From positions 62,001 through 126,000 of the forward strand of contig JANWWA010000001.1 in NCBI GenBank assembly GCA_025056565.1: a stretch of DNA of 64,000 nucleotides, read 5' to 3'. Origin of the DNA: Chloroherpetonaceae bacterium (lineage in GTDB: Bacteria; Bacteroidota; Chlorobiia; Chlorobiales; Thermochlorobacteraceae). Below the pieces are notes generated by a model. That model had not been told where the DNA came from and searched no databases. It saw nothing but the letters and a program-made list of their open reading frames with translations. Numbering within the stretch: position 1 is the first letter of the stretch; every line of letters starts with the position of its first letter. The translations under genes and the position numbers were made by a program. Shown one piece after another: positions 1 through 64,000 of this stretch.

Positions 1-1472
1 CGGATTTCCTCCTTTACGGCTTCATACACTTTTTCACGTTCTGATTCATGGCGCAGGTAAGTGATGACAGGTTTCCGATTTTTCGGCATTTCGTCAATGA
101 TAGAGACATCTAAATCGCCGTAGAGCGTCATTGCCAGCGTGCGGGGAATTGGCGTTGCGGTCATTAGTAGAATGTGTGGATTGAGGGCTTTGTCTTGCAA
201 GGCCTTTCGTTGCAAGACCCCAAAGCGATGCTGTTCGTCAATAATCGCTAAGCCCAGATTGTGGAACTGCACCTTATCTTGAATTAAGGCGTGTGTGCCT
301 ACCACAATTTGCGTTTTGCCTGTTGCAATCGCTTCCAAGATTTCCTCTCGCAACTTTTTGCGCTGCTTGCCAACCAGCAGTTCAATCGTTACGCCAAGCG
401 GCGCCAGCAAGGACTTAAGGGTGATGTAGTGCTGAGTCGCTAAAATTTCAGTTGGCGCCATAAAGGCACATTGCGCACCGTTATCCAGCGCAATCATCAT
501 TGCAAACATTGCGACCAGCGTCTTGCCACTTCCGACATCTCCTTGCAGCAGGCGATTCATTTGACTACCGCTGCGCATATCCGCACGGATTTCTTTAATT
601 ACACGTTTTTGCGCATTGGTCATTTCATACGGCAAAGACTGGTAAAGCCGATTGGTGTAGTCGCCGACCTTTAAGAAAGGCGTGGCATGAACTGTACTAG
701 CCGTCTCTTCTTTGCGCAAAGCAAAGAGCAGTTGCATAAAAAACAGCTCCGTCCACTTTAAGCGAAACTTGGCGCGCTCCAGTGCCTCAATAGAGTCTGG
801 AAAGTGAATTTGTTCGTAGGCATCTGGTAGGGGCATTAGGTCATATTTGGAGAGCAACAACGGTGGCAAGTTTTCTTCAATGTATGGCTTTGCTTTATGT
901 AGCATTTCCCGCATCAGTCGGCGGAGCGTGCGGTTGCTCAGCCCAACTTGCTTCATTGCTTCGGTTGTGGAGTAGAGCGCAATGATCTTGCCTGTGTTAA
1001 ACAGCTCATAATCGCTTTGCTCGCCGTCCAGTTCGCCATCGCTGGACTCTGGTAAGGAGAGTTTGTCGAAGTCAGGGTGCAGCATTTGTGGTCGCGAGCC
1101 GAAGAACCCCACCTTGCCTGAGACTGCTAGTGCTTCGCCCGCCTTAAAGACCTTTTGCAGATACTGCGCCCCTTGAAACCATGTTAGGTCAAGCCGCCCT
1201 GTTCGGTCAAAGAGCTGCACCACCAGCCGACGGTTTTTCCACGATGTACCTTCAAGACGGACAGACTTAATTTCACCGACAACTGTGGCGGTTTCTCCTT
1301 CCCGAAGGGCAGCGATGCTTTTGATGAGCGTTCTATCAAGGTAGCGGCGTGGGAAAAAGTTCAGAAAATCCTCGAAGGTGCGAATGCCAGCGCGGTAAAG
1401 CGCATCGGCACGGTTTGGTCCAATGCCCTTGAGAAACTTAATGTCGCTTTGGAAAAAGCTGGCGCTGTGCAT
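1..1472 (-). CDS. recG: ATP-dependent DNA helicase RecG, partial (C-terminus outside window)
   Basis: RecG remodels stalled replication forks and branch-migrates Holliday junctions in the cytoplasm. About 490 N-terminal residues are present; the gene runs off the left edge. The ATG at 1472 opens a reading frame starting MHSASFFQSDIKFLKGIGPNRA, which matches the helix-hairpin-like start of the RecG wedge region. Walker A DVGSGKT lies near residue 312 (about 519-539) and the Walker B/motif II DEQHRFG near residue 412 (about 219-239), both in one frame without interruption. The adenylate cyclase gene lies 74 bp upstream in the same direction, so the two could be co-transcribed. Family assignment is secure; the helicase C domain is not visible here. 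Confidence 0.95.
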   Translation of the reverse strand, partial: MHSASFFQSDIKFLKGIGPNRADALYRAGIRTFEDFLNFFPRRYLDRTLIKSIAALREGETATVVGEIKSVRLEGTSWKNRRLVVQLFDRTGRLDLTWFQGAQYLQKVFKAGEALAVSGKVGFFGSRPQMLHPDFDKLSLPESSDGELDGEQSDYELFNTGKIIALYSTTEAMKQVGLSNRTLRRLMREMLHKAKPYIEENLPPLLLSKYDLMPLPDAYEQIHFPDSIEALERAKFRLKWTELFFMQLLFALRKEETASTVHATPFLKVGDYTNRLYQSLPYEMTNAQKRVIKEIRADMRSGSQMNRLLQGDVGSGKTLVAMFAMMIALDNGAQCAFMAPTEILATQHYITLKSLLAPLGVTIELLVGKQRKKLREEILEAIATGKTQIVVGTHALIQDKVQFHNLGLAIIDEQHRFGVLQRKALQDKALNPHILLMTATPIPRTLAMTLYGDLDVSIIDEMPKNRKPVITYLRHESEREKVYEAVKEEI

Positions 1473-1546
1473 ACCTTACTCGACACTTTTTCCTATCACT
1501 AAAAAATACGCTTATCTGTTACTTACCAGCGTCCTGCTCTCTCACA

Positions 1547-3754
1547 CTACTTTGTCTTCATTACATACACGCCGTCCCAATTTTCGGGGAGTGTTTCATG
1601 CGCCAGCATCTGGCAACGGCGAATGTAAGTCTTGGCAGGTCCATCGTTTGGCGAGAGCTGCAATACAGCCTCGAAGCGGCGAATTGCACCTACCCAATCC
1701 TGCTTGCGGTATAAGGCAAGTGCTTCGGCAAAGCACTCAACTTTTTCTTGCTCCTGCGACGAAAGCCCTCCCTTTTCAGAGAGCAGTTCATAGATGCGAA
1801 TTGGAATTGCTTTGCCCTTCACGCGCAGATAATCCAGCTCACGCACTTCAATAAAGTCTTTTGCTTGCTGATAGGTGCTTTCACTAATGATAATGTTTGT
1901 GCCGTATTCCTTATTTGCGCCCTCTAAGCGAGAGGCTAAGTTTACTGCATCACCAATGACGGTGTAGTCCATGTGCATCTCTGAGCCGATGTTGCCGATA
2001 ACCATCTTTCCCGTGTTCAGTCCAATGCGTGTCTGAAAATGTGGCAAGTCCGCACTTTTCTTTTCATAAAATGCTTTTAGCTGCCGGTGAATTTCCAAAG
2101 CAGTAAGACAAGCTGACGCTGCATGTAAATCCTTTGGAATTGGCGCCCCAAAAATTGCCATAATCGCATCGCCGATGTATTTATCAACCATTGCGCCATG
2201 CTCTAAGATAATTCGACTTGCCAGCGTAAAGTATTCATTGAGGAACATCACCAACTCTTTCGGCGTCAGTGTCTCCGAAATACTGGTAAAGCCCTCAATG
2301 TCGGAGAAAAACACAGTTGCCTCAATTTCTTTGCCACCTAACTCTACCTCATCAGGGTTGGCAAGGATTTCATCAATGACGCGCGGACTCAGGTATCGGT
2401 TGAAGGCTCTTCGCAACTCGCGCTTTTCTCTGCCTTCTGTAGCATAGCTCACGACCGCCGCCAGCGCAAAGGTCAGCAGAAACGATAGGATCGGGAAAGC
2501 TGCTGGAATCCACCAGCGTGCTTGCATGAATGCAACATAGACCGATGCGAGGTAAGTTAATACCAATAAAACAGCAAATACCACACTCACACTTACTCGG
2601 TTCAGCAGAAAGAACCCAGTGCCAGCTGCAACTGCTAAACACAGTGCAAGGAGCCAACTTCCTTCTTCTGGCAATTCGTGCAAGAAATGCCCATTAAGCA
2701 GGTTTGCCAGCATAGTTGCATGAATCTCCATACCGGGGTATGGCTCTAACGGCGTAAATGGGGTTGGTTTGAAATCCAGCAATCCTGCTGCAGAAGCACC
2801 GATAATGATATGCTTGTCCTGAAATTCACTTGGCGGAATATCGGGTGATTCTCCTCGCTCAAGTTGAATGGCAGAGGCAATCACTGCACCTGCAGGATAG
2901 TATTTGAATGCGCCATTTGGTCCGCCTTTGCCATACCAATAGAGCAAGAAGTTGCCATCGCTTGCAGTGGGCAAGGTCTTGAGGAGCGAATCTATGTTAC
3001 CGATGCCTTTGGAAAGTATGAAACAGCTTAGTCCGAAGTAAGGCAGATACTTATCACCCAGCTTGCATATTAGTGGCACACGCCGTGCGATGCCATCACG
3101 GTCGCTTTGGAAATTCACTACACCGAGCTTTGCCGCCCCATCTTGAAAGATGGGAATCGGTGCTTGTGCGCTGCGATACGCAGGGGTATTCAAATTTGAC
3201 GCATTTATCGCGGGCAAGAAATGCTTCGAAAACACCTCATTTTCGCCCTCCGTATGCACATCACTCGAGAGATAGGTTGCCAGCACGGCACAGCCACTTT
3301 CTTTTAGTGCACAGGCAAATGCGCTGTCAGAGGTGGCTGCATCGACACTCAAGCGGTCAAAATCAGGCTGTGAAAATTCCACATCAAAGGCAATCACTTT
3401 TGCGCCTGCCTTGTGAAGGTAACGCACCATTACGGCATAAAACTCTCTCGGCCATGGCCAGCTTTGCCCTTGCTTTTGGAAATAAGTCAGGCTGTTTTGG
3501 TCAATTGCCACCATCACAACGGAGTTATCCTCACGGTGCGGATTATGACCGTAGAGAAATCGCACATCTAAAAGCTTCAGCTCCACCACCTCCAGCAAGC
3601 CCAAGACCTGCAGCAGTGCGCTGAGCCCGAATCCAGCAAGCGTAACCGCTGCAATTCGCACGGGCTTGGACTTTCGCAGTTGCTTTGAGAAATGCAAAAG
3701 ACCTGCTGACATTGAACTGATTGTTAGTTGCTGCAAGATAAGAAAGAGCAGCAT
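1547..3754 (-). CDS. CHASE2-domain class III adenylate/guanylate cyclase
   Basis: Membrane-bound cyclase that would convert ATP (or GTP) to a cyclic nucleotide in response to an extracytoplasmic cue. 735 aa. One membrane segment at about residues 33-52 is followed by a periplasmic CHASE2 sensor, three closely spaced membrane helices (about 350-440), and a class III cyclase domain from about 470 to 650. Both metal aspartates are visible (FFSDIEGFTS and DKYIGDAIMAIFG), as is the transition-state segment GDAVNLASRLE. A short TPR-like tail follows (KQDWVGAIRRFEAVLQLSPND). An alternative ATG at 3712 would remove 14 residues; neither start has a clear ribosome binding site. Lysine or arginine choice for base selection was not resolved, so ATP specificity is inferred. 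Confidence 0.9.
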   Translation of the reverse strand: MLLFLILQQLTISSMSAGLLHFSKQLRKSKPVRIAAVTLAGFGLSALLQVLGLLEVVELKLLDVRFLYGHNPHREDNSVVMVAIDQNSLTYFQKQGQSWPWPREFYAVMVRYLHKAGAKVIAFDVEFSQPDFDRLSVDAATSDSAFACALKESGCAVLATYLSSDVHTEGENEVFSKHFLPAINASNLNTPAYRSAQAPIPIFQDGAAKLGVVNFQSDRDGIARRVPLICKLGDKYLPYFGLSCFILSKGIGNIDSLLKTLPTASDGNFLLYWYGKGGPNGAFKYYPAGAVIASAIQLERGESPDIPPSEFQDKHIIIGASAAGLLDFKPTPFTPLEPYPGMEIHATMLANLLNGHFLHELPEEGSWLLALCLAVAAGTGFFLLNRVSVSVVFAVLLVLTYLASVYVAFMQARWWIPAAFPILSFLLTFALAAVVSYATEGREKRELRRAFNRYLSPRVIDEILANPDEVELGGKEIEATVFFSDIEGFTSISETLTPKELVMFLNEYFTLASRIILEHGAMVDKYIGDAIMAIFGAPIPKDLHAASACLTALEIHRQLKAFYEKKSADLPHFQTRIGLNTGKMVIGNIGSEMHMDYTVIGDAVNLASRLEGANKEYGTNIIISESTYQQAKDFIEVRELDYLRVKGKAIPIRIYELLSEKGGLSSQEQEKVECFAEALALYRKQDWVGAIRRFEAVLQLSPNDGPAKTYIRRCQMLAHETLPENWDGVYVMKTK

Positions 3755-3864
3755 ACTGACTATGAGATACCCTACCTCACAGACAGCTACCTCATTTAGT
3801 CGGTGGAAGGCTGTAGATGCGGTAAGCCATAACTGCAGGGGCTTTGCTCAATGCAGTGCAGCGG

Positions 3865-4515
3865 TTACTTCGCCACTGGCGACGCAGGTGGTGCTGAAGC
3901 CAAGCGCCGCTTTAAGCGCTGGTTTTTGAAGAACTGCACCACAATACCGAAGGGACAGAAGTAGTGGCACATTCCACGCGCTCCGAAGATGGTTACGCCT
4001 AATCCCACTAGTGTGAGAATGAGAAAGTGTCCACCTTGCACCAGCAAACTCTCTTCGCTGTTAAATGGATTGTTGATGGGGTTTTCGCTCATATCGAGCA
4101 CTGCTTGACTATGAAATAGCCATGCTAATGGCACCCAGATTACAAGTAAAATCAGCGTTGCATACTGCGAAATTTTTGGATTGAACGATACACGCTTTTT
4201 GGCAAAGGGGAACATAATATCTTGAATTCCGCCCAGCCAGCAGAAAGTTGAACACACCCACCGGCCGCTACGTGAGGCAGCATAGACCAGACTACCCCAA
4301 AACACCAGCCCAATTGCTGCCCAAAGAATGTTTGGAATCGCAAACTTAATCAGCGCCACATGAACGAAAATAAACGTTAGCTGAATCACCAGTCGCTTGT
4401 AGACGATTTTGCGATGCGTTTTGTGGTGAGTGCTTTGCGGAGTAGGTTGCAAATCTTTTGCAACATCTTGCTGGGCAGTTGCTCGGGGAGTTTGTATGGT
4501 CTCAGCTTGCTTCAT
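3865..4515 (-). CDS. Membrane protein with paired CxxxC motifs, possible Fe-S protein
   Basis: 216 aa. The first 37 residues are polar; hydrophobic segments follow at about 41-60, 62-80, 117-135 and 163-179. Two cysteine pairs sit at membrane edges: C88-x3-C92 (CSTFC) and C183-x3-C187 (CHYFCPFG). The second resembles the cysteine/proline motifs of membrane polyferredoxin-like proteins of the NapH/NosR/YccM type, but the canonical ferredoxin CxxCxxCxxxCP clusters are absent. It lies 73 bp downstream of the ArsA-like ATPase gene in the same direction, with a 10-bp hairpin between them, so joint expression is likely. Four cysteines could hold one Fe-S cluster or form redox disulfides. Function is not known. 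Confidence 0.7.
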   Translation of the reverse strand: MKQAETIQTPRATAQQDVAKDLQPTPQSTHHKTHRKIVYKRLVIQLTFIFVHVALIKFAIPNILWAAIGLVFWGSLVYAASRSGRWVCSTFCWLGGIQDIMFPFAKKRVSFNPKISQYATLILLVIWVPLAWLFHSQAVLDMSENPINNPFNSEESLLVQGGHFLILTLVGLGVTIFGARGMCHYFCPFGIVVQFFKNQRLKRRLASAPPASPVAK

Positions 4516-4550
4516 GGTACCAACTCCTCTCAGATTTAGAACCGTCTTGC

Positions 4551-4582
4551 AGCGGCAGGTGTCGCTCAGGTTACCTGCCGCT
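4551..4582 (-). promoter_or_regulatory. Intercistronic hairpin between ArsA-like gene and CxxxC membrane protein gene
   Basis: A perfect 10-bp inverted repeat (AGCGGCAGGT ... ACCTGCCGCT) with a 12-nt loop fills much of the 73-bp gap. No T-run follows on the minus strand, so it does not look like a simple terminator. It may protect or process the mRNA and so set different levels of the two proteins; that role is inferred. Confidence 0.55.
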
Positions 4583-4588
4583 TAGCGA

Positions 4589-5899
4589 TTAGGAAGCTAT
4601 CTTACGCGTTGCGCGCAGCTTGTTCAAGATACCTTTGTCCACGTTCAGTTCCATCGGCTCTTTTTCCATTGGTGGCTCTTTGAAGAGCACTTTGAGCACA
4701 TCCCCTTCACGCACGAAGCTTTCCATTTCCAGCGTGTAGAGCACCCGTGGTAATGTAATCACTCGATGGTTGCGATCTATTGTCACACTCAGGTCTGTGC
4801 CCATTCGTACGACCTTGACTTCTTCGGCATCTTTTAGGAAGGGAATGCGAATCGCCAAAATTTCACGATTCATATTTGGCAGCGCATCCTTTTTGCTCTC
4901 GATCCAGAAGTTTTTACCGCTGTAGAACACCTTATCAGGCGACTCTCCTTTGAAGATAAGCTTGCTTAGCTCATAGAGCATATCGCAACCAATTGGTTCT
5001 ACGCGCTGCATTTCACAGCGGAAAATTGGTGTCGGGTAAAACGAGTTATCAATTTCCAAAAGATACTTACGATGCAGGTCTGACCAGAACTCGAAATACT
5101 CGCCGACGGTCTTTACTGTTGGCAAGACTTTGTTCACCACAATCGCATCAATGTTAATGCCATAGAGGTGGACAAATGTGTAGGCACGCTTGGTTTCGAG
5201 AATGGAGAGTTTTTCTGGATTTAGAACTAAGCGGAAGGTTACTTCTGGTCGCAAGATGAACTTGTTGATGTCGTCCATCTGCTTCATTAACATATTGACT
5301 TCCTCGAAGAACTCAGGGTCAGGCTGATTGGTGGCGCCCAGTGAGCGCTGCAGCGAGGCCATATTTTTGTAAAGCTTAAAGAACTGCTTGCCCATATTGC
5401 CGCCAATGATAATCTCAGGGTAAGCTAAGAGCCGTAGTGTGTTGCCCGTGGGCGAAGTATCCAGAATAATCACGTCCCACTTGCCTGACATTGCTTCATC
5501 TAAGAGGCGAGCTAGGGCAAAAATCTCATCTAAGCCGGGCTGTGTGGTCAATTCTGAGGCGACGCCTGAGTCTACACCACGACTAGTGTAGGAACTCGAG
5601 ACAAACTTCTGAAAGCCCGACATATTTTTCTTGAGCTCATAAATTGTGTCGATTTCCAAGCCATATAGATTTGGTTCGATTTCGCACGGCTCAAAGCGCC
5701 CTATTTTGAAATTGAAGACATCGGAAATAGAGTGGGCAGGATCGCTGGACATAATTAGCACGCGCTTGCCCTGACGTGACAGGGCAACCGCAGAGGCTGA
5801 AGAGACGGTTGTTTTGCCCGTGCCACCCTTGCCAGAATAAATGATGACTCGAGGGATTTTGGTGTTGCCCAGTTGCGCTTGCAGATCTCTGGTGAGCAT
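4589..5899 (-). CDS. ArsA/Get3-family anion-transporting-type ATPase with HSP20-like tail
   Basis: 436 aa soluble P-loop ATPase of the SIMIBI class. The deviant Walker A GKGGTGKTT is at about residues 24-32, followed by the switch I region SSDPAHSISDVF and the ArsA/Get3 signature DTSPTGNTLRLL (Get3 usually has H where N is here). About the last 90 residues form an ArsA_HSP20 (alpha-crystallin-like) domain, seen in green sulfur and other bacterial homologs. No arsenite-binding cysteine triad and no zinc CxxC are apparent, so arsenite efflux is not supported; a role in handling hydrophobic or tail-anchored proteins is possible by analogy. The downstream neighbour is a small membrane protein, a plausible client or partner. 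Confidence 0.88.
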   Translation of the reverse strand: MLTRDLQAQLGNTKIPRVIIYSGKGGTGKTTVSSASAVALSRQGKRVLIMSSDPAHSISDVFNFKIGRFEPCEIEPNLYGLEIDTIYELKKNMSGFQKFVSSSYTSRGVDSGVASELTTQPGLDEIFALARLLDEAMSGKWDVIILDTSPTGNTLRLLAYPEIIIGGNMGKQFFKLYKNMASLQRSLGATNQPDPEFFEEVNMLMKQMDDINKFILRPEVTFRLVLNPEKLSILETKRAYTFVHLYGINIDAIVVNKVLPTVKTVGEYFEFWSDLHRKYLLEIDNSFYPTPIFRCEMQRVEPIGCDMLYELSKLIFKGESPDKVFYSGKNFWIESKKDALPNMNREILAIRIPFLKDAEEVKVVRMGTDLSVTIDRNHRVITLPRVLYTLEMESFVREGDVLKVLFKEPPMEKEPMELNVDKGILNKLRATRKIAS

Positions 5900-6118
5900 A
5901 CTCTTCTCCTTTTCTCTTAAATGTCTTGCTCACCTAATCTGCAAATTCACGAGCAATCTTGCGGCGCTTAAAAGTCGATTGTGCCGAGAAATTCCGTGCA
6001 GCTCAATCCACTATAACTTAAAGTCTTAGCCCAGAAATCGGCTAAATCGGTCGCTACATATCGTGCTGCCTTTGGACAGCTGCGCCTCTTGATTTTCACT
6101 TAGCCTGCTGTTTATTCC

Positions 6119-6147
6119 TTTGAATCGCTGCAGCTAGCGTATATTTG
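6119..6147 (+). promoter_or_regulatory. Bacteroidota-type promoter upstream of enolase
   Basis: TTTG at 6119-6122 and TATATTTG at 6140-6147 are separated by 17 bp and lie 44 bp before the enolase ATG. This matches the published Bacteroidetes pattern (-33 TTTG, -7 TAnnTTTG; spacing there is usually about 19). The same pair recurs upstream of the lipoprotein gene at 61715. Confidence 0.55.
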
Positions 6148-6160
6148 CTTTGCCCTTTGA

Positions 6161-7531
<1,371 letters not shown>

Positions 7532-7554
7532 GGGAAACTTGCTTCAATTAGAAA

Positions 7555-7574
7555 GGGCGGCTGGAAAGCCGCCC
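7555..7574. terminator. Bidirectional hairpin terminator between eno and tRNA-Pro
   Basis: Eight-bp GC-rich stem GGGCGGCT / AGCCGCCC with a GGAA loop. It lies 23 bp after the eno stop and 22 bp beyond the 3' end of the convergent tRNA-Pro. The flanks are only moderately T-rich on either strand (TGTTTCGCTTTT forward, TTTCTAATT reverse), so it could serve both. Confidence 0.6.
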
Positions 7575-7596
7575 TGTTTCGCTTTTGCCACAACCG

Positions 7597-7670
7597 TCGG
7601 CGTGACAGGATTTGAACCTGCGACCCCCACTACCCCAAAGTGGTGCGCTACCGGGCTGCGCCACACGCCG
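7597..7670 (-). tRNA. tRNA-Pro (GGG)
   Basis: 74-nt cloverleaf on the minus strand. Acceptor arm CGGCGTG pairs with CACGCCG; anticodon stem CCACT/AGTGG encloses the loop TTGGGGT, giving anticodon GGG; the T arm has GGTTCAAATCC. The discriminator is A and the 3' CCA is not encoded, so it must be added enzymatically. Confidence 0.95.
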
Positions 7671-7862
7671 ATGTTACCCTCCACAAGAAAAGGGCTTCAA
7701 AGATACAATGATTTCCTGAAACTTGCATGCCCCTCGCTCGAGTTGCTACCAAGCTTCGTATGTCTGCCTCTCCACTGCAACTCAGCTGCTAGCAAAAGCA
7801 ATAGAGCAGGCTCTGCAATCTCCGCTTCATTCTCAACCGAGCTGATGAATTCTACACCAAAT

Positions 7863-7900
7863 AAAAAGCGCTGAGGGAAACTCTCACTTCTCCTCAGCGC
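7863..7900 (-). terminator. Rho-independent terminator after the TonB-type gene
   Basis: On the minus strand a perfect 9-bp stem (GCGCTGAGG / CCTCAGCGC) with a 15-nt loop is followed directly by TTTTTATTTGG. It starts about 32 bp after the stop of the gene ending at 7932. Confidence 0.8.
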
Positions 7901-7931
7901 ACCTTTACAAGCCGTACACGTTACCACTTTT

Positions 7932-8735
7932 CTATTTCAGCACGAAACGAATCGGGATAATCATTGCACTCTTGACGGGCTTTCCTTTCACTTGTGCCGG
8001 CAAAAAGCGTGCTTCCTCTGTAATGACGCGAAGCACCTCTGCGTTGAGCAGTGGATGAGCTGATTTCACTAAGCTAATTTGGGTGATATAACCTGCCTCA
8101 TCAATATAGACCTTCGCTACGACTTGACCTTCAATTCGGGCGCGTTCCGCCGTGAAAGGATAGACAACCTTTTTGTAGAGTCCCTCGACCCCTCCAATTA
8201 GCTCGACTTCCTTGTCAGGAATCGTTACGCTTTCTTCCACCTTTGCAAATTCTTCTGCAGCTTTCAAGGCACTCAGCATACCTGCATCGTTTGAAATTGC
8301 ACTGACCTCAATATCACGAGCAATGTTATACTGCGTTTCAGCTTCCTGCTGCTTGCCCTTGTCTCTATCCTTGTCCGCGCTTGCAGGATTTGCTTTCACG
8401 ACAATCTCAGGCGCTTCACCCAGCCTTACATCCATTCGTTTGGTTGTTGAGGCTGCGACAGCAATTTCAGCCCTCCATTCAGGGTAGCCCCGACGTTTCA
8501 CGCGCACTTCGTATCCACCCTCTTGAACTCCCAGCAGCACATAATATCCCTGCCCATTTGAAATCGCTGCCTGCGTATGTGGCACGGTTTTACCCACCAA
8601 CGACACGGTGGCACCGCCCACTGGCTCACCACGCTCATCTACTACTCTGCCGATCACTCGCCCTTGTGCCCACACTGCGCTACTTGCCGAAGTGAAGAGG
8701 AAAAGGATAGCCGAGTATAGTAATGCGCTTTTCAT
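7932..8735 (-). CDS. Secreted TonB-family protein with carboxypeptidase-regulatory-like domain
   Basis: 267 aa. A signal peptide (about 1-23, cut after VWAQ) precedes a CarboxypepD_reg-like beta-sandwich at about 25-105 (GRVIGRVVDERGEPVGGATVSLVGK, YEVRVKRRGY). A charged linker leads to a C-terminal TonB-type domain at about 185-265 with the typical VAKVYIDEAGYI ... AEVLRVITEEARFLPAQVKGKPV pattern. There is no N-terminal membrane anchor of the TonB kind, so it is more likely a periplasmic or outer-membrane-linked energy-transduction accessory than a classic TonB. It is monocistronic, with its own terminator at 7863-7900. The substrate system served is unknown, as no TonB-dependent receptor or ExbBD gene is nearby. 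Confidence 0.8.
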   Translation of the reverse strand: MKSALLYSAILFLFTSASSAVWAQGRVIGRVVDERGEPVGGATVSLVGKTVPHTQAAISNGQGYYVLLGVQEGGYEVRVKRRGYPEWRAEIAVAASTTKRMDVRLGEAPEIVVKANPASADKDRDKGKQQEAETQYNIARDIEVSAISNDAGMLSALKAAEEFAKVEESVTIPDKEVELIGGVEGLYKKVVYPFTAERARIEGQVVAKVYIDEAGYITQISLVKSAHPLLNAEVLRVITEEARFLPAQVKGKPVKSAMIIPIRFVLK

Positions 8736-8984
8736 AGTCTCCCTTTTGTAACGATTTACTTGATAAAAAAATGGACTTATGCTGCCAGTAACTTCATGTT
8801 GGTCTTTCTAAAAATTTAATCATTTTTTAACGAGAAATACAACGCTTGCAAGAGCATTGCGTTGCAGGGGCAGCATTTTGATTGCGTGAGAAAGAGGTCG
8901 GTGCATCCGAACCCCCACTCTACTCTACTGTCCGCAGTTTGCTTTCTTAGCAGGCAAAATGAGCGGCCTGTTGTTTTTACTTGG

Positions 8985-10676
8985 TTACATTCGCTCAGGT
9001 GCAGAGATACCCAGAATTTTGAAACCGTTGCGCAAAACCTGTCGGGTTGCCAGCGCAAGGTATAGGCGTGCTTTCATTATCGGCTCAGGCTCACCGACAA
9101 TGCGGCACTCCACATAGAACTTGTGAAAGGCTGCTGCTACATCGTTGAGATAGGTGACCAATTTCTGCGGCTCTAAACTTTCTGCTGCGAAGGTTATCGC
9201 TTCGGGGAAGCGCATCAATGTTTTTGCTAAGTCCAGCTCTTCTTTCAGAGACAGATGCTCGAGTACTCCATACTCAGAAGGATTCGGGGCAAAACCTGCG
9301 GTTTCCACCGCCACGCGTTCGATGCCGCAAATGCGAGCGTGCGCATACTGCAGGTAAAATACAGGGTTTTCGTTGCTTTGTTTCTTAGCAAGCTCCAAGT
9401 CGAAATTAAGGTGCGTGTCTTTGGAGCGCATCATGAAGAAAAAGCGTGTGGCGTCTGGCCCTACCTCATCAATCAGGTCGTCAAGCAGGTCGGCATTCCC
9501 CTTGCGCGTGGACATTTTCACGACTTGCCCGTTGATTGTCGTTGTAACGAACTGGTTAATCACCACTTTGACACGCGAGTCATCATAACCTAAGGCGCGT
9601 AGTGCGCGCAACACATCGGGATATTCGTCGATATGGTCAGCACCAAAGACATTGACGATTAGGTCAAAGCCACGCTCAAACTTGGTGATATGATAAGCAA
9701 TGTCAGGTAAGCGATAGCTTGGTTCACCGTTGGACTTCACGAGCACAGTGTCGACAGGGATTTCCTCCTTTGTCTCCTTATTTACTGTTTTTTTGCCCAA
9801 AAGTGAGGTCTTAAACCAGATTGCTCCATCACGCCGCTCAATATAACCCAGTCGGTCTAGCTCTTCAATCACGCGGTCGTTACGACTGGGTTCGCCGCAC
9901 TCACGGCGGTAGAGTTCCAGCTCGTTAAAGTAAGAATCATGCTTAATTCCTAAGCGCAAGAGTGTCTTTTTGATGGATTCAAAAATCTCTGCTTCGGCAA
10001 ACTCCTTGAAGAAATAGGGTGATGCACTTTCTTTCTTGGTGTCGCCGTATTGCTCGTAAATCTTTCTTGCGATGTCTTTGATATACTCACCTTGATAATA
10101 GTCTTCGGGGAAGTCAACTTTTTCGCCGCAGTACTCGAGGTAGCGTAGTCGAACAGACTCGCCCAAGATACGCATTTGCCGTCCTGCATTGTTGAAGTAA
10201 TACTCTCGCGTTACGCTGTAGCCCTGTGCTTCGAGCAGGTTTGCAATTGTATCGCCCAAGACCCCGCCTCGCCCACGACCGACGGTCAGCGGCCCTGTTG
10301 GATTGGCACTGACATACTCCACGATTGCTTTTTTGCCTACTCCAACCGTAGAGCGTCCATAGCGCTCACCCTGCAGAAGCACTTCTTGGATGGAGCGCAC
10401 AATAAAGGGCTTTGCAAAGTAGAAGTTGATAAAGCCTGCCCCAGCGACCTCAATGCGCTCCATTGTATCGTGTTGGAAAGGCAACTTTGCGACAATGTCG
10501 GTAGCAATCTGGCGCGGATTTTTTTTCAGCGCCTTAGCTAAGAGCATTGCGATGTTTGTGGAGGCATCGCCAAACTTTTCGTCCGCTGGCTTCTCAATCA
10601 AGATTGGCTGTTCGGGCAGTGCAATGCCCAGCTCTCCTAATGCGGACTGAATGCCTGAAATCAGCAGCTCTTTCAT
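8985..10676 (-). CDS. argS: Arginyl-tRNA synthetase
   Basis: Class I synthetase charging tRNA-Arg, cytosolic, 563 aa (normal length). The N-terminal Arg-specific domain, the region ANPTGPL...GRGRGG at about residues 125-138, the KMSK-like loop KMSTRKG, and the family C-terminus LGISAPERM are seen. The HIGH signature is replaced: residues 131-134 read TVGR. This may be usual for the Chlorobi lineage, which I could not check. The start codon overlaps the stop of the DUF3078 gene by 4 bp (ATGA), so it is translationally coupled and is the last gene of the serS-ggt-DUF3078-argS run. Confidence 0.97.
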
Positions 10677-11647
10677 TGATTCGAGATTTTGAAACTAATG
10701 GTGAGTTCTAATGTCTCTTGCAATTGGACGCGCTTGCTGAGGTTTTCTTGGTATAGCAGCACAAGCGTAAAGCGCGTGTCCAAGAACTGATTAATGTTGA
10801 GAAAGAGCGTGAATTTTTGATTCACTTCCAGCGCTCCCAAACGCGCAAACGGTGCGAAGAGTTGCGTGCGTGTGCGAAACGAGACGCTTCGGAACAGTTC
10901 AACCAACCAAACGATGTAAAGCTCAATTCCTGCTCGGATGTTAATGCGCTCAATGTCTTCTGTATTTGGGTCATCCGCAAAGTTCGGAAATTGATTGGTA
11001 AAAATTTCACGTGCCGCAATGCCCATCGAAGCACGCAGCGAGTCGGAGCGTGCATAGGCGAGGCCTAAACTTTGCACGCTATAGGCAGGGTCAAAGAAGC
11101 CTGATATTTGCGGTGCGCCCGAGCGAGAGAAATCAAACCCATCTGCAAACTGTGTGCGCAGTGATGCTGCAAACTGTGGGCCAAACGATGCTCCCAAGTC
11201 TAATTTTGCAAAGGTTTGCAGGTCAAGCAGGTCATTTGTTTTGCGAAACGCTCCATCAACCAACGTTTGCCCAAACTCTGCTACCGCACGCGCTTCCCAG
11301 AACCAAGCGTCTTGTCTATACTGCACCCGCACATTGAGGTTACTTGACCATGCTAGCGCATTGACTCCGCCTCCGACCCAGTTGCTAAATGCCGCCTGCA
11401 CAATTGAGAGTCCGGGGCGAATTTCGTAGATGAAAGCGGGCGGTGGCGCAGCTCGCACAAGCTGCTGACGCACTTCAACAAGTTGCACCACAGTCAGTGT
11501 GTCAGCTTGCTGCGTTGTGTCTGTTTGCACAATGCGACTTTGCCGACCCACTTCACGATAGCTCTGCGCAAACGCTGCGGCAACTGACATTATGCCTACG
11601 AGCGCCACGCCCCATTGCAAAACATACCTTGCAAGCTGACATTGCAT
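10673..11647 (-). CDS. DUF3078-type outer-membrane beta-barrel protein
   Basis: 324 aa with a signal peptide at about 1-27 (cleavage after AFAQ). The mature protein begins with a degenerate stretch, then a long series of amphipathic alternating segments typical of an outer-membrane beta-barrel, including the DUF3078-like motif [15 protein letters not shown] and later [11 protein letters not shown] and LETISFKI-like strands near the end. DUF3078 proteins are common in Bacteroidota and Chlorobi and have no assigned function. It lies 15 bp after ggt and overlaps argS by 4 bp, so it is expressed with housekeeping translation genes. It might form a pore or be a structural envelope protein. Confidence 0.75.
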
Positions 11648-11662
11648 CGCAAAATGAGCTTG

Positions 11663-13375
11663 CTAAAAACCAACTGCTGCATCTTCATTTCGGGGGTCAG
11701 CGCCACCATACAGCCACCCGTCATCACCGACCAGAATTCCATCTGCAGCGCCGTAGTAAGACGGTAGCTCACGCAGTTTCCAACCACGCCGTTCCAGCGC
11801 CCGAATTACATCTTTACGCAGCGCATCTTTTTCGTAGCGCAGCTCATCAGGTAGCCACTGGTGATGAATGCGCTTAGCGCTTACAGCTTCTTGAATGTTC
11901 ATTCCAAAGTCAATCACATTGGTAATCACTTGAAAGACTTGTGTGATAATGGTCGCACCGCCCGGTGTGCCGATGACCATAAAGAGTTTGCCATTTTTGG
12001 TCAGAATCGTGGGTGACATTGAGCTTAGCATTCGTTTCTCAGGCATGATTGCATTAGCTTCACTACCCATCAGACCTGCGTAACCCAATAAACCGGGATT
12101 TTGCATGCCGGGCTTGAGACTAAAATCGTCCATTTCATTGTTGAGCAGAAACCCTGCACCCTCGACTGCTACAAACGAGCCGAATGCGCCATTGAGCGTC
12201 GTGGTCGTTGCTACAGCATTTCCTTCGGCATCTACCACTGAGTAATGCGTGGTTTCCATGGACTCAATCGCTAACGGTTTGCCACTGGAAATCATCGTGC
12301 TTGGTGTAACCGTATCGGGCGAGAAGGACTTCCATCGTTCTTTGAGGTAGGCTTTACTGAGCAGCTCTTGGACGGGCATTTTGACAAAATCAGGGTCGCC
12401 TAAGAGGAGTCTATCGGCATAGACACGCCGCATAGCTTCTGCAAACAAGTGAATTGTCTCTGAGCTTTGAAAGCCCATTTCTTTGAGGTTGTAGGGTTCT
12501 ACCAGCGAGAGCAACTGCACCAGCCCAATGCCGCCTGCGCTCGGCGGTGGCATGGAATAAATCTCGTAACCACGATATGAGCCTTTGATAGGCTCACGCC
12601 ATTTAGCTTCATACTTATCCAAATCCTCTTGCGTGATAAGCCCGCCTCCTCGTTTCATTTCCGCAATGATGAGTTCTGCCGTCTTGCCTTTGTAGAAGCC
12701 ATCTCGACCTTTGTCGCGAATGCGCTTCAAAGTTTCAGCCAAATCTTTCTGCACAAATAGGTCGCCTTCTTGCCACTTTTGACTGGTATCGCCTTTGGTA
12801 AAATACTTGCGTGAGCCAGCGTAGCGTGCAAAGAGTGGCGCAAAGCGATTTAACATCTCGGCTTTGTAGCGCGTGAGTGGATACCCTTTCTCTGCAAGCT
12901 CAATTGCTGGTTGAATCACGGTTTTGAATGGCAGTCTGCCAAAGCGCCGATGTGCCTCTATGATGCCTGCGACAGTGCCCGGCACGCCCACTGCTAAGTG
13001 CCCAATTTTGCTTCGATCTAGCGACGGATTGCCCAAGCTATCCAGATACATGGTGCGTGTGGCTTTCAGCGGGGCTTTCTCACGATAATCAAGGGCATAG
13101 ACCTCGCCATTTGCCAAGCGAATTAGCATAAATCCGCCGCCGCCCAAGTTACCTGCAACGGGGTGCACAACTGCCAGTGCCAGTTCCGTTGCCACGGCTG
13201 CATCAATTGCATTGCCGCCTTTACGCAGCATCGCTACACCTGCTTCTGACGCCAGCTTTTGTGCGGAGACCACCATCGCTTTGCGTGTGCTCACAGGGCG
13301 CATCTGTGCCAAAAGCTCCGCCTCACTTTGCACAGAGAGCACAACCGCTAAAAGAGAAAAAAGCGCTTTGCGCAT
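11663..13375 (-). CDS. ggt: Gamma-glutamyltransferase (glutathione hydrolase), periplasmic
   Basis: Ntn-hydrolase that cleaves or transfers the gamma-glutamyl group of glutathione-like thiols in the periplasm. 570 aa, normal for the family. A signal peptide (about 1-24) is followed by the large-subunit signature RKGGNAIDAAVATELAL and NLGGGGFMLIRL. Autoprocessing and catalysis would use the threonine in the segment METTHYSVVD (about residue 380), and the small subunit has the oxyanion motif and GTPGGATIITQV. It lies 38 bp after serS and 15 bp before the DUF3078 gene. Because glutathione is uncommon in this lineage, the natural substrate may be another gamma-glutamyl compound; that is inference. 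Confidence 0.95.
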   Translation of the reverse strand: MRKALFSLLAVVLSVQSEAELLAQMRPVSTRKAMVVSAQKLASEAGVAMLRKGGNAIDAAVATELALAVVHPVAGNLGGGGFMLIRLANGEVYALDYREKAPLKATRTMYLDSLGNPSLDRSKIGHLAVGVPGTVAGIIEAHRRFGRLPFKTVIQPAIELAEKGYPLTRYKAEMLNRFAPLFARYAGSRKYFTKGDTSQKWQEGDLFVQKDLAETLKRIRDKGRDGFYKGKTAELIIAEMKRGGGLITQEDLDKYEAKWREPIKGSYRGYEIYSMPPPSAGGIGLVQLLSLVEPYNLKEMGFQSSETIHLFAEAMRRVYADRLLLGDPDFVKMPVQELLSKAYLKERWKSFSPDTVTPSTMISSGKPLAIESMETTHYSVVDAEGNAVATTTTLNGAFGSFVAVEGAGFLLNNEMDDFSLKPGMQNPGLLGYAGLMGSEANAIMPEKRMLSSMSPTILTKNGKLFMVIGTPGGATIITQVFQVITNVIDFGMNIQEAVSAKRIHHQWLPDELRYEKDALRKDVIRALERRGWKLRELPSYYGAADGILVGDDGWLYGGADPRNEDAAVGF

Positions 13376-13413
13376 TCTTTGCCTCCTTTTGTGCCAGTTT
13401 GAGTGGAATCTGC

Positions 13414-14724
13414 TTAGTCAATCAGTTCAAAGTGCGTGTAAGGACGCAGCACGTCAGGCACCACAACTTTGCCGTCCTTGGTCTGATAGTTTTCCAGAAG
13501 CGAGACCATCAAGCGAGACGTCGCTAAGCCAGAACCATTCAGCGTGTGCACAAATTCTGGCTTGGATTTTTCATCACGCTTAAAGCGAATGTTGGCTCGT
13601 CGCGCTTGATAGTCTTCGAAGTTCGAGCAGCTTGAAGCTTCCAAGAAGCGCTTTTCTGCTGGCGACCATACTTCAAGGTCGTAGCACTTTGCTGCATTTG
13701 CGCCAATATCGCCTGAACAGAGCAGGACGACGCGATACGGGATTTTCAACGCCTGTAAGACGGCTTCTGCATCAGCTCGCAAAGATTCCAGTTCCTCGTA
13801 AGATGTTTCAGGCAGCGTGAATTTGACCAGTTCAACCTTATTGAATTGATGCACGCGCAGAAAGCCCTTGACATCTCTGCCATAACTGCCTGCTTCGCTT
13901 CGGAAGCACGCCGAGTAAGCCACATACTTGATTGGTAAGTCTTTTGCGCGCAAAATTTCATCACGATGCAGGTTTGTTACAGGCACTTCAGCAGTCGGAA
14001 TAGCAAAAAGCTGCAAGCCGCTTTCCTCGTAGCGCTCTTGCTCATCGTAACCTACGCGATAGACTTGTCCGACAAACTTTGGAAACTGCCCTGTTCCACG
14101 CAGCGAAGCCTGATTGACAAAAAACGGCGGGAAGACTTCCTTGTATCCGTGCTTGGAGATGTGTAAGTCCAGCATAAAGTTGATGAGTGCCCGCTCCAGC
14201 GTTGCCCCTTTGCCGACATAGACCGGAAAACCTGCTCCTGTTACTTTTGCTCCACGCTCAAAATCCAAAATGCCTAATGACCTTCCCAGTTGCAAGTGGT
14301 CTTTCGGCTCAAAGTCGAACTCACGCCGCCACTCCAGCACCTCCTTACAGACGACATTCTCGCTGGCATCTTTGCCTAGCGGCACGCTTTCGTGCAGCAT
14401 ATTTGGCAGGTTTAGCAAGATGGCTTCTTGTGCTGTCTCATTAGCACGAATCTCCGCATCCAGCTCTGTGATTTTGTCAGAGACTTTCTTCATTTCTGCA
14501 ATCTTATCGTCTGCATTGCCTTTATTTTTCTTGATGGTGGCGATTTCATCGGAGACTTTGTTGCGTAGTGCTCTTAGTGAATCCGCTTCAGCGACCAGCG
14601 TGCGGCGGCGCTGGTCTAATGCCAGAAGCTCATCGACTTTTGCTTGCTCACTTGCCATTTGGCGCGCCACTAACATTGCTTTGACTTTCTCGGGGGCTTC
14701 GCGAATGAGCCTCAGGTCAATCAT
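13414..14724 (-). CDS. serS: Seryl-tRNA synthetase
   Basis: Class II synthetase charging tRNA-Ser (and selenocysteine tRNA where present). The chosen ATG at 14724 gives 436 aa starting [14 protein letters not shown], the universal SerRS start; an upstream in-frame extension to 14826 has no family similarity and is rejected. The long N-terminal coiled-coil tRNA-binding arm covers about residues 30-105. Motif 2 is [22 protein letters not shown] and motif 3 is [12 protein letters not shown]. It heads the co-directional serS-ggt-DUF3078-argS run, with a TATCTTTG box 45 bp upstream. Confidence 0.97.
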
Positions 14725-14768
14725 TGACAGTAAAAGCGTTTTTTGCTTCGCAGTTTTGTAAATGGTCG

Positions 14769-14795
14769 CAAAGATAGCATAAATGCTGAAACAAA
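14769..14795 (-). promoter_or_regulatory. Bacteroidota-type promoter upstream of serS
   Basis: Read on the minus strand, TTTG (14792-14795) and TATCTTTG (14769-14776) are 15 bp apart, 45 bp ahead of the serS ATG. The -7 box is an exact TAnnTTTG match; the spacing is a little short. Confidence 0.4.
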
Positions 14796-14978
14796 GGCGT
14801 GCCCAGTGCTGCTTAGCGGCCTGCAATGATTCATCAGCTCACTACACAAAGAAATGCCGTGCAACCCTCACATCGGCTCTTGCTTCTTTCCTTGCTGCAC
14901 ATGCAGGGAAAGGGCAAGACAGTTTGCGCTTCAACGCTCTTCTTGAACGTGCCAGTGCAGCTGGGTGCGCTTTTTTTG

Positions 14979-16181
14979 TTAGACTTCCAAATCAATGTCG
15001 TGCAATTCATGCCAAGGCAGACCGTGCTTTGGTAGCAATTCCATAAATGGGTCAGGGTCAAACTGTTCGCAGTTCCACACCCCTGGCTTTTTCCATTTGC
15101 CTTGTAAATAGAGCATTGCACCAATCATTGCGGGCACACCTGTGGTGTAGGCAACAGCTTGCGTGCCTGTTTCTTTGTATGCCGCTTCGTGACTGCAGTT
15201 GTTATAGACATAGTAAGTCTTCTCTTTGCCATTTTTGATACCTCGAATGCGGCAACCGATAGAGGTTTCGCCTGTGTAGTTCTCGCCTAGCTCATCGGGC
15301 TTGGGCAGCACTTCTTTCAAAAACTCAAGTGGGACAATCTCTACGCCTTTGTATTTGATGGGCTTAATTGATGCCATGCCGATATTCTGAATAACACGTA
15401 GGTGCGTCAGATACTCTTGGCTGAATGTCATCCAGAAGCGTGCGCGCCGAAGCGTCGGGAAATTTTTAACCAGCGATTCTAACTCCTCATGATAGATGAG
15501 GTAAGATTCTCTCGGTCCGATGTTGGGGTAAGTCAGTGGCTTGTGAATTTCGTGTGGTTTGGTCTCAATCCACCGACCATTCTCCCAATACTTTCCGTTT
15601 TGCGTGATTTCACGAATGTTGATTTCTGGATTGAAGTTTGTCGCAAAGGGTTTGCCGTGATTGCCAGCATTGCAATCGACAATGTCGAGGTAGTGGATTT
15701 CATCGAAGTGATGCTTTGCGGCGTAAGCGGTAAAGACTTGTGAGACGCCCGGGTCGAAGCCGCAGCCTAAAATAGCCGTAATGCCCGCTGCTTGATAGCG
15801 CTCGTGATATGCCCACTGGTAGCGATACTCGAATTTTGGAGTGTCTTTCGGCTCATAGTTTGCTGTGTCAAGGTAGGCTGTTTTCGTTGCAAGGCAGGCG
15901 TCCATTATCGGTAGGTCTTGATAAGGTAGGGCAAGGTTGAGCACCATGCTTGGCTGGTATTTTTCAATGAGCTGAATCACCTGCTTTGCATCGTCCGCAT
16001 CTACACAGTCTGTTTTAATATGGACGTTCAACTTCGCTTGAATGTCTGCTGCAATTTTATCGCACTTTGCTTTAGTGCGACTGGCTAGCACAATGTTGTG
16101 AAAGATATCGGGGTTCATTGCGCACTTAAAGGCTGCAACACGCCCAACACCCCCTGCACCGATGATGAGAACAGTGTTCAT
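14979..16181 (-). CDS. Carboxynorspermidine/carboxyspermidine synthase-like dehydrogenase (saccharopine dehydrogenase family)
   Basis: 400 aa NAD(P)-dependent enzyme expected to reductively condense aspartate semialdehyde with a diamine, the first step of the alternative polyamine route. The Rossmann motif GAGGVGRVAAFKCA is at about residues 7-20. Family blocks also present in the Vibrio enzyme as I recall it include ILGCGFDPGVS, DCNAGNHGKPFATNF, TTGVPAMIGA and WNCEQFDPDPF. ATG at 16181 is preferred over a GTG two codons upstream. The partner carboxynorspermidine decarboxylase is not adjacent. Assignment rests on pattern memory; lysine-pathway saccharopine dehydrogenases are the main alternative. 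Confidence 0.85.
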   Translation of the reverse strand: MNTVLIIGAGGVGRVAAFKCAMNPDIFHNIVLASRTKAKCDKIAADIQAKLNVHIKTDCVDADDAKQVIQLIEKYQPSMVLNLALPYQDLPIMDACLATKTAYLDTANYEPKDTPKFEYRYQWAYHERYQAAGITAILGCGFDPGVSQVFTAYAAKHHFDEIHYLDIVDCNAGNHGKPFATNFNPEINIREITQNGKYWENGRWIETKPHEIHKPLTYPNIGPRESYLIYHEELESLVKNFPTLRRARFWMTFSQEYLTHLRVIQNIGMASIKPIKYKGVEIVPLEFLKEVLPKPDELGENYTGETSIGCRIRGIKNGKEKTYYVYNNCSHEAAYKETGTQAVAYTTGVPAMIGAMLYLQGKWKKPGVWNCEQFDPDPFMELLPKHGLPWHELHDIDLEV

Positions 16182-16187
16182 TTTCAC

Positions 16188-16495
16188 ACAATGGTTTAAG
16201 GGTTGAAGAAAAACTTATGTTTGGCACAAGGCTCTCAGTAGCAATTGAATCTGACTGCCGGGTGAACGTGAGTCCATATATCTCTCGAAGAGTGTTCATT
16301 AAAGAAAATGACCTGCAAATTTAGCACGGCTGCGAGAGTTGGAAAACACTGGCCTTAGGCACTGCGGCAGCAGCATAAGTCTTCGTGAGAGTGTGACAGT
16401 CCTCATCTTGAAGATGGGGTGGGGGTCAAGCCTTTTCTCCCATGCATTAAGACGGCTCTCGCACTTAGCTTTGCATTCACTATCCTTGTAATGTG
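16188..16495. other. 308-bp intergenic region with palindrome and promoter-like box
   Basis: No gene was recognised. It holds a TAAATTTG box on the minus strand at 16316-16323 that could drive the dehydrogenase gene 129 bp away, although no matching TTTG partner is seen. An imperfect 9-bp inverted repeat lies at 16401-16419 around CATCTTGAAGATG. The palindrome has no following T-run on either strand and could be an operator or a weak hairpin. Confidence 0.4.
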
Positions 16496-17413
16496 CTACC
16501 CATCTTTTTTAATTGCCTCAATGATTTCAGCAATCTTTTCATCGGCTTGATTGTGGGGCAATTGGCATGTGCCTGCTGCGCGGTGTCCGCCGCCCCCGTA
16601 GCGTGCCATAAGGGCTCCGACATCGGTCTTAGATGTGCGGTTGAAGATGCTATGTCCAACTGCAACGGCTACAAACTCACCTTGCTTGCCGTCCATAATG
16701 CGCACAGAGATATTTGCAGTTGGGAAAAGCGCATAGATGAGAAATCGATTCCCCACCGGTGTCTGCACGTTTCTAAAATCTGTAATTACCACATTGCCAT
16801 CTTGCCTAGAATGCTTGAGCAAAGCCTCTCTGAATGCTTGCTCATCTTCTTTGTAGCGCTTGATGCGTTCCTTGATGTCTGGTAGCTCCATAATCTCCTC
16901 TGCAGAGTATTGAGCCATCCAATCGACCAGTTTCATCATCAGCTCTTTGTTGCTGATGGTATAGTCATGCTGTTTACCTAAGCCTGTGCGTGGATCCATG
17001 AGGTATGACAGCAGCACCCAGCCTGAAGGATTGGTTACATCTTCTGGCGTCAGATGCGCGGAATCCGTCTTATCTACCTCAGCAATAATCGGCTTGAAGC
17101 GCTCGAGCTTATCGGCTTTGCCTTGTGTTGCATAGTAGTTATAGACCACGCGTGCAGCGCTTGGCGCCACCTCGTATCGCCCTTTGAAAGTAATATCTTC
17201 ATTGCGCACTGCTTCGCTGGCGTGATGGTCGAACCACATTGCTGCGTCTGGGTGATACGGTAAGTTACAGATGATATCCTCGTTTGTAACCTTGATTTTG
17301 CCGTCTTGCATATCCTTCGGGTGGCAAAATTCAATGCTGTCGATGGGTTCAACCTGCTTGAGGAGCACGGCACAGACAAGGCCGTCGAAGTCAGAACGGG
17401 TCAGGACTCTCAT
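16496..17413 (-). CDS. DHH/DHHA1-family phosphoesterase
   Basis: 305 aa cytosolic protein. The DHH domain shows SDFDGLVCA at about residues 7-15 and the DHH triad in WFDHHAS at about 76-82; the C-terminal DHHA1 domain ends with YGGGGHRAAGTC. Family members hydrolyse polyphosphate, short RNA oligonucleotides or cyclic dinucleotide products. The architecture is a stand-alone DHH-DHHA1 without CBS, GGDEF or transmembrane parts, so nanoRNase or exopolyphosphatase-like activity are both possible. A TACCTTTG box lies 93 bp upstream on the minus strand (17506-17513). It diverges from nuoK across 285 bp. Confidence 0.85.
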   Translation of the reverse strand: MRVLTRSDFDGLVCAVLLKQVEPIDSIEFCHPKDMQDGKIKVTNEDIICNLPYHPDAAMWFDHHASEAVRNEDITFKGRYEVAPSAARVVYNYYATQGKADKLERFKPIIAEVDKTDSAHLTPEDVTNPSGWVLLSYLMDPRTGLGKQHDYTISNKELMMKLVDWMAQYSAEEIMELPDIKERIKRYKEDEQAFREALLKHSRQDGNVVITDFRNVQTPVGNRFLIYALFPTANISVRIMDGKQGEFVAVAVGHSIFNRTSKTDVGALMARYGGGGHRAAGTCQLPHNQADEKIAEIIEAIKKDG

Positions 17414-17505
17414 AGTGCGTGTTTGTCTAAGTTGGGAAAGCCGTTGTGTGAAGTTATAGATGCCGTCTGAGTTTTAAAAGCCCGTTCTGCTGCTATGTGA
17501 GATTG

Positions 17506-17513
17506 CAAAGGTA
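17506..17513 (-). promoter_or_regulatory. TAnnTTTG box upstream of the DHH phosphoesterase gene
   Basis: TACCTTTG on the minus strand, 93 bp before the ATG. No clear TTTG is found 17-20 bp further upstream, so only the -7-like half is supported. Confidence 0.3.
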
Positions 17514-17698
17514 CTGCGTTGACGCTCTTTATTTCGCCGCCACCAGCATCACTTCTCTCTTTTGCAAGGCAAGGAATTGAACACTTCCTCTAATACCTGC
17601 TGTTCTTGATTTAGCTACACTTTTGCACTCGCTCTAAGGCAGTGAGACCGCTTTTTGGTATATTGCTGCACGACTCGTAACGCAGACAAACATCCAAG

Positions 17699-18004
17699 AT
17701 GGAAATTACACTCAACCATTACCTTTGGCTCTCTGCATTTATGTTCACAATGGGCGTCGTTGGCGTGTTGGTGCGGCGCAACGCAATTGTGATTTTTATG
17801 TGCATTGAGCTCATGCTTAATGCAGTTAATCTTTCGTTTGTTGCTTTCTCTCATTTCCTAAGCGACCTTCAAGGTCAAATGATGGTCTTTTTTGTCATGA
17901 CCGTTGCAGCGGCTGAGGCAGCTGTAGGCTTAGCAATTATCATCTCGCTTTTTCGCAATCGGCAAACCGTCAATGTCGACGAAGTCAATCTACTCAAAGG
18001 TTAA
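17699..18004 (+). CDS. nuoK: NADH-quinone oxidoreductase subunit K
   Basis: 101 aa membrane subunit of proton-pumping complex I with three transmembrane helices at about 4-22, 27-50 and 62-85. The conserved glutamates of the proton channel are seen in [13 protein letters not shown] and the segment [11 protein letters not shown]. It lies 41 bp ahead of nuoL, in the conserved K-L order. No nuoA-J genes precede it and a divergent DHH gene lies upstream, so it starts a separate transcription unit. Confidence 0.95.
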
Positions 18005-18045
18005 CTGCCAACTTCGCTCATCAAACTTAGAGACTTAGGAAGTCT

Positions 18046-19956
18046 ATGCACGAATATGTTTTCCTTGCAATCCTCTCCCCACTTTTTGGCTTTCTTATCT
18101 GTGGTCTGCTTGATCGATTAGGATTTGTGCGTGGAGTGTCTTCTCGTGAGTTTTTCACTGGGCTTCTTTCGACGCTTAGTGTTGTGGTGTCTTTTGCAAT
18201 TGGCATTGGTCTCTGGCTCGAGCTTTCAGAGCTTCCCGAAAACCTACGTCTTTTTGTCGTGCCCATCTATGAGTGGTTTGCTGCAGGTGATTTGCGCATC
18301 AGCCTTGCCTACCAGATCGATTCACTGTCGGTTACAATGATGCTGGTGGTAACGGGTGTTGGCAGCTTGATTCATTTTTACTCCATTGGCTATATGCATC
18401 GTGACGAAGGCTTTGCACGATTCTTCAGCTACCTCAACCTTTTCATTTTCGCCATGCTCAACCTTGTGCTTGCTGCCAATATGCCGCTAATGTTTTTGGG
18501 CTGGGAAGGCGTTGGGCTATGTTCCTATCTTTTGATTGGGTTCTGGTATGACCGCTCTTTCGAGGGTGTCGGCATTGCGACCACCACCGATGCTGCAAAT
18601 AAAGCCTTCATTATGAACCGCGTTGGCGATTTTGCAATGCTAACTGCAATGTTTTTGCTTTTCCAGAAAATTGGCACGTTGGATTTCAACGCTATTTTAG
18701 AGCAAAAGTCTCTTCTTGACGAGACTCATTTATTCTGGATTACGCTGCTCATTTTCATTGGCTGCACGGGCAAGTCTGCGCAGATTCCACTCTACACATG
18801 GCTACCTGATGCCATGGCCGGCCCAACTCCTGTTTCCGCATTGATTCATGCGGCGACGATGGTCACCAGCGGCGTGTATCTGATTGCACGCCTTGCTCCG
18901 CTCTATGTCATGTCGCCCGCTACCATGCAACTGGTTGCAACAATCGGCGCCCTGACTGCAATTCTGGCAGCCACAATTGCACTGGCACAGTACGACATTA
19001 AGAAAGTCTTGGCATATTCTACGGTCTCACAACTGGGGTATATGTTCTTAGCACTGGGGGTCGGGGCATTTTCAGCCGCCATCTTTCACTTAATCACCCA
19101 TGCTTTCTTTAAGGCGTGTTTGTTCTTGGGCAGTGGCTCGGTTATTCACGCTTTGCATGAAGAACAAGACATTCGTAAGATGGGTGGCCTTCGAAGTGCT
19201 ATGCCTGCTACATCGCTTACCTTTCTTTTAGGCTCACTGGCGCTGGCTGGTGCACCGCTCACGGCTGGCTTCTTTAGCAAAGATGAAATTCTGGCACAGA
19301 CCTTTGCATCAGGTCAATTTTTGCTCTATGGCGTTGGTCTTGTTACTGCAGCCTTTACAGCCTTCTACACGATGCGCCTCTATGCCCTCACCTTTTTAGG
19401 TGCGCCACGTTACTCGGCTTCATATCACCCGCACGAGTCTCCATTTACGATGACACTGCCTTTGTGGCTACTTGGCGTGCTTTCTCTATTAGGTGGCTTA
19501 CTTAATCTTCCACCTGTGATAACGGCGCATGGCTTTTTGCATCAATGGCTTCAATTTCCCTCATCGCCTCATTCCCTTTCTCACTCAACTGAATGGGTGC
19601 TACTTGCTCTCTCCAGCTTTATTGCGTTGGTTGGACTTTTTGCAGCATATTCATTATACTCAAAATCGCCTGTTGAGACTGACAGCGCTTGGCGTTCCTT
19701 GCTCTCCAAAAAGTATTATATTGACGAGCTTTACGAGCGGCTCTTTGTGCAACCGTTCCAGCTTTTGCTGGTTCGCACCAGTCAAGCCGTAGAGCAAACG
19801 GTGCTTGAAAATGTATTCAGTGGCTTAGGCAAGCTGGTGCTGAGTTTGGGGGAAGCCTTGCGCAGTATTCAATCAGGCATTGCTCAGAATTATGCGCTCG
19901 CCATTACGCTCGGCTTGATGATTATACTGAGTTTTATTCTGGTGAGCCTTTCATAG
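18046..19956 (+). CDS. nuoL: NADH-quinone oxidoreductase subunit L
   Basis: 636 aa antiporter-like proton-pumping subunit of complex I with about 15-16 transmembrane helices. Family blocks are FLGWEGVGLCSYLLIGFW with the key glutamate, LPDAMAGPTPVSALIHAATMV, AYSTVSQLGYM and HAFFKACLFLGSG. The long C-terminal region contains a polar lateral-helix-like part and ends with a final anchor (LGLMIILSFILVSL). An AGGAAG motif precedes the ATG. nuoM and nuoN do not follow; instead a giant sensor kinase begins 36 bp downstream on the same strand. Confidence 0.97.
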   Translation: MHEYVFLAILSPLFGFLICGLLDRLGFVRGVSSREFFTGLLSTLSVVVSFAIGIGLWLELSELPENLRLFVVPIYEWFAAGDLRISLAYQIDSLSVTMMLVVTGVGSLIHFYSIGYMHRDEGFARFFSYLNLFIFAMLNLVLAANMPLMFLGWEGVGLCSYLLIGFWYDRSFEGVGIATTTDAANKAFIMNRVGDFAMLTAMFLLFQKIGTLDFNAILEQKSLLDETHLFWITLLIFIGCTGKSAQIPLYTWLPDAMAGPTPVSALIHAATMVTSGVYLIARLAPLYVMSPATMQLVATIGALTAILAATIALAQYDIKKVLAYSTVSQLGYMFLALGVGAFSAAIFHLITHAFFKACLFLGSGSVIHALHEEQDIRKMGGLRSAMPATSLTFLLGSLALAGAPLTAGFFSKDEILAQTFASGQFLLYGVGLVTAAFTAFYTMRLYALTFLGAPRYSASYHPHESPFTMTLPLWLLGVLSLLGGLLNLPPVITAHGFLHQWLQFPSSPHSLSHSTEWVLLALSSFIALVGLFAAYSLYSKSPVETDSAWRSLLSKKYYIDELYERLFVQPFQLLLVRTSQAVEQTVLENVFSGLGKLVLSLGEALRSIQSGIAQNYALAITLGLMIILSFILVSLS

Positions 19957-19992
19957 TTAGCACATAGCTGGCGACGCTTTTTTAACACTGCA

Positions 19993-22900
19993 ATGGCAGA
20001 CCAAATGCATAGCGCCTCTGATGGGCAGGGGAATGACGTTTCTGTCAGCACACTGACAACTGAGTTACCTGCTTCTATACTCAGCGTTTTCTCAGAAACG
20101 CGAGGCGAACTTGCACGTCGTTTGCACTATCGCTCTCCGAAACTCCTCGCCGATGAATTGCAACACGATCTCCAGAAACTTTCTGTTGCCAAAGGCACAG
20201 AAAAGCTGCAAGGCGTTTCTTCAGCACTGTCTAGTGCGCTTTCCGTATCATTTGTTGCAATTGCGCTTTTTAAGGACGATTTCTCAGTTGCTTTTGCCCA
20301 CTTCTATGCAGTCGAGCCAAGTGAGGCCGCACGTGGAGGCTTTCTTTCGCATCTTTCTGCAACCGCTGCACAGCGGCGTGCATTCTACGAGAGCCTCTTG
20401 CAGCAGAAGCGATACCGTTTCCAAAACGCCTATTGCTTTGAACAATCAGATTTAGAATCCACACTGGGCATAGCACAGATACCCGTGCCGTTTGTGGAGT
20501 TTAGGCCGAACATTGAAACCGCTAACCTGCCCCTTTCATCACGAAAGACAAAAACCTCTTTGCTCGAGCGCGTGCGTCAGCAGCCCACTACGACACCACG
20601 CAAAACTTCTCTGCGCAAAATCCCACTCGAGATTCTCTTTATGTTCTACAACGCCACTGCGTCGCAGAGCGAAAGTGGCAAGTATGCTGTGCTACTGCCG
20701 CTGCGCCGGTCAAGTGGCGAGCTGTTTGGCGCCATCTTTATTGGGCGGAGCTTACGTAACGTTGCGCTATCGCAAGAACAAGTTCTGGAGTTGGAGCAAG
20801 TTATCGACCAATTTGTTCAGGCTGCCAGTGTCTCCTTAGAGCCACTGCTTTATCAGCCAGCTGAACCGCCTACAGCAGTGGTCTCTGAGCCTGAGGCACT
20901 GTCTCCATCTGTTGAGAACCTATCGCCTGCACCAACCGCAACAGACACCCCATTTCTTCAAGGCAATGAATCCGATAGCACCACTGCACTTGACCTCTTG
21001 ATTTCGCTCTCGCGCGAGATTAGTGAGCAGAAAACGATTGACGCAAAGGTGCAGACGATGGGGCATGCACTGGTGCATCTTTTTGGATTTTCACATTGTG
21101 CTTTTGTGCTTTTTCCACAAAACGATGAGCAGCCTCAGCGCTATGCATATCACCTAACCAATGAAGCGCCGCTGCGCGTATTTCTTTCTCCACATGCGAC
21201 CTTGCCACGCTATGTGTGCGATTTCGTTGCTTTTTCTCCTACGCTCAAACTCAGTGAGGCTTACTGGCTTAGTGGCACTCAAGTCTCCGCCATTCAGTCA
21301 GCGCTGGAGACTGGTATTCGCGTCTCAGAAGAGTGGCTATCGCCCGCACTATGCCAAAAACAGATGACTCGCTTTTTTGACGATTACGACATCGGACTGT
21401 TTTTCTTTCTCACCTCTGGCAGCAGTGTACTGGGATACCTGACCTTAGACTTGCCTTCTCCCACTCAGGCAGCACACAGCTTAAGTGATTCGCTGCCACA
21501 GACTTTGAAGGCGGTGGCATTGCTTAGCGAGACGCTGGCTCGTGAAATTTCTCGCCTGCTTACGCAAACAGAGCAGCAGCGCTATGAGCTGCAGACCAAG
21601 ACCTTGCACGACCTGCTGGATTCGCTTTTTCTAACCAGCTTACGCATTCAATCGGCAAAAACGATTGCTGAGAAGTTTGCCATCGTTGGTGAAGCAATTG
21701 TAATGGAGCTTGGCTTTAGTTCTGCCTCAATTGTGCTGTACGACTCGACGGGACATGTTGTAGCATCTGAAATTTTCGCGCACCCTCAGACCGATGAGGA
21801 AACAGAGAAAGCTCGCTTCAGCCAGCGCTACCAGATTGGACGCCCTGTTCCGTTTCGCACGCTTGAACGCATTTTTTCACCGCACTTCTCAGCGGGATAC
21901 TGCTTTGCCTTTGACCGAACTGCCCTTTACACCAACGGTGCATCTGGTGCTGCAGGTACGCGTGCTCTGCGGGCGTATTTCAAAGGCAGTGAGCAAGTCC
22001 AGCTTATGTTTCCGCTCTATTCGGAGCGTAAGTCGTTGATGGGCTTTATTCGCTTAGGGAAGTGGCTGCTACCTGCCGAAGAAGAGCTGACTGCAGAGTT
22101 TATCGAGCGCACCAAAGTTATTGCACTTTTTGCAGAGCGGCTCTCGCAAGAGTGCTCGCTTCTACAAATCGAAGCCCAGCGCGCTCAAGAACTTGCGGCT
22201 AAACAGCGCCTGAGCAATACCCTCACTCTCCTTTTTGAGGGCAGCAGTCAAATTTCGCAAGCTACCTCGCTTAGCGAAAAGCTCCAGCGACTGACGCAGA
22301 CGCTCACGCAGGCTGCGGCACTGGATTTTGCAGGCGTCGTGCTATACGATGACCTTAGTGGCACTGTGCGACATGGCACTTGCTATTGCTCTCATCATCT
22401 CTCGGAAGCCTCTCGAGCACTTGCCAAAGAAAGCTTCAAGCCCGGCGCTAAGGTAAACCGTGCTGCCTACAATGCCATTTTCAGTAACGATCAATTTCGC
22501 ATTCAATCGCTTAAAGTCTACTGCGTTGACCTGCGCCAAATCAATTCTCCTCATTCGTCCCTGAAAGTAAAAGGCACTTCATACCAGCAGGTTGTAGAAA
22601 TCAGTGAATGCTCACCCTGCGCCGATGGGAAAACCAACCTTGCTCGTTACCTTTCTGCTATTGCGACTGGCAAAGAGGCTGATTACTTTACGCTGGTTGT
22701 GCCGCTCAACATCGGTGCACGCACTGACCTGCAAACCACCGGCTTTATCTCCTTAGGCAACTTCCTGGACTGCCAAGACATCAGTGAAGCAATGGTACGC
22801 CTCACGGCTATTGACCTTTTTATCAGTGTGGTCGAGGCCGACCTTACAAACTTTTTGCTCACGGAAACACTCACGCAAGAATCGCAGCAACTGTTCCAAA

Positions 22901-24705
22901 AAAGCCTTTTCATTCAGCGACTCTTGGAACTTGATGTACGACTCAACCAGCCGATTTCCCTGCACGACAAGATCAAAATGGTCTGCGAGCGCTCCGTTGA
23001 GCAGTCGAGCTTTCGCTATGTGCTTGCAGCGCTTCTTAACAAGAGTGAGCAAACGCTCACCGACTTTTACTACATGGAGCACCCTGAGCTTGTAGCTTTC
23101 TCTGATGACCAGCCCAGCAAGTCTATCGCACCGCTTATTCAAAGCTACACACAAGGCGTCGCCACCTACAACCCGCTCTTTCTTGAACTCTCGCTTAGCG
23201 AGCGTAATCGGGTAGGACAAGCTGGCAATGCTTACTGCTATGACTTGCAGTGGCTGGAAAATGAAATGCTGCGGCGCTCACATAGCACTGTCTCAGACTT
23301 ACCTCCTGCCCTTTCGCCCGAAGAAGCATTTGCTGTCTTTTGCGGCAAGGTTGAGCGAGAAGATAAACTTATCAATTTCATCATCCCGCTTATTGGCTCT
23401 CAGGGCAAACTTTATGGATTTCTCTCTTTGGGCAGAATGCTAGCGCGTGTCAAAAAGTCAGTGCAAGACGTTCTGGACGATGTGCGCCTCATTGAGCTTA
23501 TCGCCAGTAGCTTAGCTACGCATCTGGAAAATTTAGAGCTAAATGAGACGCTTACTGCCTCTGAAGCCAAATTCCGCAATCTGGTTGAGAATGTCGAGTA
23601 TGGCTTTCTCATTTTCGACAAAGAGCAAAGGATTGAGTATGCTAATGCCTGCATTAAGCGTCTGCTCAATCGCGGTAACGATCTGCTCATTGGTTTTCGC
23701 TTGGAAGATATTGCTCACCCCGATTCACTTGAGGCTGTTCGTCGTCAAACTGCCGTGCTCTACTCAGGTAGTATCGCTTCAGAAGATTTGATTTGGCTGA
23801 TGACCAGCACAGGTGACGCAATCCCGTTCAAAATCTCGTCAGAGCCGCAGTTGGTTTTGCGTGCCAGTGGTGAGGTCTCAGTGGTCGGCGCCTTTAGCGT
23901 GCTGATTGATATGCGCAAACAGCTAGAGCTTGAGCGTCAGCGAAAAGAGCTGGAGACCATTCGCAATAACTTTTTTGCAATGGTCGTGCACGATATGAAA
24001 GTGCCACTTTCTGCCATCTTCGGCTACAGCGAAATGCTGCGTCAGATGGACCTGAAAGCTATGCCTGTTGAAAACCTGCGCAACATTATTGACCAGATTC
24101 ACCTCTCCTCGAGCAATATTACGCGCCTTGTTCAAGAAATCTTAGACTTCTCCAAGTATGAATCTCGAATGGTGAAACTCGACTATGTCAAAACTAACCT
24201 CGAGCTTTGCCTTGACCTTGTCTTGGAACAGAACCAATTTGACATGCGCGCAAAAGGCATTACCCTGCGTAAGGTTGTTGCACCAGAGGACTTCACTTTC
24301 TACTTTGACTTCGACAAAATTGCACGCGTCATTACTAACATTGTCAGCAACGCCATCAAGTTTTCCTACCGTGATTCACAGATAGAAGTGCGCTTGGAGA
24401 AAGTTATAGAGCACTATCACCCCTTTGCTCGCTTGATGGTTATTGATGCAGGCGAAGGTATTGCCCCAGAAGAAGTAGAATTCATCTTTGACGCCTACCG
24501 ACAAGCTAACTCCAAACACGGTTCTCGCGGCACAGGACTGGGGCTTTCTATTGCCAAGCAAGTGGTTGAGCTACACGGCGGCAAAATCTGGGCAGAGTCC
24601 GAACTTGGTAAAGGCACGACGGTGGCTTTCACTTTGCCGATGCACCAAGAAGTGCCGCCTGTTAAGGCAGCCCCTTCTCCCAAAGAGTTTTTCACCATCA
24701 GGTAA
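19993..24705 (+). CDS. Giant multi-GAF/PAS sensor histidine kinase
   Basis: 1570 aa, apparently soluble, with no membrane segment. About five GAF-like sensor modules precede a PAS domain (about 1190-1310), a HisKA domain with phosphoacceptor His in MVVHDMKVP (near 1333), and an HATPase with N box NIVSNAIKFS (about 1450), DAGEGIAPEE (about 1484) and GTGLGLS (about 1514). Four modules carry a YC[FVY] motif (near residues 147, 636, 842 and 1081) a fixed distance before a strand of the form P-L-x5-10-GFI-LG. A Pro/Glu/Ser-rich linker follows module 1. There is no receiver domain, so it needs a separate response regulator. It lies 36 bp after nuoL and ends 3 bp from the convergent P5C dehydrogenase gene. 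The ligand is unknown; redox or oxygen sensing is a guess from the neighbours and cysteines. Confidence 0.85.
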   Translation: MADQMHSASDGQGNDVSVSTLTTELPASILSVFSETRGELARRLHYRSPKLLADELQHDLQKLSVAKGTEKLQGVSSALSSALSVSFVAIALFKDDFSVAFAHFYAVEPSEAARGGFLSHLSATAAQRRAFYESLLQQKRYRFQNAYCFEQSDLESTLGIAQIPVPFVEFRPNIETANLPLSSRKTKTSLLERVRQQPTTTPRKTSLRKIPLEILFMFYNATASQSESGKYAVLLPLRRSSGELFGAIFIGRSLRNVALSQEQVLELEQVIDQFVQAASVSLEPLLYQPAEPPTAVVSEPEALSPSVENLSPAPTATDTPFLQGNESDSTTALDLLISLSREISEQKTIDAKVQTMGHALVHLFGFSHCAFVLFPQNDEQPQRYAYHLTNEAPLRVFLSPHATLPRYVCDFVAFSPTLKLSEAYWLSGTQVSAIQSALETGIRVSEEWLSPALCQKQMTRFFDDYDIGLFFFLTSGSSVLGYLTLDLPSPTQAAHSLSDSLPQTLKAVALLSETLAREISRLLTQTEQQRYELQTKTLHDLLDSLFLTSLRIQSAKTIAEKFAIVGEAIVMELGFSSASIVLYDSTGHVVASEIFAHPQTDEETEKARFSQRYQIGRPVPFRTLERIFSPHFSAGYCFAFDRTALYTNGASGAAGTRALRAYFKGSEQVQLMFPLYSERKSLMGFIRLGKWLLPAEEELTAEFIERTKVIALFAERLSQECSLLQIEAQRAQELAAKQRLSNTLTLLFEGSSQISQATSLSEKLQRLTQTLTQAAALDFAGVVLYDDLSGTVRHGTCYCSHHLSEASRALAKESFKPGAKVNRAAYNAIFSNDQFRIQSLKVYCVDLRQINSPHSSLKVKGTSYQQVVEISECSPCADGKTNLARYLSAIATGKEADYFTLVVPLNIGARTDLQTTGFISLGNFLDCQDISEAMVRLTAIDLFISVVEADLTNFLLTETLTQESQQLFQKSLFIQRLLELDVRLNQPISLHDKIKMVCERSVEQSSFRYVLAALLNKSEQTLTDFYYMEHPELVAFSDDQPSKSIAPLIQSYTQGVATYNPLFLELSLSERNRVGQAGNAYCYDLQWLENEMLRRSHSTVSDLPPALSPEEAFAVFCGKVEREDKLINFIIPLIGSQGKLYGFLSLGRMLARVKKSVQDVLDDVRLIELIASSLATHLENLELNETLTASEAKFRNLVENVEYGFLIFDKEQRIEYANACIKRLLNRGNDLLIGFRLEDIAHPDSLEAVRRQTAVLYSGSIASEDLIWLMTSTGDAIPFKISSEPQLVLRASGEVSVVGAFSVLIDMRKQLELERQRKELETIRNNFFAMVVHDMKVPLSAIFGYSEMLRQMDLKAMPVENLRNIIDQIHLSSSNITRLVQEILDFSKYESRMVKLDYVKTNLELCLDLVLEQNQFDMRAKGITLRKVVAPEDFTFYFDFDKIARVITNIVSNAIKFSYRDSQIEVRLEKVIEHYHPFARLMVIDAGEGIAPEEVEFIFDAYRQANSKHGSRGTGLGLSIAKQVVELHGGKIWAESELGKGTTVAFTLPMHQEVPPVKAAPSPKEFFTIR

Positions 24706-24708
24706 TTT

Positions 24709-26301
24709 TCACTTTACTCTTTCCGAAATACTTTTGCCTTGTAGGAAGAGTAAGAGGTAATCTTCACTGCCTGTCTTACTGTCTGTCCCCGAGAGCTTAA
24801 ATCCACCAAAGGGGTGCACACCGACCAGCGCTCCAGTGCACTTGCGGTTAAGATACAAGTTGCCGACAAAAAATTCTTCGCTTGCGCGCGTCAACTTCTT
24901 CGGATTTTTGCTGTAGACGCTTCCTGTTAGACCATACTCCGTATCGTTTGCAATTTTTAAGGCTTCATCAAAATCTTTGGCTTTGATGCAAGCCAGCACT
25001 GGCCCAAAAATCTCTTCCTGTGCAATGCGGGCATGTGGCGCCACATCTGCAAATACCGTTGGCTGAATGAAATATCCTTTGCTTTTGTCGCAAGTGCCCC
25101 CTGTCAGCAAGCGCCCCTCGCTTTTGCCAATTTCAATATACTGTCGCACTTTCTCGAAGGCGCGCTCACTGGAGACAGCCGTCATTTCTGCATTACTTTC
25201 AGCATCACCGACTTTGATTGCTTCCACTCGTTTTACCAAGCGTTTGAGGAACGTGTCATAGATTTTGGCATCAATAATCGCCCGTGAGCAGGCTGAACAC
25301 TTCTGACCTGAAAACCCAAAGGCAGATACTACCACCCCCTCCACCGCTGCATCAAGGTCTGCTTCTCTATCTACAATAATGGCATCTTTGCCTCCCATCT
25401 CCGCAATCACTCGCTTTATCCACTGCTGACCTTCTTGGGTTTTTGCGGCTTGCTCATTGATTCGTAGTCCGACTGCCTTTGAGCCTGTAAAGGAAATAAA
25501 CCGTGTCTTAGGGTGCGTTACTAATGCTTCGCCTAACTCTGCACCCCCGTGCAGAAGATTTAACACTCCCTTCGGTAATCCCGCTTCCTGCAAAAGCTCA
25601 TAGAAGCGATGTGCAATCCACGGTGCATCAGGCGATGGCTTGAGCACAACCGTATTGCCAGTAACCAGTGCCGAAACGGTCATACCGCATAGAATTGCTA
25701 GCGGGAAATTCCACGGTGGCAATACTACGCCGACTCCCAGCGGAATGTAGATGAATCGATTTTTTTCCTTACCTAACCACTTCGGCGCAGGAGTCACAGG
25801 CTGTTCTCCGCTTAGGCGCAAAGCACTGCGTACATAGAACTCTATAAAGTCAATTGCCTCGGCTGTATCTGCATCCGCTTCTACCCAATTCTTACCGACC
25901 TCAAAAACCATCGTAGCTGAGAACTCATGCTTTCGCTTGCGTAGCATTTCGGCTGCTTTGAGCAGAATCTTTACACGCTTTTTGGCAGGTGTTTGCTTCC
26001 ACTCTTCGAAGGCCTCGGTTGCTGCCTCAATTGCCCGATGTGCATCTTCGATGGTGTTCTTCGGAACTGTCGCTACCACTTGACGGTAGTTACAGGGATT
26101 GACTGAAGTGATTCTCTCTTCCCGCCACACTTCGCTGCCTGCAATGAAAGAGGGGTAGTCGCCGCCTAACTGTGCCCGCACCTTTTCCAGCGCTCGCTCC
26201 ATTGCGCGCCGCTCAGCTGGCTTTGAAAAATCTGTTGGCGGTTCATTAACGAAGGGAGAGAGCTTTAAAGCAGGTTTATGGTGTTTTTTCTTGTCTTTCA
26301 T
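24709..26301 (-). CDS. pruA: L-glutamate gamma-semialdehyde (1-pyrroline-5-carboxylate) dehydrogenase
   Basis: NAD-dependent aldehyde dehydrogenase converting glutamate semialdehyde/P5C to glutamate, the second step of proline breakdown. 530 aa, usual for stand-alone P5CDH. The catalytic cysteine is in FSGQKCSACSRAII, the general base glutamate in IAEMGGKDA, the cofactor loop in FTGSKAVGLRI, and the family segments PWNFPLAI and GGFKLSGTDSKTG. No proline dehydrogenase gene is adjacent. It is tail to tail with the giant kinase gene and has a TAAGTTTG box 32 bp ahead of its ATG. Confidence 0.93.
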   Translation of the reverse strand: MKDKKKHHKPALKLSPFVNEPPTDFSKPAERRAMERALEKVRAQLGGDYPSFIAGSEVWREERITSVNPCNYRQVVATVPKNTIEDAHRAIEAATEAFEEWKQTPAKKRVKILLKAAEMLRKRKHEFSATMVFEVGKNWVEADADTAEAIDFIEFYVRSALRLSGEQPVTPAPKWLGKEKNRFIYIPLGVGVVLPPWNFPLAILCGMTVSALVTGNTVVLKPSPDAPWIAHRFYELLQEAGLPKGVLNLLHGGAELGEALVTHPKTRFISFTGSKAVGLRINEQAAKTQEGQQWIKRVIAEMGGKDAIIVDREADLDAAVEGVVVSAFGFSGQKCSACSRAIIDAKIYDTFLKRLVKRVEAIKVGDAESNAEMTAVSSERAFEKVRQYIEIGKSEGRLLTGGTCDKSKGYFIQPTVFADVAPHARIAQEEIFGPVLACIKAKDFDEALKIANDTEYGLTGSVYSKNPKKLTRASEEFFVGNLYLNRKCTGALVGVHPFGGFKLSGTDSKTGSEDYLLLFLQGKSISERVK

Positions 26302-26332
26302 TGCCGCAGGTTGTTGGTTAGCATTTGTGCGG

Positions 26333-26340
26333 CAAACTTA
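26333..26340 (-). promoter_or_regulatory. TAnnTTTG box upstream of P5C dehydrogenase gene
   Basis: TAAGTTTG on the minus strand, 32 bp before the start codon. A TTTG exists further upstream at 26353-26356 but only 12 bp away, so the -33 half is uncertain. Confidence 0.3.
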
Positions 26341-26429
26341 GCAAAAGTTGCTCAAATTGTCCGTAGGGTTATGGCGCTTAGCGAGGACAGAAAAGAACTG
26401 ACTGTCGAGAGATACACCTCTGTTCGCAA

Positions 26430-27026
26430 TTAGGGTTTAAACTCGCCTCTGAAAATTTTGGCTGGGTCAACTTCAAAGCGCGGTTCAAGCTCGGTCTTCA
26501 AGATAGCCTCGAAAGCGTCTTTCTGGCTATTCTGGACTCTGATTATCGCAACACTTCGGCGCAAGACACGCTTGCCTTTTTGGGTTGCGGTGGTATTGAA
26601 AAAGAAGTGATACTCCACATAGCCTTTCTTCGGCTTAGCAAAGTAGTCTGTGATAGCCCCCCATTTAAGCAAGGACTTGCGATAAATGTTAATGCTTAGA
26701 TAAATTCCCTCGTCAGTTACCAGCCGCTGCTCAGACGCCCATGCACCAATAAACCAAAAGATACTTGCTAAGAAATAAAATCCAAACTTCACCGCAGAAT
26801 CTTCATCGCCGATTGCTAAGGCAATTAGCGCACAAACGACTTGCACAAATGCATAAATGCTTGGCATTAACGGATAGCCCCAGAGTGCACCATGACGAAT
26901 GGCAAGCTTTACCTGCTTGATGCGAAATCGATTGAAGAGGGACACCAGTGCGAAAACAGGCATAATGAGTATGACCGCAAAGAAGAAGTAGCTCTCAATG
27001 GTCATCACAAGACTTTTCAAATCCAT
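26430..27026 (-). CDS. Hypothetical membrane protein
   Basis: 198 aa, not recognised. Hydrophobic segments are at about 11-30, 47-72 and 80-98, the last two forming a probable hairpin. The C-terminal half is soluble, basic and beta-rich (YRKSLLKWGAITDYF, RRSVAIIRVQNSQKD), somewhat like the PH-like folds found after two membrane helices in bPH2-type proteins, which is only a suggestion. It sits alone between the P5C dehydrogenase and crtB, separated by 128 bp from the former. No partner or operon context explains it. The ATG at 27026 has no strong ribosome binding site. Confidence 0.6.
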   Translation of the reverse strand: MDLKSLVMTIESYFFFAVILIMPVFALVSLFNRFRIKQVKLAIRHGALWGYPLMPSIYAFVQVVCALIALAIGDEDSAVKFGFYFLASIFWFIGAWASEQRLVTDEGIYLSINIYRKSLLKWGAITDYFAKPKKGYVEYHFFFNTTATQKGKRVLRRSVAIIRVQNSQKDAFEAILKTELEPRFEVDPAKIFRGEFKP

Positions 27027-27454
27027 ACCCTTTACTCCTGAAAGGTTTGTTCATTTTTTCGCTGCTCTGAATTTAATCCAGCATAAGAATTTTTCAAGGG
27101 CGTAAATCGTTTTTTCAGGCGCATCTCATCGCACATTTTCAGGTTGCGCCTCTCCACTCACTCTTTATCGCCTCTAAAATTTGGCAAATCCCTCGGACAT
27201 TTTGAGCAGCAGCTATGGTTCACACACAGCTTGTGCACCACCCTACACATATGCAACTCTTCTACCTTAGTGAGTGTAGCAGACTTTGGTGCGGCAAACG
27301 TTTTGCGCCAGCAGAGAATGCAATAGACAGAATTCGCCGCCATAGCCTTGTTTTCGCAGGATTAGGAAAATCGCTAAATTGAGCAAATTTTTGCATAGAA
27401 CTCGAAAGTTGCGCCGCTCCGTGATGCTCAGCACGAAAATCTAAGAGACCGTAT
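27027..27454. other. 428-bp intergenic region, nothing recognised
   Basis: This is the divergent gap between the unknown membrane protein gene and crtB, so it must hold both promoters. No TAnnTTTG box, terminator or RNA gene was found by eye. Short open frames occur on both strands but have no convincing start signals or family features. Confidence 0.4.
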
Positions 27455-28447
27455 ATGCACTTTGAACAAAGAACCATAGACCCAAACCTTAGCACTGGGC
27501 CTTCTCACCCAAACCACACACCTTCTGATGGCTTAGCGGCTCGGACACTTCACAACTCTGCCAAGATTGACCCACAAAAGCTGGCTTTCGCATATGAATA
27601 CTGCCGAACCATCTCGTGGAAACATGCCAAAACCTTTTATTTCGCCACACACTTTTTGCCAGCTCAAAAGCGCCCACCTGTCTATGCTGTTTATGCACTC
27701 TGTCGTTATGTAGATGACCTTGTTGACCGTTCAGAAGAGGGACGCAAAGCACTCACAAAGGAGAAAATTGCCGCACTGCTTAACCAGTGGCGCACTGACT
27801 TAGAGCTTTGCTACAGCGGTGTCATTCTTGACAACCCGATTATGCTGGCGTGGTATGATATGCTGCAGCGCTACGCCATTCCAAAGTCTCTGCCCTTAGA
27901 ACTTATTGATGGTGTTTGTATGGATTTAGCGGTCAGCCGCTACCAAACATTCGAGGAGCTTTATGTCTATTGCTACAAGGTTGCTTCTGTAGTTGGCTTA
28001 ATGACGTCGGAGATTTTCGGCTACTCAAGTAAAGAAGCACTCAGTTATGCCGTCAAGTTAGGGATTGCTATGCAGCTAACGAACATCTTGCGCGATGTTG
28101 GCGAAGATGCTCGTAAGGGGCGAATATACCTGCCTTTGGAAGACCTTGCGCGGTTCAATTACACGGAAGAAGATTTATTCCGAAGCGTGCTTGATGAACG
28201 CTTTATTGCGCTGATGAAATTTCAAATTGCGCGCGCTCGGCGCTATTACGACGATGCCGACGCAGGCATTCCTCTTCTTTCAAAGGATAGCCGCCTTGCC
28301 GTGCGCGTCAGCAGCGTCAATTACAGAAAAATCCTCGAACGCATTGAGAAAAACCGCTACGATGTCTTTTCCCGACGTGCCTTTGTTTCCCTCACTGGAA
28401 AACTCATCAGTTTACCTTACCTTTGGATCAGCACGGCGCTCTCATAG
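27455..28447 (+). CDS. crtB: Phytoene synthase (squalene/phytoene synthase family)
   Basis: Condenses two geranylgeranyl diphosphates head to head to phytoene, the first committed step of carotenoid synthesis. 330 aa, including about 40 polar N-terminal residues not needed for the fold. Both aspartate-rich motifs are seen: YVDDLVD in the first (about residue 88) and NILRDVGEDARKGRIYLP in the second (about 210-228). The opening YCRTISWKHAKTFYFAT is typical of phytoene rather than squalene synthases. The next gene, an SRPBCC-like protein, starts 54 bp downstream on the same strand. Confidence 0.92.
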   Translation: MHFEQRTIDPNLSTGPSHPNHTPSDGLAARTLHNSAKIDPQKLAFAYEYCRTISWKHAKTFYFATHFLPAQKRPPVYAVYALCRYVDDLVDRSEEGRKALTKEKIAALLNQWRTDLELCYSGVILDNPIMLAWYDMLQRYAIPKSLPLELIDGVCMDLAVSRYQTFEELYVYCYKVASVVGLMTSEIFGYSSKEALSYAVKLGIAMQLTNILRDVGEDARKGRIYLPLEDLARFNYTEEDLFRSVLDERFIALMKFQIARARRYYDDADAGIPLLSKDSRLAVRVSSVNYRKILERIEKNRYDVFSRRAFVSLTGKLISLPYLWISTALS

Positions 28448-28487
28448 CTGAGCTGGACCGCTTTGGCGCCCAGCCCAAATGCGCCAG

Positions 28488-28494
28488 AAAGGAG
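28488..28494 (+). promoter_or_regulatory. Ribosome binding site fixing the SRPBCC gene start
   Basis: AAAGGAG seven bases before the ATG at 28502. It selects this start over the in-frame ATG at 28463, whose 13 extra residues are proline-rich and unlike the fold. Confidence 0.7.
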
Positions 28495-28501
28495 AATAGC
28501 T

Positions 28502-29086
28502 ATGGAGGTCATTGGTCGGTCACGCGGTCAAGTTATCTTGAACGCAAGCTTGGAACACGTTTTTCCTTTCTTTGCAAACCAGAAAAAAATCTTGTCCTTC
28601 AATCCCTTCTGCCGAGAAGTGTCTCCTACTGAGATTGACAATGTCTACCGCTGGGATTTTGAGATTATGGATCCGCAGTCCCATCCGATTCATTTGATTT
28701 TCTTCGTGGAGCAAATTGAGCAATTTGTGCCCAACCTCTCACCCGAGACACATAGTCAGATTTTTTGGAGAGAATATCCTGTCGTCGTTGAAGGCGAGAT
28801 GCCTAATGACCACACTTTCATCGGTAGAGCGAATGGTGAAATGCTTCTGAAACCGCTTTCGGCTACGGAGACATTTGTCGATGTCAGTATGCAAATCCAT
28901 GTGGATTTCGATGTGCCTGTGTTGCTCCGCTTTTTTCCAGAGCCAATTATCAAGGTTATGTCAGAAGCGGCAATGAGCTTTGGAATGCAGCACGTCTCAC
29001 GCAAGATGCTGGAGCGCATTCGCCAAGAATTTGCTTGCACTATTCTGGACACCACAAACTTTGGCACGGCTAGCGTGCGCAACTAA
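28502..29086 (+). CDS. SRPBCC/DUF1997-like lipid-binding-fold protein
   Basis: 194 aa, no signal peptide. The start MEVIGRSRGQVILNASLEHVF and the following FFANQKKILSFNPF match the first strand, helix and loop of START/polyketide-cyclase-like (SRPBCC) folds, which bind hydrophobic ligands. The C-terminal long helix (VMSEAAMSFGMQHVSRKMLERIRQ) would close the cavity. Similar DUF1997 proteins occur in oxygenic and green phototrophs, as I recall. The position 54 bp behind crtB suggests a role in handling carotenoid or (bacterio)chlorophyll intermediates; that is inference. Its exact family is uncertain. Confidence 0.65.
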   Translation: MEVIGRSRGQVILNASLEHVFPFFANQKKILSFNPFCREVSPTEIDNVYRWDFEIMDPQSHPIHLIFFVEQIEQFVPNLSPETHSQIFWREYPVVVEGEMPNDHTFIGRANGEMLLKPLSATETFVDVSMQIHVDFDVPVLLRFFPEPIIKVMSEAAMSFGMQHVSRKMLERIRQEFACTILDTTNFGTASVRN

Positions 29087-29204
29087 TTTTAGCTGTGCTT
29101 GTTGCACGCTCTTTCTCTAACCCCAGCACAGCGGCAACAGTATGGCAAGGCAGGAGACTGTGGACAAGACACTTGGAGAAGCTTATCTCACTTTGCACCA
29201 TTTC

Positions 29205-29235
29205 TTGCATTTTTGCACAGAAGGCGCTAAATTTG
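29205..29235 (+). promoter_or_regulatory. Promoter of the tRNA-Thr/Tyr/Thr/Trp cluster
   Basis: TTG at 29205-29207, 20 bp, then TAAATTTG at 29228-29235, ending 22 bp before the first tRNA. This spacing fits the Bacteroidota -33/-7 pattern and would give a short tRNA leader. Confidence 0.5.
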
Positions 29236-29257
29236 CAGCCCTTTGATTATGAAGCAT

Positions 29258-29330
29258 GCTGGTGTAGCTCAGTTGGTAGAGCAGCTGATTTGTAATCAGC
29301 TGGCCGGGGGTTCAAGTCCCTCCACCAGCT
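29258..29330 (+). tRNA. tRNA-Thr (TGT)
   Basis: 73 nt. Acceptor GCTGGTG/CACCAGC, anticodon stem GCTGA/TCAGC around loop TTTGTAA (anticodon TGT), T arm GGTTCAAGTCC. Discriminator T; CCA is not encoded. First of four tRNAs ahead of secE. Confidence 0.96.
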
Positions 29331-29424
29331 CAGCGTGAGCAGAGCTTGGCGGAAACCCAAATGCCGTCACTCCGAACAAGCTCACAGGGTTTGTGCTGCG
29401 CCAGTCACGCAGCATTCAGCGCAT

Positions 29425-29507
29425 GGGTAGGTAGCGAAGTGGTCAAACGCGACTGACTGTAAATCAGTTGACTTCGGTCTTCGGAGGTTCGAATCCTTCC
29501 CTACCCA
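29425..29507 (+). tRNA. tRNA-Tyr (GTA)
   Basis: 83 nt with a long variable arm (class II tRNA). Acceptor GGGTAGG/CCTACCC, anticodon GTA in the loop CTGTAAA, variable stem GACTTCGGTC. Discriminator A; CCA is not encoded. Confidence 0.96.
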
Positions 29508-29523
29508 CGCTGTTCAAATGGGT

Positions 29524-29596
<73 letters not shown>

Positions 29597-29680
29597 CGCA
29601 GGCGATGTAAGCACGCGCCCGTTTGCACAACACAGCGCACAGGGTGCTTTTTGGCACACGCTGCTTGCATCAACCCACAT

Positions 29681-29753
29681 ACGGGTGTAGCTCAATTGGT
29701 AGAGCAGCGGTCTCCAAAACCGCAGGCTGTGGGTTCGAGTCCTACCGCCCGTG
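29681..29753 (+). tRNA. tRNA-Trp (CCA)
   Basis: 73 nt. Acceptor ACGGGTG/CGCCCGT, anticodon stem GCGGT/ACCGC with loop CTCCAAA (anticodon CCA). It ends 29 bp before secE, the usual trnW-secE order. Discriminator G; the 3' CCA is not encoded. Confidence 0.96.
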
Positions 29754-29782
29754 CGCTCTGAAACGATTCAAGTGAACCTGAT

Positions 29783-29995
29783 ATGTCAGAGAAAAAGCTC
29801 TCCCTGACAGCACGCATTGTAAACTACTACCAAGAGGTAGTCAGTGAAATGAAGAAAGTGACTTGGCCTAGCCAAGAAGAGGTCAAGGAATCGACACTAG
29901 TGGTGCTAACAGTGTGCGGTATTCTGGTGCTGGGTACTTTCATCGTCGATGAAACTCTGAGTTTTTTGATTAGGAAATTGGTATCGCTGCTTTAA
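29783..29995 (+). CDS. secE: Preprotein translocase subunit SecE
   Basis: 70 aa single-span form typical of most bacteria outside gamma-proteobacteria. The amphipathic surface helix EVVSEMKKVTWPSQEEVKEST carries the conserved KKVTWP motif; one transmembrane helix follows at about 38-60. SecE clamps SecY in the SecYEG protein channel. It is followed 20 bp later by nusG, the universal order, and preceded by tRNA-Trp. Confidence 0.97.
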   Translation: MSEKKLSLTARIVNYYQEVVSEMKKVTWPSQEEVKESTLVVLTVCGILVLGTFIVDETLSFLIRKLVSLL

Positions 29996-30015
29996 ATCAC
30001 ATTAGGGGGATTAAT

Positions 30016-30615
30016 ATGGCAGAGCCTGTCCAAGCCAATACGGAACAGAAGGCAGATACAGTTTCGCCCTTAGCTAGCGAGAGAAAGTGGTACACGGTTC
30101 GAACCTACTCTGGGCATGAGCGTAAGGTTAAGGAGCACATTGACCGAGAGGTTGCAAAGCAAGGCCTGCAGGACAAGCTCGCACAGGTCTATATTCCATA
30201 TGAGAAGTTTGTGGAGGTCAAGGATGGCAAGAAGAAAAGCCGCACCAAAAACGCATTTCCGGGTTATGTGTTGGTTGAAGCCGTCTTAGATAAGCAGGTC
30301 AAAAACCTCATCTTGGAGACGCCCTCAGTAATTGGCTTTCTTGGGGTCAAAGATACACCAACCCCGCTGCGTCCTGAAGAAGTGAAGCGTATTTTGGAGC
30401 CACAAGAGTCTGATGAGCGGCGCATTTCAATGAAAGCTCCTTTTGAAGTTGGCAGCACAGTCAAAATTATTGATGGGCCGTTCAACTCGCTGGTGGGTGT
30501 GGTGCAGGAAATCAATGCCGAGAAAATGAAGGTCAAGGTGCTTATTAACTTTTTCGGACGCAGCACCCCGACCGAAGTTGATTTTTCGCAGGTCAAGCTG
30601 GTCACAGGAAATTAA
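30016..30615 (+). CDS. nusG: Transcription termination/antitermination factor NusG
   Basis: 199 aa. The NGN domain (about 22-130) begins with [19 protein letters not shown] and contains [13 protein letters not shown]; the KOW domain is at about 145-195 with [29 protein letters not shown]. NusG binds RNA polymerase and links it to Rho or the ribosome. A 28-residue polar N-terminal extension precedes the fold. A purine-rich GGGGG precedes the ATG. It is 29 bp ahead of rplK. Confidence 0.97.
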
Positions 30616-30644
30616 AATCGCAATTTCACAACATAACTTCAGCA

Positions 30645-31070
30645 ATGGCAAAAAAAGTTGTCGGATACGTCAAACTTCAAATTCCAGCAGGACAAGCTAA
30701 CCCTGCCCCTCCTGTCGGCCCTGCTCTGGGTCAGAAGGGTGTGAACATTATGGAGTTCTGTAAGCAGTTTAATGCCCGAACCGCTTCTCAGCAGGGTCTG
30801 ATTATCCCTGTTGTGATTACGGTTTATTCCGACAAGTCCTTTACTTTCGTTACCAAAACGCCGCCCGCATCGGTTTTGCTGCTCAAAGAGGCGAAAATTG
30901 AGAAAGGCTCTGCCGAACCGAACCGCACTAAAGTTGGCAAGGTTACGCGCGCGCAGATTCGTAAAATTGCGGAAATGAAATTGCCTGACCTCAATACCAC
31001 ATCTCTTGAAGCTGCAGAGCGAATGATTGAGGGCACGGCAAGGAATATGGGCATTGTGATTGAAGGATAA
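30645..31070 (+). CDS. rplK: 50S ribosomal protein L11
   Basis: 141 aa, normal length. The N-terminal domain starts [37 protein letters not shown] and the rRNA-binding C-terminal domain ends with [13 protein letters not shown]11 forms the GTPase-associated stalk base. It is followed after 56 bp by rplA, with an L1-target-like hairpin in the gap. Confidence 0.98.
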
Positions 31071-31086
31071 CCTATCTCTTCTAACT

Positions 31087-31117
31087 GTGGGAGACGCGAA
31101 AGCGTCGCCAAAACCAC
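31087..31117 (+). promoter_or_regulatory. Candidate L1-binding autoregulatory RNA element ahead of rplA
   Basis: The rplK-rplA gap contains GTGGGAG, a GACGC/GCGTC stem capped by a GAAA tetraloop, then GCCAAAACCAC. The outer GTGG pairs with CCAC, leaving an asymmetric internal loop. Layout and sequence resemble the L1-binding helix of 23S rRNA (GGUGGGAG ... GAAAUACCACC as I recall it for E. coli). Binding of L1 here could repress rplA translation. No Shine-Dalgarno sequence is seen between the element and the ATG. Confidence 0.5.
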
Positions 31118-31126
31118 TTCTTTAAG

Positions 31127-31813
31127 ATGGCAGGAAAAAAATATCAGCAAGCGCTGGCAAAAATTGACCGTACCAAAGAGTACGATATTGCCGAGGCTGT
31201 TGCAAAAATCAAGGAAATCAGCACCACGAAGTTCGATGCTACCGTCGATATTGCAATGCGCTTAGGCGTTGACCCACGGCAAGCCGACCAAGTGGTGCGT
31301 GGCACCGTTACTTTGCCACATGGCACTGGCAAAACCGTGCGTGTCCTTGTGCTTTGCAGAGAAAACAAGCAACAAGAAGCCAAAGACGCAGGCGCAGACT
31401 ATGTTGGCTTAGCCGAGTATGTGGAGAAAATTCAAGGTGGCTGGACCGATGTTGATGTCATTATTGCTACACCTGATGTGATGGCTGAAGTTGGTAAGCT
31501 TGGTAAGGTGCTTGGGCCACGTGGCCTGATGCCAAACCCGAAATCTGGCACCGTAACGATGGACGTGGGCAAAGCCGTCCGCGAAGTCAAAGCTGGTAAA
31601 ATTGAGTTTCGGGTGGATAAAGCAGGCGTCGTGCATGCTGGCATTGGCAAGGTTTCGTTTGATGAAAAAAAACTGGCAGAAAATGTGCAAGCATTTATTA
31701 GTGCTATCGTGCGTGCTAGGCCAGCTGCCGCAAAGGGACAGTATATCAAGAGCATTTACCTTTCAAGCACGATGTCGCCGAGCATCAAAATCAAGCGCGA
31801 GGTGGCAGGATAA
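31127..31813 (+). CDS. rplA: 50S ribosomal protein L1
   Basis: 228 aa two-domain L1-stalk protein that also acts as a translational repressor of its own mRNA in many bacteria. The start [29 protein letters not shown], the hinge region and the central [16 protein letters not shown] signature are present, as is the end [13 protein letters not shown]. The ATG lacks an evident Shine-Dalgarno and sits 9 bp after the putative L1 target hairpin. rplJ follows after 20 bp. Confidence 0.98.
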
Positions 31814-31833
31814 CTTATAAACCTTGACGAGAA

Positions 31834-32361
31834 ATGAAACGACCAGAAAAAGAAAAAATCGTCGAGCAAGTTGCTGAGAAAATGAAGCGGGCGCAAGCGG
31901 TGTACTTCACTGAGTTTCAGGGTATGACTGTTGAGCAAAGCCAGGCGTTGCGTAATGAGCTAAGAAAGGCAGGCATTGAGTACAAGGTGGTAAAGAATAC
32001 GCTCATCAAGAAAGCAATTGAGCGTGCCAACCTGTCCGACAAGCTCTTTTCCGTTCTGAAGAACACGACTGCAATTGCCTTTGGATACGATGACCCGATT
32101 GCGCCTGCGAAAATCCTAAAGAAATTCTCAGAGGAAAATGACAAGCTGAAATTCAAAGGGGCATCGGTCGATGGGCAGGTCTTTGACCACACCCAGCTGG
32201 CTACGATTGCCTCTATGACGAACAAGGCGGAAAACATCGGCAAGGCTATAGGCATTATCAACCAGACTATTGCCAGCGTGCCTATGACTATCAATGCCGT
32301 TATGCGCAACTTGGTCAGCGTCTTAGACCAAATCGCCAAGCAAAAAGCCGCTAACGCGTAA
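31834..32361 (+). CDS. rplJ: 50S ribosomal protein L10
   Basis: 175 aa. The N-terminal rRNA-binding part includes AQAVYFTEFQGMTVEQSQALRNELR and VVKNTLIKKAIE; the C-terminal helix (about 145-172) binds L7/L12 dimers. It anchors the stalk that recruits translation factors. The 20-bp gap after rplA leaves no room for a classical L10 leader; control could come from upstream or from the rplJ-rplL gap. Confidence 0.97.
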   Translation: MKRPEKEKIVEQVAEKMKRAQAVYFTEFQGMTVEQSQALRNELRKAGIEYKVVKNTLIKKAIERANLSDKLFSVLKNTTAIAFGYDDPIAPAKILKKFSEENDKLKFKGASVDGQVFDHTQLATIASMTNKAENIGKAIGIINQTIASVPMTINAVMRNLVSVLDQIAKQKAANA

Positions 32362-32400
32362 GTTTATGACGGACTATTACGCACTCAATTCAATTAACCC

Positions 32401-32440
32401 TCGGCGATTGGCTTCTACTTTCGCCGAATAAAACAAGGAG
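32401..32440 (+). promoter_or_regulatory. Hairpin and strong ribosome binding site between rplJ and rplL
   Basis: A 7-bp stem TCGGCGA/TCGCCGA with a 13-nt loop (32401-32427) is followed by AAGGAGAGG (32435-32443) and the rplL ATG at 32455. L7/L12 is needed in several copies per ribosome, so a strong site and a stabilising or processing hairpin would fit. Confidence 0.45.
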
Positions 32441-32454
32441 AGGAACAACGCAAA

Positions 32455-32850
32455 ATGGCATCTGTCGAAACACTGGTTGAAGAGATCAGCAAGCTCACGC
32501 TCACTGAAGCTGCGGAGCTGGTAAAAGCGTTAGAAGCGAAGTTTGGCGTAACTGCCGCCGCACCTGTGATGGTGGCTGGTGCAGCCCCTGCAGCAGGCGC
32601 AGGAGCCACTGCCGCTCCAGCTGCTCCTGCCGAAGAAAAGACCGAGTTTGACGTAATCTTGAAGAATGCAGGTGCAAACAAGATTAACGTCATCAAGGTC
32701 GTGCGTGCCGCTACAGGTCTTGGTCTGAAAGAAGCAAAAGACCTCGTCGATGGTGCGCCCAAGACGGTCAAAGAGGCAATGCCAAAGGCTGAAGCGGAAA
32801 AGCTCGCTAAGGAGCTGCGCGACGCTGGTGCGGAAGTTGAACTCAAGTAA
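32455..32850 (+). CDS. rplL: 50S ribosomal protein L7/L12
   Basis: 131 aa, slightly longer than the usual 120-125. An N-terminal dimerisation domain ([26 protein letters not shown]), an Ala/Pro/Gly-rich flexible hinge (about 38-66), and the C-terminal factor-binding domain with [28 protein letters not shown] are all seen. It is preceded by a strong ribosome binding site and followed 30 bp later by a strong terminator. Unlike most bacteria, rpoB does not follow. Confidence 0.98.
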
Positions 32851-32880
32851 CGCTTTTTCACCAAGATTCTCTGTGCATTC

Positions 32881-32919
32881 GCTCCGTGCTTGCTGCTTAC
32901 AGCCTGCACGGAGCTTTTT
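32881..32919 (+). terminator. Rho-independent terminator after rplL
   Basis: Perfect 9-bp stem GCTCCGTGC/GCACGGAGC with a 16-nt loop followed by TTTTT. It closes the secE-nusG-rplKAJL unit. Confidence 0.85.
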
Positions 32920-33110
32920 ACTTGCTCACGCACGTAACACTCAATCGGTTCGTAACCCGAGTAGCGTGTCAAAGCGCACCAAGCACTCAGGCATCTCTGC
33001 ATTTTTCTAACTGCGCTGAGTGCACCAAGTTTTCACTGCGCCTTCTCTTGAGGTTTAATCGTCACTTAGAGAGAATTTTTTCCACATAACCTAAGGCACT
33101 TCGAACCACG

Positions 33111-34346
33111 CTAAAATCGACTGACATCGCGCCCAAAAAGGCTTGTTTTCAGCCAGTCGAACAGCACTTGCATTTTGTTTTTTAGGCTTACCAGTTTGGT
33201 GAGATAAGCCGAGCGCCAAAAGAGCCAAGTGGCAAAACCTCCAGACTTAGTCTGTGGCAGGTCTGCCACAGCGCGGTTATCGCCAATGTAGGCTAACATC
33301 CCAAAGTTAATGCGTTTGAATCGCCGGAGCGGTGGTGCCGTGGTGTGCAACTTTGCCATGGCGTTAAGCAGCTTTGCAAGGTAGATACCTTCTTGCTGGG
33401 CAACTTGTGCAGTTGCTGGTTGCGGGTCATCTTCAATGGTGGCACAATCGCCCGCTGCAAAAATGTTCGTCTCTCCTTTCACGCGCAGATACCCGTCGGT
33501 TAGAATTGCTCCTGTGCGGCTATGCTCAAAGGGTAGTTGCAAGACGAATGGCGAAGGTGCATTGCCTGTCGACCACACCAACAACCCGTAACAAAGCTCT
33601 TCGCCACTTGCTAACACGACAGAGCGTGGCGTTACTTTCCGAACAAATGAATTGGTGCGCACCTCGACATTCTGGCGCGCAAATACTTTCATCGTGTAGC
33701 TGCGCAACTTCGCATCAAATGTGCTCAGGATTTGATTGCCTGCTTCTAACAAAGTAATTCTTGCATCACCGATAATGTGTGGGAACACTGCTTTCAGCTC
33801 TCTGCTCAGGAAATCTGACAGCTCGGCTGCAAACTCCACTCCAGTTGGTCCGCCGCCTACCACGACCGTATGAAGCAACCGCTTGCGCTCCGACGCAACA
33901 ACAGATGGCAATGAGGCCTGTTCGAAGTTATCTAAAATTTTTTGGCGAATAGCACGTGCGTCAGAGAGTTCTCGCAAAAACAGCGCATACTCCGCTGCTC
34001 CCTCAATGCCAAATGTGTTATTCACTGCCCCTACTGCAATCACCAGCTTATCGTATTGCACATCGAATGTATCAGGCGCATTTACATACTGTGCTGTTAC
34101 GGTTTGAGTTGCTTTGCTCAGTGCCACTGCACGGGCTTGTAGGTAATGAATCCCCTTGCGGATGCGGCGCACTGGCTCGATAATGCTGCGAAATTCAATT
34201 GTGCCGACTGTAGTGCTGGGCAGAAGTGGAGAAAAGAGAAAGTGATTGCGGGGGCTTAGAACCGTGACATCGTAGGCACGAAGGTCAATGTGCTTCACAA
34301 GGCTCATTGCTGCAAAGCCTGAACCGAGAATCAACAGTTTCTGCAT
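33111..34346 (-). CDS. ndh: Type II NADH:quinone oxidoreductase (NDH-2)
   Basis: 411 aa flavoprotein on the inner face of the membrane, oxidising NADH and reducing quinone without pumping protons. The FAD-binding GSGFAAM is at residues 8-14, the NADH-binding GGGPTGVEFAAEL at about 166-178, and the second FAD motif IFAAGDCATIED at about 293. The C-terminal 60 residues include the amphipathic membrane anchor (WLFWRSAYLTKLVSLKNKMQVLFDWLK). Quinone specificity cannot be read from sequence. It is apparently monocistronic. Confidence 0.9.
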   Translation of the reverse strand: MQKLLILGSGFAAMSLVKHIDLRAYDVTVLSPRNHFLFSPLLPSTTVGTIEFRSIIEPVRRIRKGIHYLQARAVALSKATQTVTAQYVNAPDTFDVQYDKLVIAVGAVNNTFGIEGAAEYALFLRELSDARAIRQKILDNFEQASLPSVVASERKRLLHTVVVGGGPTGVEFAAELSDFLSRELKAVFPHIIGDARITLLEAGNQILSTFDAKLRSYTMKVFARQNVEVRTNSFVRKVTPRSVVLASGEELCYGLLVWSTGNAPSPFVLQLPFEHSRTGAILTDGYLRVKGETNIFAAGDCATIEDDPQPATAQVAQQEGIYLAKLLNAMAKLHTTAPPLRRFKRINFGMLAYIGDNRAVADLPQTKSGGFATWLFWRSAYLTKLVSLKNKMQVLFDWLKTSLFGRDVSRF

Positions 34347-34507
34347 AATGAACTTGCTCTTTAGCGAGGCATATCTCTACGAAAGAACACCGCAAGATTT
34401 TCAGCTTGGCACTTTTGCTACAGCAGTCTGAATTTCGCACCTATTCTCTGCCAGCCTGTGCACGCCTTGCCCCACCCCCAGCTTATAGGTTGCAATCTTT
34501 GGACGCG

Positions 34508-36337
34508 CTATTCAATTTCAGCCGCTGGTAGCTCAAATGCGAATGTGCTACCTTTGCCGATGCCATCGGAATGCGCCCACACTTTGCCGCCGTGCATTTC
34601 TACAAGCTGCTTGACAATCGCCAGTCCTAACCCTGTCGAGGATTCTCCGCCAGTTGGTTTAGCCGTTAGCCGCTGAAATCTCTTGAACAGCTTGTCTTTT
34701 TCATCTGCCGAAAAGCCAAGTCCTTCATCTTTTACCTCGAAGACTATCCACTTTTCTTTGCGATAGACTCGCACTGCGATAGACCTACCGTGTGGCGAGT
34801 ATTTGATGGCATTGCTCAGGAGATTATCCATTACTTCTTTGACGCGTTCTTCATCAGCACGCACATAGCAGCCTTGCTCAATATCAGTCGTGATAGTCTG
34901 CCCTTTTTGCTCAGCACGCGCAGTTGAAATTGCAGCCATCAGCGCGGAGAGCTGTCCTAAGTCAAACAGGTGCAGATTCAGTTTGATTCGCCCACTTTCA
35001 ATGCTCATGCTATTTAGCAGGTCGCTAATGATGTGGTGCATTCGGTAGGCAAGGTCTTTGATAAGTGAAAGAAACTGAGTCTGCTTGTCGCTTGCAGGCG
35101 AGGTGGGGTCAAGTAGCATATCTGCAAAGGTCATAATCGAGAAGAGTGGATTTTTGAGGTCGTGTGCGGCAATAGAGAGCAACTCCGTTTTGAGCTGATT
35201 GGCTTCTTCCAAGGCTTTGTTTGCTTTGGCAAGCTCCAGGTTGCGTAAGCGAACCAGTTCTGCTTCACGCTGCGCCTTTTCGACTTCTCGCTCAATTGCA
35301 ATGCGGCGTAGTCGCTTGCTGGCTTCTTCGCCAAACACTGCTTCTTTGACTTGATGAAAGGCTTTGTAGTGTTCTAATGATTGGCGAAAATCCCCTGTTG
35401 TTTCGTAAATCTCTGAAAGCGCAAGGTGATAAGCATACTCCAAGTCTTTTGCGCCGATTTCCTGTGCAATGTTTAGGGCTTGCTGGTATCGCAACTCCGC
35501 TTTCTGAAAGTCATTCAGACCGCGATATAGCGAGCCGATGCATGCCAAACTTTCTGCTTCAATGCGACGGTCTCCTAACTCCCGTGCAAACTGTACGCTT
35601 TGCATCATATACGACAGTCCGTTCTCAGGGTCATTAGCCGCAAGGTAAGCTTTGCCTAAATTCAGCATGGCCACTGTTTCTGTGTGCCGCAGATTGGCGG
35701 TTTGTGCTACAGCCAGACTTTTCTCAAAGTATTCTAAGGCCTGATTTGGCTTCCCCATTGCCATATAGACCTCACCGATGTGATTGAGTGCACTGGCTTC
35801 AATGCTGCTGTTCTCTAAGGTGCGATTGACACTTAGGCTTTCCAGAAAGTAACCCAATGCATGATTGAAGTCACCTAACTGCTGATAGATAGATCCAATG
35901 TTCATTGTTGTCATCATCTCACCATTCTTATCGCCAATCTGCTCATAAATCTTGAGGCTCTGGTCGTAGTAATAGAGTGCTTTTTCGTAATCACTGATGT
36001 CTGTATAGACCACCCCCAGCGTGCTGAAGACCGACGCTTTGCCTTCTTTGTCCCCCAGTGCATCTAAGTGCTCGAGTGCTTCTAAGGACAGTGTGAGCGC
36101 TTCATTGTATCGTGATAGCATTGCACAGCATGCACTGCGATTGCGTAAGCTATAAGCCACTCCTTTGGCATACTTGTCTGCTTGTGCAAGCTGGTAGGCT
36201 TCCTCTGCTAAAGCTAAGGCGCGACGCGGGTCTGAGTCTTTCATTTCCCAAGAAAACGCATTTAGCACATCCACCTTTGCGGCATTGCTTGATGCAGCTT
36301 GCAATTGCCGCTCCAAACTTGCTGCGTGGGCTTGCAT
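34508..36337 (-). CDS. TPR-repeat sensor histidine kinase
   Basis: 609 aa, no membrane segment. About seven to eight tetratricopeptide repeats occupy residues 10-320 (for example KASVFSTLGVVYTDISDYEKALYYYDQSL and NHIGEVYMAMGKPNQALEYFEKSL). A coiled coil (about 335-380) leads to HisKA with phosphoacceptor His in IAAHDLKNPLFS (about 391) and HATPase with NLLSNAIKYSPHG (about 507), DEGLGFSADEK and GLGLAIVK. TPR kinases usually sense a protein or peptide partner. No response regulator gene is adjacent, so the target is unknown. It stands alone between 161-bp and 286-bp gaps. Confidence 0.88.
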   Translation of the reverse strand: MQAHAASLERQLQAASSNAAKVDVLNAFSWEMKDSDPRRALALAEEAYQLAQADKYAKGVAYSLRNRSACCAMLSRYNEALTLSLEALEHLDALGDKEGKASVFSTLGVVYTDISDYEKALYYYDQSLKIYEQIGDKNGEMMTTMNIGSIYQQLGDFNHALGYFLESLSVNRTLENSSIEASALNHIGEVYMAMGKPNQALEYFEKSLAVAQTANLRHTETVAMLNLGKAYLAANDPENGLSYMMQSVQFARELGDRRIEAESLACIGSLYRGLNDFQKAELRYQQALNIAQEIGAKDLEYAYHLALSEIYETTGDFRQSLEHYKAFHQVKEAVFGEEASKRLRRIAIEREVEKAQREAELVRLRNLELAKANKALEEANQLKTELLSIAAHDLKNPLFSIMTFADMLLDPTSPASDKQTQFLSLIKDLAYRMHHIISDLLNSMSIESGRIKLNLHLFDLGQLSALMAAISTARAEQKGQTITTDIEQGCYVRADEERVKEVMDNLLSNAIKYSPHGRSIAVRVYRKEKWIVFEVKDEGLGFSADEKDKLFKRFQRLTAKPTGGESSTGLGLAIVKQLVEMHGGKVWAHSDGIGKGSTFAFELPAAEIE

Positions 36338-36623
36338 GTTGAGACTATTTGGGTTATAGGTTTAGCGCACTATTCACTCCATCTCGGCTATGGCTATTGC
36401 TCACTTTGCGCTGCAGTGATTTTGGTCTTCTGAGTTAGCAATATACTTCAACCGGGAGTAGATTTTGCGAGCCAAGTTTTGGCGCTGCTAAAGCCGCACT
36501 GTTGAAATTCAATCGTGCTTCTTCAGTCAGAATTACGACAAAGCTCATTCTCTTCAAAGTTGCTCTTGCTTAGCTATCCAGATAGTTGCTTCACTCTCAG
36601 AAAGCGCTGCGCATTTAACTCTA

Positions 36624-37259
36624 TTATTTCTTTGCCACCAGCAGCGGATAGAGCGTTTTCCACACTGTTTCTGCGATAATTTGATGTCCTTCGGCAGTTG
36701 GGTGAATGCCATCGGGCAAATTTAGCTTGGGATTGCCGCCGACTCCCTCGAGTAGAAAGGGAATGAGTGCCGCATTGTTTTTCTTTGCTAGCTCAGGGAA
36801 GACGGCTTTGAAGGAACGGGTATAGTCTGCGCCCAAATTCGGTGGCGCTTGCATCCCTGCAATGACGATTTTGACGCTTGGGTACTTGGCTTTGGTGCGG
36901 TCAATAATACCCTGCAGGTTTTGTCTCATTGTTTCTACACTAATGCCACGCAGTCCATCATTGCCACCCAGTTCTAAGACCAGCACATCAATGCGCTGGC
37001 GCAGCAGCCAATCAATGCGTCGCAAGCCCCCTGCCGATGTTTCACCTGAAAGCCCTGCGTTAATGACCTTGTATTTCAGTCCCGCTGAATCAATCTTTTT
37101 TTGAATCAACGCTGGGAACGCTTGCGATGGATCTAAGCCAAATCCTGCTGAGAGGCTATTGCCAAGAAACAGTATGGTTTTAGGCTCCTCACTGGGAGAG
37201 AGCGCTCTAACGCCTATTACAAGCCAACATGCAGCTATCCAGTGCCTTAGACCTGTCAT
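36624..37259 (-). CDS. SGNH/GDSL arylesterase (TesA-like), periplasmic
   Basis: 211 aa with a signal peptide of about 20 residues. Block I has the nucleophile serine in FLGNSLSAGFG (GDSL written as GNSL), block III has LGGNDGLRG, and block V has DGIHPTAEGHQ with the catalytic Asp/His. This is the multifunctional acyl-CoA thioesterase I / lysophospholipase family. Its ATG overlaps the stop of the alpha/beta hydrolase gene by 4 bp, so translation is coupled. A role in lipid or ester turnover with its partner is inferred. Confidence 0.88.
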   Translation of the reverse strand: MTGLRHWIAACWLVIGVRALSPSEEPKTILFLGNSLSAGFGLDPSQAFPALIQKKIDSAGLKYKVINAGLSGETSAGGLRRIDWLLRQRIDVLVLELGGNDGLRGISVETMRQNLQGIIDRTKAKYPSVKIVIAGMQAPPNLGADYTRSFKAVFPELAKKNNAALIPFLLEGVGGNPKLNLPDGIHPTAEGHQIIAETVWKTLYPLLVAKK

Positions 37260-38074
37260 TGCACAGCCTGTGCTGTGGAAGATTGGGTGTGACTGATTTG
37301 CCGCTTGATAAACTCAATGGAGTAGGCGTTGAAGGCTTCGGGTTGGTCAATATTGCAGACATGTCCAGAATTTTCAATAATGCGCAGTTCAGCGTGTTTG
37401 TGATGCTTTACAAGGTGTTTGACGGGTGGCAGAAACATATAGTCTTCATCACCCATTAGGTATAGCGTTGGCACAGGGACTTCTTTTTCCATAAAGTATT
37501 TGAGCAGTGGGTTTGCTTCATCAGTTAGCCTGAACCATCGAATAAACTCGCGCTGACAAAGCTTTTTAGCTTCATTGATAAACATCATTCGTGAGTTTCG
37601 GTGCCGGCGGCGTGGCATAATAATCCATGCAAAGAGGCTGTACAGCCACATATAAGGCACGAAGCGCTTGACCAAGTGTCCTAAAAAAATCAAAATTTTA
37701 GAGCGGGTGTTAAAACGCGTAATTGCTCCTCCCATCACCATTGACTTAATGCGATGCGGTGCGATTTCGCCAATTGTGCGAATGATAATGGTTCCTAAGG
37801 AGATACCCACGAAGTGCGCCGACTCAATTTTCAGGTAATCCAAGACCTCGAGAATTTCCTGACTAATTTCACGGAAGGTATAGTTCTCAGCTTTGTAACG
37901 CTCGAGCATTGTTTGCGACTTGCCGTGCCCACGTAGATCCACAAGCAAGACATTGAAATTTCGCCGAAACTCACGCACTTGCTTGAACCAGATGGAGGAA
38001 CTGCCGCCTGCCCCGTGAATGAACACCACCCAATCTGTATCAGGTGACAATACATACTGCTTGTAGTATAGCAT
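37256..38074 (-). CDS. Alpha/beta hydrolase
   Basis: 272 aa. The ATG at 38074 is preferred (start MLYYKQYVLSPD) with a weak AGAGAG upstream; a longer frame from a GTG at 38131 adds 19 residues unlike the fold. Oxyanion segment FIHGAGGSSSIW, nucleophile elbow VGISLGTI, acid in MGDEDYMF, and catalytic His in NSGHVCNIDQP are all present. The lid region (about 140-200) is basic and aromatic. Substrate is unknown; proline iminopeptidase, carboxylesterase and BioH/MenH-like enzymes share this pattern. Translationally coupled to the SGNH esterase. Confidence 0.85.
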   Translation of the reverse strand: MLYYKQYVLSPDTDWVVFIHGAGGSSSIWFKQVREFRRNFNVLLVDLRGHGKSQTMLERYKAENYTFREISQEILEVLDYLKIESAHFVGISLGTIIIRTIGEIAPHRIKSMVMGGAITRFNTRSKILIFLGHLVKRFVPYMWLYSLFAWIIMPRRRHRNSRMMFINEAKKLCQREFIRWFRLTDEANPLLKYFMEKEVPVPTLYLMGDEDYMFLPPVKHLVKHHKHAELRIIENSGHVCNIDQPEAFNAYSIEFIKRQISHTQSSTAQAVQ

Positions 38075-38270
38075 ATCGTCTCTCTGGTTTTTCACTGAAA
38101 TATACAAACAACATGCAGAATGCCTGTTCACGGGCGCTTGACCTACAAAGTGCTCTTAGTAACCTTTGAGAGCAATTTCACTTGCTGCCATCTGAGCCGC
38201 TTCCTGTCTTGCAGCGAAGAAAGGATTGGACAGCACTGTTCAGCGGCTTAGCACAGCCTGATTTGCAGAG

Positions 38271-38296
38271 AAAAACTTCTCTCCCTCATGGGAGAG
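38271..38296 (-). terminator. Terminator after the oligopeptidase gene
   Basis: On the minus strand CTCTCCC-ATGA-GGGAGAG forms a 7-bp stem with a 4-nt loop followed by AAGTTTTT. It starts 17 bp past the stop of the gene ending at 38314 and closes the bchD-trpG-oligopeptidase run. Confidence 0.65.
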
Positions 38297-38313
38297 GGCA
38301 GTTTCGTTGCAGT

Positions 38314-40443
38314 TTACTTCGTAATGCCAAGCTGGCTCATAATGAAAGCATACTCGAAGGCAATTTCTTTAATTCGGTCAAATCGACCGCTTGCACCGCC
38401 GTGTCCTGCGGACATATTGGTTTTAAGTAGCAAGGGGTTCTTGTCCGTTTTCAGCGCGCGTAGTTTGGCAACATACTTTGCTGGCTCCCAATACATCACT
38501 TGGCTATCGTTCAGCGATGTGGTAACCAGAATCGCAGGATAATTTTTTGCCGCCAAGTTCGTGTAGGGGCAGTATTGCTTGATGTAGTCATACTCTGCTT
38601 TGACTTTCGGGTTCCCCCACTCTAAAAATTCTCCTACAGTCAGGGGCAGACTTTCATCCAGCATTGTGTTGATGACATCGACAAATGGCACGCCTAAATG
38701 CGCCACTTTGCAGATGTCAGGTCGCATATTTAGCACTGCGCCAATCAGCAAGCCCCCTGCACTTGCGCCTTGAATCGCTAAGCGATTTGGCGAGGTGTAT
38801 TTTTCTTTGAAGAGATGCTCGGCACAAGCGATGAAGTCCGTAAAGGTGTTCATTTTCTTCATCATCTTGCCATTGTCGTGCCACTCTTCGCCCATCTCGC
38901 CACCGCCGCGAATGTGTGCAATTGCAAAGAGCATACCTCGCTCTAAGAGTGAGAGCCGTGCAATGCTGAAAGAGGCATCTATTGAGAACCCATATGAGCC
39001 ATAGCCGTAAAGCAAAGCAGGTGCAGACCCATCTTTCTTAAAGCCTTTCTTATAGACCAGCGAAATAGGAATTTTCGTACCATCTGATGCTGTTGCAAAA
39101 ATGCGCTCGCTCTGAAACTGTGACTTGTCATAACCACCTACCACCTCTGTTTCTTTGAGCAGCTTTTGCTCACGCGTATCCATATTGTGCTCAAACACTG
39201 ATGGGGGCGTTACCAGAGATTGATAGCCGTAGCGATACAGATTTGTCTCAAACTCTGGATTGGCGTAAGGATAGGCGTCGTAAGTCGGCTCAGGGAAAGA
39301 AATCTCGTGTGAAGTGTTGGTTGCAAAGTTTATGATGCGAATGCGTATTAGCCCACCCTCACGCTCATGCACAACCAGATGATTTTTGAATACATCTACT
39401 TCCTCGAGTTTGACTGCTGGGCGATGCGCAAGTAGTTCTGTCCATTCCGTTGGCTTTTCAACGGGTGCAGTCACCAGACGAAAGTTCTTAGCCTCTTTAT
39501 TGGTGCGAATGTAAAAGCGTCCATCACGGTGGTCGACAGTGTATTTGTGCTTTTCTTCGCGTGGCAGAATCACCTTGAAGTCGCCCATTGGTTTTTCGCT
39601 ATCGAGATACCAGAATTCATATGTTTCAGAGCTGGCTGAACCACGCAGAATAAACTTACCGTCGCGTGTGCGAGAGATAAAAAGCCGATAGAGTTCATCT
39701 TTTTCCTCGTACAGCAGGGCATCTTGCTCTACTGGCGTGCCGAGCATGTGCCGAAAGAGCTTGTGACTGCGTTTGGTGACAGGGTCTTCTTGCGTGTAAA
39801 ACAGCGTTTGATTGTCTGCTGCCCATTCTGCACCTGTTACGCGCTCAATGCGTTCTGGATAAATTTCGCCTGTTTTCAGATTTTTGATAAAAAGAAGGTA
39901 TTGGCGAAAGCCTGTAAAATCCAGCGAGTAGGCTAAAAGCTCACCGTTGTCGCTGACCTCATATGTGCCTAATGCAATAAACGGCTTGTCTTTGCCTAAT
40001 TCATTGAGGTCAATTAGAATCTCTTCCCTCCCTTCTTCCATTGAGCCTTGTTTGCGGCAGTAGATGCCGTATTGTTTGCCTTCTTCGTATCGCACATAAT
40101 ACCAGTATCCATTCTTCCGATATGGCACACTTAAATCCGTTTCTTTGATACGACCGCGAATCTCCTTGTAGAGGGTCTCTTCAAAGTCTTTAATCCCCGC
40201 TGTCATTGCGTCGGTGTAAGCATTTTCGGCTTCCAGATACTGAATGACTTCGGGGTTAGATTTCTCACGCAGCCAGTAGTAGTTATCGACGCGTGTCTCG
40301 CCGTGCAGGACATCTGTTTTAGGGATTTTCTTTGCTATTGGTGGCTTTGGCACAGACTTTTTCTGTGCTTCTGCTTCGGGCGATTCAATGAGTGATGTGA
40401 GTACGAGCATAGAAAGTAATGCAAAAAAGGTTTGTCGATGCAT
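38314..40443 (-). CDS. S9A prolyl oligopeptidase family protease (oligopeptidase B-like), exported
   Basis: 709 aa. ATG at 40443 gives a clean signal peptide (MHRQTFFALLSMLVLTSLIES...), so a TTG four codons upstream is not needed. The N-terminal seven-bladed propeller spans about 75-430. The C-terminal hydrolase domain has YGYGSYGFS, the serine in GASAGGLLIGAVL, the acid in TTSLNDSQV and the histidine in AGHGGASGRFD, all oligopeptidase B-like. Export to the periplasm is unusual for the cytosolic E. coli enzyme but frequent in Bacteroidota. It is 18 bp downstream of trpG. Confidence 0.92.
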   Translation of the reverse strand: MHRQTFFALLSMLVLTSLIESPEAEAQKKSVPKPPIAKKIPKTDVLHGETRVDNYYWLREKSNPEVIQYLEAENAYTDAMTAGIKDFEETLYKEIRGRIKETDLSVPYRKNGYWYYVRYEEGKQYGIYCRKQGSMEEGREEILIDLNELGKDKPFIALGTYEVSDNGELLAYSLDFTGFRQYLLFIKNLKTGEIYPERIERVTGAEWAADNQTLFYTQEDPVTKRSHKLFRHMLGTPVEQDALLYEEKDELYRLFISRTRDGKFILRGSASSETYEFWYLDSEKPMGDFKVILPREEKHKYTVDHRDGRFYIRTNKEAKNFRLVTAPVEKPTEWTELLAHRPAVKLEEVDVFKNHLVVHEREGGLIRIRIINFATNTSHEISFPEPTYDAYPYANPEFETNLYRYGYQSLVTPPSVFEHNMDTREQKLLKETEVVGGYDKSQFQSERIFATASDGTKIPISLVYKKGFKKDGSAPALLYGYGSYGFSIDASFSIARLSLLERGMLFAIAHIRGGGEMGEEWHDNGKMMKKMNTFTDFIACAEHLFKEKYTSPNRLAIQGASAGGLLIGAVLNMRPDICKVAHLGVPFVDVINTMLDESLPLTVGEFLEWGNPKVKAEYDYIKQYCPYTNLAAKNYPAILVTTSLNDSQVMYWEPAKYVAKLRALKTDKNPLLLKTNMSAGHGGASGRFDRIKEIAFEYAFIMSQLGITK

Positions 40444-40473
40444 TGTTTTTGACAAGGTGGCAAGTTACAAAAA

Positions 40474-41037
40474 CTACATTTCAAGGAAATTTTTGAGCAA
40501 TGCTTTGCCTTCGGTTGTCATAATTGACTCGGGGTGGAACTGCACGCCGTAGAGTTTTTTTGCTTCACAGGCAATGCCCATAATCAGCCCATCTGCAGTC
40601 CAAGCTGTAACAGCTAACGATGCTGGCAAACTTTCCCGCTCTACAATGAGCGAATGATAACGCGTTGCTTGAAATGGGTTTTTGATGCCTCTAAAAATTC
40701 CCTGACCGTTATGGTAAATTTCGGAGACTTTGCCATGCTTTGGCTCTGGTGCTCGCACTACTTTTCCACCTAAAGCCTCGCCAATTGATTGATGTCCCAA
40801 ACACACTCCTAAAATTGGAATTTCACCTTGCAAGGCTTGAACGAGTGGCACGGAAATGCCCGCTTCTTTCGGCGTGCATGGTCCAGGTGAAATCACAATC
40901 TTCTCAGGCTTCATCTGGCGAATATCGCTGATGCTTATTGCATCGTTACGATACACCACTACCTCAGCGCCCAGTTCGCCCAAGTATTGCACAAGGTTGT
41001 AGGTGAAGGAATCGTAGTTGTCTATGACGATAACCAT
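40474..41037 (-). CDS. trpG: Anthranilate synthase / aminodeoxychorismate synthase glutaminase subunit
   Basis: 187 aa class I glutamine amidotransferase. It begins VIVIDNYDSFTYNLVQYL; the catalytic cysteine is in GVCLGHQSIGEALGG and the His-Glu pair in YGVQFHPESI. It delivers ammonia to TrpE or PabB for anthranilate (tryptophan) or aminodeoxychorismate (folate) formation; such subunits often serve both. No trpE or pabB is adjacent. It lies 18 bp after bchD and 18 bp before the oligopeptidase gene, an unusual setting. Confidence 0.95.
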   Translation of the reverse strand: MVIVIDNYDSFTYNLVQYLGELGAEVVVYRNDAISISDIRQMKPEKIVISPGPCTPKEAGISVPLVQALQGEIPILGVCLGHQSIGEALGGKVVRAPEPKHGKVSEIYHNGQGIFRGIKNPFQATRYHSLIVERESLPASLAVTAWTADGLIMGIACEAKKLYGVQFHPESIMTTEGKALLKNFLEM

Positions 41038-41055
41038 TCTGGGAGATTAATTATT

Positions 41056-42888
41056 TCAAGTTGCAACTCGTGCCACTTCTGCAATCTGCTCGGCACGTGC
41101 ATTTGGCAAGTAGACATACTTGCCACCCAGCATTTCAGCCAGCTTTTTTGCTTCGCCTCTTGAGAGAAAAGTCATTTGCGTATCGACCACGATGCTTTGA
41201 ATGTTTTCAGCACGAATGAGTTTAGACAAATCCTCCAGTTCTTTTTGAATCTGCTCTTTGTTGCCTTGCGCGCTATCGAGTGCCACATTTGCACGCCCAT
41301 CGGTAATCAGCACCAGCGTGGCTTGCATTTGTCCCTTGGCACGCATTTGTGAGACGGTTTGCCACACTAAGAGCAACGCTGATGCCAATGGCGTGCCGCC
41401 GCCCGTCGGCAAGACGTCCAGTTCGCGCTTCGCACGCTCGACGCTCTGTGAAGGCGGCAGCAGCACCTCCGCTTTCTTACCACGAAAGGCAATCAGCGAG
41501 ACTTGATCGCGGTGCACATATGCGTTTTGCAAGAGATGTGCTACCGCTCCCTTAGCTTGCCGCATTCGGTTCAGTGCCATTGAACCTGACGCATCGACCG
41601 CAAAGACAAAGAGCGTGCCAGCTTTATCTCGAAATCGCTTGACTCGAATGTCATCTTTTTTGATGATGAAAGATTTTCTCTGGTCTTCTCGGTGGCGCAC
41701 GCGTTGCCAAGGTGCCGCAGCTAACATGGTCGGAATGAGCGCCAGCTTTCCTTCACGCAAGTGCCCGCTCACTGCACGCACATATTTGCCACGACGCATA
41801 TTTTCTGCCACGCTTCGCTTGCCTGACTTTCCTTTGCGCTGCTGCATTAGAGCAAAGTGTTGCAAGACATCGGGCAGCTCGGTCTCGACTGTCTCCAAAA
41901 GCATTTCTCGAATTTCTTCTGGCGATGGCATTTCGTTTGTGTCAGTTTGCTCGTTGCTCTCCGTGTTATCGTGACTTTGCGCAGGCTGCGGCGGCTCTTG
42001 CATCACTGTCTCAGGGGCTTTTTGTTCAGCTTGCTCCTCTGGCAAGCGCGTGGCGCGTGGCGCCAAAACCAACTTAGTGGCTAACTTCAAATCATCGTCA
42101 TCCACTTCACGACAACCTCTTAGCGCTGCACTGGCTGCTGCTGCTTTGGTTGCAAAGACATCGACACGATTACCCTCAATACCTAACTCGACTGCAGCTT
42201 GTGCTAAGGCTTCAATTTGTTCATCATACAGCACCACGTCTTTGAGGTCGGCACGTGCAGCTAAAATCAATGCCCGCAAAGCGTTTTCTTCTTCTTCAAT
42301 TTCAGCTTGCTGGTGCGCTCCTTTTACTTCGTGTGCTCGAACACGACGAATGACTTCCGCCCTTGTCTCCGCTTGGGTCTGTGCTGAAAATGGCACAATC
42401 AAGCCGATTCGGTCCAACAGCCCCATTCTCGCATTGCCATCGCTGGGGTCAAATGTGGCAATGAGCATAAACTTAGCTTCATGCACTGCAGAAAGCCCTT
42501 CTCGTTCCAGAAAGACCACTCCACGCGACATCGTTTCAATGAGATAGGCAGCCGTTGTATTGTCGAGCAAATTCAACGCATCAACATAGAGCACACCGCC
42601 GTTCGCTTTGGCAAGTAGCCCTCTTTCTATAACCCGCTTGCCTGTCGCTAGTGCGGCCTCAAGGTCTAAGCCCCCCAGCAAGCGGTCTTCAGTAACATTG
42701 ACGGGTAGTTCCACAAAAGGCGTTCCCTCAGGCAAGATTCGACTAAATGCTCTTGCCAACGTTGATTTGCCTGAGCCTACTGCTGCTGGAATAGCCACGC
42801 CGCCCAATGTCGGGTCAACTGCCAGCAACAGCAAGGCTTGCTTGGCTAAATCCATTCCCACGATTTCGTTAAATGAAAGTGGTCGCAT
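41056..42888 (-). CDS. bchD: Magnesium chelatase ATPase subunit D
   Basis: 610 aa subunit of Mg-protoporphyrin IX chelatase, the first committed enzyme of bacteriochlorophyll synthesis. The N-terminal AAA+ module carries GSGKSTLARAF at about 38-48 and ELPVNVTEDRLLGGLDLE. An acidic, Gln/Pro-rich linker covers about 285-335. A C-terminal von Willebrand A domain has an intact MIDAS motif DASGSM at about 430 and TDGRANVALD. BchI and BchH genes are not in the window. This is the clearest proof of phototrophy in the segment. A 155-bp gap lies upstream. Confidence 0.95.
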   Translation of the reverse strand: MRPLSFNEIVGMDLAKQALLLLAVDPTLGGVAIPAAVGSGKSTLARAFSRILPEGTPFVELPVNVTEDRLLGGLDLEAALATGKRVIERGLLAKANGGVLYVDALNLLDNTTAAYLIETMSRGVVFLEREGLSAVHEAKFMLIATFDPSDGNARMGLLDRIGLIVPFSAQTQAETRAEVIRRVRAHEVKGAHQQAEIEEEENALRALILAARADLKDVVLYDEQIEALAQAAVELGIEGNRVDVFATKAAAASAALRGCREVDDDDLKLATKLVLAPRATRLPEEQAEQKAPETVMQEPPQPAQSHDNTESNEQTDTNEMPSPEEIREMLLETVETELPDVLQHFALMQQRKGKSGKRSVAENMRRGKYVRAVSGHLREGKLALIPTMLAAAPWQRVRHREDQRKSFIIKKDDIRVKRFRDKAGTLFVFAVDASGSMALNRMRQAKGAVAHLLQNAYVHRDQVSLIAFRGKKAEVLLPPSQSVERAKRELDVLPTGGGTPLASALLLVWQTVSQMRAKGQMQATLVLITDGRANVALDSAQGNKEQIQKELEDLSKLIRAENIQSIVVDTQMTFLSRGEAKKLAEMLGGKYVYLPNARAEQIAEVARVAT

Positions 42889-43011
42889 TCTTGCTCAGAG
42901 TTTTTGCTGTCCAGAGAGATAAGCAGGTTGCACAGATACATGCATAAACGCGCAGCGACTTTGCGACATGTTCCTCACATCTTTCTTCTGCCAAGAGAGC
43001 CATCAAACAAA

Positions 43012-43031
43012 TGCACACATCTTGTTGTGCA
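43012..43031 (-). terminator. Weak hairpin terminator after the DUF4412-like gene
   Basis: TGCACA/TGTGCA stem (6 bp, 8-nt loop) on the minus strand followed by TTTGTTTG, beginning 13 bp after the stop at 43044. Confidence 0.35.
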
Positions 43032-43043
43032 ATTTTTCTACCA

Positions 43044-43682
43044 TTATCGCACTGTCGTGTCTTCATCTATCGGTCGGTATCCCTTTGGGATTTTGAACGC
43101 AGTGGGCGAAAAAGTTCTCTTGGTTACTCTTTTGGCGACTAGCAAAAGCACCTTGCCTTGCTCCTCAGCTCGCACTTTAAGCGGAAAGCCTGCCACCCCT
43201 GCCTTTTTCATCTCGTCAATCATTCTTGGACTTAAGCCAAGCAGCGTTACTGCACTTGCCAGTTTTGTTAGCTCATCACTGTCTAAAATTTCAGGGGTTG
43301 TCCATAACTCTATGGTGCGCAGTTTGGTTTTGAGTGTAAAGTGTTGGCAGCGATAGCCGAGTAGCGTTTCCTCGCCGTGCTTGTCTAAGGTATAGTTTTC
43401 AAACCGACCCAGCGTCTCACTTAGCCTTCTTGACTCAGCCAGTCCTACAATGTTGTAGGTCTTGCCGTAAGTGTTGAGCTTGTAAGCGGCACTGTCTTGC
43501 TTAGGAATAAGAAATTCGAAGGCTTGATTTTTGCCATCAAAGATGGCTTTGGCACCATATCGTGAGAGCATTATGACCAGATGACCATCTTTTACCTCAG
43601 GCGAGGCCACCGAAAAAAGAATCGCGCCTTCAAAAGGTTTTGGTGCAAAGGTCAGCAGTGCGAAGAAAATAATGTATATCAT
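43044..43682 (-). CDS. Secreted DUF4412-like protein
   Basis: 212 aa. The ATG at 43682 (MIYIIFFALLTF...) gives a short signal peptide; a GTG two codons upstream is in frame. The mature part has the DUF4412-like order: a variable N-terminal strand region, then GEETLLGYRCQHFTLKTKLRTIELWTTPEI and a C-terminal helix pair. Homologs are periplasmic or outer-membrane associated with a lipoprotein carrier-like fold; function is unknown. It follows the MlaE permease gene by 12 bp, so a link to lipid transport is possible. Confidence 0.65.
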   Translation of the reverse strand: MIYIIFFALLTFAPKPFEGAILFSVASPEVKDGHLVIMLSRYGAKAIFDGKNQAFEFLIPKQDSAAYKLNTYGKTYNIVGLAESRRLSETLGRFENYTLDKHGEETLLGYRCQHFTLKTKLRTIELWTTPEILDSDELTKLASAVTLLGLSPRMIDEMKKAGVAGFPLKVRAEEQGKVLLLVAKRVTKRTFSPTAFKIPKGYRPIDEDTTVR

Positions 43683-43700
43683 TTGCACACGGTTATAGCG

Positions 43701-44441
43701 CTAAAAGAGAAAGAGCCAAAGAAAATAATCACCGATGAGAATGGTTGCAGAGGAGACGACGAAACTGCGAATGGTTGCCATACCCACGCCCTCAGCCCCC
43801 CCATCGGTGCGAAAGCCAATGTGGCAGCCGATAGCAGAGGTCATCAAGCCGAAAATCGCTGCTTTGAGCAATGCCCCTGAGACGTCTTCGAGGTAGAAAA
43901 AATTTTTGAGCGAATCGAAAAAGCCCGATGCGGTTAGTCCCAGAAATGATGAGGAGACTACAAACGCGCCTGCAATGGCCACAAGGTTAGCAAAGATGAC
44001 CAGAATTGGCATCATTAGCGTGGTTGCCAAAATTCGCGGCATCGCAAGGTACCTTACAGGGTTAATCGCCATTGTTTCCAGCGCATCAATTTGTTCTGTT
44101 ACCTTCATGGTTCCTATCTCCGCTGCGATCGATGCACCGACCCGACCCGCAATAATGATACCCGTTAGCACAGGGCCCAGTTCAATAATAATCACTCGCG
44201 ACGTGATACCGCCTACCAGACTCATTGGCGCAAGACCTTTCATCTGGTATGCGGCTTGCCAAGCAGCAATTGCACCGGTGAAAATAGAGACCAACACCAC
44301 CAGTGGCAGCGAATCGACACCGATATGTGCCATCTGCGTAATAAGTAGCTGGCGGTCTTTCCAAAGGCGCGGTAGGGATTTGAGTACGCCGCCAAATAAA
44401 ATTGCAAGCTCGCCAATCTCCGTAAAAAAGTTTACCACCAT
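43701..44441 (-). CDS. MlaE-family ABC transporter permease (lipid transport)
   Basis: 246 aa with about five to six membrane helices. Family features are ITQMAHIGVDSLPLVVLVSIFTGAI, the conserved ELGPVLTGIIIAGRVGASIAAEIGTMKVTEQIDALE, and the C-terminal HIGFRTDGGAEGVG. MlaE-type permeases move phospholipids between inner and outer membrane with an ATPase (MlaF) and an MCE protein (MlaD). Neither partner is adjacent here: the upstream gene is a band-7 protein and the downstream one is DUF4412-like. The permease call itself is secure. Confidence 0.93.
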   Translation of the reverse strand: MVVNFFTEIGELAILFGGVLKSLPRLWKDRQLLITQMAHIGVDSLPLVVLVSIFTGAIAAWQAAYQMKGLAPMSLVGGITSRVIIIELGPVLTGIIIAGRVGASIAAEIGTMKVTEQIDALETMAINPVRYLAMPRILATTLMMPILVIFANLVAIAGAFVVSSSFLGLTASGFFDSLKNFFYLEDVSGALLKAAIFGLMTSAIGCHIGFRTDGGAEGVGMATIRSFVVSSATILIGDYFLWLFLF

Positions 44442-44646
44442 ACGGACACCGCTGCTCTACGAATCTGGCTATAGACTATCGCTCTCTGCGATAACTTAGG
44501 CAGTTTGGTTTCTTTTCTTTTCAACTATTAGAGCTTGCACTGTTTTCTTAACACACCTTTGCCATACAGTGGCTCGCAGCGCGACTGATGCCACAAGCCA
44601 TCACAGCGATGTTTTTTTTCATCGCTCAATGATTTTGTTAATGCTC

Positions 44647-45621
44647 TTATGCCTTCGGTTTCGTTTGCACAGAGGGCATAAAGACCGTTGGCTGACTGCT
44701 GCCATCTGCGTGCAAATTGCCGCTTAGCGCCATCAATTGCTGCAAGGTGCGTGTCATACCTTCTACTGAGCCATCGAGGAAGATGACATTTCCCTTACCA
44801 TTTTCAGCAAAGTTTTTGATGGCTTCTGTCCACATTGAGAAGAGAATAAATGATGCATCAAGGTTTGCCGCTTCCATTTCTTTGGCGGCATTTTTCATAC
44901 CGCGTGCCACTTCTTCTCGGAAGAGCGCAATGCCTTGACCGCGTAGCTGTGCGGCTTGCCGTTCCGCCTCTGCTGCAATTTTAATTGCATTGCCTTCTGC
45001 TTCGGCTTGCTTTGTTTTGGTGATAAGTAGCGCCTGACCTTCGTTCTCCGCTGCAGCCTTAAGATTTTTAGATGCTACCACTTGCGACATTGAGCGCATA
45101 ATTGCCTCATCGAAGGTGATGTCATTGATTTGCAAGTCAATCAAGTGGTAGCCCCACGATTCCAGTGTTTGGTCGACCTGTTCTTTGACATATTGCACAA
45201 TTTCAGAACGCAAGCCCAAAATTTCTGCCTGTCGTTTTTTTGCCACAAAGCCTCGCACTGTGCCTTCTACGGTGCGTACCAAAGCTTGCATAAAGTTTTG
45301 CTCATTGATAAACTTGAATGCCACGTTTTTAATTGTTTCCTCTTCTTGGTTGAGTACTGAGTAGACCAAGAGCGATTTGAAATTCACATTTGCTTGATCT
45401 TCCGTAATCGCTTGAAATTCCAGCTCTGCTGAGCGATTTTGAACGGAGATGCGCATTTCAACTTTCTCGAGAATCGGCAACTTGAAGTTCAAGCCGGGGC
45501 GCATCACGCGCTTATACTGACCAAACTGTGTTACAACCGCTACCGTGCCTTGCTTGACCGTCACAAAGCATTGTAACAGAAGCAGTGCCAGAAGAACGAG
45601 GAGAACGATACCAACTGTCAT
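44647..45621 (-). CDS. SPFH/band 7 (stomatin-like, QmcA-type) membrane protein
   Basis: 324 aa. An N-terminal anchor (about 3-24) is followed by the SPFH domain (about 25-200), which starts KQGTVAVVTQFGQYKRVMRPGLNFKLP. A coiled coil rich in Ala, Glu and Gln (about 195-255, with TKQAEAEGNAIKIAAEAERQA) mediates oligomers. Such proteins organise membrane microdomains and often modulate FtsH-type proteases. It is 13 bp after the DUF2752 gene, so co-transcribed. No NfeD partner is adjacent. Confidence 0.92.
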   Translation of the reverse strand: MTVGIVLLVLLALLLLQCFVTVKQGTVAVVTQFGQYKRVMRPGLNFKLPILEKVEMRISVQNRSAELEFQAITEDQANVNFKSLLVYSVLNQEEETIKNVAFKFINEQNFMQALVRTVEGTVRGFVAKKRQAEILGLRSEIVQYVKEQVDQTLESWGYHLIDLQINDITFDEAIMRSMSQVVASKNLKAAAENEGQALLITKTKQAEAEGNAIKIAAEAERQAAQLRGQGIALFREEVARGMKNAAKEMEAANLDASFILFSMWTEAIKNFAENGKGNVIFLDGSVEGMTRTLQQLMALSGNLHADGSSQPTVFMPSVQTKPKA

Positions 45622-45634
45622 AGCTACTATTTCC

Positions 45635-46084
45635 TCAGTTTGGTGTTAAGAAAACATTGCAAAGTAAAGAAAAACCAGTCCAAGCCAAAAGGGCAGCATG
45701 CACCAGTAGGTCGAGCGTTATCCAGCGCTTCAGGCAGAGCGTTCTCATTAAGCCTGCAAGCAGGGCAGTGCGCCACACTATTTCCACAATGCAGAGCAGA
45801 AAAAGAGGTAAGCTCATTGCATTAAGCCGCTTAGCGCGCATGAAGTTACCAGCGGTGAGCTGCTGCCAGTCGCGTGTGATGCCACAGAAAGGACACGGCT
45901 TCCCTGTTCGCGCCTGATACCAGCAGGTCGAGAGGGCTGGGAACACTTTTGCAAGCTGAGGCGAAAGCAGCGGGAAACATAGTCCATACACGCACAGCAG
46001 CAGCAAGACCCAGTTTACCACACGAACCCCCTCGTAGAGGGTGCTGGGTGATGATAGCGTGCTTTCAGCTAATTGAGCTCGCAT
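45635..46084 (-). CDS. DUF2752 small membrane protein
   Basis: 149 aa. Membrane helices at about 25-45, 90-115 and 125-145. The diagnostic motif of DUF2752, CPFCGITRDW, follows the first helix and loop (about 70-79). Function is unknown; the CxxC pair could bind metal or be redox active. It is 19 bp downstream of the pseudokinase gene and 13 bp ahead of the SPFH gene. Confidence 0.82.
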   Translation of the reverse strand: MRAQLAESTLSSPSTLYEGVRVVNWVLLLLCVYGLCFPLLSPQLAKVFPALSTCWYQARTGKPCPFCGITRDWQQLTAGNFMRAKRLNAMSLPLFLLCIVEIVWRTALLAGLMRTLCLKRWITLDLLVHAALLAWTGFSLLCNVFLTPN

Positions 46085-46103
46085 ATTTTCTGGTCGTGCC
46101 CCT

Positions 46104-47768
46104 TCAGTCTGATAGCGTTGCTTGCACAGTACTGAGCAGCGTTTTCAGATTAAATGGTTTCAGTAAAAAGCTTGCCACGCCTTTTTCTAACATTTGGCTT
46201 TGCCGTGTTGGCTCAACAGTTCCAGAAGTAATCAAAATCGGCACATTAGGTGCAACACGGTGCACCAAGCAAAAGAGTTCTTCGCCGCTGATTTCTGGCA
46301 GGCTCAGGTCGAAGATGCACAAACTGACATCATAGTTTATCGATTCCAAGAGCTGCAGCGCCTCTTTGCTGCTTTGCGCTGTTAAGGTCTGATAACCTGC
46401 GGCATTCAGGGCACGACTTAACACCTCGCACAAATGTGCTTCATCATCGACTACCAAAATCTTTTTGCTACAAGATAGTGCCTGACGCGATGGTGTTTGC
46501 AGAGAAGCTGGTCGATTTGCAACCGCTGCCTCATGTGCTCGACTTGCTCCCGCCCTCTTGTCTCTGGCTTGCGGCAGCAATACTGCGAAGGCTAAATGAG
46601 ACTCTGCTTCTCTTTGGATTCCAATTGCACCGTGATGCAGCGCCACAATGTGATATGCCAGCAGTAATTTGATGCTTACCTCTTCTTGTGCAGCAAACTC
46701 CAAGATTTTTAGGGGCTGGATAGGCACACTAAGCCACTCCGCAGCACTACTGATGCGCAATAGGCTATAACGCTGTCCTTCTGGCTTTGGCAATAGCTCA
46801 CGCAGCAAATCCATAGATGGCTCTGCCACCTCAATCGTAATCTTACTGCAAGCAGGCAGCACACTTTTGATGAGGGCAACAAGATTGAGAATTAGCTGAC
46901 ATATTAGCCTTGCGTCTGCATAAACTTTTTCCGACTCGGCATCGAGCGTAAGTTTAAACGAGAGATAATTTGCCAGACTTGATGTGAGGAGCTGACGCGC
47001 TTCTTCCACTGCTGACCACAGCGATACAGACGATAGCTGCATTTGCATTGGACGCGTAAAGTCCAAAATAGACTGCGTTAGCTTGCGCCCGTGTGCAATC
47101 GCTTGCTCAAACGCTTGACACTCCGCTTCCAGTGCATCTACGCGCCTATTCACTTGCAGGGCTGAAAACGCATTTTCCAGTGTATCAAACACCATGTTGA
47201 AATTGTAAGCGACGGCGCTTGCCAGCACAGGTATGGTGTTACAGGCTTCTGCTATCTGGTTGCTGGGAGTGTTTTGCTCCCGCGCTTTCCCTACAATAGC
47301 GATAGCGCGCTGACCACCATAGTCTATGCATCTGCCTGAAAGCTCTACTTGAGCGTACCCTCCTTCCGATTGGCGCAACCGCACCACAATTGAAGCTGGT
47401 GCAGGGCTATCTACGGGTGCATAACAAGCTTGAATAAACTGCCTGACCATATCTTGCTCACACTCGTGCACAAATGCACAGAGTGGCTTGCCAATCACCT
47501 GAGACGCCTCTGCCTTGCCCAACAGGGCAGCGCCTGCTGGATTGCAAAACTGAATGTCTGCTTCGGTATGCACAAATAAAGGGAGATTCAGACCGAGGAT
47601 GATTGACTTGTAGCTTGCTTCACTTTTTGAAAGTGTCTGCAGCGTTTGCTCGAGTAGCTGCGTTTTTTTCTCACTGGACTGAAGCAGTAGGTAGCCTAGC
47701 GCCCCCACTAAAATGAGGAACACAACAAGGCCTGTTAGCATCAATATCTGAAGCTCGCTATGCGTCAT
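46104..47768 (-). CDS. Hybrid histidine-kinase-like protein with degenerate kinase core and intact receiver
   Basis: 554 aa. A membrane helix (about 8-30) is followed by a PAS domain (about 45-170), a kinase-like region (about 180-400) and a C-terminal receiver (about 430-550). The receiver is complete: acidic pair in LVVDDEAHL, phosphoacceptor Asp in CIFDLSLPEISG, ITSG, and LLKPF. The kinase core is not: at the phosphoacceptor site the sequence reads SAVAYNFNM, with Tyr188 where related kinases have His; the N box (LILNLVALIKS) lacks its second Asn; and DNGxG and GxGLG boxes are absent (RISSAAEWL and EVSIKLLLA stand there). It is likely a pseudokinase that receives phosphate from elsewhere. 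The gene is 31 bp after iorB-like. Confidence 0.82.
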   Translation of the reverse strand: MTHSELQILMLTGLVVFLILVGALGYLLLQSSEKKTQLLEQTLQTLSKSEASYKSIILGLNLPLFVHTEADIQFCNPAGAALLGKAEASQVIGKPLCAFVHECEQDMVRQFIQACYAPVDSPAPASIVVRLRQSEGGYAQVELSGRCIDYGGQRAIAIVGKAREQNTPSNQIAEACNTIPVLASAVAYNFNMVFDTLENAFSALQVNRRVDALEAECQAFEQAIAHGRKLTQSILDFTRPMQMQLSSVSLWSAVEEARQLLTSSLANYLSFKLTLDAESEKVYADARLICQLILNLVALIKSVLPACSKITIEVAEPSMDLLRELLPKPEGQRYSLLRISSAAEWLSVPIQPLKILEFAAQEEVSIKLLLAYHIVALHHGAIGIQREAESHLAFAVLLPQARDKRAGASRAHEAAVANRPASLQTPSRQALSCSKKILVVDDEAHLCEVLSRALNAAGYQTLTAQSSKEALQLLESINYDVSLCIFDLSLPEISGEELFCLVHRVAPNVPILITSGTVEPTRQSQMLEKGVASFLLKPFNLKTLLSTVQATLSD

Positions 47769-47799
47769 TGTGCTCAGTCTCTGCAGCGGCTTAAAGTTT

Positions 47800-49944
47800 T
47801 TACGGCGCTCTTAATTCACTTGGCGCGATAGGTAGTTTGCGAATGCGCTTACCTGTGGCGGCAAAAATTGCGTTACAGACAGCGGGAATCGCGGGTGGCA
47901 AGCCCGGTTCTCCTGTGCCAGTTGGCGCTTCAGTGCTCGGCACAAAGTGCACTTCGACCTTTGGGGCTTCATCGATACGCATTGAATCGTAATCGTTGAA
48001 ATTAGCTTGCTCCACGCGCCCATTCTTAATCGTGATGGCACGCTTGAAGACGCAAGAAAGTCCATCAATCACACCGCCTTCCATTTGTGCTGCAGCCGAG
48101 AGTGGGTTCACCACTAATCCACAATCAATTGCCACGACTACACGGTGAACTTTCACGTGCCCTGTTTTCCTATCAACAGACACTTCTGCCACCTCTGCTA
48201 CGGCACTTCGGAACGACTCGTGGCATGCAATCCCACGAAAGACCCCTTCAGGCAAAGGTTTTCCCCAGCCTGACTTTTCTGCTACCAGCTCTAAGGCACG
48301 TTTAAGACGGCGATTTTCAAGCAAGCTATGGCGAAACTCCAATGGGTCTTTGCCGGCCAAGTAAGCCAGTTCATCAATAAAGCATTCGGTAATAAAGGCA
48401 TTTTGCGAACTTCCCACTGAGCGCCATGCTCCTGTTGGCACGCCCGGATTATGCATCACCCACTCTACATGCAAGTTTGGAATGCGATAAGGTAGATTTT
48501 GCGCCCCCTCTACTGCCGCACTTTCCACTTTATCCTTTGGGTGAGTTGCGTTGAGTGCATCGCCAACAATCTTGTGCGTCCAAGCTAAAATCTCGCCCTT
48601 GTCATCAAGTGCTGCACTGAGCACATTATAGGTTGAAGGGCGGTATAAATCATGCTGAATATCGTCTTCTCGTGACCAAATGACCTTTACTGGCGCCTTA
48701 ATAGCATTTGAAATCTCGATCGCATCAGCCACATAGTCTGGGTAGAGCTTGCGTCCGAATCCGCCACCCAGAAAAGTGGTATGCACGATAATTTTCTCTT
48801 TCGGTAACCCTGTCAGTTCCGCTGCCAAACTCTGCACGCGGTCTGGCACTTGCGTGGATGCCCAAATTTCGCACCGGTGGCTTTCAACGCTGGCAACAGC
48901 AGCGGGTGGCTCCATCGGCGTATGTGCCAGATAGGGAACTTCATAGACGACATTTACCAGCCGTTTTGTGGCGCGCTCAAGAATGGCTTTTGCATCACCC
49001 ACTGATTTTGCCACTGCCCCTGCCGTCTTTGCTAACTGCTCTCGCTCTTTGCGAATGGTCTCGCTGCTTTGCTTTGCAAAGCTAGACTCTTCCCACTTGA
49101 TTTTGAGCTTTTCTCTTGCCTGCATCGCATTCCAATACCCATCTGCCACCACCGCCACACCGGACGAAATTTGCACAATGTGCTTTACGCCAGCCGCCTG
49201 ACGCGCCAACTTGTCATCAACGCTTTTGACTTTGCTACCAAAAACAGGTGGGCGCACCACGACCGCCACCAACATATTTGGCACTTTCACATCAATGCCG
49301 AAAATGGCTTTACCCGTTATCTTTTCTTGGTGGTCTAAGCGACGAGTGGGTTTTCCAATCAGCTTAAAGTCGGTAGGAGATTTCAGCGTTGGATTCTGTG
49401 GTGGCGCAAGGGTAGCGGCTATCGGCACTAATTCACCATAGCTCATTTTTTTGCCGCTGGTGTGAAGTACGAATCCCTGCTCTGTGCGACACTCACGCTC
49501 AGGCACTTTCATTGCTTTGGCTGCAGCAGCAAGGAGCATTTCTCGTGCCGCTGCACCTGCTTTGCGAAGTGTTTCCCAATTTGTGCGCACGCTCGCACTG
49601 CCTCCTGTGCCCATTCGCCCGTATTTCTCGTGGGCATCAGCCTGCTGCACACGCACCTTTGTCCAGTCCGCATCTAACTCTTCTGCCACAATCATCGGTA
49701 GCGCCGTATGCACACCCTGCCCCATCTCCACTTTGCCAATCGTTACAGTAATCGTTCCATCTTGCTCAATTCGAAGCCACGCATTTGGCTCGAAGCTGCT
49801 CTGGTCAGATGTCTCCGCAAAAATCTGGTGTTTGTCATCTGGCAAGAGATGAAAGCCCAACACCAGACCCGCTCCAGCTGCGGACAGCACTTTTAGCACT
49901 GTGCGTCTTGAGACGCCGGTCGGGTTCAGCTCTTTGGCATTCAT
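47800..49944 (-). CDS. Molybdopterin-binding subunit of an IorB-type aldehyde/xanthine-family oxidoreductase
   Basis: 714 aa. An N-terminal twin-arginine signal (GVSRRTVLKVLSAAGAGLVLGF) marks export in folded form. Family blocks include GKVEMGQGVHTALPMIVAEELD, LTGLPKEKIIVHTTFLGGGFGRKLYPDYVADA, PTGAWRSVGSSQNAFITECFIDEL, and the C-terminal GTGEPGLPPAIPAVCNAI. This is the isoquinoline 1-oxidoreductase beta type, which pairs with a small 2Fe-2S subunit and has no FAD subunit, so electrons pass to another acceptor. The substrate (aldehyde or N-heterocycle) is unknown. Its start overlaps the stop of the Fe-S subunit gene by 4 bp. Confidence 0.9.
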   Translation of the reverse strand: MNAKELNPTGVSRRTVLKVLSAAGAGLVLGFHLLPDDKHQIFAETSDQSSFEPNAWLRIEQDGTITVTIGKVEMGQGVHTALPMIVAEELDADWTKVRVQQADAHEKYGRMGTGGSASVRTNWETLRKAGAAAREMLLAAAAKAMKVPERECRTEQGFVLHTSGKKMSYGELVPIAATLAPPQNPTLKSPTDFKLIGKPTRRLDHQEKITGKAIFGIDVKVPNMLVAVVVRPPVFGSKVKSVDDKLARQAAGVKHIVQISSGVAVVADGYWNAMQAREKLKIKWEESSFAKQSSETIRKEREQLAKTAGAVAKSVGDAKAILERATKRLVNVVYEVPYLAHTPMEPPAAVASVESHRCEIWASTQVPDRVQSLAAELTGLPKEKIIVHTTFLGGGFGRKLYPDYVADAIEISNAIKAPVKVIWSREDDIQHDLYRPSTYNVLSAALDDKGEILAWTHKIVGDALNATHPKDKVESAAVEGAQNLPYRIPNLHVEWVMHNPGVPTGAWRSVGSSQNAFITECFIDELAYLAGKDPLEFRHSLLENRRLKRALELVAEKSGWGKPLPEGVFRGIACHESFRSAVAEVAEVSVDRKTGHVKVHRVVVAIDCGLVVNPLSAAAQMEGGVIDGLSCVFKRAITIKNGRVEQANFNDYDSMRIDEAPKVEVHFVPSTEAPTGTGEPGLPPAIPAVCNAIFAATGKRIRKLPIAPSELRAP

Positions 49945-50417
49945 TTCAGTCCTCCTTTCTGGTGCAGCCGTGCGGCTCGATGAATGGCTGCGCGAATGCG
50001 TTGATATGTGCCGCAGCGGCAGAGCACGCCACTCATTGCCTCGTCAATATCTTGGTCGGTGGGAATTGGTTTTTCATTTAGCAGCCCTGCTGCGGTCATA
50101 ATTTGCCCGGGCTGGCAGTATCCGCACTGTGCCACATCTTCTTCAATCCATGCCTGCTGCAATGCTGTCAGCCCTGATTCAGCCAGTCCTTCAATCGTGG
50201 TAATGCGTTTGCCTGCGACCATTTCAACAGGGCGTGAGCAGGACTTTGCTGCCTCTCCCTCAATTAGCACGGTGCATGCCCCACAGTAACCTTTGCCGCA
50301 GCCGTATTTTGTGCCTGTTAGCCCTAATACATCACGCAGCACCCAGAGCAGCGGCATATCTGGGTCCAATTTCAAAGTATAAGATTGACGATTAACTGTT
50401 AGCGTAAATGATTTCAT
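49941..50417 (-). CDS. 2Fe-2S subunit of the IorA-type molybdenum hydroxylase
   Basis: 158 aa. The ATG at 50417 (MKSFTLTVNRQSYTL) matches the family start; an upstream in-frame extension to 50471 is unlike it. An N-terminal plant-type ferredoxin domain has KYGCGKGYCGACTV with a distal cysteine in KSCSRPVE; the C-terminal four-helix domain has QCGYCQPG and VLCRCGTYQRI for the second 2Fe-2S cluster. It would carry electrons from the molybdenum site to an outside acceptor. It overlaps the large-subunit gene by 4 bp, and it has no signal of its own, so it would be co-exported with the Tat-tagged partner. Confidence 0.93.
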   Translation of the reverse strand: MKSFTLTVNRQSYTLKLDPDMPLLWVLRDVLGLTGTKYGCGKGYCGACTVLIEGEAAKSCSRPVEMVAGKRITTIEGLAESGLTALQQAWIEEDVAQCGYCQPGQIMTAAGLLNEKPIPTDQDIDEAMSGVLCRCGTYQRIRAAIHRAARLHQKGGLK

Positions 50418-50538
50418 TGTGCAGCCTGAATCAATGAGCGAGATAAAGTGTAGTAACAGGAAGATAAACAAGTTTAGGTAAGGCGCAAATCGGCTATGCG
50501 CCGCATGTTCTGTTCTTCGCTTCCTTGCTACAGTGTGC

Positions 50539-52125
50539 TTACACCGTTTGCGCCAAGTATGCAGGCAGCCAGACAGAGAAGGTTGTGCCTTCTTTTGGAA
50601 TAGAGTTGCAGATGATTACCCCACGATGGCTTTTTACGACGCCCTGTGCCATAGACAGCCCTAAGCCTGCACGGGGCATTTCTTTTGTGCTGAAAAAGGG
50701 TTCAAAAATTTTGCTTTGATGTTCTGCTGCAATTCCAATGCCATTATCGCTGATTGCTAAGCACACAAAAGGATTATTGTCTGGCAATACGAAGCTGTGC
50801 GCTTCTTTTTCGCTTAGTCGGCTCGAGAAAGTAGAGAGTTGAATTTTACCACGAAAACCGCTTTGTTTGGTAGCTTTTTCTTCAATTGCTTCCAGAGCAT
50901 TCAGAAAGAGATTTAGAATTACTTGCTTGAGCTGCACTCTATCGCCTTGCACTGCAGGCAAGTTCGCTGAGAAGGCACATTCTATCACGACTCGATCGCT
51001 CTGCACTGTTTCGCTCATCTCGTCCAAGACCTCTTTGGCTAGTGCGTTCAGGTTCACCGGCTCAATATGTAATCGCCCTTGACCTGTGTAGCCTACAAGC
51101 TGGCTTGTGAGCATCGCTGCACGCATTGCACTTTCCTCAATGCGGCGCAGCCGAGTTTGCACGTTGCTCTGCGAGGATTTTTCAATTTCCATCTGCAAGA
51201 GACTGAGGTTGCCTAAAATTGCAGCCAGAATGTTGTTATAGTTATGCGCCATTCCGCTGGCAATTTTCCTGAGCGCATCTTCCCGCTGTTCCTGTATGAG
51301 TTTCTGCAACACATATTCTGCCTCAATTTGGCGTGCCCCTTTCAGTGTTAGGTCATAGAAGACCATCACGGCGCCGACCACTTCTCCTTCTCTGCTATAA
51401 ATCGGTGCGGCACTATCGACGATAGGGGTTTCAGCCCCATTGCGACTAACTAGGCGCGTTTTAGGTGGCACTTGCACCGTTCGCTTTTCTCGAAGCGCTG
51501 TAATCAGGGGCGGCTCAATACGCTGGTGCGACCGCTCCTCGACCAACTTCATCACTTCATCTACTGGGCGATAGAAGGCATCGCTTCGTTTCCAACCTGT
51601 CAGCCGCTCCGCTTCATCGTTCATAATTTGAACGCAGGCTTGCTTGTCGACAGCCACCAACCCTTCTGGAATGCTCATCAAAGTATCTTCTAACAAATCC
51701 CGTTTGCGATATACTTGCACCTCGCTCTGGAAACGCATCATTGCAATTTCCAGCGCCGCACAGAGCTCTGCATCTTTGAATGGTTTGAGGATAAACCCAT
51801 ATGGGGAGACCGCCTGCACGCGTCGGAGCGTGTCATCGTCCGCATGCGCAGTCAGAAACACCACAGGCGCTGTTTTTTCAGCTAAAATTTTTTCTGCGAC
51901 CATCACCCCATCCATTTTACCCTTGATGGTAATGTCCATCAGCACCACATCGGGCTTGCTCTGGGCGTATTTTTCCAGTGCCGCTTCTGCGCTGGCCGCA
52001 ATACCCGCTACATCGTAGCCACGCGACGCCAACAGCTCAGAGAGATGCATTGCGACAATCGCCTCATCTTCCACAATAAGCACTTTCTTCTTAGCTGGCG
52101 TTATGCTTGACGCGGACTGGGTCAT
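50539..52125 (-). CDS. Receiver-PAS-histidine kinase hybrid
   Basis: 528 aa, soluble. An N-terminal receiver (about 13-130) is complete: LIVEDEAIV, phosphoacceptor Asp in VVLMDITIKGKMDG, FLTAH and ILKPF. A PAS domain (about 140-255) is followed by a HisKA region with the histidine in ASGMAHNYNNIL (about 292) and an HATPase with NLFLNALEA, DNGIGIAAEH, and GLGLSMAQG. A phosphorylated input receiver would control the kinase output. It lies 50 bp after the next sensor gene and 121 bp ahead of iorA-like, so it may answer to or control that enzyme. Confidence 0.9.
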   Translation of the reverse strand: MTQSASSITPAKKKVLIVEDEAIVAMHLSELLASRGYDVAGIAASAEAALEKYAQSKPDVVLMDITIKGKMDGVMVAEKILAEKTAPVVFLTAHADDDTLRRVQAVSPYGFILKPFKDAELCAALEIAMMRFQSEVQVYRKRDLLEDTLMSIPEGLVAVDKQACVQIMNDEAERLTGWKRSDAFYRPVDEVMKLVEERSHQRIEPPLITALREKRTVQVPPKTRLVSRNGAETPIVDSAAPIYSREGEVVGAVMVFYDLTLKGARQIEAEYVLQKLIQEQREDALRKIASGMAHNYNNILAAILGNLSLLQMEIEKSSQSNVQTRLRRIEESAMRAAMLTSQLVGYTGQGRLHIEPVNLNALAKEVLDEMSETVQSDRVVIECAFSANLPAVQGDRVQLKQVILNLFLNALEAIEEKATKQSGFRGKIQLSTFSSRLSEKEAHSFVLPDNNPFVCLAISDNGIGIAAEHQSKIFEPFFSTKEMPRAGLGLSMAQGVVKSHRGVIICNSIPKEGTTFSVWLPAYLAQTV

Positions 52126-52175
52126 TGAATTTGCGCAAAGTTTAGTGTTTCATACAGCTTGTCGGGGGTGCCGCA

Positions 52176-54659
52176 CTACGGGCTGTCGTCCCTGAAGGAA
52201 ATACGGAAAACCGCGCCATTTTCAGTGCGCGCCTCAACTGTGCCGTGCAGTTGCTCCGTCAGCATTTTAACTAGCCGCAGCCCTAAGGTTTTAGGCGACT
52301 CAATCGGGTTTGCAACTGGAAAGCCTATGCCATTATCACGCACCTCCAAACACACCTCTTTCTCTGCATTTTTGGCAGCGAAGATAGTAATCTTTTTCTC
52401 TCCGCCACTGGGCGCTACGCCATCTGGAAACGCATACTTGAGACTATTGGTCACCAACTCGCTCACAATTAGCCCTGCTGGCACGGCTGCGTGGATACTG
52501 ACCGAGAGATTCTCTGAACTGGTTTTGACCTCAATAAGAGATGAAGACACTGTGTAAGAGTCTGATAGCATTCCCACTAAGCTGTGGAGATACTCTGCAA
52601 AGTTAATCTCCGCAAAGTCTTTGGTCTGGTAGAGTTGCTCGTGAATAAGTGCCATAGATTTGATGCGGTTCTGGCTCTCACGAAAAATCTCCCTTGCTCG
52701 CTCATCAGTTAATTTTAGCGATTGCAGGTATAGCAAGCTGGAGACCACCTGCAAATTGTTTTTGACGCGGTGGTGAATTTCTTTGAGCAAAATTTCCTTT
52801 TCTGCCAGTGATTTTGCTAGCGACAGTTCAGCACGTTTATGCTCTGTTACATCTTGCAAGATGATGAGCCAGCAGCTCTGCACGCCTAACTCAATTGCTT
52901 GGGCTGCTGCCAAAACGCTGCGCACTTCACCAGTTTGCGAAATTAGTTCGGTCTCCATGCCAGTCAGAGCATTTGAGTTGGTCTTGTGCGCAAGTGCTTC
53001 GCTTAGCTCTTTTTTAGACAGTTGCAAGCCGACTTGCTCAATGGTGCGTCCAATCGCATCTTCATAAGAAATTCCTGATAAGTTCTCGAAAGCAGTATTC
53101 GCATTGAGGATTTTGCCGTCTTCAGCACTGCAGAGCAGGATCGCCGCTGGGCTGAGGTGGAAAATTGTCCAGAAATAGTCTTCGCTTTGCTGCAGCGTCT
53201 GTTCCACACGCTTTCGTGCCGCAATTTCTTCCTGCAGTTTTCGGCTTAGCTCAATTAGGTCGCGTGTGCGCTCAATAACACGTGCTTCAAAGTCTTCCTT
53301 AGCGCGCTGCAGTTCTTTTTCTACCTGCACCCGCTCTGTGATGTCTCGCAAATTGACGATGATGGCGCAAATCGCATTGTCGTGCAAAAGATTATTTGCG
53401 ACCAATTCGATATACCGCCACTCGCCGCTTTTGTGCTGCATTCGTAGCCGCATGGGCGGCATGTCTCCAGTCTTGTGAATGCTCTGCAGAAACTCCGCTT
53501 GCATTGCTTCCCTGTCACTGGTATGCACCAGCTCAAAAAGCGAATGCCCCAGCAATTCCTCGCTGCTGTAACCCAAAGCCCGCTCAGCCACTGATGACTC
53601 ATAGAGAATGTGCGCCTGACTGTCAAGCAGCATTATCATATCGCTGGAGTGCTCAATCATTTTTCGGAAGCGTTGCTCTCGCTGCGCCAAAGCCTCAATC
53701 CAGAACTGGCGCTCCTCGTTTTCTTTGGCAAGCGCCACAAACAATTCGTTTTGCTCTGCCAATTCTCGTCTTAGCCCCTCAGCCCGCTCGATTTCATTGC
53801 TAAGCACCAGCTCCATTTCTGAGCATCTTGTTTCCAGTTTCTTGCACTTCTGCTCCAGCACATCTAAGGCGTCGTTCAACTTCTTGATGTTTTGATGTTC
53901 TTGTACATACCGCTGCTCCAAATCCAGCCACCTGAAGGCTTGATAGAGTGCTGCATCTAAGCGTTTTTCTGTCAAATTCTCTATCAGTGCATATCCTAAT
54001 GCACCTTGCCGTAGATATTCAATTGCTTGGGTTTCCGTGTTTTCACTAGCAAGTAAAAAGAGTGGCAAGTCTGAAACCATTACGCTGGAAAAGGGGGTTA
54101 GCTCATTTAATGCTACAATTAGCAGATCAGGTGTGGCCGGTGCATTAGACATTCCTCGCAATAGCGGCAGGAGTACCATGTCACGACGCTTCTGCAACAT
54201 TTTTTCAATTCGCAGACGCAGCGACAACGGCTCTATGAGCAACGCCACCTTACGCTTTGCCACAACTTCGCTTGACTGAGTCGCCTGCAGCCCGCTACAT
54301 AGCGAACGCATAAATTCTGCTACTTTCTGCGCCTCACCTTTTTCAAAGAAAGCGGTTGCTCCCGCATCTAAACACAACTGTGCTGCCTGCCCTCGTCTCT
54401 CGCCGACTATCACAAATGGTATATCTTCTGCGACCTGATGAACCAGTTGCAAAGCTGATACACCGTCCAACTCAGGGAAAAGACACCAGTTCAGCACTAC
54501 ATCGGGTCGTTCTTCTTGCAAGGCACGCAGCAGAGCTTCACGCGTGCGCACTTCCCTTGCACGAACTGGCAACCCTGCTGCTTGCCAGACTTGTGCAAGA
54601 CTATGCGTCTCTTCTGCTGAGGTATTGACGACCAGTATGCGTAGCTCTCGCCCATTCAT
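52176..54659 (-). CDS. Sensor kinase with two degenerate receivers, two PAS domains and HisKA_2/HATPase
   Basis: 827 aa; the ATG at 54659 has GGAGG upstream and is chosen over a GTG four codons earlier. Two tandem receiver-like domains open the protein. In the first (about 6-125) the acidic pair is N12-T13 and the phosphoacceptor position is W58. The second (about 135-245) has IEP and VALNEL at the equivalent sites. A coiled coil (about 255-330) leads to two PAS domains (about 335-455 and 495-610). The kinase core is HisKA_2-type with EIHHRVKNNLQVVSSLL (about 625), and HATPase boxes NSLKYAFPD and DNGIGFP are intact. A multi-input sensor; signal unknown. Confidence 0.85.
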   Translation of the reverse strand: MNGRELRILVVNTSAEETHSLAQVWQAAGLPVRAREVRTREALLRALQEERPDVVLNWCLFPELDGVSALQLVHQVAEDIPFVIVGERRGQAAQLCLDAGATAFFEKGEAQKVAEFMRSLCSGLQATQSSEVVAKRKVALLIEPLSLRLRIEKMLQKRRDMVLLPLLRGMSNAPATPDLLIVALNELTPFSSVMVSDLPLFLLASENTETQAIEYLRQGALGYALIENLTEKRLDAALYQAFRWLDLEQRYVQEHQNIKKLNDALDVLEQKCKKLETRCSEMELVLSNEIERAEGLRRELAEQNELFVALAKENEERQFWIEALAQREQRFRKMIEHSSDMIMLLDSQAHILYESSVAERALGYSSEELLGHSLFELVHTSDREAMQAEFLQSIHKTGDMPPMRLRMQHKSGEWRYIELVANNLLHDNAICAIIVNLRDITERVQVEKELQRAKEDFEARVIERTRDLIELSRKLQEEIAARKRVEQTLQQSEDYFWTIFHLSPAAILLCSAEDGKILNANTAFENLSGISYEDAIGRTIEQVGLQLSKKELSEALAHKTNSNALTGMETELISQTGEVRSVLAAAQAIELGVQSCWLIILQDVTEHKRAELSLAKSLAEKEILLKEIHHRVKNNLQVVSSLLYLQSLKLTDERAREIFRESQNRIKSMALIHEQLYQTKDFAEINFAEYLHSLVGMLSDSYTVSSSLIEVKTSSENLSVSIHAAVPAGLIVSELVTNSLKYAFPDGVAPSGGEKKITIFAAKNAEKEVCLEVRDNGIGFPVANPIESPKTLGLRLVKMLTEQLHGTVEARTENGAVFRISFRDDSP

Positions 54660-54843
54660 TTCGCCCTCCACCAGCGAAGATAAGACTTACTCCGCAAAAA
54701 GACGGTTGCCTGCAGCCTTTCTTTTCAAGACCAAGTCCGTTCCTTTCTAGCTTTCAGTCTCTTTATCCAACACTTGCTGCTATCACCTGTGAAACCCTCA
54801 GGCTCAGCGCCCCAATGTCGCAGAGGAGTGTCGTAGCACCGTA

Positions 54844-56295
54844 TCAAGGAATTTCAATGACGGGTGAGAGTGCGCTTTCGTTACCGAATCGGTCAATTGT
54901 CGTGAGGAAGAACTTTTGTCCAGATGATACTGAGAAAGTCGTCGTAGTGCGCGAAAGGTGCTGCTGCAGCAGCGTCAAGCGTGTGCCTTGCAGGGCATAG
55001 AGGTTATACCAACGTGCCTCAGGCTGATGATGCCAAGTGAGCGTGATGGTGCTGCCTTGCCATTTCACTTCAATACCCTGTGGCGAACTTGGCTTCACTG
55101 CGCATTTCCATTGCATAGCTGGCAGACGCGCAAATTCTTCAAAGGCCGCAATCCCTGCCGTTGCGCTGTATGGGTAGAAAATAATGCCATCTGCACCTGC
55201 ACGACGCGCCAGCAAAAGTTGTCTGTGCCACTCTTTTTTCACTGCCGGCTTATAGACACCAATGCCAATGTAGAGATGACGAAAGTGCTTGTTGCTGCAC
55301 CAGTCTTCGACCAGCGCAGCAAAATCAGGGTTGAACTGACGCAGGCGTGCCTCCTCTTCAGTAGTGCGACCAATGTGAAAGTAGAGCTGCGGTGCAAGAT
55401 AGTCGCACACTTTTCGGCGTGTCCACTCCCGCGCATCTTGATACAGCGCATAGCCTTCTAACACAGGCTCACTATCTAAGCGGCGATAGACGCCCACTGG
55501 CGTTACACCAAACTTGAGGTAGGGCTTCAGCCGCATCAGGCTATCATAGACCATTTCCACAAACCGTGTAATCACCTCACGCCGCCAGTCAGCTCGTGAT
55601 AAGCCACGTGGGTTATAGCGCGCAAATTCTGCGCTATCTGGAAAGTCTACGGTTGGGTATCGCAAATAGTCATCAAGTTGAATGCCGTCAATGTCATAGC
55701 GGCGTGCAAAGTCCAAGATCAGCTGAAGCAAATGCGCCTGCACTTCTGGCTTTGCTGGATTTAGAAAGGCTGTAGGTTCATCAGGATTTGCATGCGCACG
55801 TGCATCAATCCACTCAGGGTAACGCTCCCACAGCGACGGCACGCCCACTGATTTTTTCGTCGTGTTTTTGCCACGCAAAATCATCGTATTAAACCACGCA
55901 TGGAACTCCAGTCCATACTTGCGGGCAAGGTCTATAGCGTATTGCACAATGTCGTAAGCAGGTGCCTTTCCATAGACACCTGTGAAGTATTCGTGGTAAG
56001 GCTCCAGCGGGGTCTCAAACGCCACATCTGCGCGAATGCGCACTTGAAAGAAGACTGCATTAAATCTCCGAGCTTTGAGGTCTTGAAACATTGAATCAAG
56101 TTGCCTTTGCTGCTCTTCGGGGCGGGTGCTTTTTGGAAAGTCAATGCCAAATGCGGTCGCAATCCAGACGCCACGCAGTTCCGCTGGAGGCATCTCAACG
56201 TTTGGGGCAATATCTTGCGCCGCAAGCTGACGCACCAGCACTGTGCATAGCCCGACCCACGCCAATCCTCGCTGCAGAAGGTTACGGCATTTCAT
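54844..56295 (-). CDS. GHL10/DUF187-type glycoside hydrolase-like protein with Fn3-like tail
   Basis: 483 aa. ATG at 56295 is chosen (MKCRNLLQRGLAWVG...), giving a signal peptide and a 14-bp overlap with the upstream gene. The GHL10 core (about 35-380) begins with ELRGVWIATAFGIDFP and includes NAVFFQVRIRADVAFETPLEPY, YDIDGIQLDDYLRYP, and PQLYFHIGR. A C-terminal Fn3-like domain (about 395-480, with STITLTWHHQPEARWYNLY) follows. Related proteins cut denuded peptidoglycan glycans or polysaccharides. The location next to the amidase gene fits a cell-wall role. Confidence 0.85.
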   Translation of the reverse strand: MKCRNLLQRGLAWVGLCTVLVRQLAAQDIAPNVEMPPAELRGVWIATAFGIDFPKSTRPEEQQRQLDSMFQDLKARRFNAVFFQVRIRADVAFETPLEPYHEYFTGVYGKAPAYDIVQYAIDLARKYGLEFHAWFNTMILRGKNTTKKSVGVPSLWERYPEWIDARAHANPDEPTAFLNPAKPEVQAHLLQLILDFARRYDIDGIQLDDYLRYPTVDFPDSAEFARYNPRGLSRADWRREVITRFVEMVYDSLMRLKPYLKFGVTPVGVYRRLDSEPVLEGYALYQDAREWTRRKVCDYLAPQLYFHIGRTTEEEARLRQFNPDFAALVEDWCSNKHFRHLYIGIGVYKPAVKKEWHRQLLLARRAGADGIIFYPYSATAGIAAFEEFARLPAMQWKCAVKPSSPQGIEVKWQGSTITLTWHHQPEARWYNLYALQGTRLTLLQQHLSRTTTTFSVSSGQKFFLTTIDRFGNESALSPVIEIP

Positions 56296-56854
56296 CGCAT
56301 TGCAGCTTGCCATTGTGCGTCCAATGAAGTTTGCGCGTCAGCCGATGATTTCTTCGTCGCTCATACTCGCCTTCCCCACTGCGATAGAGCTCAAGCTGCT
56401 CAACGGTTAGCGTATCGGCTTGCCACTCACGCAAGGTGTAGAGTGAGGCACGCTCGCGAATTATCCACTCAAATATGGCTCTGGCTTGCGCAAAGAGTGT
56501 GTCAGCATACCACAGCACTTTGCCACGTGCCCCATCTTTTGAAACCAGCACCTCAAAGGCCGCCGCACCCAGCGCATTCGGTCGGCTGAACCGTCCTCTT
56601 CCTCCGACCCAACCTTTTTCAATGCCTGAGTAGAGCACTGTCTTTTCAGCCTTTTGCACTTGCCAGATACCTGTGGTGCGAATCAAGGTGGATAGCTGAA
56701 ACAAGTACGCCGCAATGGCGTTAATACGGGCTGTTTCAGGGTGAGAGTTTGGAAGCGCCGCAACTGTTACTAAATTTGGGTGCTGAGCCGCTCTGAGCAA
56801 GCGCTCCGAAATCTCATCTTGCACGCACATTAGCATCACAATGAGGGCTAGCAT
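56282..56854 (-). CDS. Hypothetical protein upstream of the GHL10 gene
   Basis: 190 aa with the ATG at 56854; a longer frame to 56968 would overlap the oppositely oriented amidase start and is rejected. The start MLALIVMLMCVQDEIS is a short hydrophobic leader, possibly a signal peptide with a lipobox-like Cys. The rest is mainly helical and basic, with WVGGRGRFSRPNALGAAAFEVL and a tail rich in Arg. No family was recognised. It overlaps the GHL10 gene by 14 bp, so the two are translationally coupled, and it shares a 44-bp divergent region with the amidase. An envelope role is plausible from context. Confidence 0.55.
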   Translation of the reverse strand: MLALIVMLMCVQDEISERLLRAAQHPNLVTVAALPNSHPETARINAIAAYLFQLSTLIRTTGIWQVQKAEKTVLYSGIEKGWVGGRGRFSRPNALGAAAFEVLVSKDGARGKVLWYADTLFAQARAIFEWIIRERASLYTLREWQADTLTVEQLELYRSGEGEYERRRNHRLTRKLHWTHNGKLQCDEMP

Positions 56855-56898
56855 CTCTATACTTTGGATTAGAATTTCTTGACCGAATTCTTTTGACA

Positions 56899-58545
56899 AT
56901 GAAACGGCCTGCCCTCTTTGGTCTGATGTGGCTGCTCGTGTGCTGGCGCGCCGCAGTTGCGCAGCCAATCCTCACGCTGGATATGACCCTGCCTGACGGA
57001 CGCTCTGTCATAGACAAAGTGCCTTTAGAGGTCATTCAGAACACGGAAATGGTTGCTGTAGCCGACTTGTGCTACGCACTTCGCTACCCCTTTTCAGAGA
57101 CTGCTTTTACACTTACCGTTGCCACGCCAAGAGGCGATTCTTGTCTGCTGCGGCAAAGCAACCATTTTATGTTAGTCTGGCGGAATCCAGATACCAAAGA
57201 AGCCATGCAGTTACCCGCTGCACCGCTGTTGCAGGCTGGCAAACACTTTTTGCCTCCCAAGCACATTGGTAAGTGGCTCACACTGTGGCTTGGCGCTGCC
57301 GCCAGTTATGACCCAACTGCAAAGAAACTTACGCTTGTCTTCCGACCTACGCAAGCCGACAGCGCCGCAAAGCCGATTGCAACTGCTGCTGCCACAAACA
57401 CCGATACGGCTGCACTACCTAAGCCAGAACTGGATGAACGCTTCACAATTCCTAGCCTTAGTGTTGATGAAAAAGCGAATGGTGTGGTTGTGCGCATTTT
57501 CTCCACGCAACCTCATGTGCAGTATGAGTTCATTCCACCTGATGCAAATGGCATTGCTTATCTTACATTTGTGAAAGCCACAGGAAACATTGCTGCGCTT
57601 ACACAAAAGTTTGCCAAGACCAGCTTCCTTAAATCTATCCAAGCTATCCGCCTTCGGTCAGGTGCACTGCAGCTTACTTTCGAGTTTAACACTGCGCGCT
57701 ACAAAATCAAGTCCAGCGAGTTCGCCAGAGAGCGTGGCTCGAATCACTTTCTTCTGCTTGTGCTACGCGATGTGAATGTCGAGGAAATTTTAGAGCATGA
57801 AAAAGTCGAGCGCATTCGTGGTGAGCTTGAGCAGGAGCGCGAAAAGTGGAAACTGGATGTGATTTGTCTTGATGCAGGGCACGGCGGCAAAGATCCCGGC
57901 GCAATCGGTCCCAGTGGCACATTTGAGAAAACGGTCGCACTCGGTATTGTGCTCAAGCTGGGCAAGCTCATTGAGAAAAATATGCCCGATGTCAAGGTCA
58001 TCTACACGCGCAAAAGCGATGTTTTTGTCGAGCTTGACGAGCGTGGCCGAATTGCTAACAAAAATGGCGCTAAGCTTTTCATCAGTGTGCACTGCAATGC
58101 TAGCTTGAACAAAAAGGCAGAAGGCACAGAAGTCTACCTACTTGGATTACACAAGACTGAAGCTGCCCTAAAAGTTGCCCAGCGCGAAAACTCCGTGATT
58201 GCCGAAGAAGCTGATTTCCAGAACCGCTACAAAGACTATACCGAAGAAAATCTGATTATGGTCACAATGGCGCAAAGCGCCTTTATGCAGCAGTCAGAAA
58301 AACTGGCAGAATTGGTTAGCAAAAGCATTGCTCAGCGTAGTGGGCTTCAAAATAATGGGGTCAAACAGGCAGGGTTCATGGTACTTTGGACACCCTCTAT
58401 GCCCAGCATTTTGGTCGAGACAGGGTACATTACAAACGCTGAGAACGAAAAATTTCTTGCCTCTGAAGCTGGTCAACAGAAGATTGCCGAAGCGATTTAC
58501 GAAGCAATTCTGAAATTCCAGTATTCCTACCATGCTGAGCGCTAA
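56899..58545 (+). CDS. N-acetylmuramoyl-L-alanine amidase (AmiA/C-type) with AMIN domain
   Basis: 548 aa periplasmic peptidoglycan amidase that cuts the glycan-peptide bond during daughter-cell separation. The ATG at 56899 is chosen over a TTG two codons earlier. A signal peptide (about 1-22) leads to a copper-amine-oxidase-like/AMIN-type N-terminal half (about 25-290), then Amidase_3 (about 320-545). Zinc ligands are in LDAGHGGKDPGA, the Glu in FEKTVALGI, the His in FISVHCNA, and the catalytic Glu in VETGYITNAENE. A putative regulatory helix is in the insert with ENSVIAEEADFQNRY. It diverges from the unknown protein gene. Confidence 0.92.
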   Translation: MKRPALFGLMWLLVCWRAAVAQPILTLDMTLPDGRSVIDKVPLEVIQNTEMVAVADLCYALRYPFSETAFTLTVATPRGDSCLLRQSNHFMLVWRNPDTKEAMQLPAAPLLQAGKHFLPPKHIGKWLTLWLGAAASYDPTAKKLTLVFRPTQADSAAKPIATAAATNTDTAALPKPELDERFTIPSLSVDEKANGVVVRIFSTQPHVQYEFIPPDANGIAYLTFVKATGNIAALTQKFAKTSFLKSIQAIRLRSGALQLTFEFNTARYKIKSSEFARERGSNHFLLLVLRDVNVEEILEHEKVERIRGELEQEREKWKLDVICLDAGHGGKDPGAIGPSGTFEKTVALGIVLKLGKLIEKNMPDVKVIYTRKSDVFVELDERGRIANKNGAKLFISVHCNASLNKKAEGTEVYLLGLHKTEAALKVAQRENSVIAEEADFQNRYKDYTEENLIMVTMAQSAFMQQSEKLAELVSKSIAQRSGLQNNGVKQAGFMVLWTPSMPSILVETGYITNAENEKFLASEAGQQKIAEAIYEAILKFQYSYHAER

Positions 58546-58601
58546 GACCTCAAGTATTCATGCAATGCACGTCCTACCCAGCGGCAGCAATTCCCTCTTT
58601 T

Positions 58602-58630
58602 TTGCATCAAAGAAATGCAATTTTGTTTTT
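58602..58630 (+). terminator. Weak hairpin and T-rich run between amidase and ddl genes
   Basis: TTGCAT/ATGCAA stem (6 bp, 7-nt loop) followed by TTTTGTTTTTC on the plus strand, 56 bp after the amidase stop. It overlaps the last codons of the convergent ddl gene, so it can only be a terminator for the plus-strand gene. Confidence 0.35.
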
Positions 58631-59701
58631 CTTTTTTGCTTCGTAGCGCTCAAATGCCAGTGTGATAAGCCTATCAATAAGCTCCGGGTAGGGCACACCT
58701 GAGGCTTCAAACAACTTCGGATACATACTGATAGAGGTAAAGCCCGGAATAGAATTGATTTCATTGATGTACAGGCGGTTGGTCTTGCGCTCTAAGAAAA
58801 AATCTACGCGCGCCATTCCTTCGCAGCCTGTTGCACGAAATGCTGTTGCAGCCGCCGCACGCGCCTTTTCAGCCACACGCTTAGGCAACTCGGCTGGGAT
58901 AATGAGCTGAGACCCTGACTTCACATACTTTGCCTCGTAATCATAAAACTCATTGACAGGCACAATTTCCCCTACTACTGACACCTCCAGCGAGCGATTG
59001 CCCAACACACTCACTTCTAACTCTCTTGCATCGATACCCTGCTCGACCAAAATTTTTTCATCGTATTCTCCTGCAAGCTGCAGTGCTTTTTGTAGCTGTG
59101 CTCGATTCTTCACCTTTGAAATACCAACTGAAGAGCCTGAGCGAGCTGGTTTGACGAACATCGGGTAACCAATTTTCTGCTCCGACTCTGCCACCACCTC
59201 TTTAAGCCGAGCTTCAAGGTCTTCTCGCCAATAAACCAAGTATTTTGCGACATTCAGTCCTGCTGCTTTGAAGCAAATCTTGGAGAACGCTTTATCCATT
59301 GTCAAGGCACTTGCTAGCACACCGCAGCCTACGAAGGGAATCTGGTGCATCTCAAAAAGTCCCTGAATTGTGCCATCTTCGCCAAATGAGCCGTGCAGCA
59401 CTGGGAACGCTACATCGAACTGACTGAAATCAAACTTGAAGCCACTTTTGTCAGCTGCTGCCTCAACTTCTGCCTCGACTTTGTGCAAAGCAGTCAAATC
59501 TTTTATGAGTTGCTCGTAGTCTGTTTCCAACACTTTTTGTGAGAGGCTTCTGCCAACCCATTTACCGCTTTTGGTAATGTAGATAGGAGTGAGACGATAC
59601 TTTTTCGGGTCAATTGCTTTGGCAACTGAACGCGCCGAGATAATGGAAATTTCGTGTTCGGCAGAGCGTCCGCCGAAAATCAGTGCAAGGCGTATTGACA
59701 T
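58607..59701 (-). CDS. ddl: D-alanine--D-alanine ligase
   Basis: ATP-grasp enzyme making the D-Ala-D-Ala dipeptide of peptidoglycan precursors. 364 aa, the longer Ddl form. It opens RLALIFGGRSAEHEISIISARSV; the ATP-grasp features are DKAFSKICFKAAGL, FVKPARSGSSVGISKV and the metal-binding INEINSIPGFTSISMYPKL. The tyrosine/phenylalanine that separates Ala-Ala from Ala-Lac ligases was not assigned. It lies 2 bp after the lptC-like gene on the same strand, so transcription with it is likely. Confidence 0.97.
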   Translation of the reverse strand: MSIRLALIFGGRSAEHEISIISARSVAKAIDPKKYRLTPIYITKSGKWVGRSLSQKVLETDYEQLIKDLTALHKVEAEVEAAADKSGFKFDFSQFDVAFPVLHGSFGEDGTIQGLFEMHQIPFVGCGVLASALTMDKAFSKICFKAAGLNVAKYLVYWREDLEARLKEVVAESEQKIGYPMFVKPARSGSSVGISKVKNRAQLQKALQLAGEYDEKILVEQGIDARELEVSVLGNRSLEVSVVGEIVPVNEFYDYEAKYVKSGSQLIIPAELPKRVAEKARAAAATAFRATGCEGMARVDFFLERKTNRLYINEINSIPGFTSISMYPKLFEASGVPYPELIDRLITLAFERYEAKKKNKIAFL

Positions 59702-59703
59702 TC

Positions 59704-60270
59704 CTACAATTCGCTTTCCTGCTTGACTTTCAGGACTGCATTGGCTTTGAAGATGCGGTAATGCTTTAAGTTCTGGTCGCTCTCAAAACCAATGCCGCTT
59801 AGTGTCTCTGTTGGTCGCTGAATCGTGACGAACTTATCGGAGCGGATTTTTTGGTCTTTGCTTGTCCACTTTGCGTATTCGGTTCGGACGGTGGTGCAGT
59901 CTCGCGTGCGCATTACAACTTGGTCGAAGACCTCAATATCGTTGTTTGGATAGATGATGCCGCGCTTGGCATTCAGCTGGGAAGAATGCTGCCCTTGTGC
60001 ATCATAGAAGTGCACGACGATGTTGCCGTCCAGTCGTTTTTCTGTGTTCGTATTGCCTTCTCTGGCATACTGCGCTACATGCGGTGCATAAATAGTGGCT
60101 TTCATTCTACCTGAATCGGTGAAGACGACTGTGGCTTCCCAAGTCTCTTGCACTGGAAAGTCTTTGGTGATAATCAGCAGGCTCTGACGGGGCGGCATGG
60201 TTCGGCTGCTGCACGAAACCAGCACAGCGGTCAGCATCACTGAAAGCCACCTACCAAGCAGTCGCTGCAT
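59704..60270 (-). CDS. lptC: LPS export periplasmic lipoprotein LptC
   Basis: 188 aa. The ATG at 60270 gives a lipoprotein signal MQRLLGRWLSVMLTAVLVSC with cysteine after VS; a longer frame to 60351 would need a TTG start. LptC-like beta-jellyroll strands follow, with VVFTDSGRMKATIYAPHVAQY, RGIIYPNNDIEVFDQVVMRT and LSGIGFESDQ. LptC links the LptBFG transporter to the periplasmic LptA bridge. A lipid anchor rather than a transmembrane helix is common in Bacteroidota-type LptC. It is 87 bp after the OmpH gene and 2 bp before ddl. Confidence 0.85.
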   Translation of the reverse strand: MQRLLGRWLSVMLTAVLVSCSSRTMPPRQSLLIITKDFPVQETWEATVVFTDSGRMKATIYAPHVAQYAREGNTNTEKRLDGNIVVHFYDAQGQHSSQLNAKRGIIYPNNDIEVFDQVVMRTRDCTTVRTEYAKWTSKDQKIRSDKFVTIQRPTETLSGIGFESDQNLKHYRIFKANAVLKVKQESEL

Positions 60271-60357
60271 AGACTTCGGCAGTATTTCTGAACATCTGGA
60301 CAAGCAAAAAAATTGGCGCAGAACTTTCTGCGCCGTCTGGATTTTTACCAAGCTCAG

Positions 60358-60912
60358 CTACTTGATTGCATCTATGACTTTGTAGGTCAAGTTTACGCTC
60401 TTGTCGCCGTAAAGCACGGGATTTGCAATTCCACCTTTGCTGATGACCAGTGTGTAGCCTTGCTGCTGAGCCACTTTTTCAATCGTTTTGGCAATTTTCT
60501 CTTCTACTGGTTTTAGTAGCTCGGCTTGCTTTTGCTGCAACGCTGCACTTTTGGCTTGTTCCAACTGGCGATACTGTGCCAGTTGCGCTTGCAGCTCTTC
60601 TTCCTTTTTCTTCTGCTCTTCGGCGCGCATCATTGTTTTCTTGCGCTCATATTCATCGAAGGCGTCCTTGAGGTCTTTCTGCTTCTTTTCCAGTTCCTTC
60701 ATTGCCTGCTGTTGCTCCTTTTCGAGCTTTTCCTTGATAGATTTTGCTTCTGGCAGCTCGGCAATCACCTTTTCGACCTCCACAAAGCCCACTCTTTCAC
60801 TGGCTGGTGGCAATGCAGCTACGCCTAGCATAAAGCCCAGTGCAATACCGAACCCTAACACTGCGCCCTTTGCAGCGGGAATGTGTTGCAAGCATTCTTT
60901 GATAGATGACAT
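60358..60912 (-). CDS. OmpH/Skp-family periplasmic chaperone (second copy)
   Basis: 184 aa. An N-terminal signal or anchor (about 15-37, AAKGAVLGFGIALGFMLGV) precedes a long, highly charged coiled coil (about 45-150) flanked by Skp-like strands: VGFVEVEKVIAELPEAKSIKEKL at the start and AKTIEKVAQQQGYTLVISKGG at the end. Skp holds unfolded outer-membrane proteins during transit. It is 32 bp after a paralog of similar size; the two share layout but little sequence in the coiled coil. Confidence 0.85.
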   Translation of the reverse strand: MSSIKECLQHIPAAKGAVLGFGIALGFMLGVAALPPASERVGFVEVEKVIAELPEAKSIKEKLEKEQQQAMKELEKKQKDLKDAFDEYERKKTMMRAEEQKKKEEELQAQLAQYRQLEQAKSAALQQKQAELLKPVEEKIAKTIEKVAQQQGYTLVISKGGIANPVLYGDKSVNLTYKVIDAIK

Positions 60913-60944
60913 TTTTCCGTTTGCTCCTCCGTTTTGGTTTAGAT

Positions 60945-61505
60945 TCAGCGATTAGACGATGAGCCGCCTGAATTGCGGCGAAAAAGACCGGAGAGTTTCT
61001 CCAAAACTTTTTTCGTTAGGTTATGCTCTTCACTGGCATAGAGCAGTAGCGTATCAGACGCACGGTCAAAGACAAAGTCATATCCTTCTGCTACGGCTAC
61101 TTCCTTTAGCGCCGCAAAAATTCGGTCCTGAATTGGACGCATCAATTCTGACTGCTTGCGGAAGTATTCCCCATTTACGCCAAATTTTTGATTTTGATAC
61201 TCTGTAATCTCTCTTTCAGCAGCAATTAGCTCACTTTGCTTCTGCTTTTTGATTTCTTCGGTATAGAGAATTTCTCGGGTGCGATATTCCTGAAACATTC
61301 TCTCCAGATTTTCTCGCTTTTTTTTGATATCTGCCTGCCACTCGTTGGAGAGCGCTTCCAGCTTCCGTTTTGCGTCTTGCGCTTCGGGTAAGGCGTCAAT
61401 AATCACTTGCGAATCAATGAAGCCAATTTTCTGCGACTGCTGTGCCGCCACTGGACTTATCATCACCCCAAGCCACAAGACCGCACATATCCACGCCCAC
61501 CTCAT
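60945..61505 (-). CDS. OmpH/Skp-family periplasmic chaperone (first copy)
   Basis: 186 aa with signal peptide (cut after VAAQ at about residue 22). Strand QKIGFIDSQVIIDALPEAQDAKRKL opens the Skp fold, followed by a charged coiled coil (about 48-130) and the closing AALKEVAVAEGYDFVFDRASDTLLLYA. A C-terminal Ser/Gly/Asn-rich tail ends the protein. Usually an outer-membrane assembly gene (bamA) precedes these; here the gene starts its own unit, 209 bp from a divergent lipoprotein gene. Confidence 0.88.
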   Translation of the reverse strand: MRWAWICAVLWLGVMISPVAAQQSQKIGFIDSQVIIDALPEAQDAKRKLEALSNEWQADIKKKRENLERMFQEYRTREILYTEEIKKQKQSELIAAEREITEYQNQKFGVNGEYFRKQSELMRPIQDRIFAALKEVAVAEGYDFVFDRASDTLLLYASEEHNLTKKVLEKLSGLFRRNSGGSSSNR

Positions 61506-61618
61506 CGTTCATTTATCTCCGCTAAAAATTTTGAGCCGTGAAGGTAGCAAAAAATTTTGCTTTCTTCAAGTCAAAATAAACAAAATGTGAGCGATTTGGC
61601 TGCTTGATATATGCAACT

Positions 61619-61648
61619 TTTGTCCTTACAGCACATACACTATATTTG
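61619..61648 (+). promoter_or_regulatory. Bacteroidota-type promoter upstream of the LPP20-like lipoprotein gene
   Basis: TTTG (61619-61622), 18 bp, TATATTTG (61641-61648), 66 bp before the ATG. Nearly identical in both boxes and spacing to the enolase promoter. Confidence 0.6.
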
Positions 61649-61714
61649 TCTGCCTATGATTTCAAAGGCAGATGTAGCTATACATCTTCACCAACCAAAT
61701 GGAGGTAACTAGTT

Positions 61715-62305
61715 ATGAGACCCTTTCTATCTCTCTTTCTCGCTGTTTCCCTTGTAACTGCTGCAATTGGCTGTGGCGGCGGTGGCGCAGCTAAGCAAGC
61801 CGAAGATGAATTCACGGAAGTCAAGCAGATGGCGCCTGAGCTTTACGAGTTAGCGGAGCGCATCAATAAGAAGGGTGGCATTGCTGAGGTTTCTTACTCA
61901 GAATCTCCGCGTCAGGACTTTGCTGAGCAGAAAGCCGTGATGGAATGCCAGCGCAAAATTTCTGAGCGCTATGAAGCAAAGGTTCAGACCCTCACCAAGA
62001 AGTTCGCCGAAGAAATTAGTGGTAACACTTCTGCGGGCGGTCCTGAAATCAACGAAGCCTTCACGAATGTGATGAAAGTATCCAGCAAGAATGTTTTGCA
62101 AGGCGCTACAAAGCTTGCTCCGCCAAAAGTCTACAAGAAGAAAGACGGCAACTACCGCGTCTATGTCGTCTATGGTATGGATCCTGATATGCTCAATCAG
62201 TCTATCATTGACCAAACCAAGACCAATCCGAAGCTCTACGAACGCTTCCGCGCTTCTCAGGCATACAAGGAACTTGAGAAAGAAATGGCTGAATACGAAA
62301 AGTAA
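61715..62305 (+). CDS. LPP20-like lipoprotein
   Basis: 196 aa. A signal peptide with lipobox AAIGC (cysteine about residue 20) precedes a Gly-rich linker. The body is mostly helical with a strand core, from WAEVSY-like GIAEVSYSESP and AEQKAVMECQRKISERYEAKV to PPKVYKKKDGNYRVYVVYGMD, the LPP20/DUF-type pattern of an outer-membrane lipoprotein. GGAGGT lies 8 bp before the ATG. It is followed by a terminator at 62329 and then by a second secreted protein with a related layout. Function is unknown. Confidence 0.75.
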   Translation: MRPFLSLFLAVSLVTAAIGCGGGGAAKQAEDEFTEVKQMAPELYELAERINKKGGIAEVSYSESPRQDFAEQKAVMECQRKISERYEAKVQTLTKKFAEEISGNTSAGGPEINEAFTNVMKVSSKNVLQGATKLAPPKVYKKKDGNYRVYVVYGMDPDMLNQSIIDQTKTNPKLYERFRASQAYKELEKEMAEYEK

Positions 62306-62328
62306 GCCAAGTCTGTCACCGCCGTCTC

Positions 62329-62356
62329 GGAGGGCAGAATCTCTGCCCTCCCTTTT
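62329..62356 (+). terminator. Rho-independent terminator after LPP20-like gene
   Basis: Perfect 10-bp stem GGAGGGCAGA/TCTGCCCTCC with a 3-nt loop followed by CTTTTCTAATTTTT, 23 bp after the stop codon. Confidence 0.85.
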
Positions 62357-62385
62357 CTAATTTTTAACACTCTATCACTGCTGCA

Positions 62386-63249
62386 ATGTCACAGCCTTTT
62401 GTCTGGCTCCTTTCTTTGCTTGCCTTTGCTTTCCCTGCAGTCAGTCGTGCGCAAGTGTATCCAGAGTGGTTTCTCTATCCATCACGCTATCCTAACACTG
62501 TGATTGGCTTTACATACAACCGCACCCCAGCGGAAATTGATGCAGCCAGAATGTATTGCGTCTATCGTGAATGCATTGCCAGCGGCACTTACATTGTCTA
62601 TACCAATGAGCAAAACGACCAGTTTTTAATCCATAGCGACTACTACTATTACTTTCCAGATAGCCTTTTGCAAGTGGTTCAAGACCGCCTCTATCAAATT
62701 GACTGCTTCATTACCAGTGTGGCGCGGCGTGATATGGCTTGTCTTTTTTCTCTGGATTCCACCCTTAGTGTGCCACGTAAGTTTCTTGACATCAAAACTT
62801 TGCCAGAACCTGATTGGATACAAAAACGCTTCTGGATACAGGATGGCTACCTTTATGGCGTTGGATTTTACCCATCTCGCGGTGCAAAGAATGATGCGTG
62901 GAAGACTGCCGAGGAGCAGGCAATGTTTGCTCTCCTTACCAATACTGCTGTAAAACTATACTCCATTCGAATTGATATCCGCAGCACAGTGCCCAGTGAG
63001 CGCCTGTATGAGACCGCCACTGCTCTCAAGCTCAAGTTTCAGCTCCGTAACATTGAGGTTGTGGAGCGCTGGAATTCACTCAAGGATGAAATGTTCTATG
63101 TGCTGGTGCGCATCAAACAATCTGACCTGCGCTCACCTTTTCTTGTGTCCCGTACTCCTGTTCGTAGAGATTCGCTTCGCGCAAAACTTACGCCTACTCA
63201 CCAAGCACCATCTCGCAAGAATCCGACTCGTTTTCCCTCTAAGCCCTAA
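62386..63249 (+). CDS. Secreted hypothetical protein, LPP20-like region
   Basis: 287 aa. Signal peptide about 1-22 (cut after SRAQ). The mature part starts VYPEWFLYPSRYPNTVIGFTYN and contains GYLYGVGFYPSRGAKNDAWKTAEEQAMFAL, the alternation seen in LPP20-type outer-membrane proteins. It ends with a basic Pro/Arg/Ser tail (about 255-287). Tyrosine is frequent in the first third. It begins 30 bp after the terminator of the previous gene. Weakly assigned; no catalytic motif seen. Confidence 0.65.
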   Translation: MSQPFVWLLSLLAFAFPAVSRAQVYPEWFLYPSRYPNTVIGFTYNRTPAEIDAARMYCVYRECIASGTYIVYTNEQNDQFLIHSDYYYYFPDSLLQVVQDRLYQIDCFITSVARRDMACLFSLDSTLSVPRKFLDIKTLPEPDWIQKRFWIQDGYLYGVGFYPSRGAKNDAWKTAEEQAMFALLTNTAVKLYSIRIDIRSTVPSERLYETATALKLKFQLRNIEVVERWNSLKDEMFYVLVRIKQSDLRSPFLVSRTPVRRDSLRAKLTPTHQAPSRKNPTRFPSKP

Positions 63250-63353
63250 GCCATCTGAAAGTTGCCCCTACCATTTTCACCCTACCTTTTTCGTATCTTT
63301 CATTTGCCTAGCCCGTTGCGCAGCCAGCGTTTTACATTCGTGGGAACTTTACT

Positions 63354-64000
63354 ATGAGTAACACATCTTCGTTCGTCATTCTCTTTTTCACCGTTTTTCT
63401 TGACCTTATTGGCTTTGGCATTGTTCTCCCACTTCTGCCGAACTATGCGCGTGAGTTAGGCGCTTCGCCTTTGCTGATTGGCATAGTTGCTGGTAGCTAC
63501 TCTTTGATGCAATTCTTTTCTGCGCCTCTATGGGGCACGATTAGCGACAGAATCGGTCGCCGCCCTGTGATTCTAATCAGCGTGGCGACTTCGACTGTCT
63601 CTTACCTTATTTTCTCGCAATCGCACACAGTCTGGCTTTTGCTCCTCTCACGCATATTAGCAGGCATTGGCTCAGCAAACGTAGGGGTTACACAGGCTTA
63701 CATTGCCGATATCACCACTCTCGAGAATCGCTCCAAGTCACTGGGCATTTTAGGCGCTGCATTTGGACTTGGCTTCGTGTTAGGGCCGCCGATTGGCGGT
63801 ATAGTTAAATCTGCATATGGTATCGAAGCAGTTGGCTACATTGCTGCACTTCTTACAGGCCTGGACTTGCTTCTAGCGTATTTCTTGCTACCAGAGTCGC
63901 TCAAAGAAAAAAAGTCTGGCTCAATGCGCCTTACTTTTCTGCAGATAGATAAGATGGCCAGCGCTTTCCAACACCCTGCACTCAGTCGTCTCCTTATTAT
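63354..64000 (+). CDS. MFS transporter (TetA-like drug/multidrug:H+ antiporter), partial
   Basis: 215 N-terminal residues are present; the gene runs off the right edge. The start MSNTSSFVILFFTVFLDLIGFGIVLPLLP is typical of the DHA1/TetA subfamily. Motif A GTISDRIGRRPV is in the loop between helices 2 and 3, and motif C-like GLGFVLGPPIGG is in helix 5. About six helices are complete, then the cytoplasmic central loop begins (KEKKSGSMRL). Substrate is unknown. Confidence 0.9.
   Translation, partial: MSNTSSFVILFFTVFLDLIGFGIVLPLLPNYARELGASPLLIGIVAGSYSLMQFFSAPLWGTISDRIGRRPVILISVATSTVSYLIFSQSHTVWLLLLSRILAGIGSANVGVTQAYIADITTLENRSKSLGILGAAFGLGFVLGPPIGGIVKSAYGIEAVGYIAALLTGLDLLLAYFLLPESLKEKKSGSMRLTFLQIDKMASAFQHPALSRLLI

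Follow-up and report, generated by a model that had tools for sequence, protein, structure and literature searches.

The window (the whole 64-kb stretch of DNA that was analyzed) carries an operon with the gene order secE-nusG-rplK-rplA-rplJ-rplL, and within the gap between rplK and rplA lies a short element that reads GTGGGAGACGCGAAAGCGTCGCCAAAACCAC and occupies positions 31087 to 31117. The genes around this element, and the parts into which it can be parsed, are as follows.

30645 to 31070, plus strand: rplK (L11), the upstream gene, an open reading frame with no L1 site found before it
31087 to 31117, plus strand: mimic of the L1-binding site between rplK and rplA, a putative autogenous operator, read directly and the sole match to the strict descriptor
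31087 to 31090, plus strand: 5' arm of the outer helix, GTGG, with CCAC at 31114 to 31117 as its partner (descriptor parse)
31091 to 31092, plus strand: GA of the 5' internal loop
31093 to 31106, plus strand: inner helix GACGC/GCGTC with a GAAA cap, showing compensatory changes within the genus and across families
31107 to 31113, plus strand: 3' internal loop GCCAAAA, 7 nt
31114 to 31117, plus strand: 3' arm of the outer helix, CCAC (descriptor parse)
31127 to 31813, plus strand: rplA (L1), an open reading frame, presumed to be both the source of the repressor and the regulated gene
31834 to 32361, plus strand: rplJ (L10), starting 20 nt past the rplA stop

The sequence-only reading had placed an L1-target-like hairpin between rplK and rplA, and we find it at exactly 31087 to 31117, bounded by the rplK stop (31070) and the rplA ATG (31127), with 9 nt between its 3' end and the ATG and the element itself covering positions -40 to -10. 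In the frame of an L1 site it parses as GTGG-GA-GACGC(GAAA)GCGTC-GCCAAAA-CCAC, with an outer helix of 4 bp and an inner helix of 5 bp. Our strict descriptor called for a 4-bp Watson-Crick outer helix with at least three G/C, followed by GA, an inner stem with G as its first base and a length of 4 bp or more, and a 3' loop of 6 to 12 nt with G first and A last. Across both strands of the 64 kb this descriptor returned one match, the element at 31087 to 31117, while 40 dinucleotide shuffles gave a mean of 1.1 sites with any outer helix and 0.0 with GTGG. No L1 site was found upstream of the window rplK, so the arrangement of an E. coli-type L11-operon leader does not apply here.

The likeness to 23S rRNA that had been read from the letters is borne out by comparison: the frame of the element recurs in H76/H77 of both E. 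coli and four Bacteroidota genomes. The E. coli 23S L1 site reads GTGGGAGGCT...AGCCGACCTTGAAATACCAC, and the 23S of the four sampled Bacteroidota genomes reads GTGGGAGAC or GTGGGAGGC, then GTC or GCC, then GAAATACCAC; rRNA was not found in the sampled Chlorobiales genomes, that of the window organism included, and the 23S references are therefore E. coli and other Bacteroidota. The base of the L1 stalk (H76/H77) and the mRNA element have in common the GTGGGAG...ACCAC frame and an inner stem starting with G. They differ in the 3' loop, which is 12 nt long in the rRNA and 7 nt in the window, and in the short tetraloop that caps the mRNA copy. A 12-nt 3' loop is also found in several mRNA sites from the same family (L004, L006, L007, and L011).

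The L1 protein encoded in the window is full length and orthologous, matches solved L1 structures (phmmer, 1.9e-87), and is 93% identical to the L1 of Candidatus Thermochlorobacter aerophilum, which places the window in that genus (order Chlorobiales, within the broadly defined Bacteroidota). We observe that its C-terminal triad is Thr-Met-Ser (STMSPS) in the Chlorobiales and Bacteroidia loci seen, including Bacteroidia without an rplA site; the triad is Thr-Met-Gly in most bacteria and in Thermus L1, where it contacts RNA, and the difference counts among the weak points of the L1 reading. With respect to translation starts, the rplA ATG had been described as lacking a Shine-Dalgarno, which holds in the window (duplex energy of +0.8 kcal/mol, versus -9.3 for nusG and -10.4 for rplL) and throughout the order, with 47 of 49 Chlorobiales rplA starts weaker than -4 kcal/mol (median, +1.0). 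The window rplK start is likewise without a Shine-Dalgarno, and one is present at 25/48 Chlorobiales rplK starts.

GTGGGAG...ACCAC is present upstream of rplA in every Chlorobiales locus examined (49/49), at a distance of 9 to 18 nt (median, 16), and an L1 site before rplK occurs in a single locus of 48 (L009, which also has the rplA site). The GA of the 5' internal loop is found in 36/36 distinct Chlorobiales sites and in 53/58 others, and the 3' loop of parsed sites begins with G and ends with A, both of which were search criteria. The outer helix, GTGG/CCAC, is invariant in Chlorobiales and is replaced by GCGG/CCGC, GTTG/CAAC, or TTGG/CCAA in more distant loci, so that compensatory changes in this helix come only from the latter and covariation supports primarily the inner helix. 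A hairpin that has nothing to do with L1 and serves termination, attenuation, or RNase processing would fit the Chlorobiaceae, in which the inner stem is followed by a terminator-like G(C)TTTTTT. We rejected that explanation, which is extremely unlikely, since the window stem is not followed by a U run and no plus-strand terminator was called in the window; moreover, the stems are just 3 to 5 bp in most relatives, and the conserved letters are those of the L1-contact frame, unlike a stem plus U run.

Covariation in relatives, on which the sequence-only reading had staked its proposal, is found, and within the genus too, with GACGC/GCGTC, GACGT/ACGTC, and GACACTG/CAGTGTC as its inner stems; the wider Chlorobiales add GATAC/GTATC, GATGG/CCATC, and GGCT/AGCC. 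In an arm-swap test (strict Watson-Crick, 4 nt), 6 of 8 distinct left arms pair with their own partner, compared with 2 of 56 swapped combinations, and when 57 distinct rows are aligned by fitting to the model, there are 20 doubly changed inner-stem cells against a shuffle mean of 4.9, with 99.7% of cells paired versus 27 to 67% when slid; both tests lean toward structure, as the sites were parsed or aligned with structure. Pairs were counted in these two ways because the right arm is misplaced in the MAFFT alignments (A1 to A3), owing to variable loop lengths. This structure bias does not touch the compensatory changes within the genus or the anchor count of 49/49. That the element is a conserved rRNA mimic no longer in use would agree with its bare RNA fold, which is unexceptional (z = -1.4), and is nevertheless highly improbable, given that the within-genus compensations and the 49/49 retention on a variable background argue for current selection.

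When the genus was left out of training (model R3), the element is the only match in the window (17.4 bits, E = 0.017). The genome-wide model search is not specific: its only reported match is a CRISPR repeat-spacer junction that has no inner stem and scores above the element. The identification therefore rests on context and conservation, since the motif is short and a chance CRISPR match scores higher. The array in question lies at L202 (contig C23, 3000 to 6000) and has the repeat ATTCTAATTGCACCAATGTGGGATTGAAAT, one junction of which is the chance match. Rfam 15 gave no match for the window element, and the L1 sites of Firmicutes are likewise unmatched, so this release seems to hold no family for the L1 operator, and annotation pipelines miss the element.

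Outside the order, L1-type sites are more scattered. Among other Bacteroidota, an rplA site is present in 5/21 loci (L032, L034, L040, L050, and L051), two of which (L050 and L051) have sites before both rplK and rplA, while L047 has one before rplK only and many Bacteroidia loci show no L1 site by the strict descriptor. In the specific case of family f19, G163, G200, and G206 have the site before rplK (recognized in these genomes by its MAKKV start), and G119 (L034) has it before rplA. Because the Bacteroidota sites vary in this way between rplA, rplK, and both, the putative L1 control point has moved between the two genes within one phylum. Many Firmicutes loci carry the same frame, GTGG-GA-stem-G...A-CCAC, placed upstream of rplA, of rplK, or of both genes.

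Judged by its sequence, the element has the features expected of a bacterial L1 operator, namely, the frame, a position in the rplA initiation region, covariation, and conservation in relatives, and we consider it very probably an rRNA-mimicking autogenous translational operator for L1. By analogy with the established behavior of L1, the protein would bind the mRNA copy when in excess over free 23S rRNA and repress its own synthesis. Bound L1 would lock or stabilize the outer helix 9 nt upstream of the ATG, inside the region covered by the 30S subunit, and this lock would block 30S loading and stop rplA initiation at a start without a Shine-Dalgarno. In the absence of L1, the outer helix is predicted to face competition from an alternative GG/CC pairing, a caveat for the L1 geometry: for the 31-mer, the fold GG(A)GACGC/GCGTC(G)CC, which does without the outer helix, comes to -11.9 kcal/mol and the L1 geometry to -11.3, making the two nearly isoenergetic. 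Since the alternative is so close in energy, the modeled folds suggest that L1 may select the closed outer-helix form.

The sequence-only reading had proposed that L1 could control its own synthesis without affecting L11, yet L11 may still respond through mRNA decay. A broader role is therefore conceivable, in which the L1 site governs the operon and repression also reaches rplJ, by translational coupling over the 20 nt that separate it from rplA, or rplK, through mRNA destabilization. The rplA-rplJ gap (31814 to 31833 here) measures 9 to 39 nt across Chlorobiales. That leaves too little space ahead of rplJ for an L10 leader of the E. coli type, which is thereby excluded, and because rplJ starts so close to the rplA stop, L10 may be coregulated with L1 by coupling. 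The absence of an L1 site before rplK in 47/48 loci also speaks for operon-wide control, as the balance of L11 must then come from elsewhere. On the other hand, rplK often has a Shine-Dalgarno of its own in relatives, and the rplJ-rplL gap holds its own conserved element, which suggests separate control points; we thus regard control of the whole operon from this site as possible, though on balance unlikely, and keep to an operator acting on rplA.

The second element comprises two features in the window.

32374 to 32386: block CTATTACGCACTC in the rplJ-rplL gap, conserved across Chlorobiales
32401 to 32427: hairpin in the rplJ-rplL gap, containing GGCTTCTA at 32410 to 32417

We observe TTACGCACTCA in the rplJ-rplL gap of 29/30 Chlorobiales loci inspected, the exception being L009 with a partial ATTACGCACAAT, and TTACGCACTCAA has one copy per genome in all six Chlorobiales genomes searched (6/6). 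Against a non-Chlorobiales 23S reference, the block is the exact reverse complement of GAGTGCGTAATAG plus TAGAAGC from the GTPase-associated center (H43/H44), in antisense order. The same block is found upstream of rplK in Ignavibacteria (L089 to L091 and L093) and upstream of rplJ in L103, L176, L190, and L191. Flavobacteriia-like genomes whose 23S has TTGGAAGC carry GCTTCCA, not GCTTCTA, in their rplK or rplJ-rplL leaders (G099, G103, G107, G114, G117, and G120), a C/T correlation of leader and 23S that is confounded by phylogeny. Furthermore, the best antisense match to 23S falls inside the GTPase-associated center for 28/112 rplJ-rplL gaps versus 0/140 rplK-rplA gaps. By the length of the longest match to 23S alone, antisense is not separable from controls for this element, and the case for it thus rests on position and conservation; it has no Rfam family match.

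From its sequence, the block is possibly a regulator acting through pairing between mRNA and rRNA. It is doubtful, though worth stating, that the Chlorobiales nusG-rplK-rplA-rplJ-rplL genes are under two rRNA-derived elements of opposite sense, the L1 mimic before rplA and the antisense TTACGCACTC...GCTTCTA before rplL, with the mRNA pairing with unassembled 23S. If true, such pairing with naked 23S would let the mRNA detect when L10, L11, and L12 run short. A AAGCTTCTGAA-like conserved stretch is also seen shortly upstream of rplK in Chlorobiaceae (L012 to L030 and L054 to L070), and this stretch may be akin to GCTTCT in the antisense element.

L1 autoregulation through rRNA mimics is established: Proteobacteria have the site upstream of L11, Actinobacteria and Cyanobacteria have it upstream of L1, and Firmicutes, Thermus, and Thermotoga have sites upstream of each of the two genes (PMC10931766). 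Of what the sequence-only reading proposed, the L1-target-like character of the element and its coverage of the initiation region of an rplA without a Shine-Dalgarno stand, and the novelty of its placement before rplA does not, this placement being known in several phyla (PMC10931766) and also seen here in Firmicutes loci. On sequence evidence, then, the Chlorobiales element is very probably a known type of L1 control, now documented across one bacterial order; a well-studied autoregulatory RNA is extended to a whole order, and the picture of L1 regulation is unchanged. In E. coli, the L11 operon has an L1 operator that is alike in being an asymmetric stem-loop that mimics rRNA, is bound by L1 there, and serves translational autoregulation, and it differs in standing before rplK and acting on both genes via coupling, whereas the site in the window stands before rplA only. 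The rplA sites of Actinobacteria and Cyanobacteria, like the two-site rplK-rplA operons known from Firmicutes, Thermus, and Thermotoga (PMC10931766), have the same element in the same placement before rplA. In contrast to these, Chlorobiales have a single site in nearly all loci and an rplA without a Shine-Dalgarno, where AAGG often comes after the site in Firmicutes, and the order offers a natural test case for an L1 operator that would act where the start codon has no Shine-Dalgarno.
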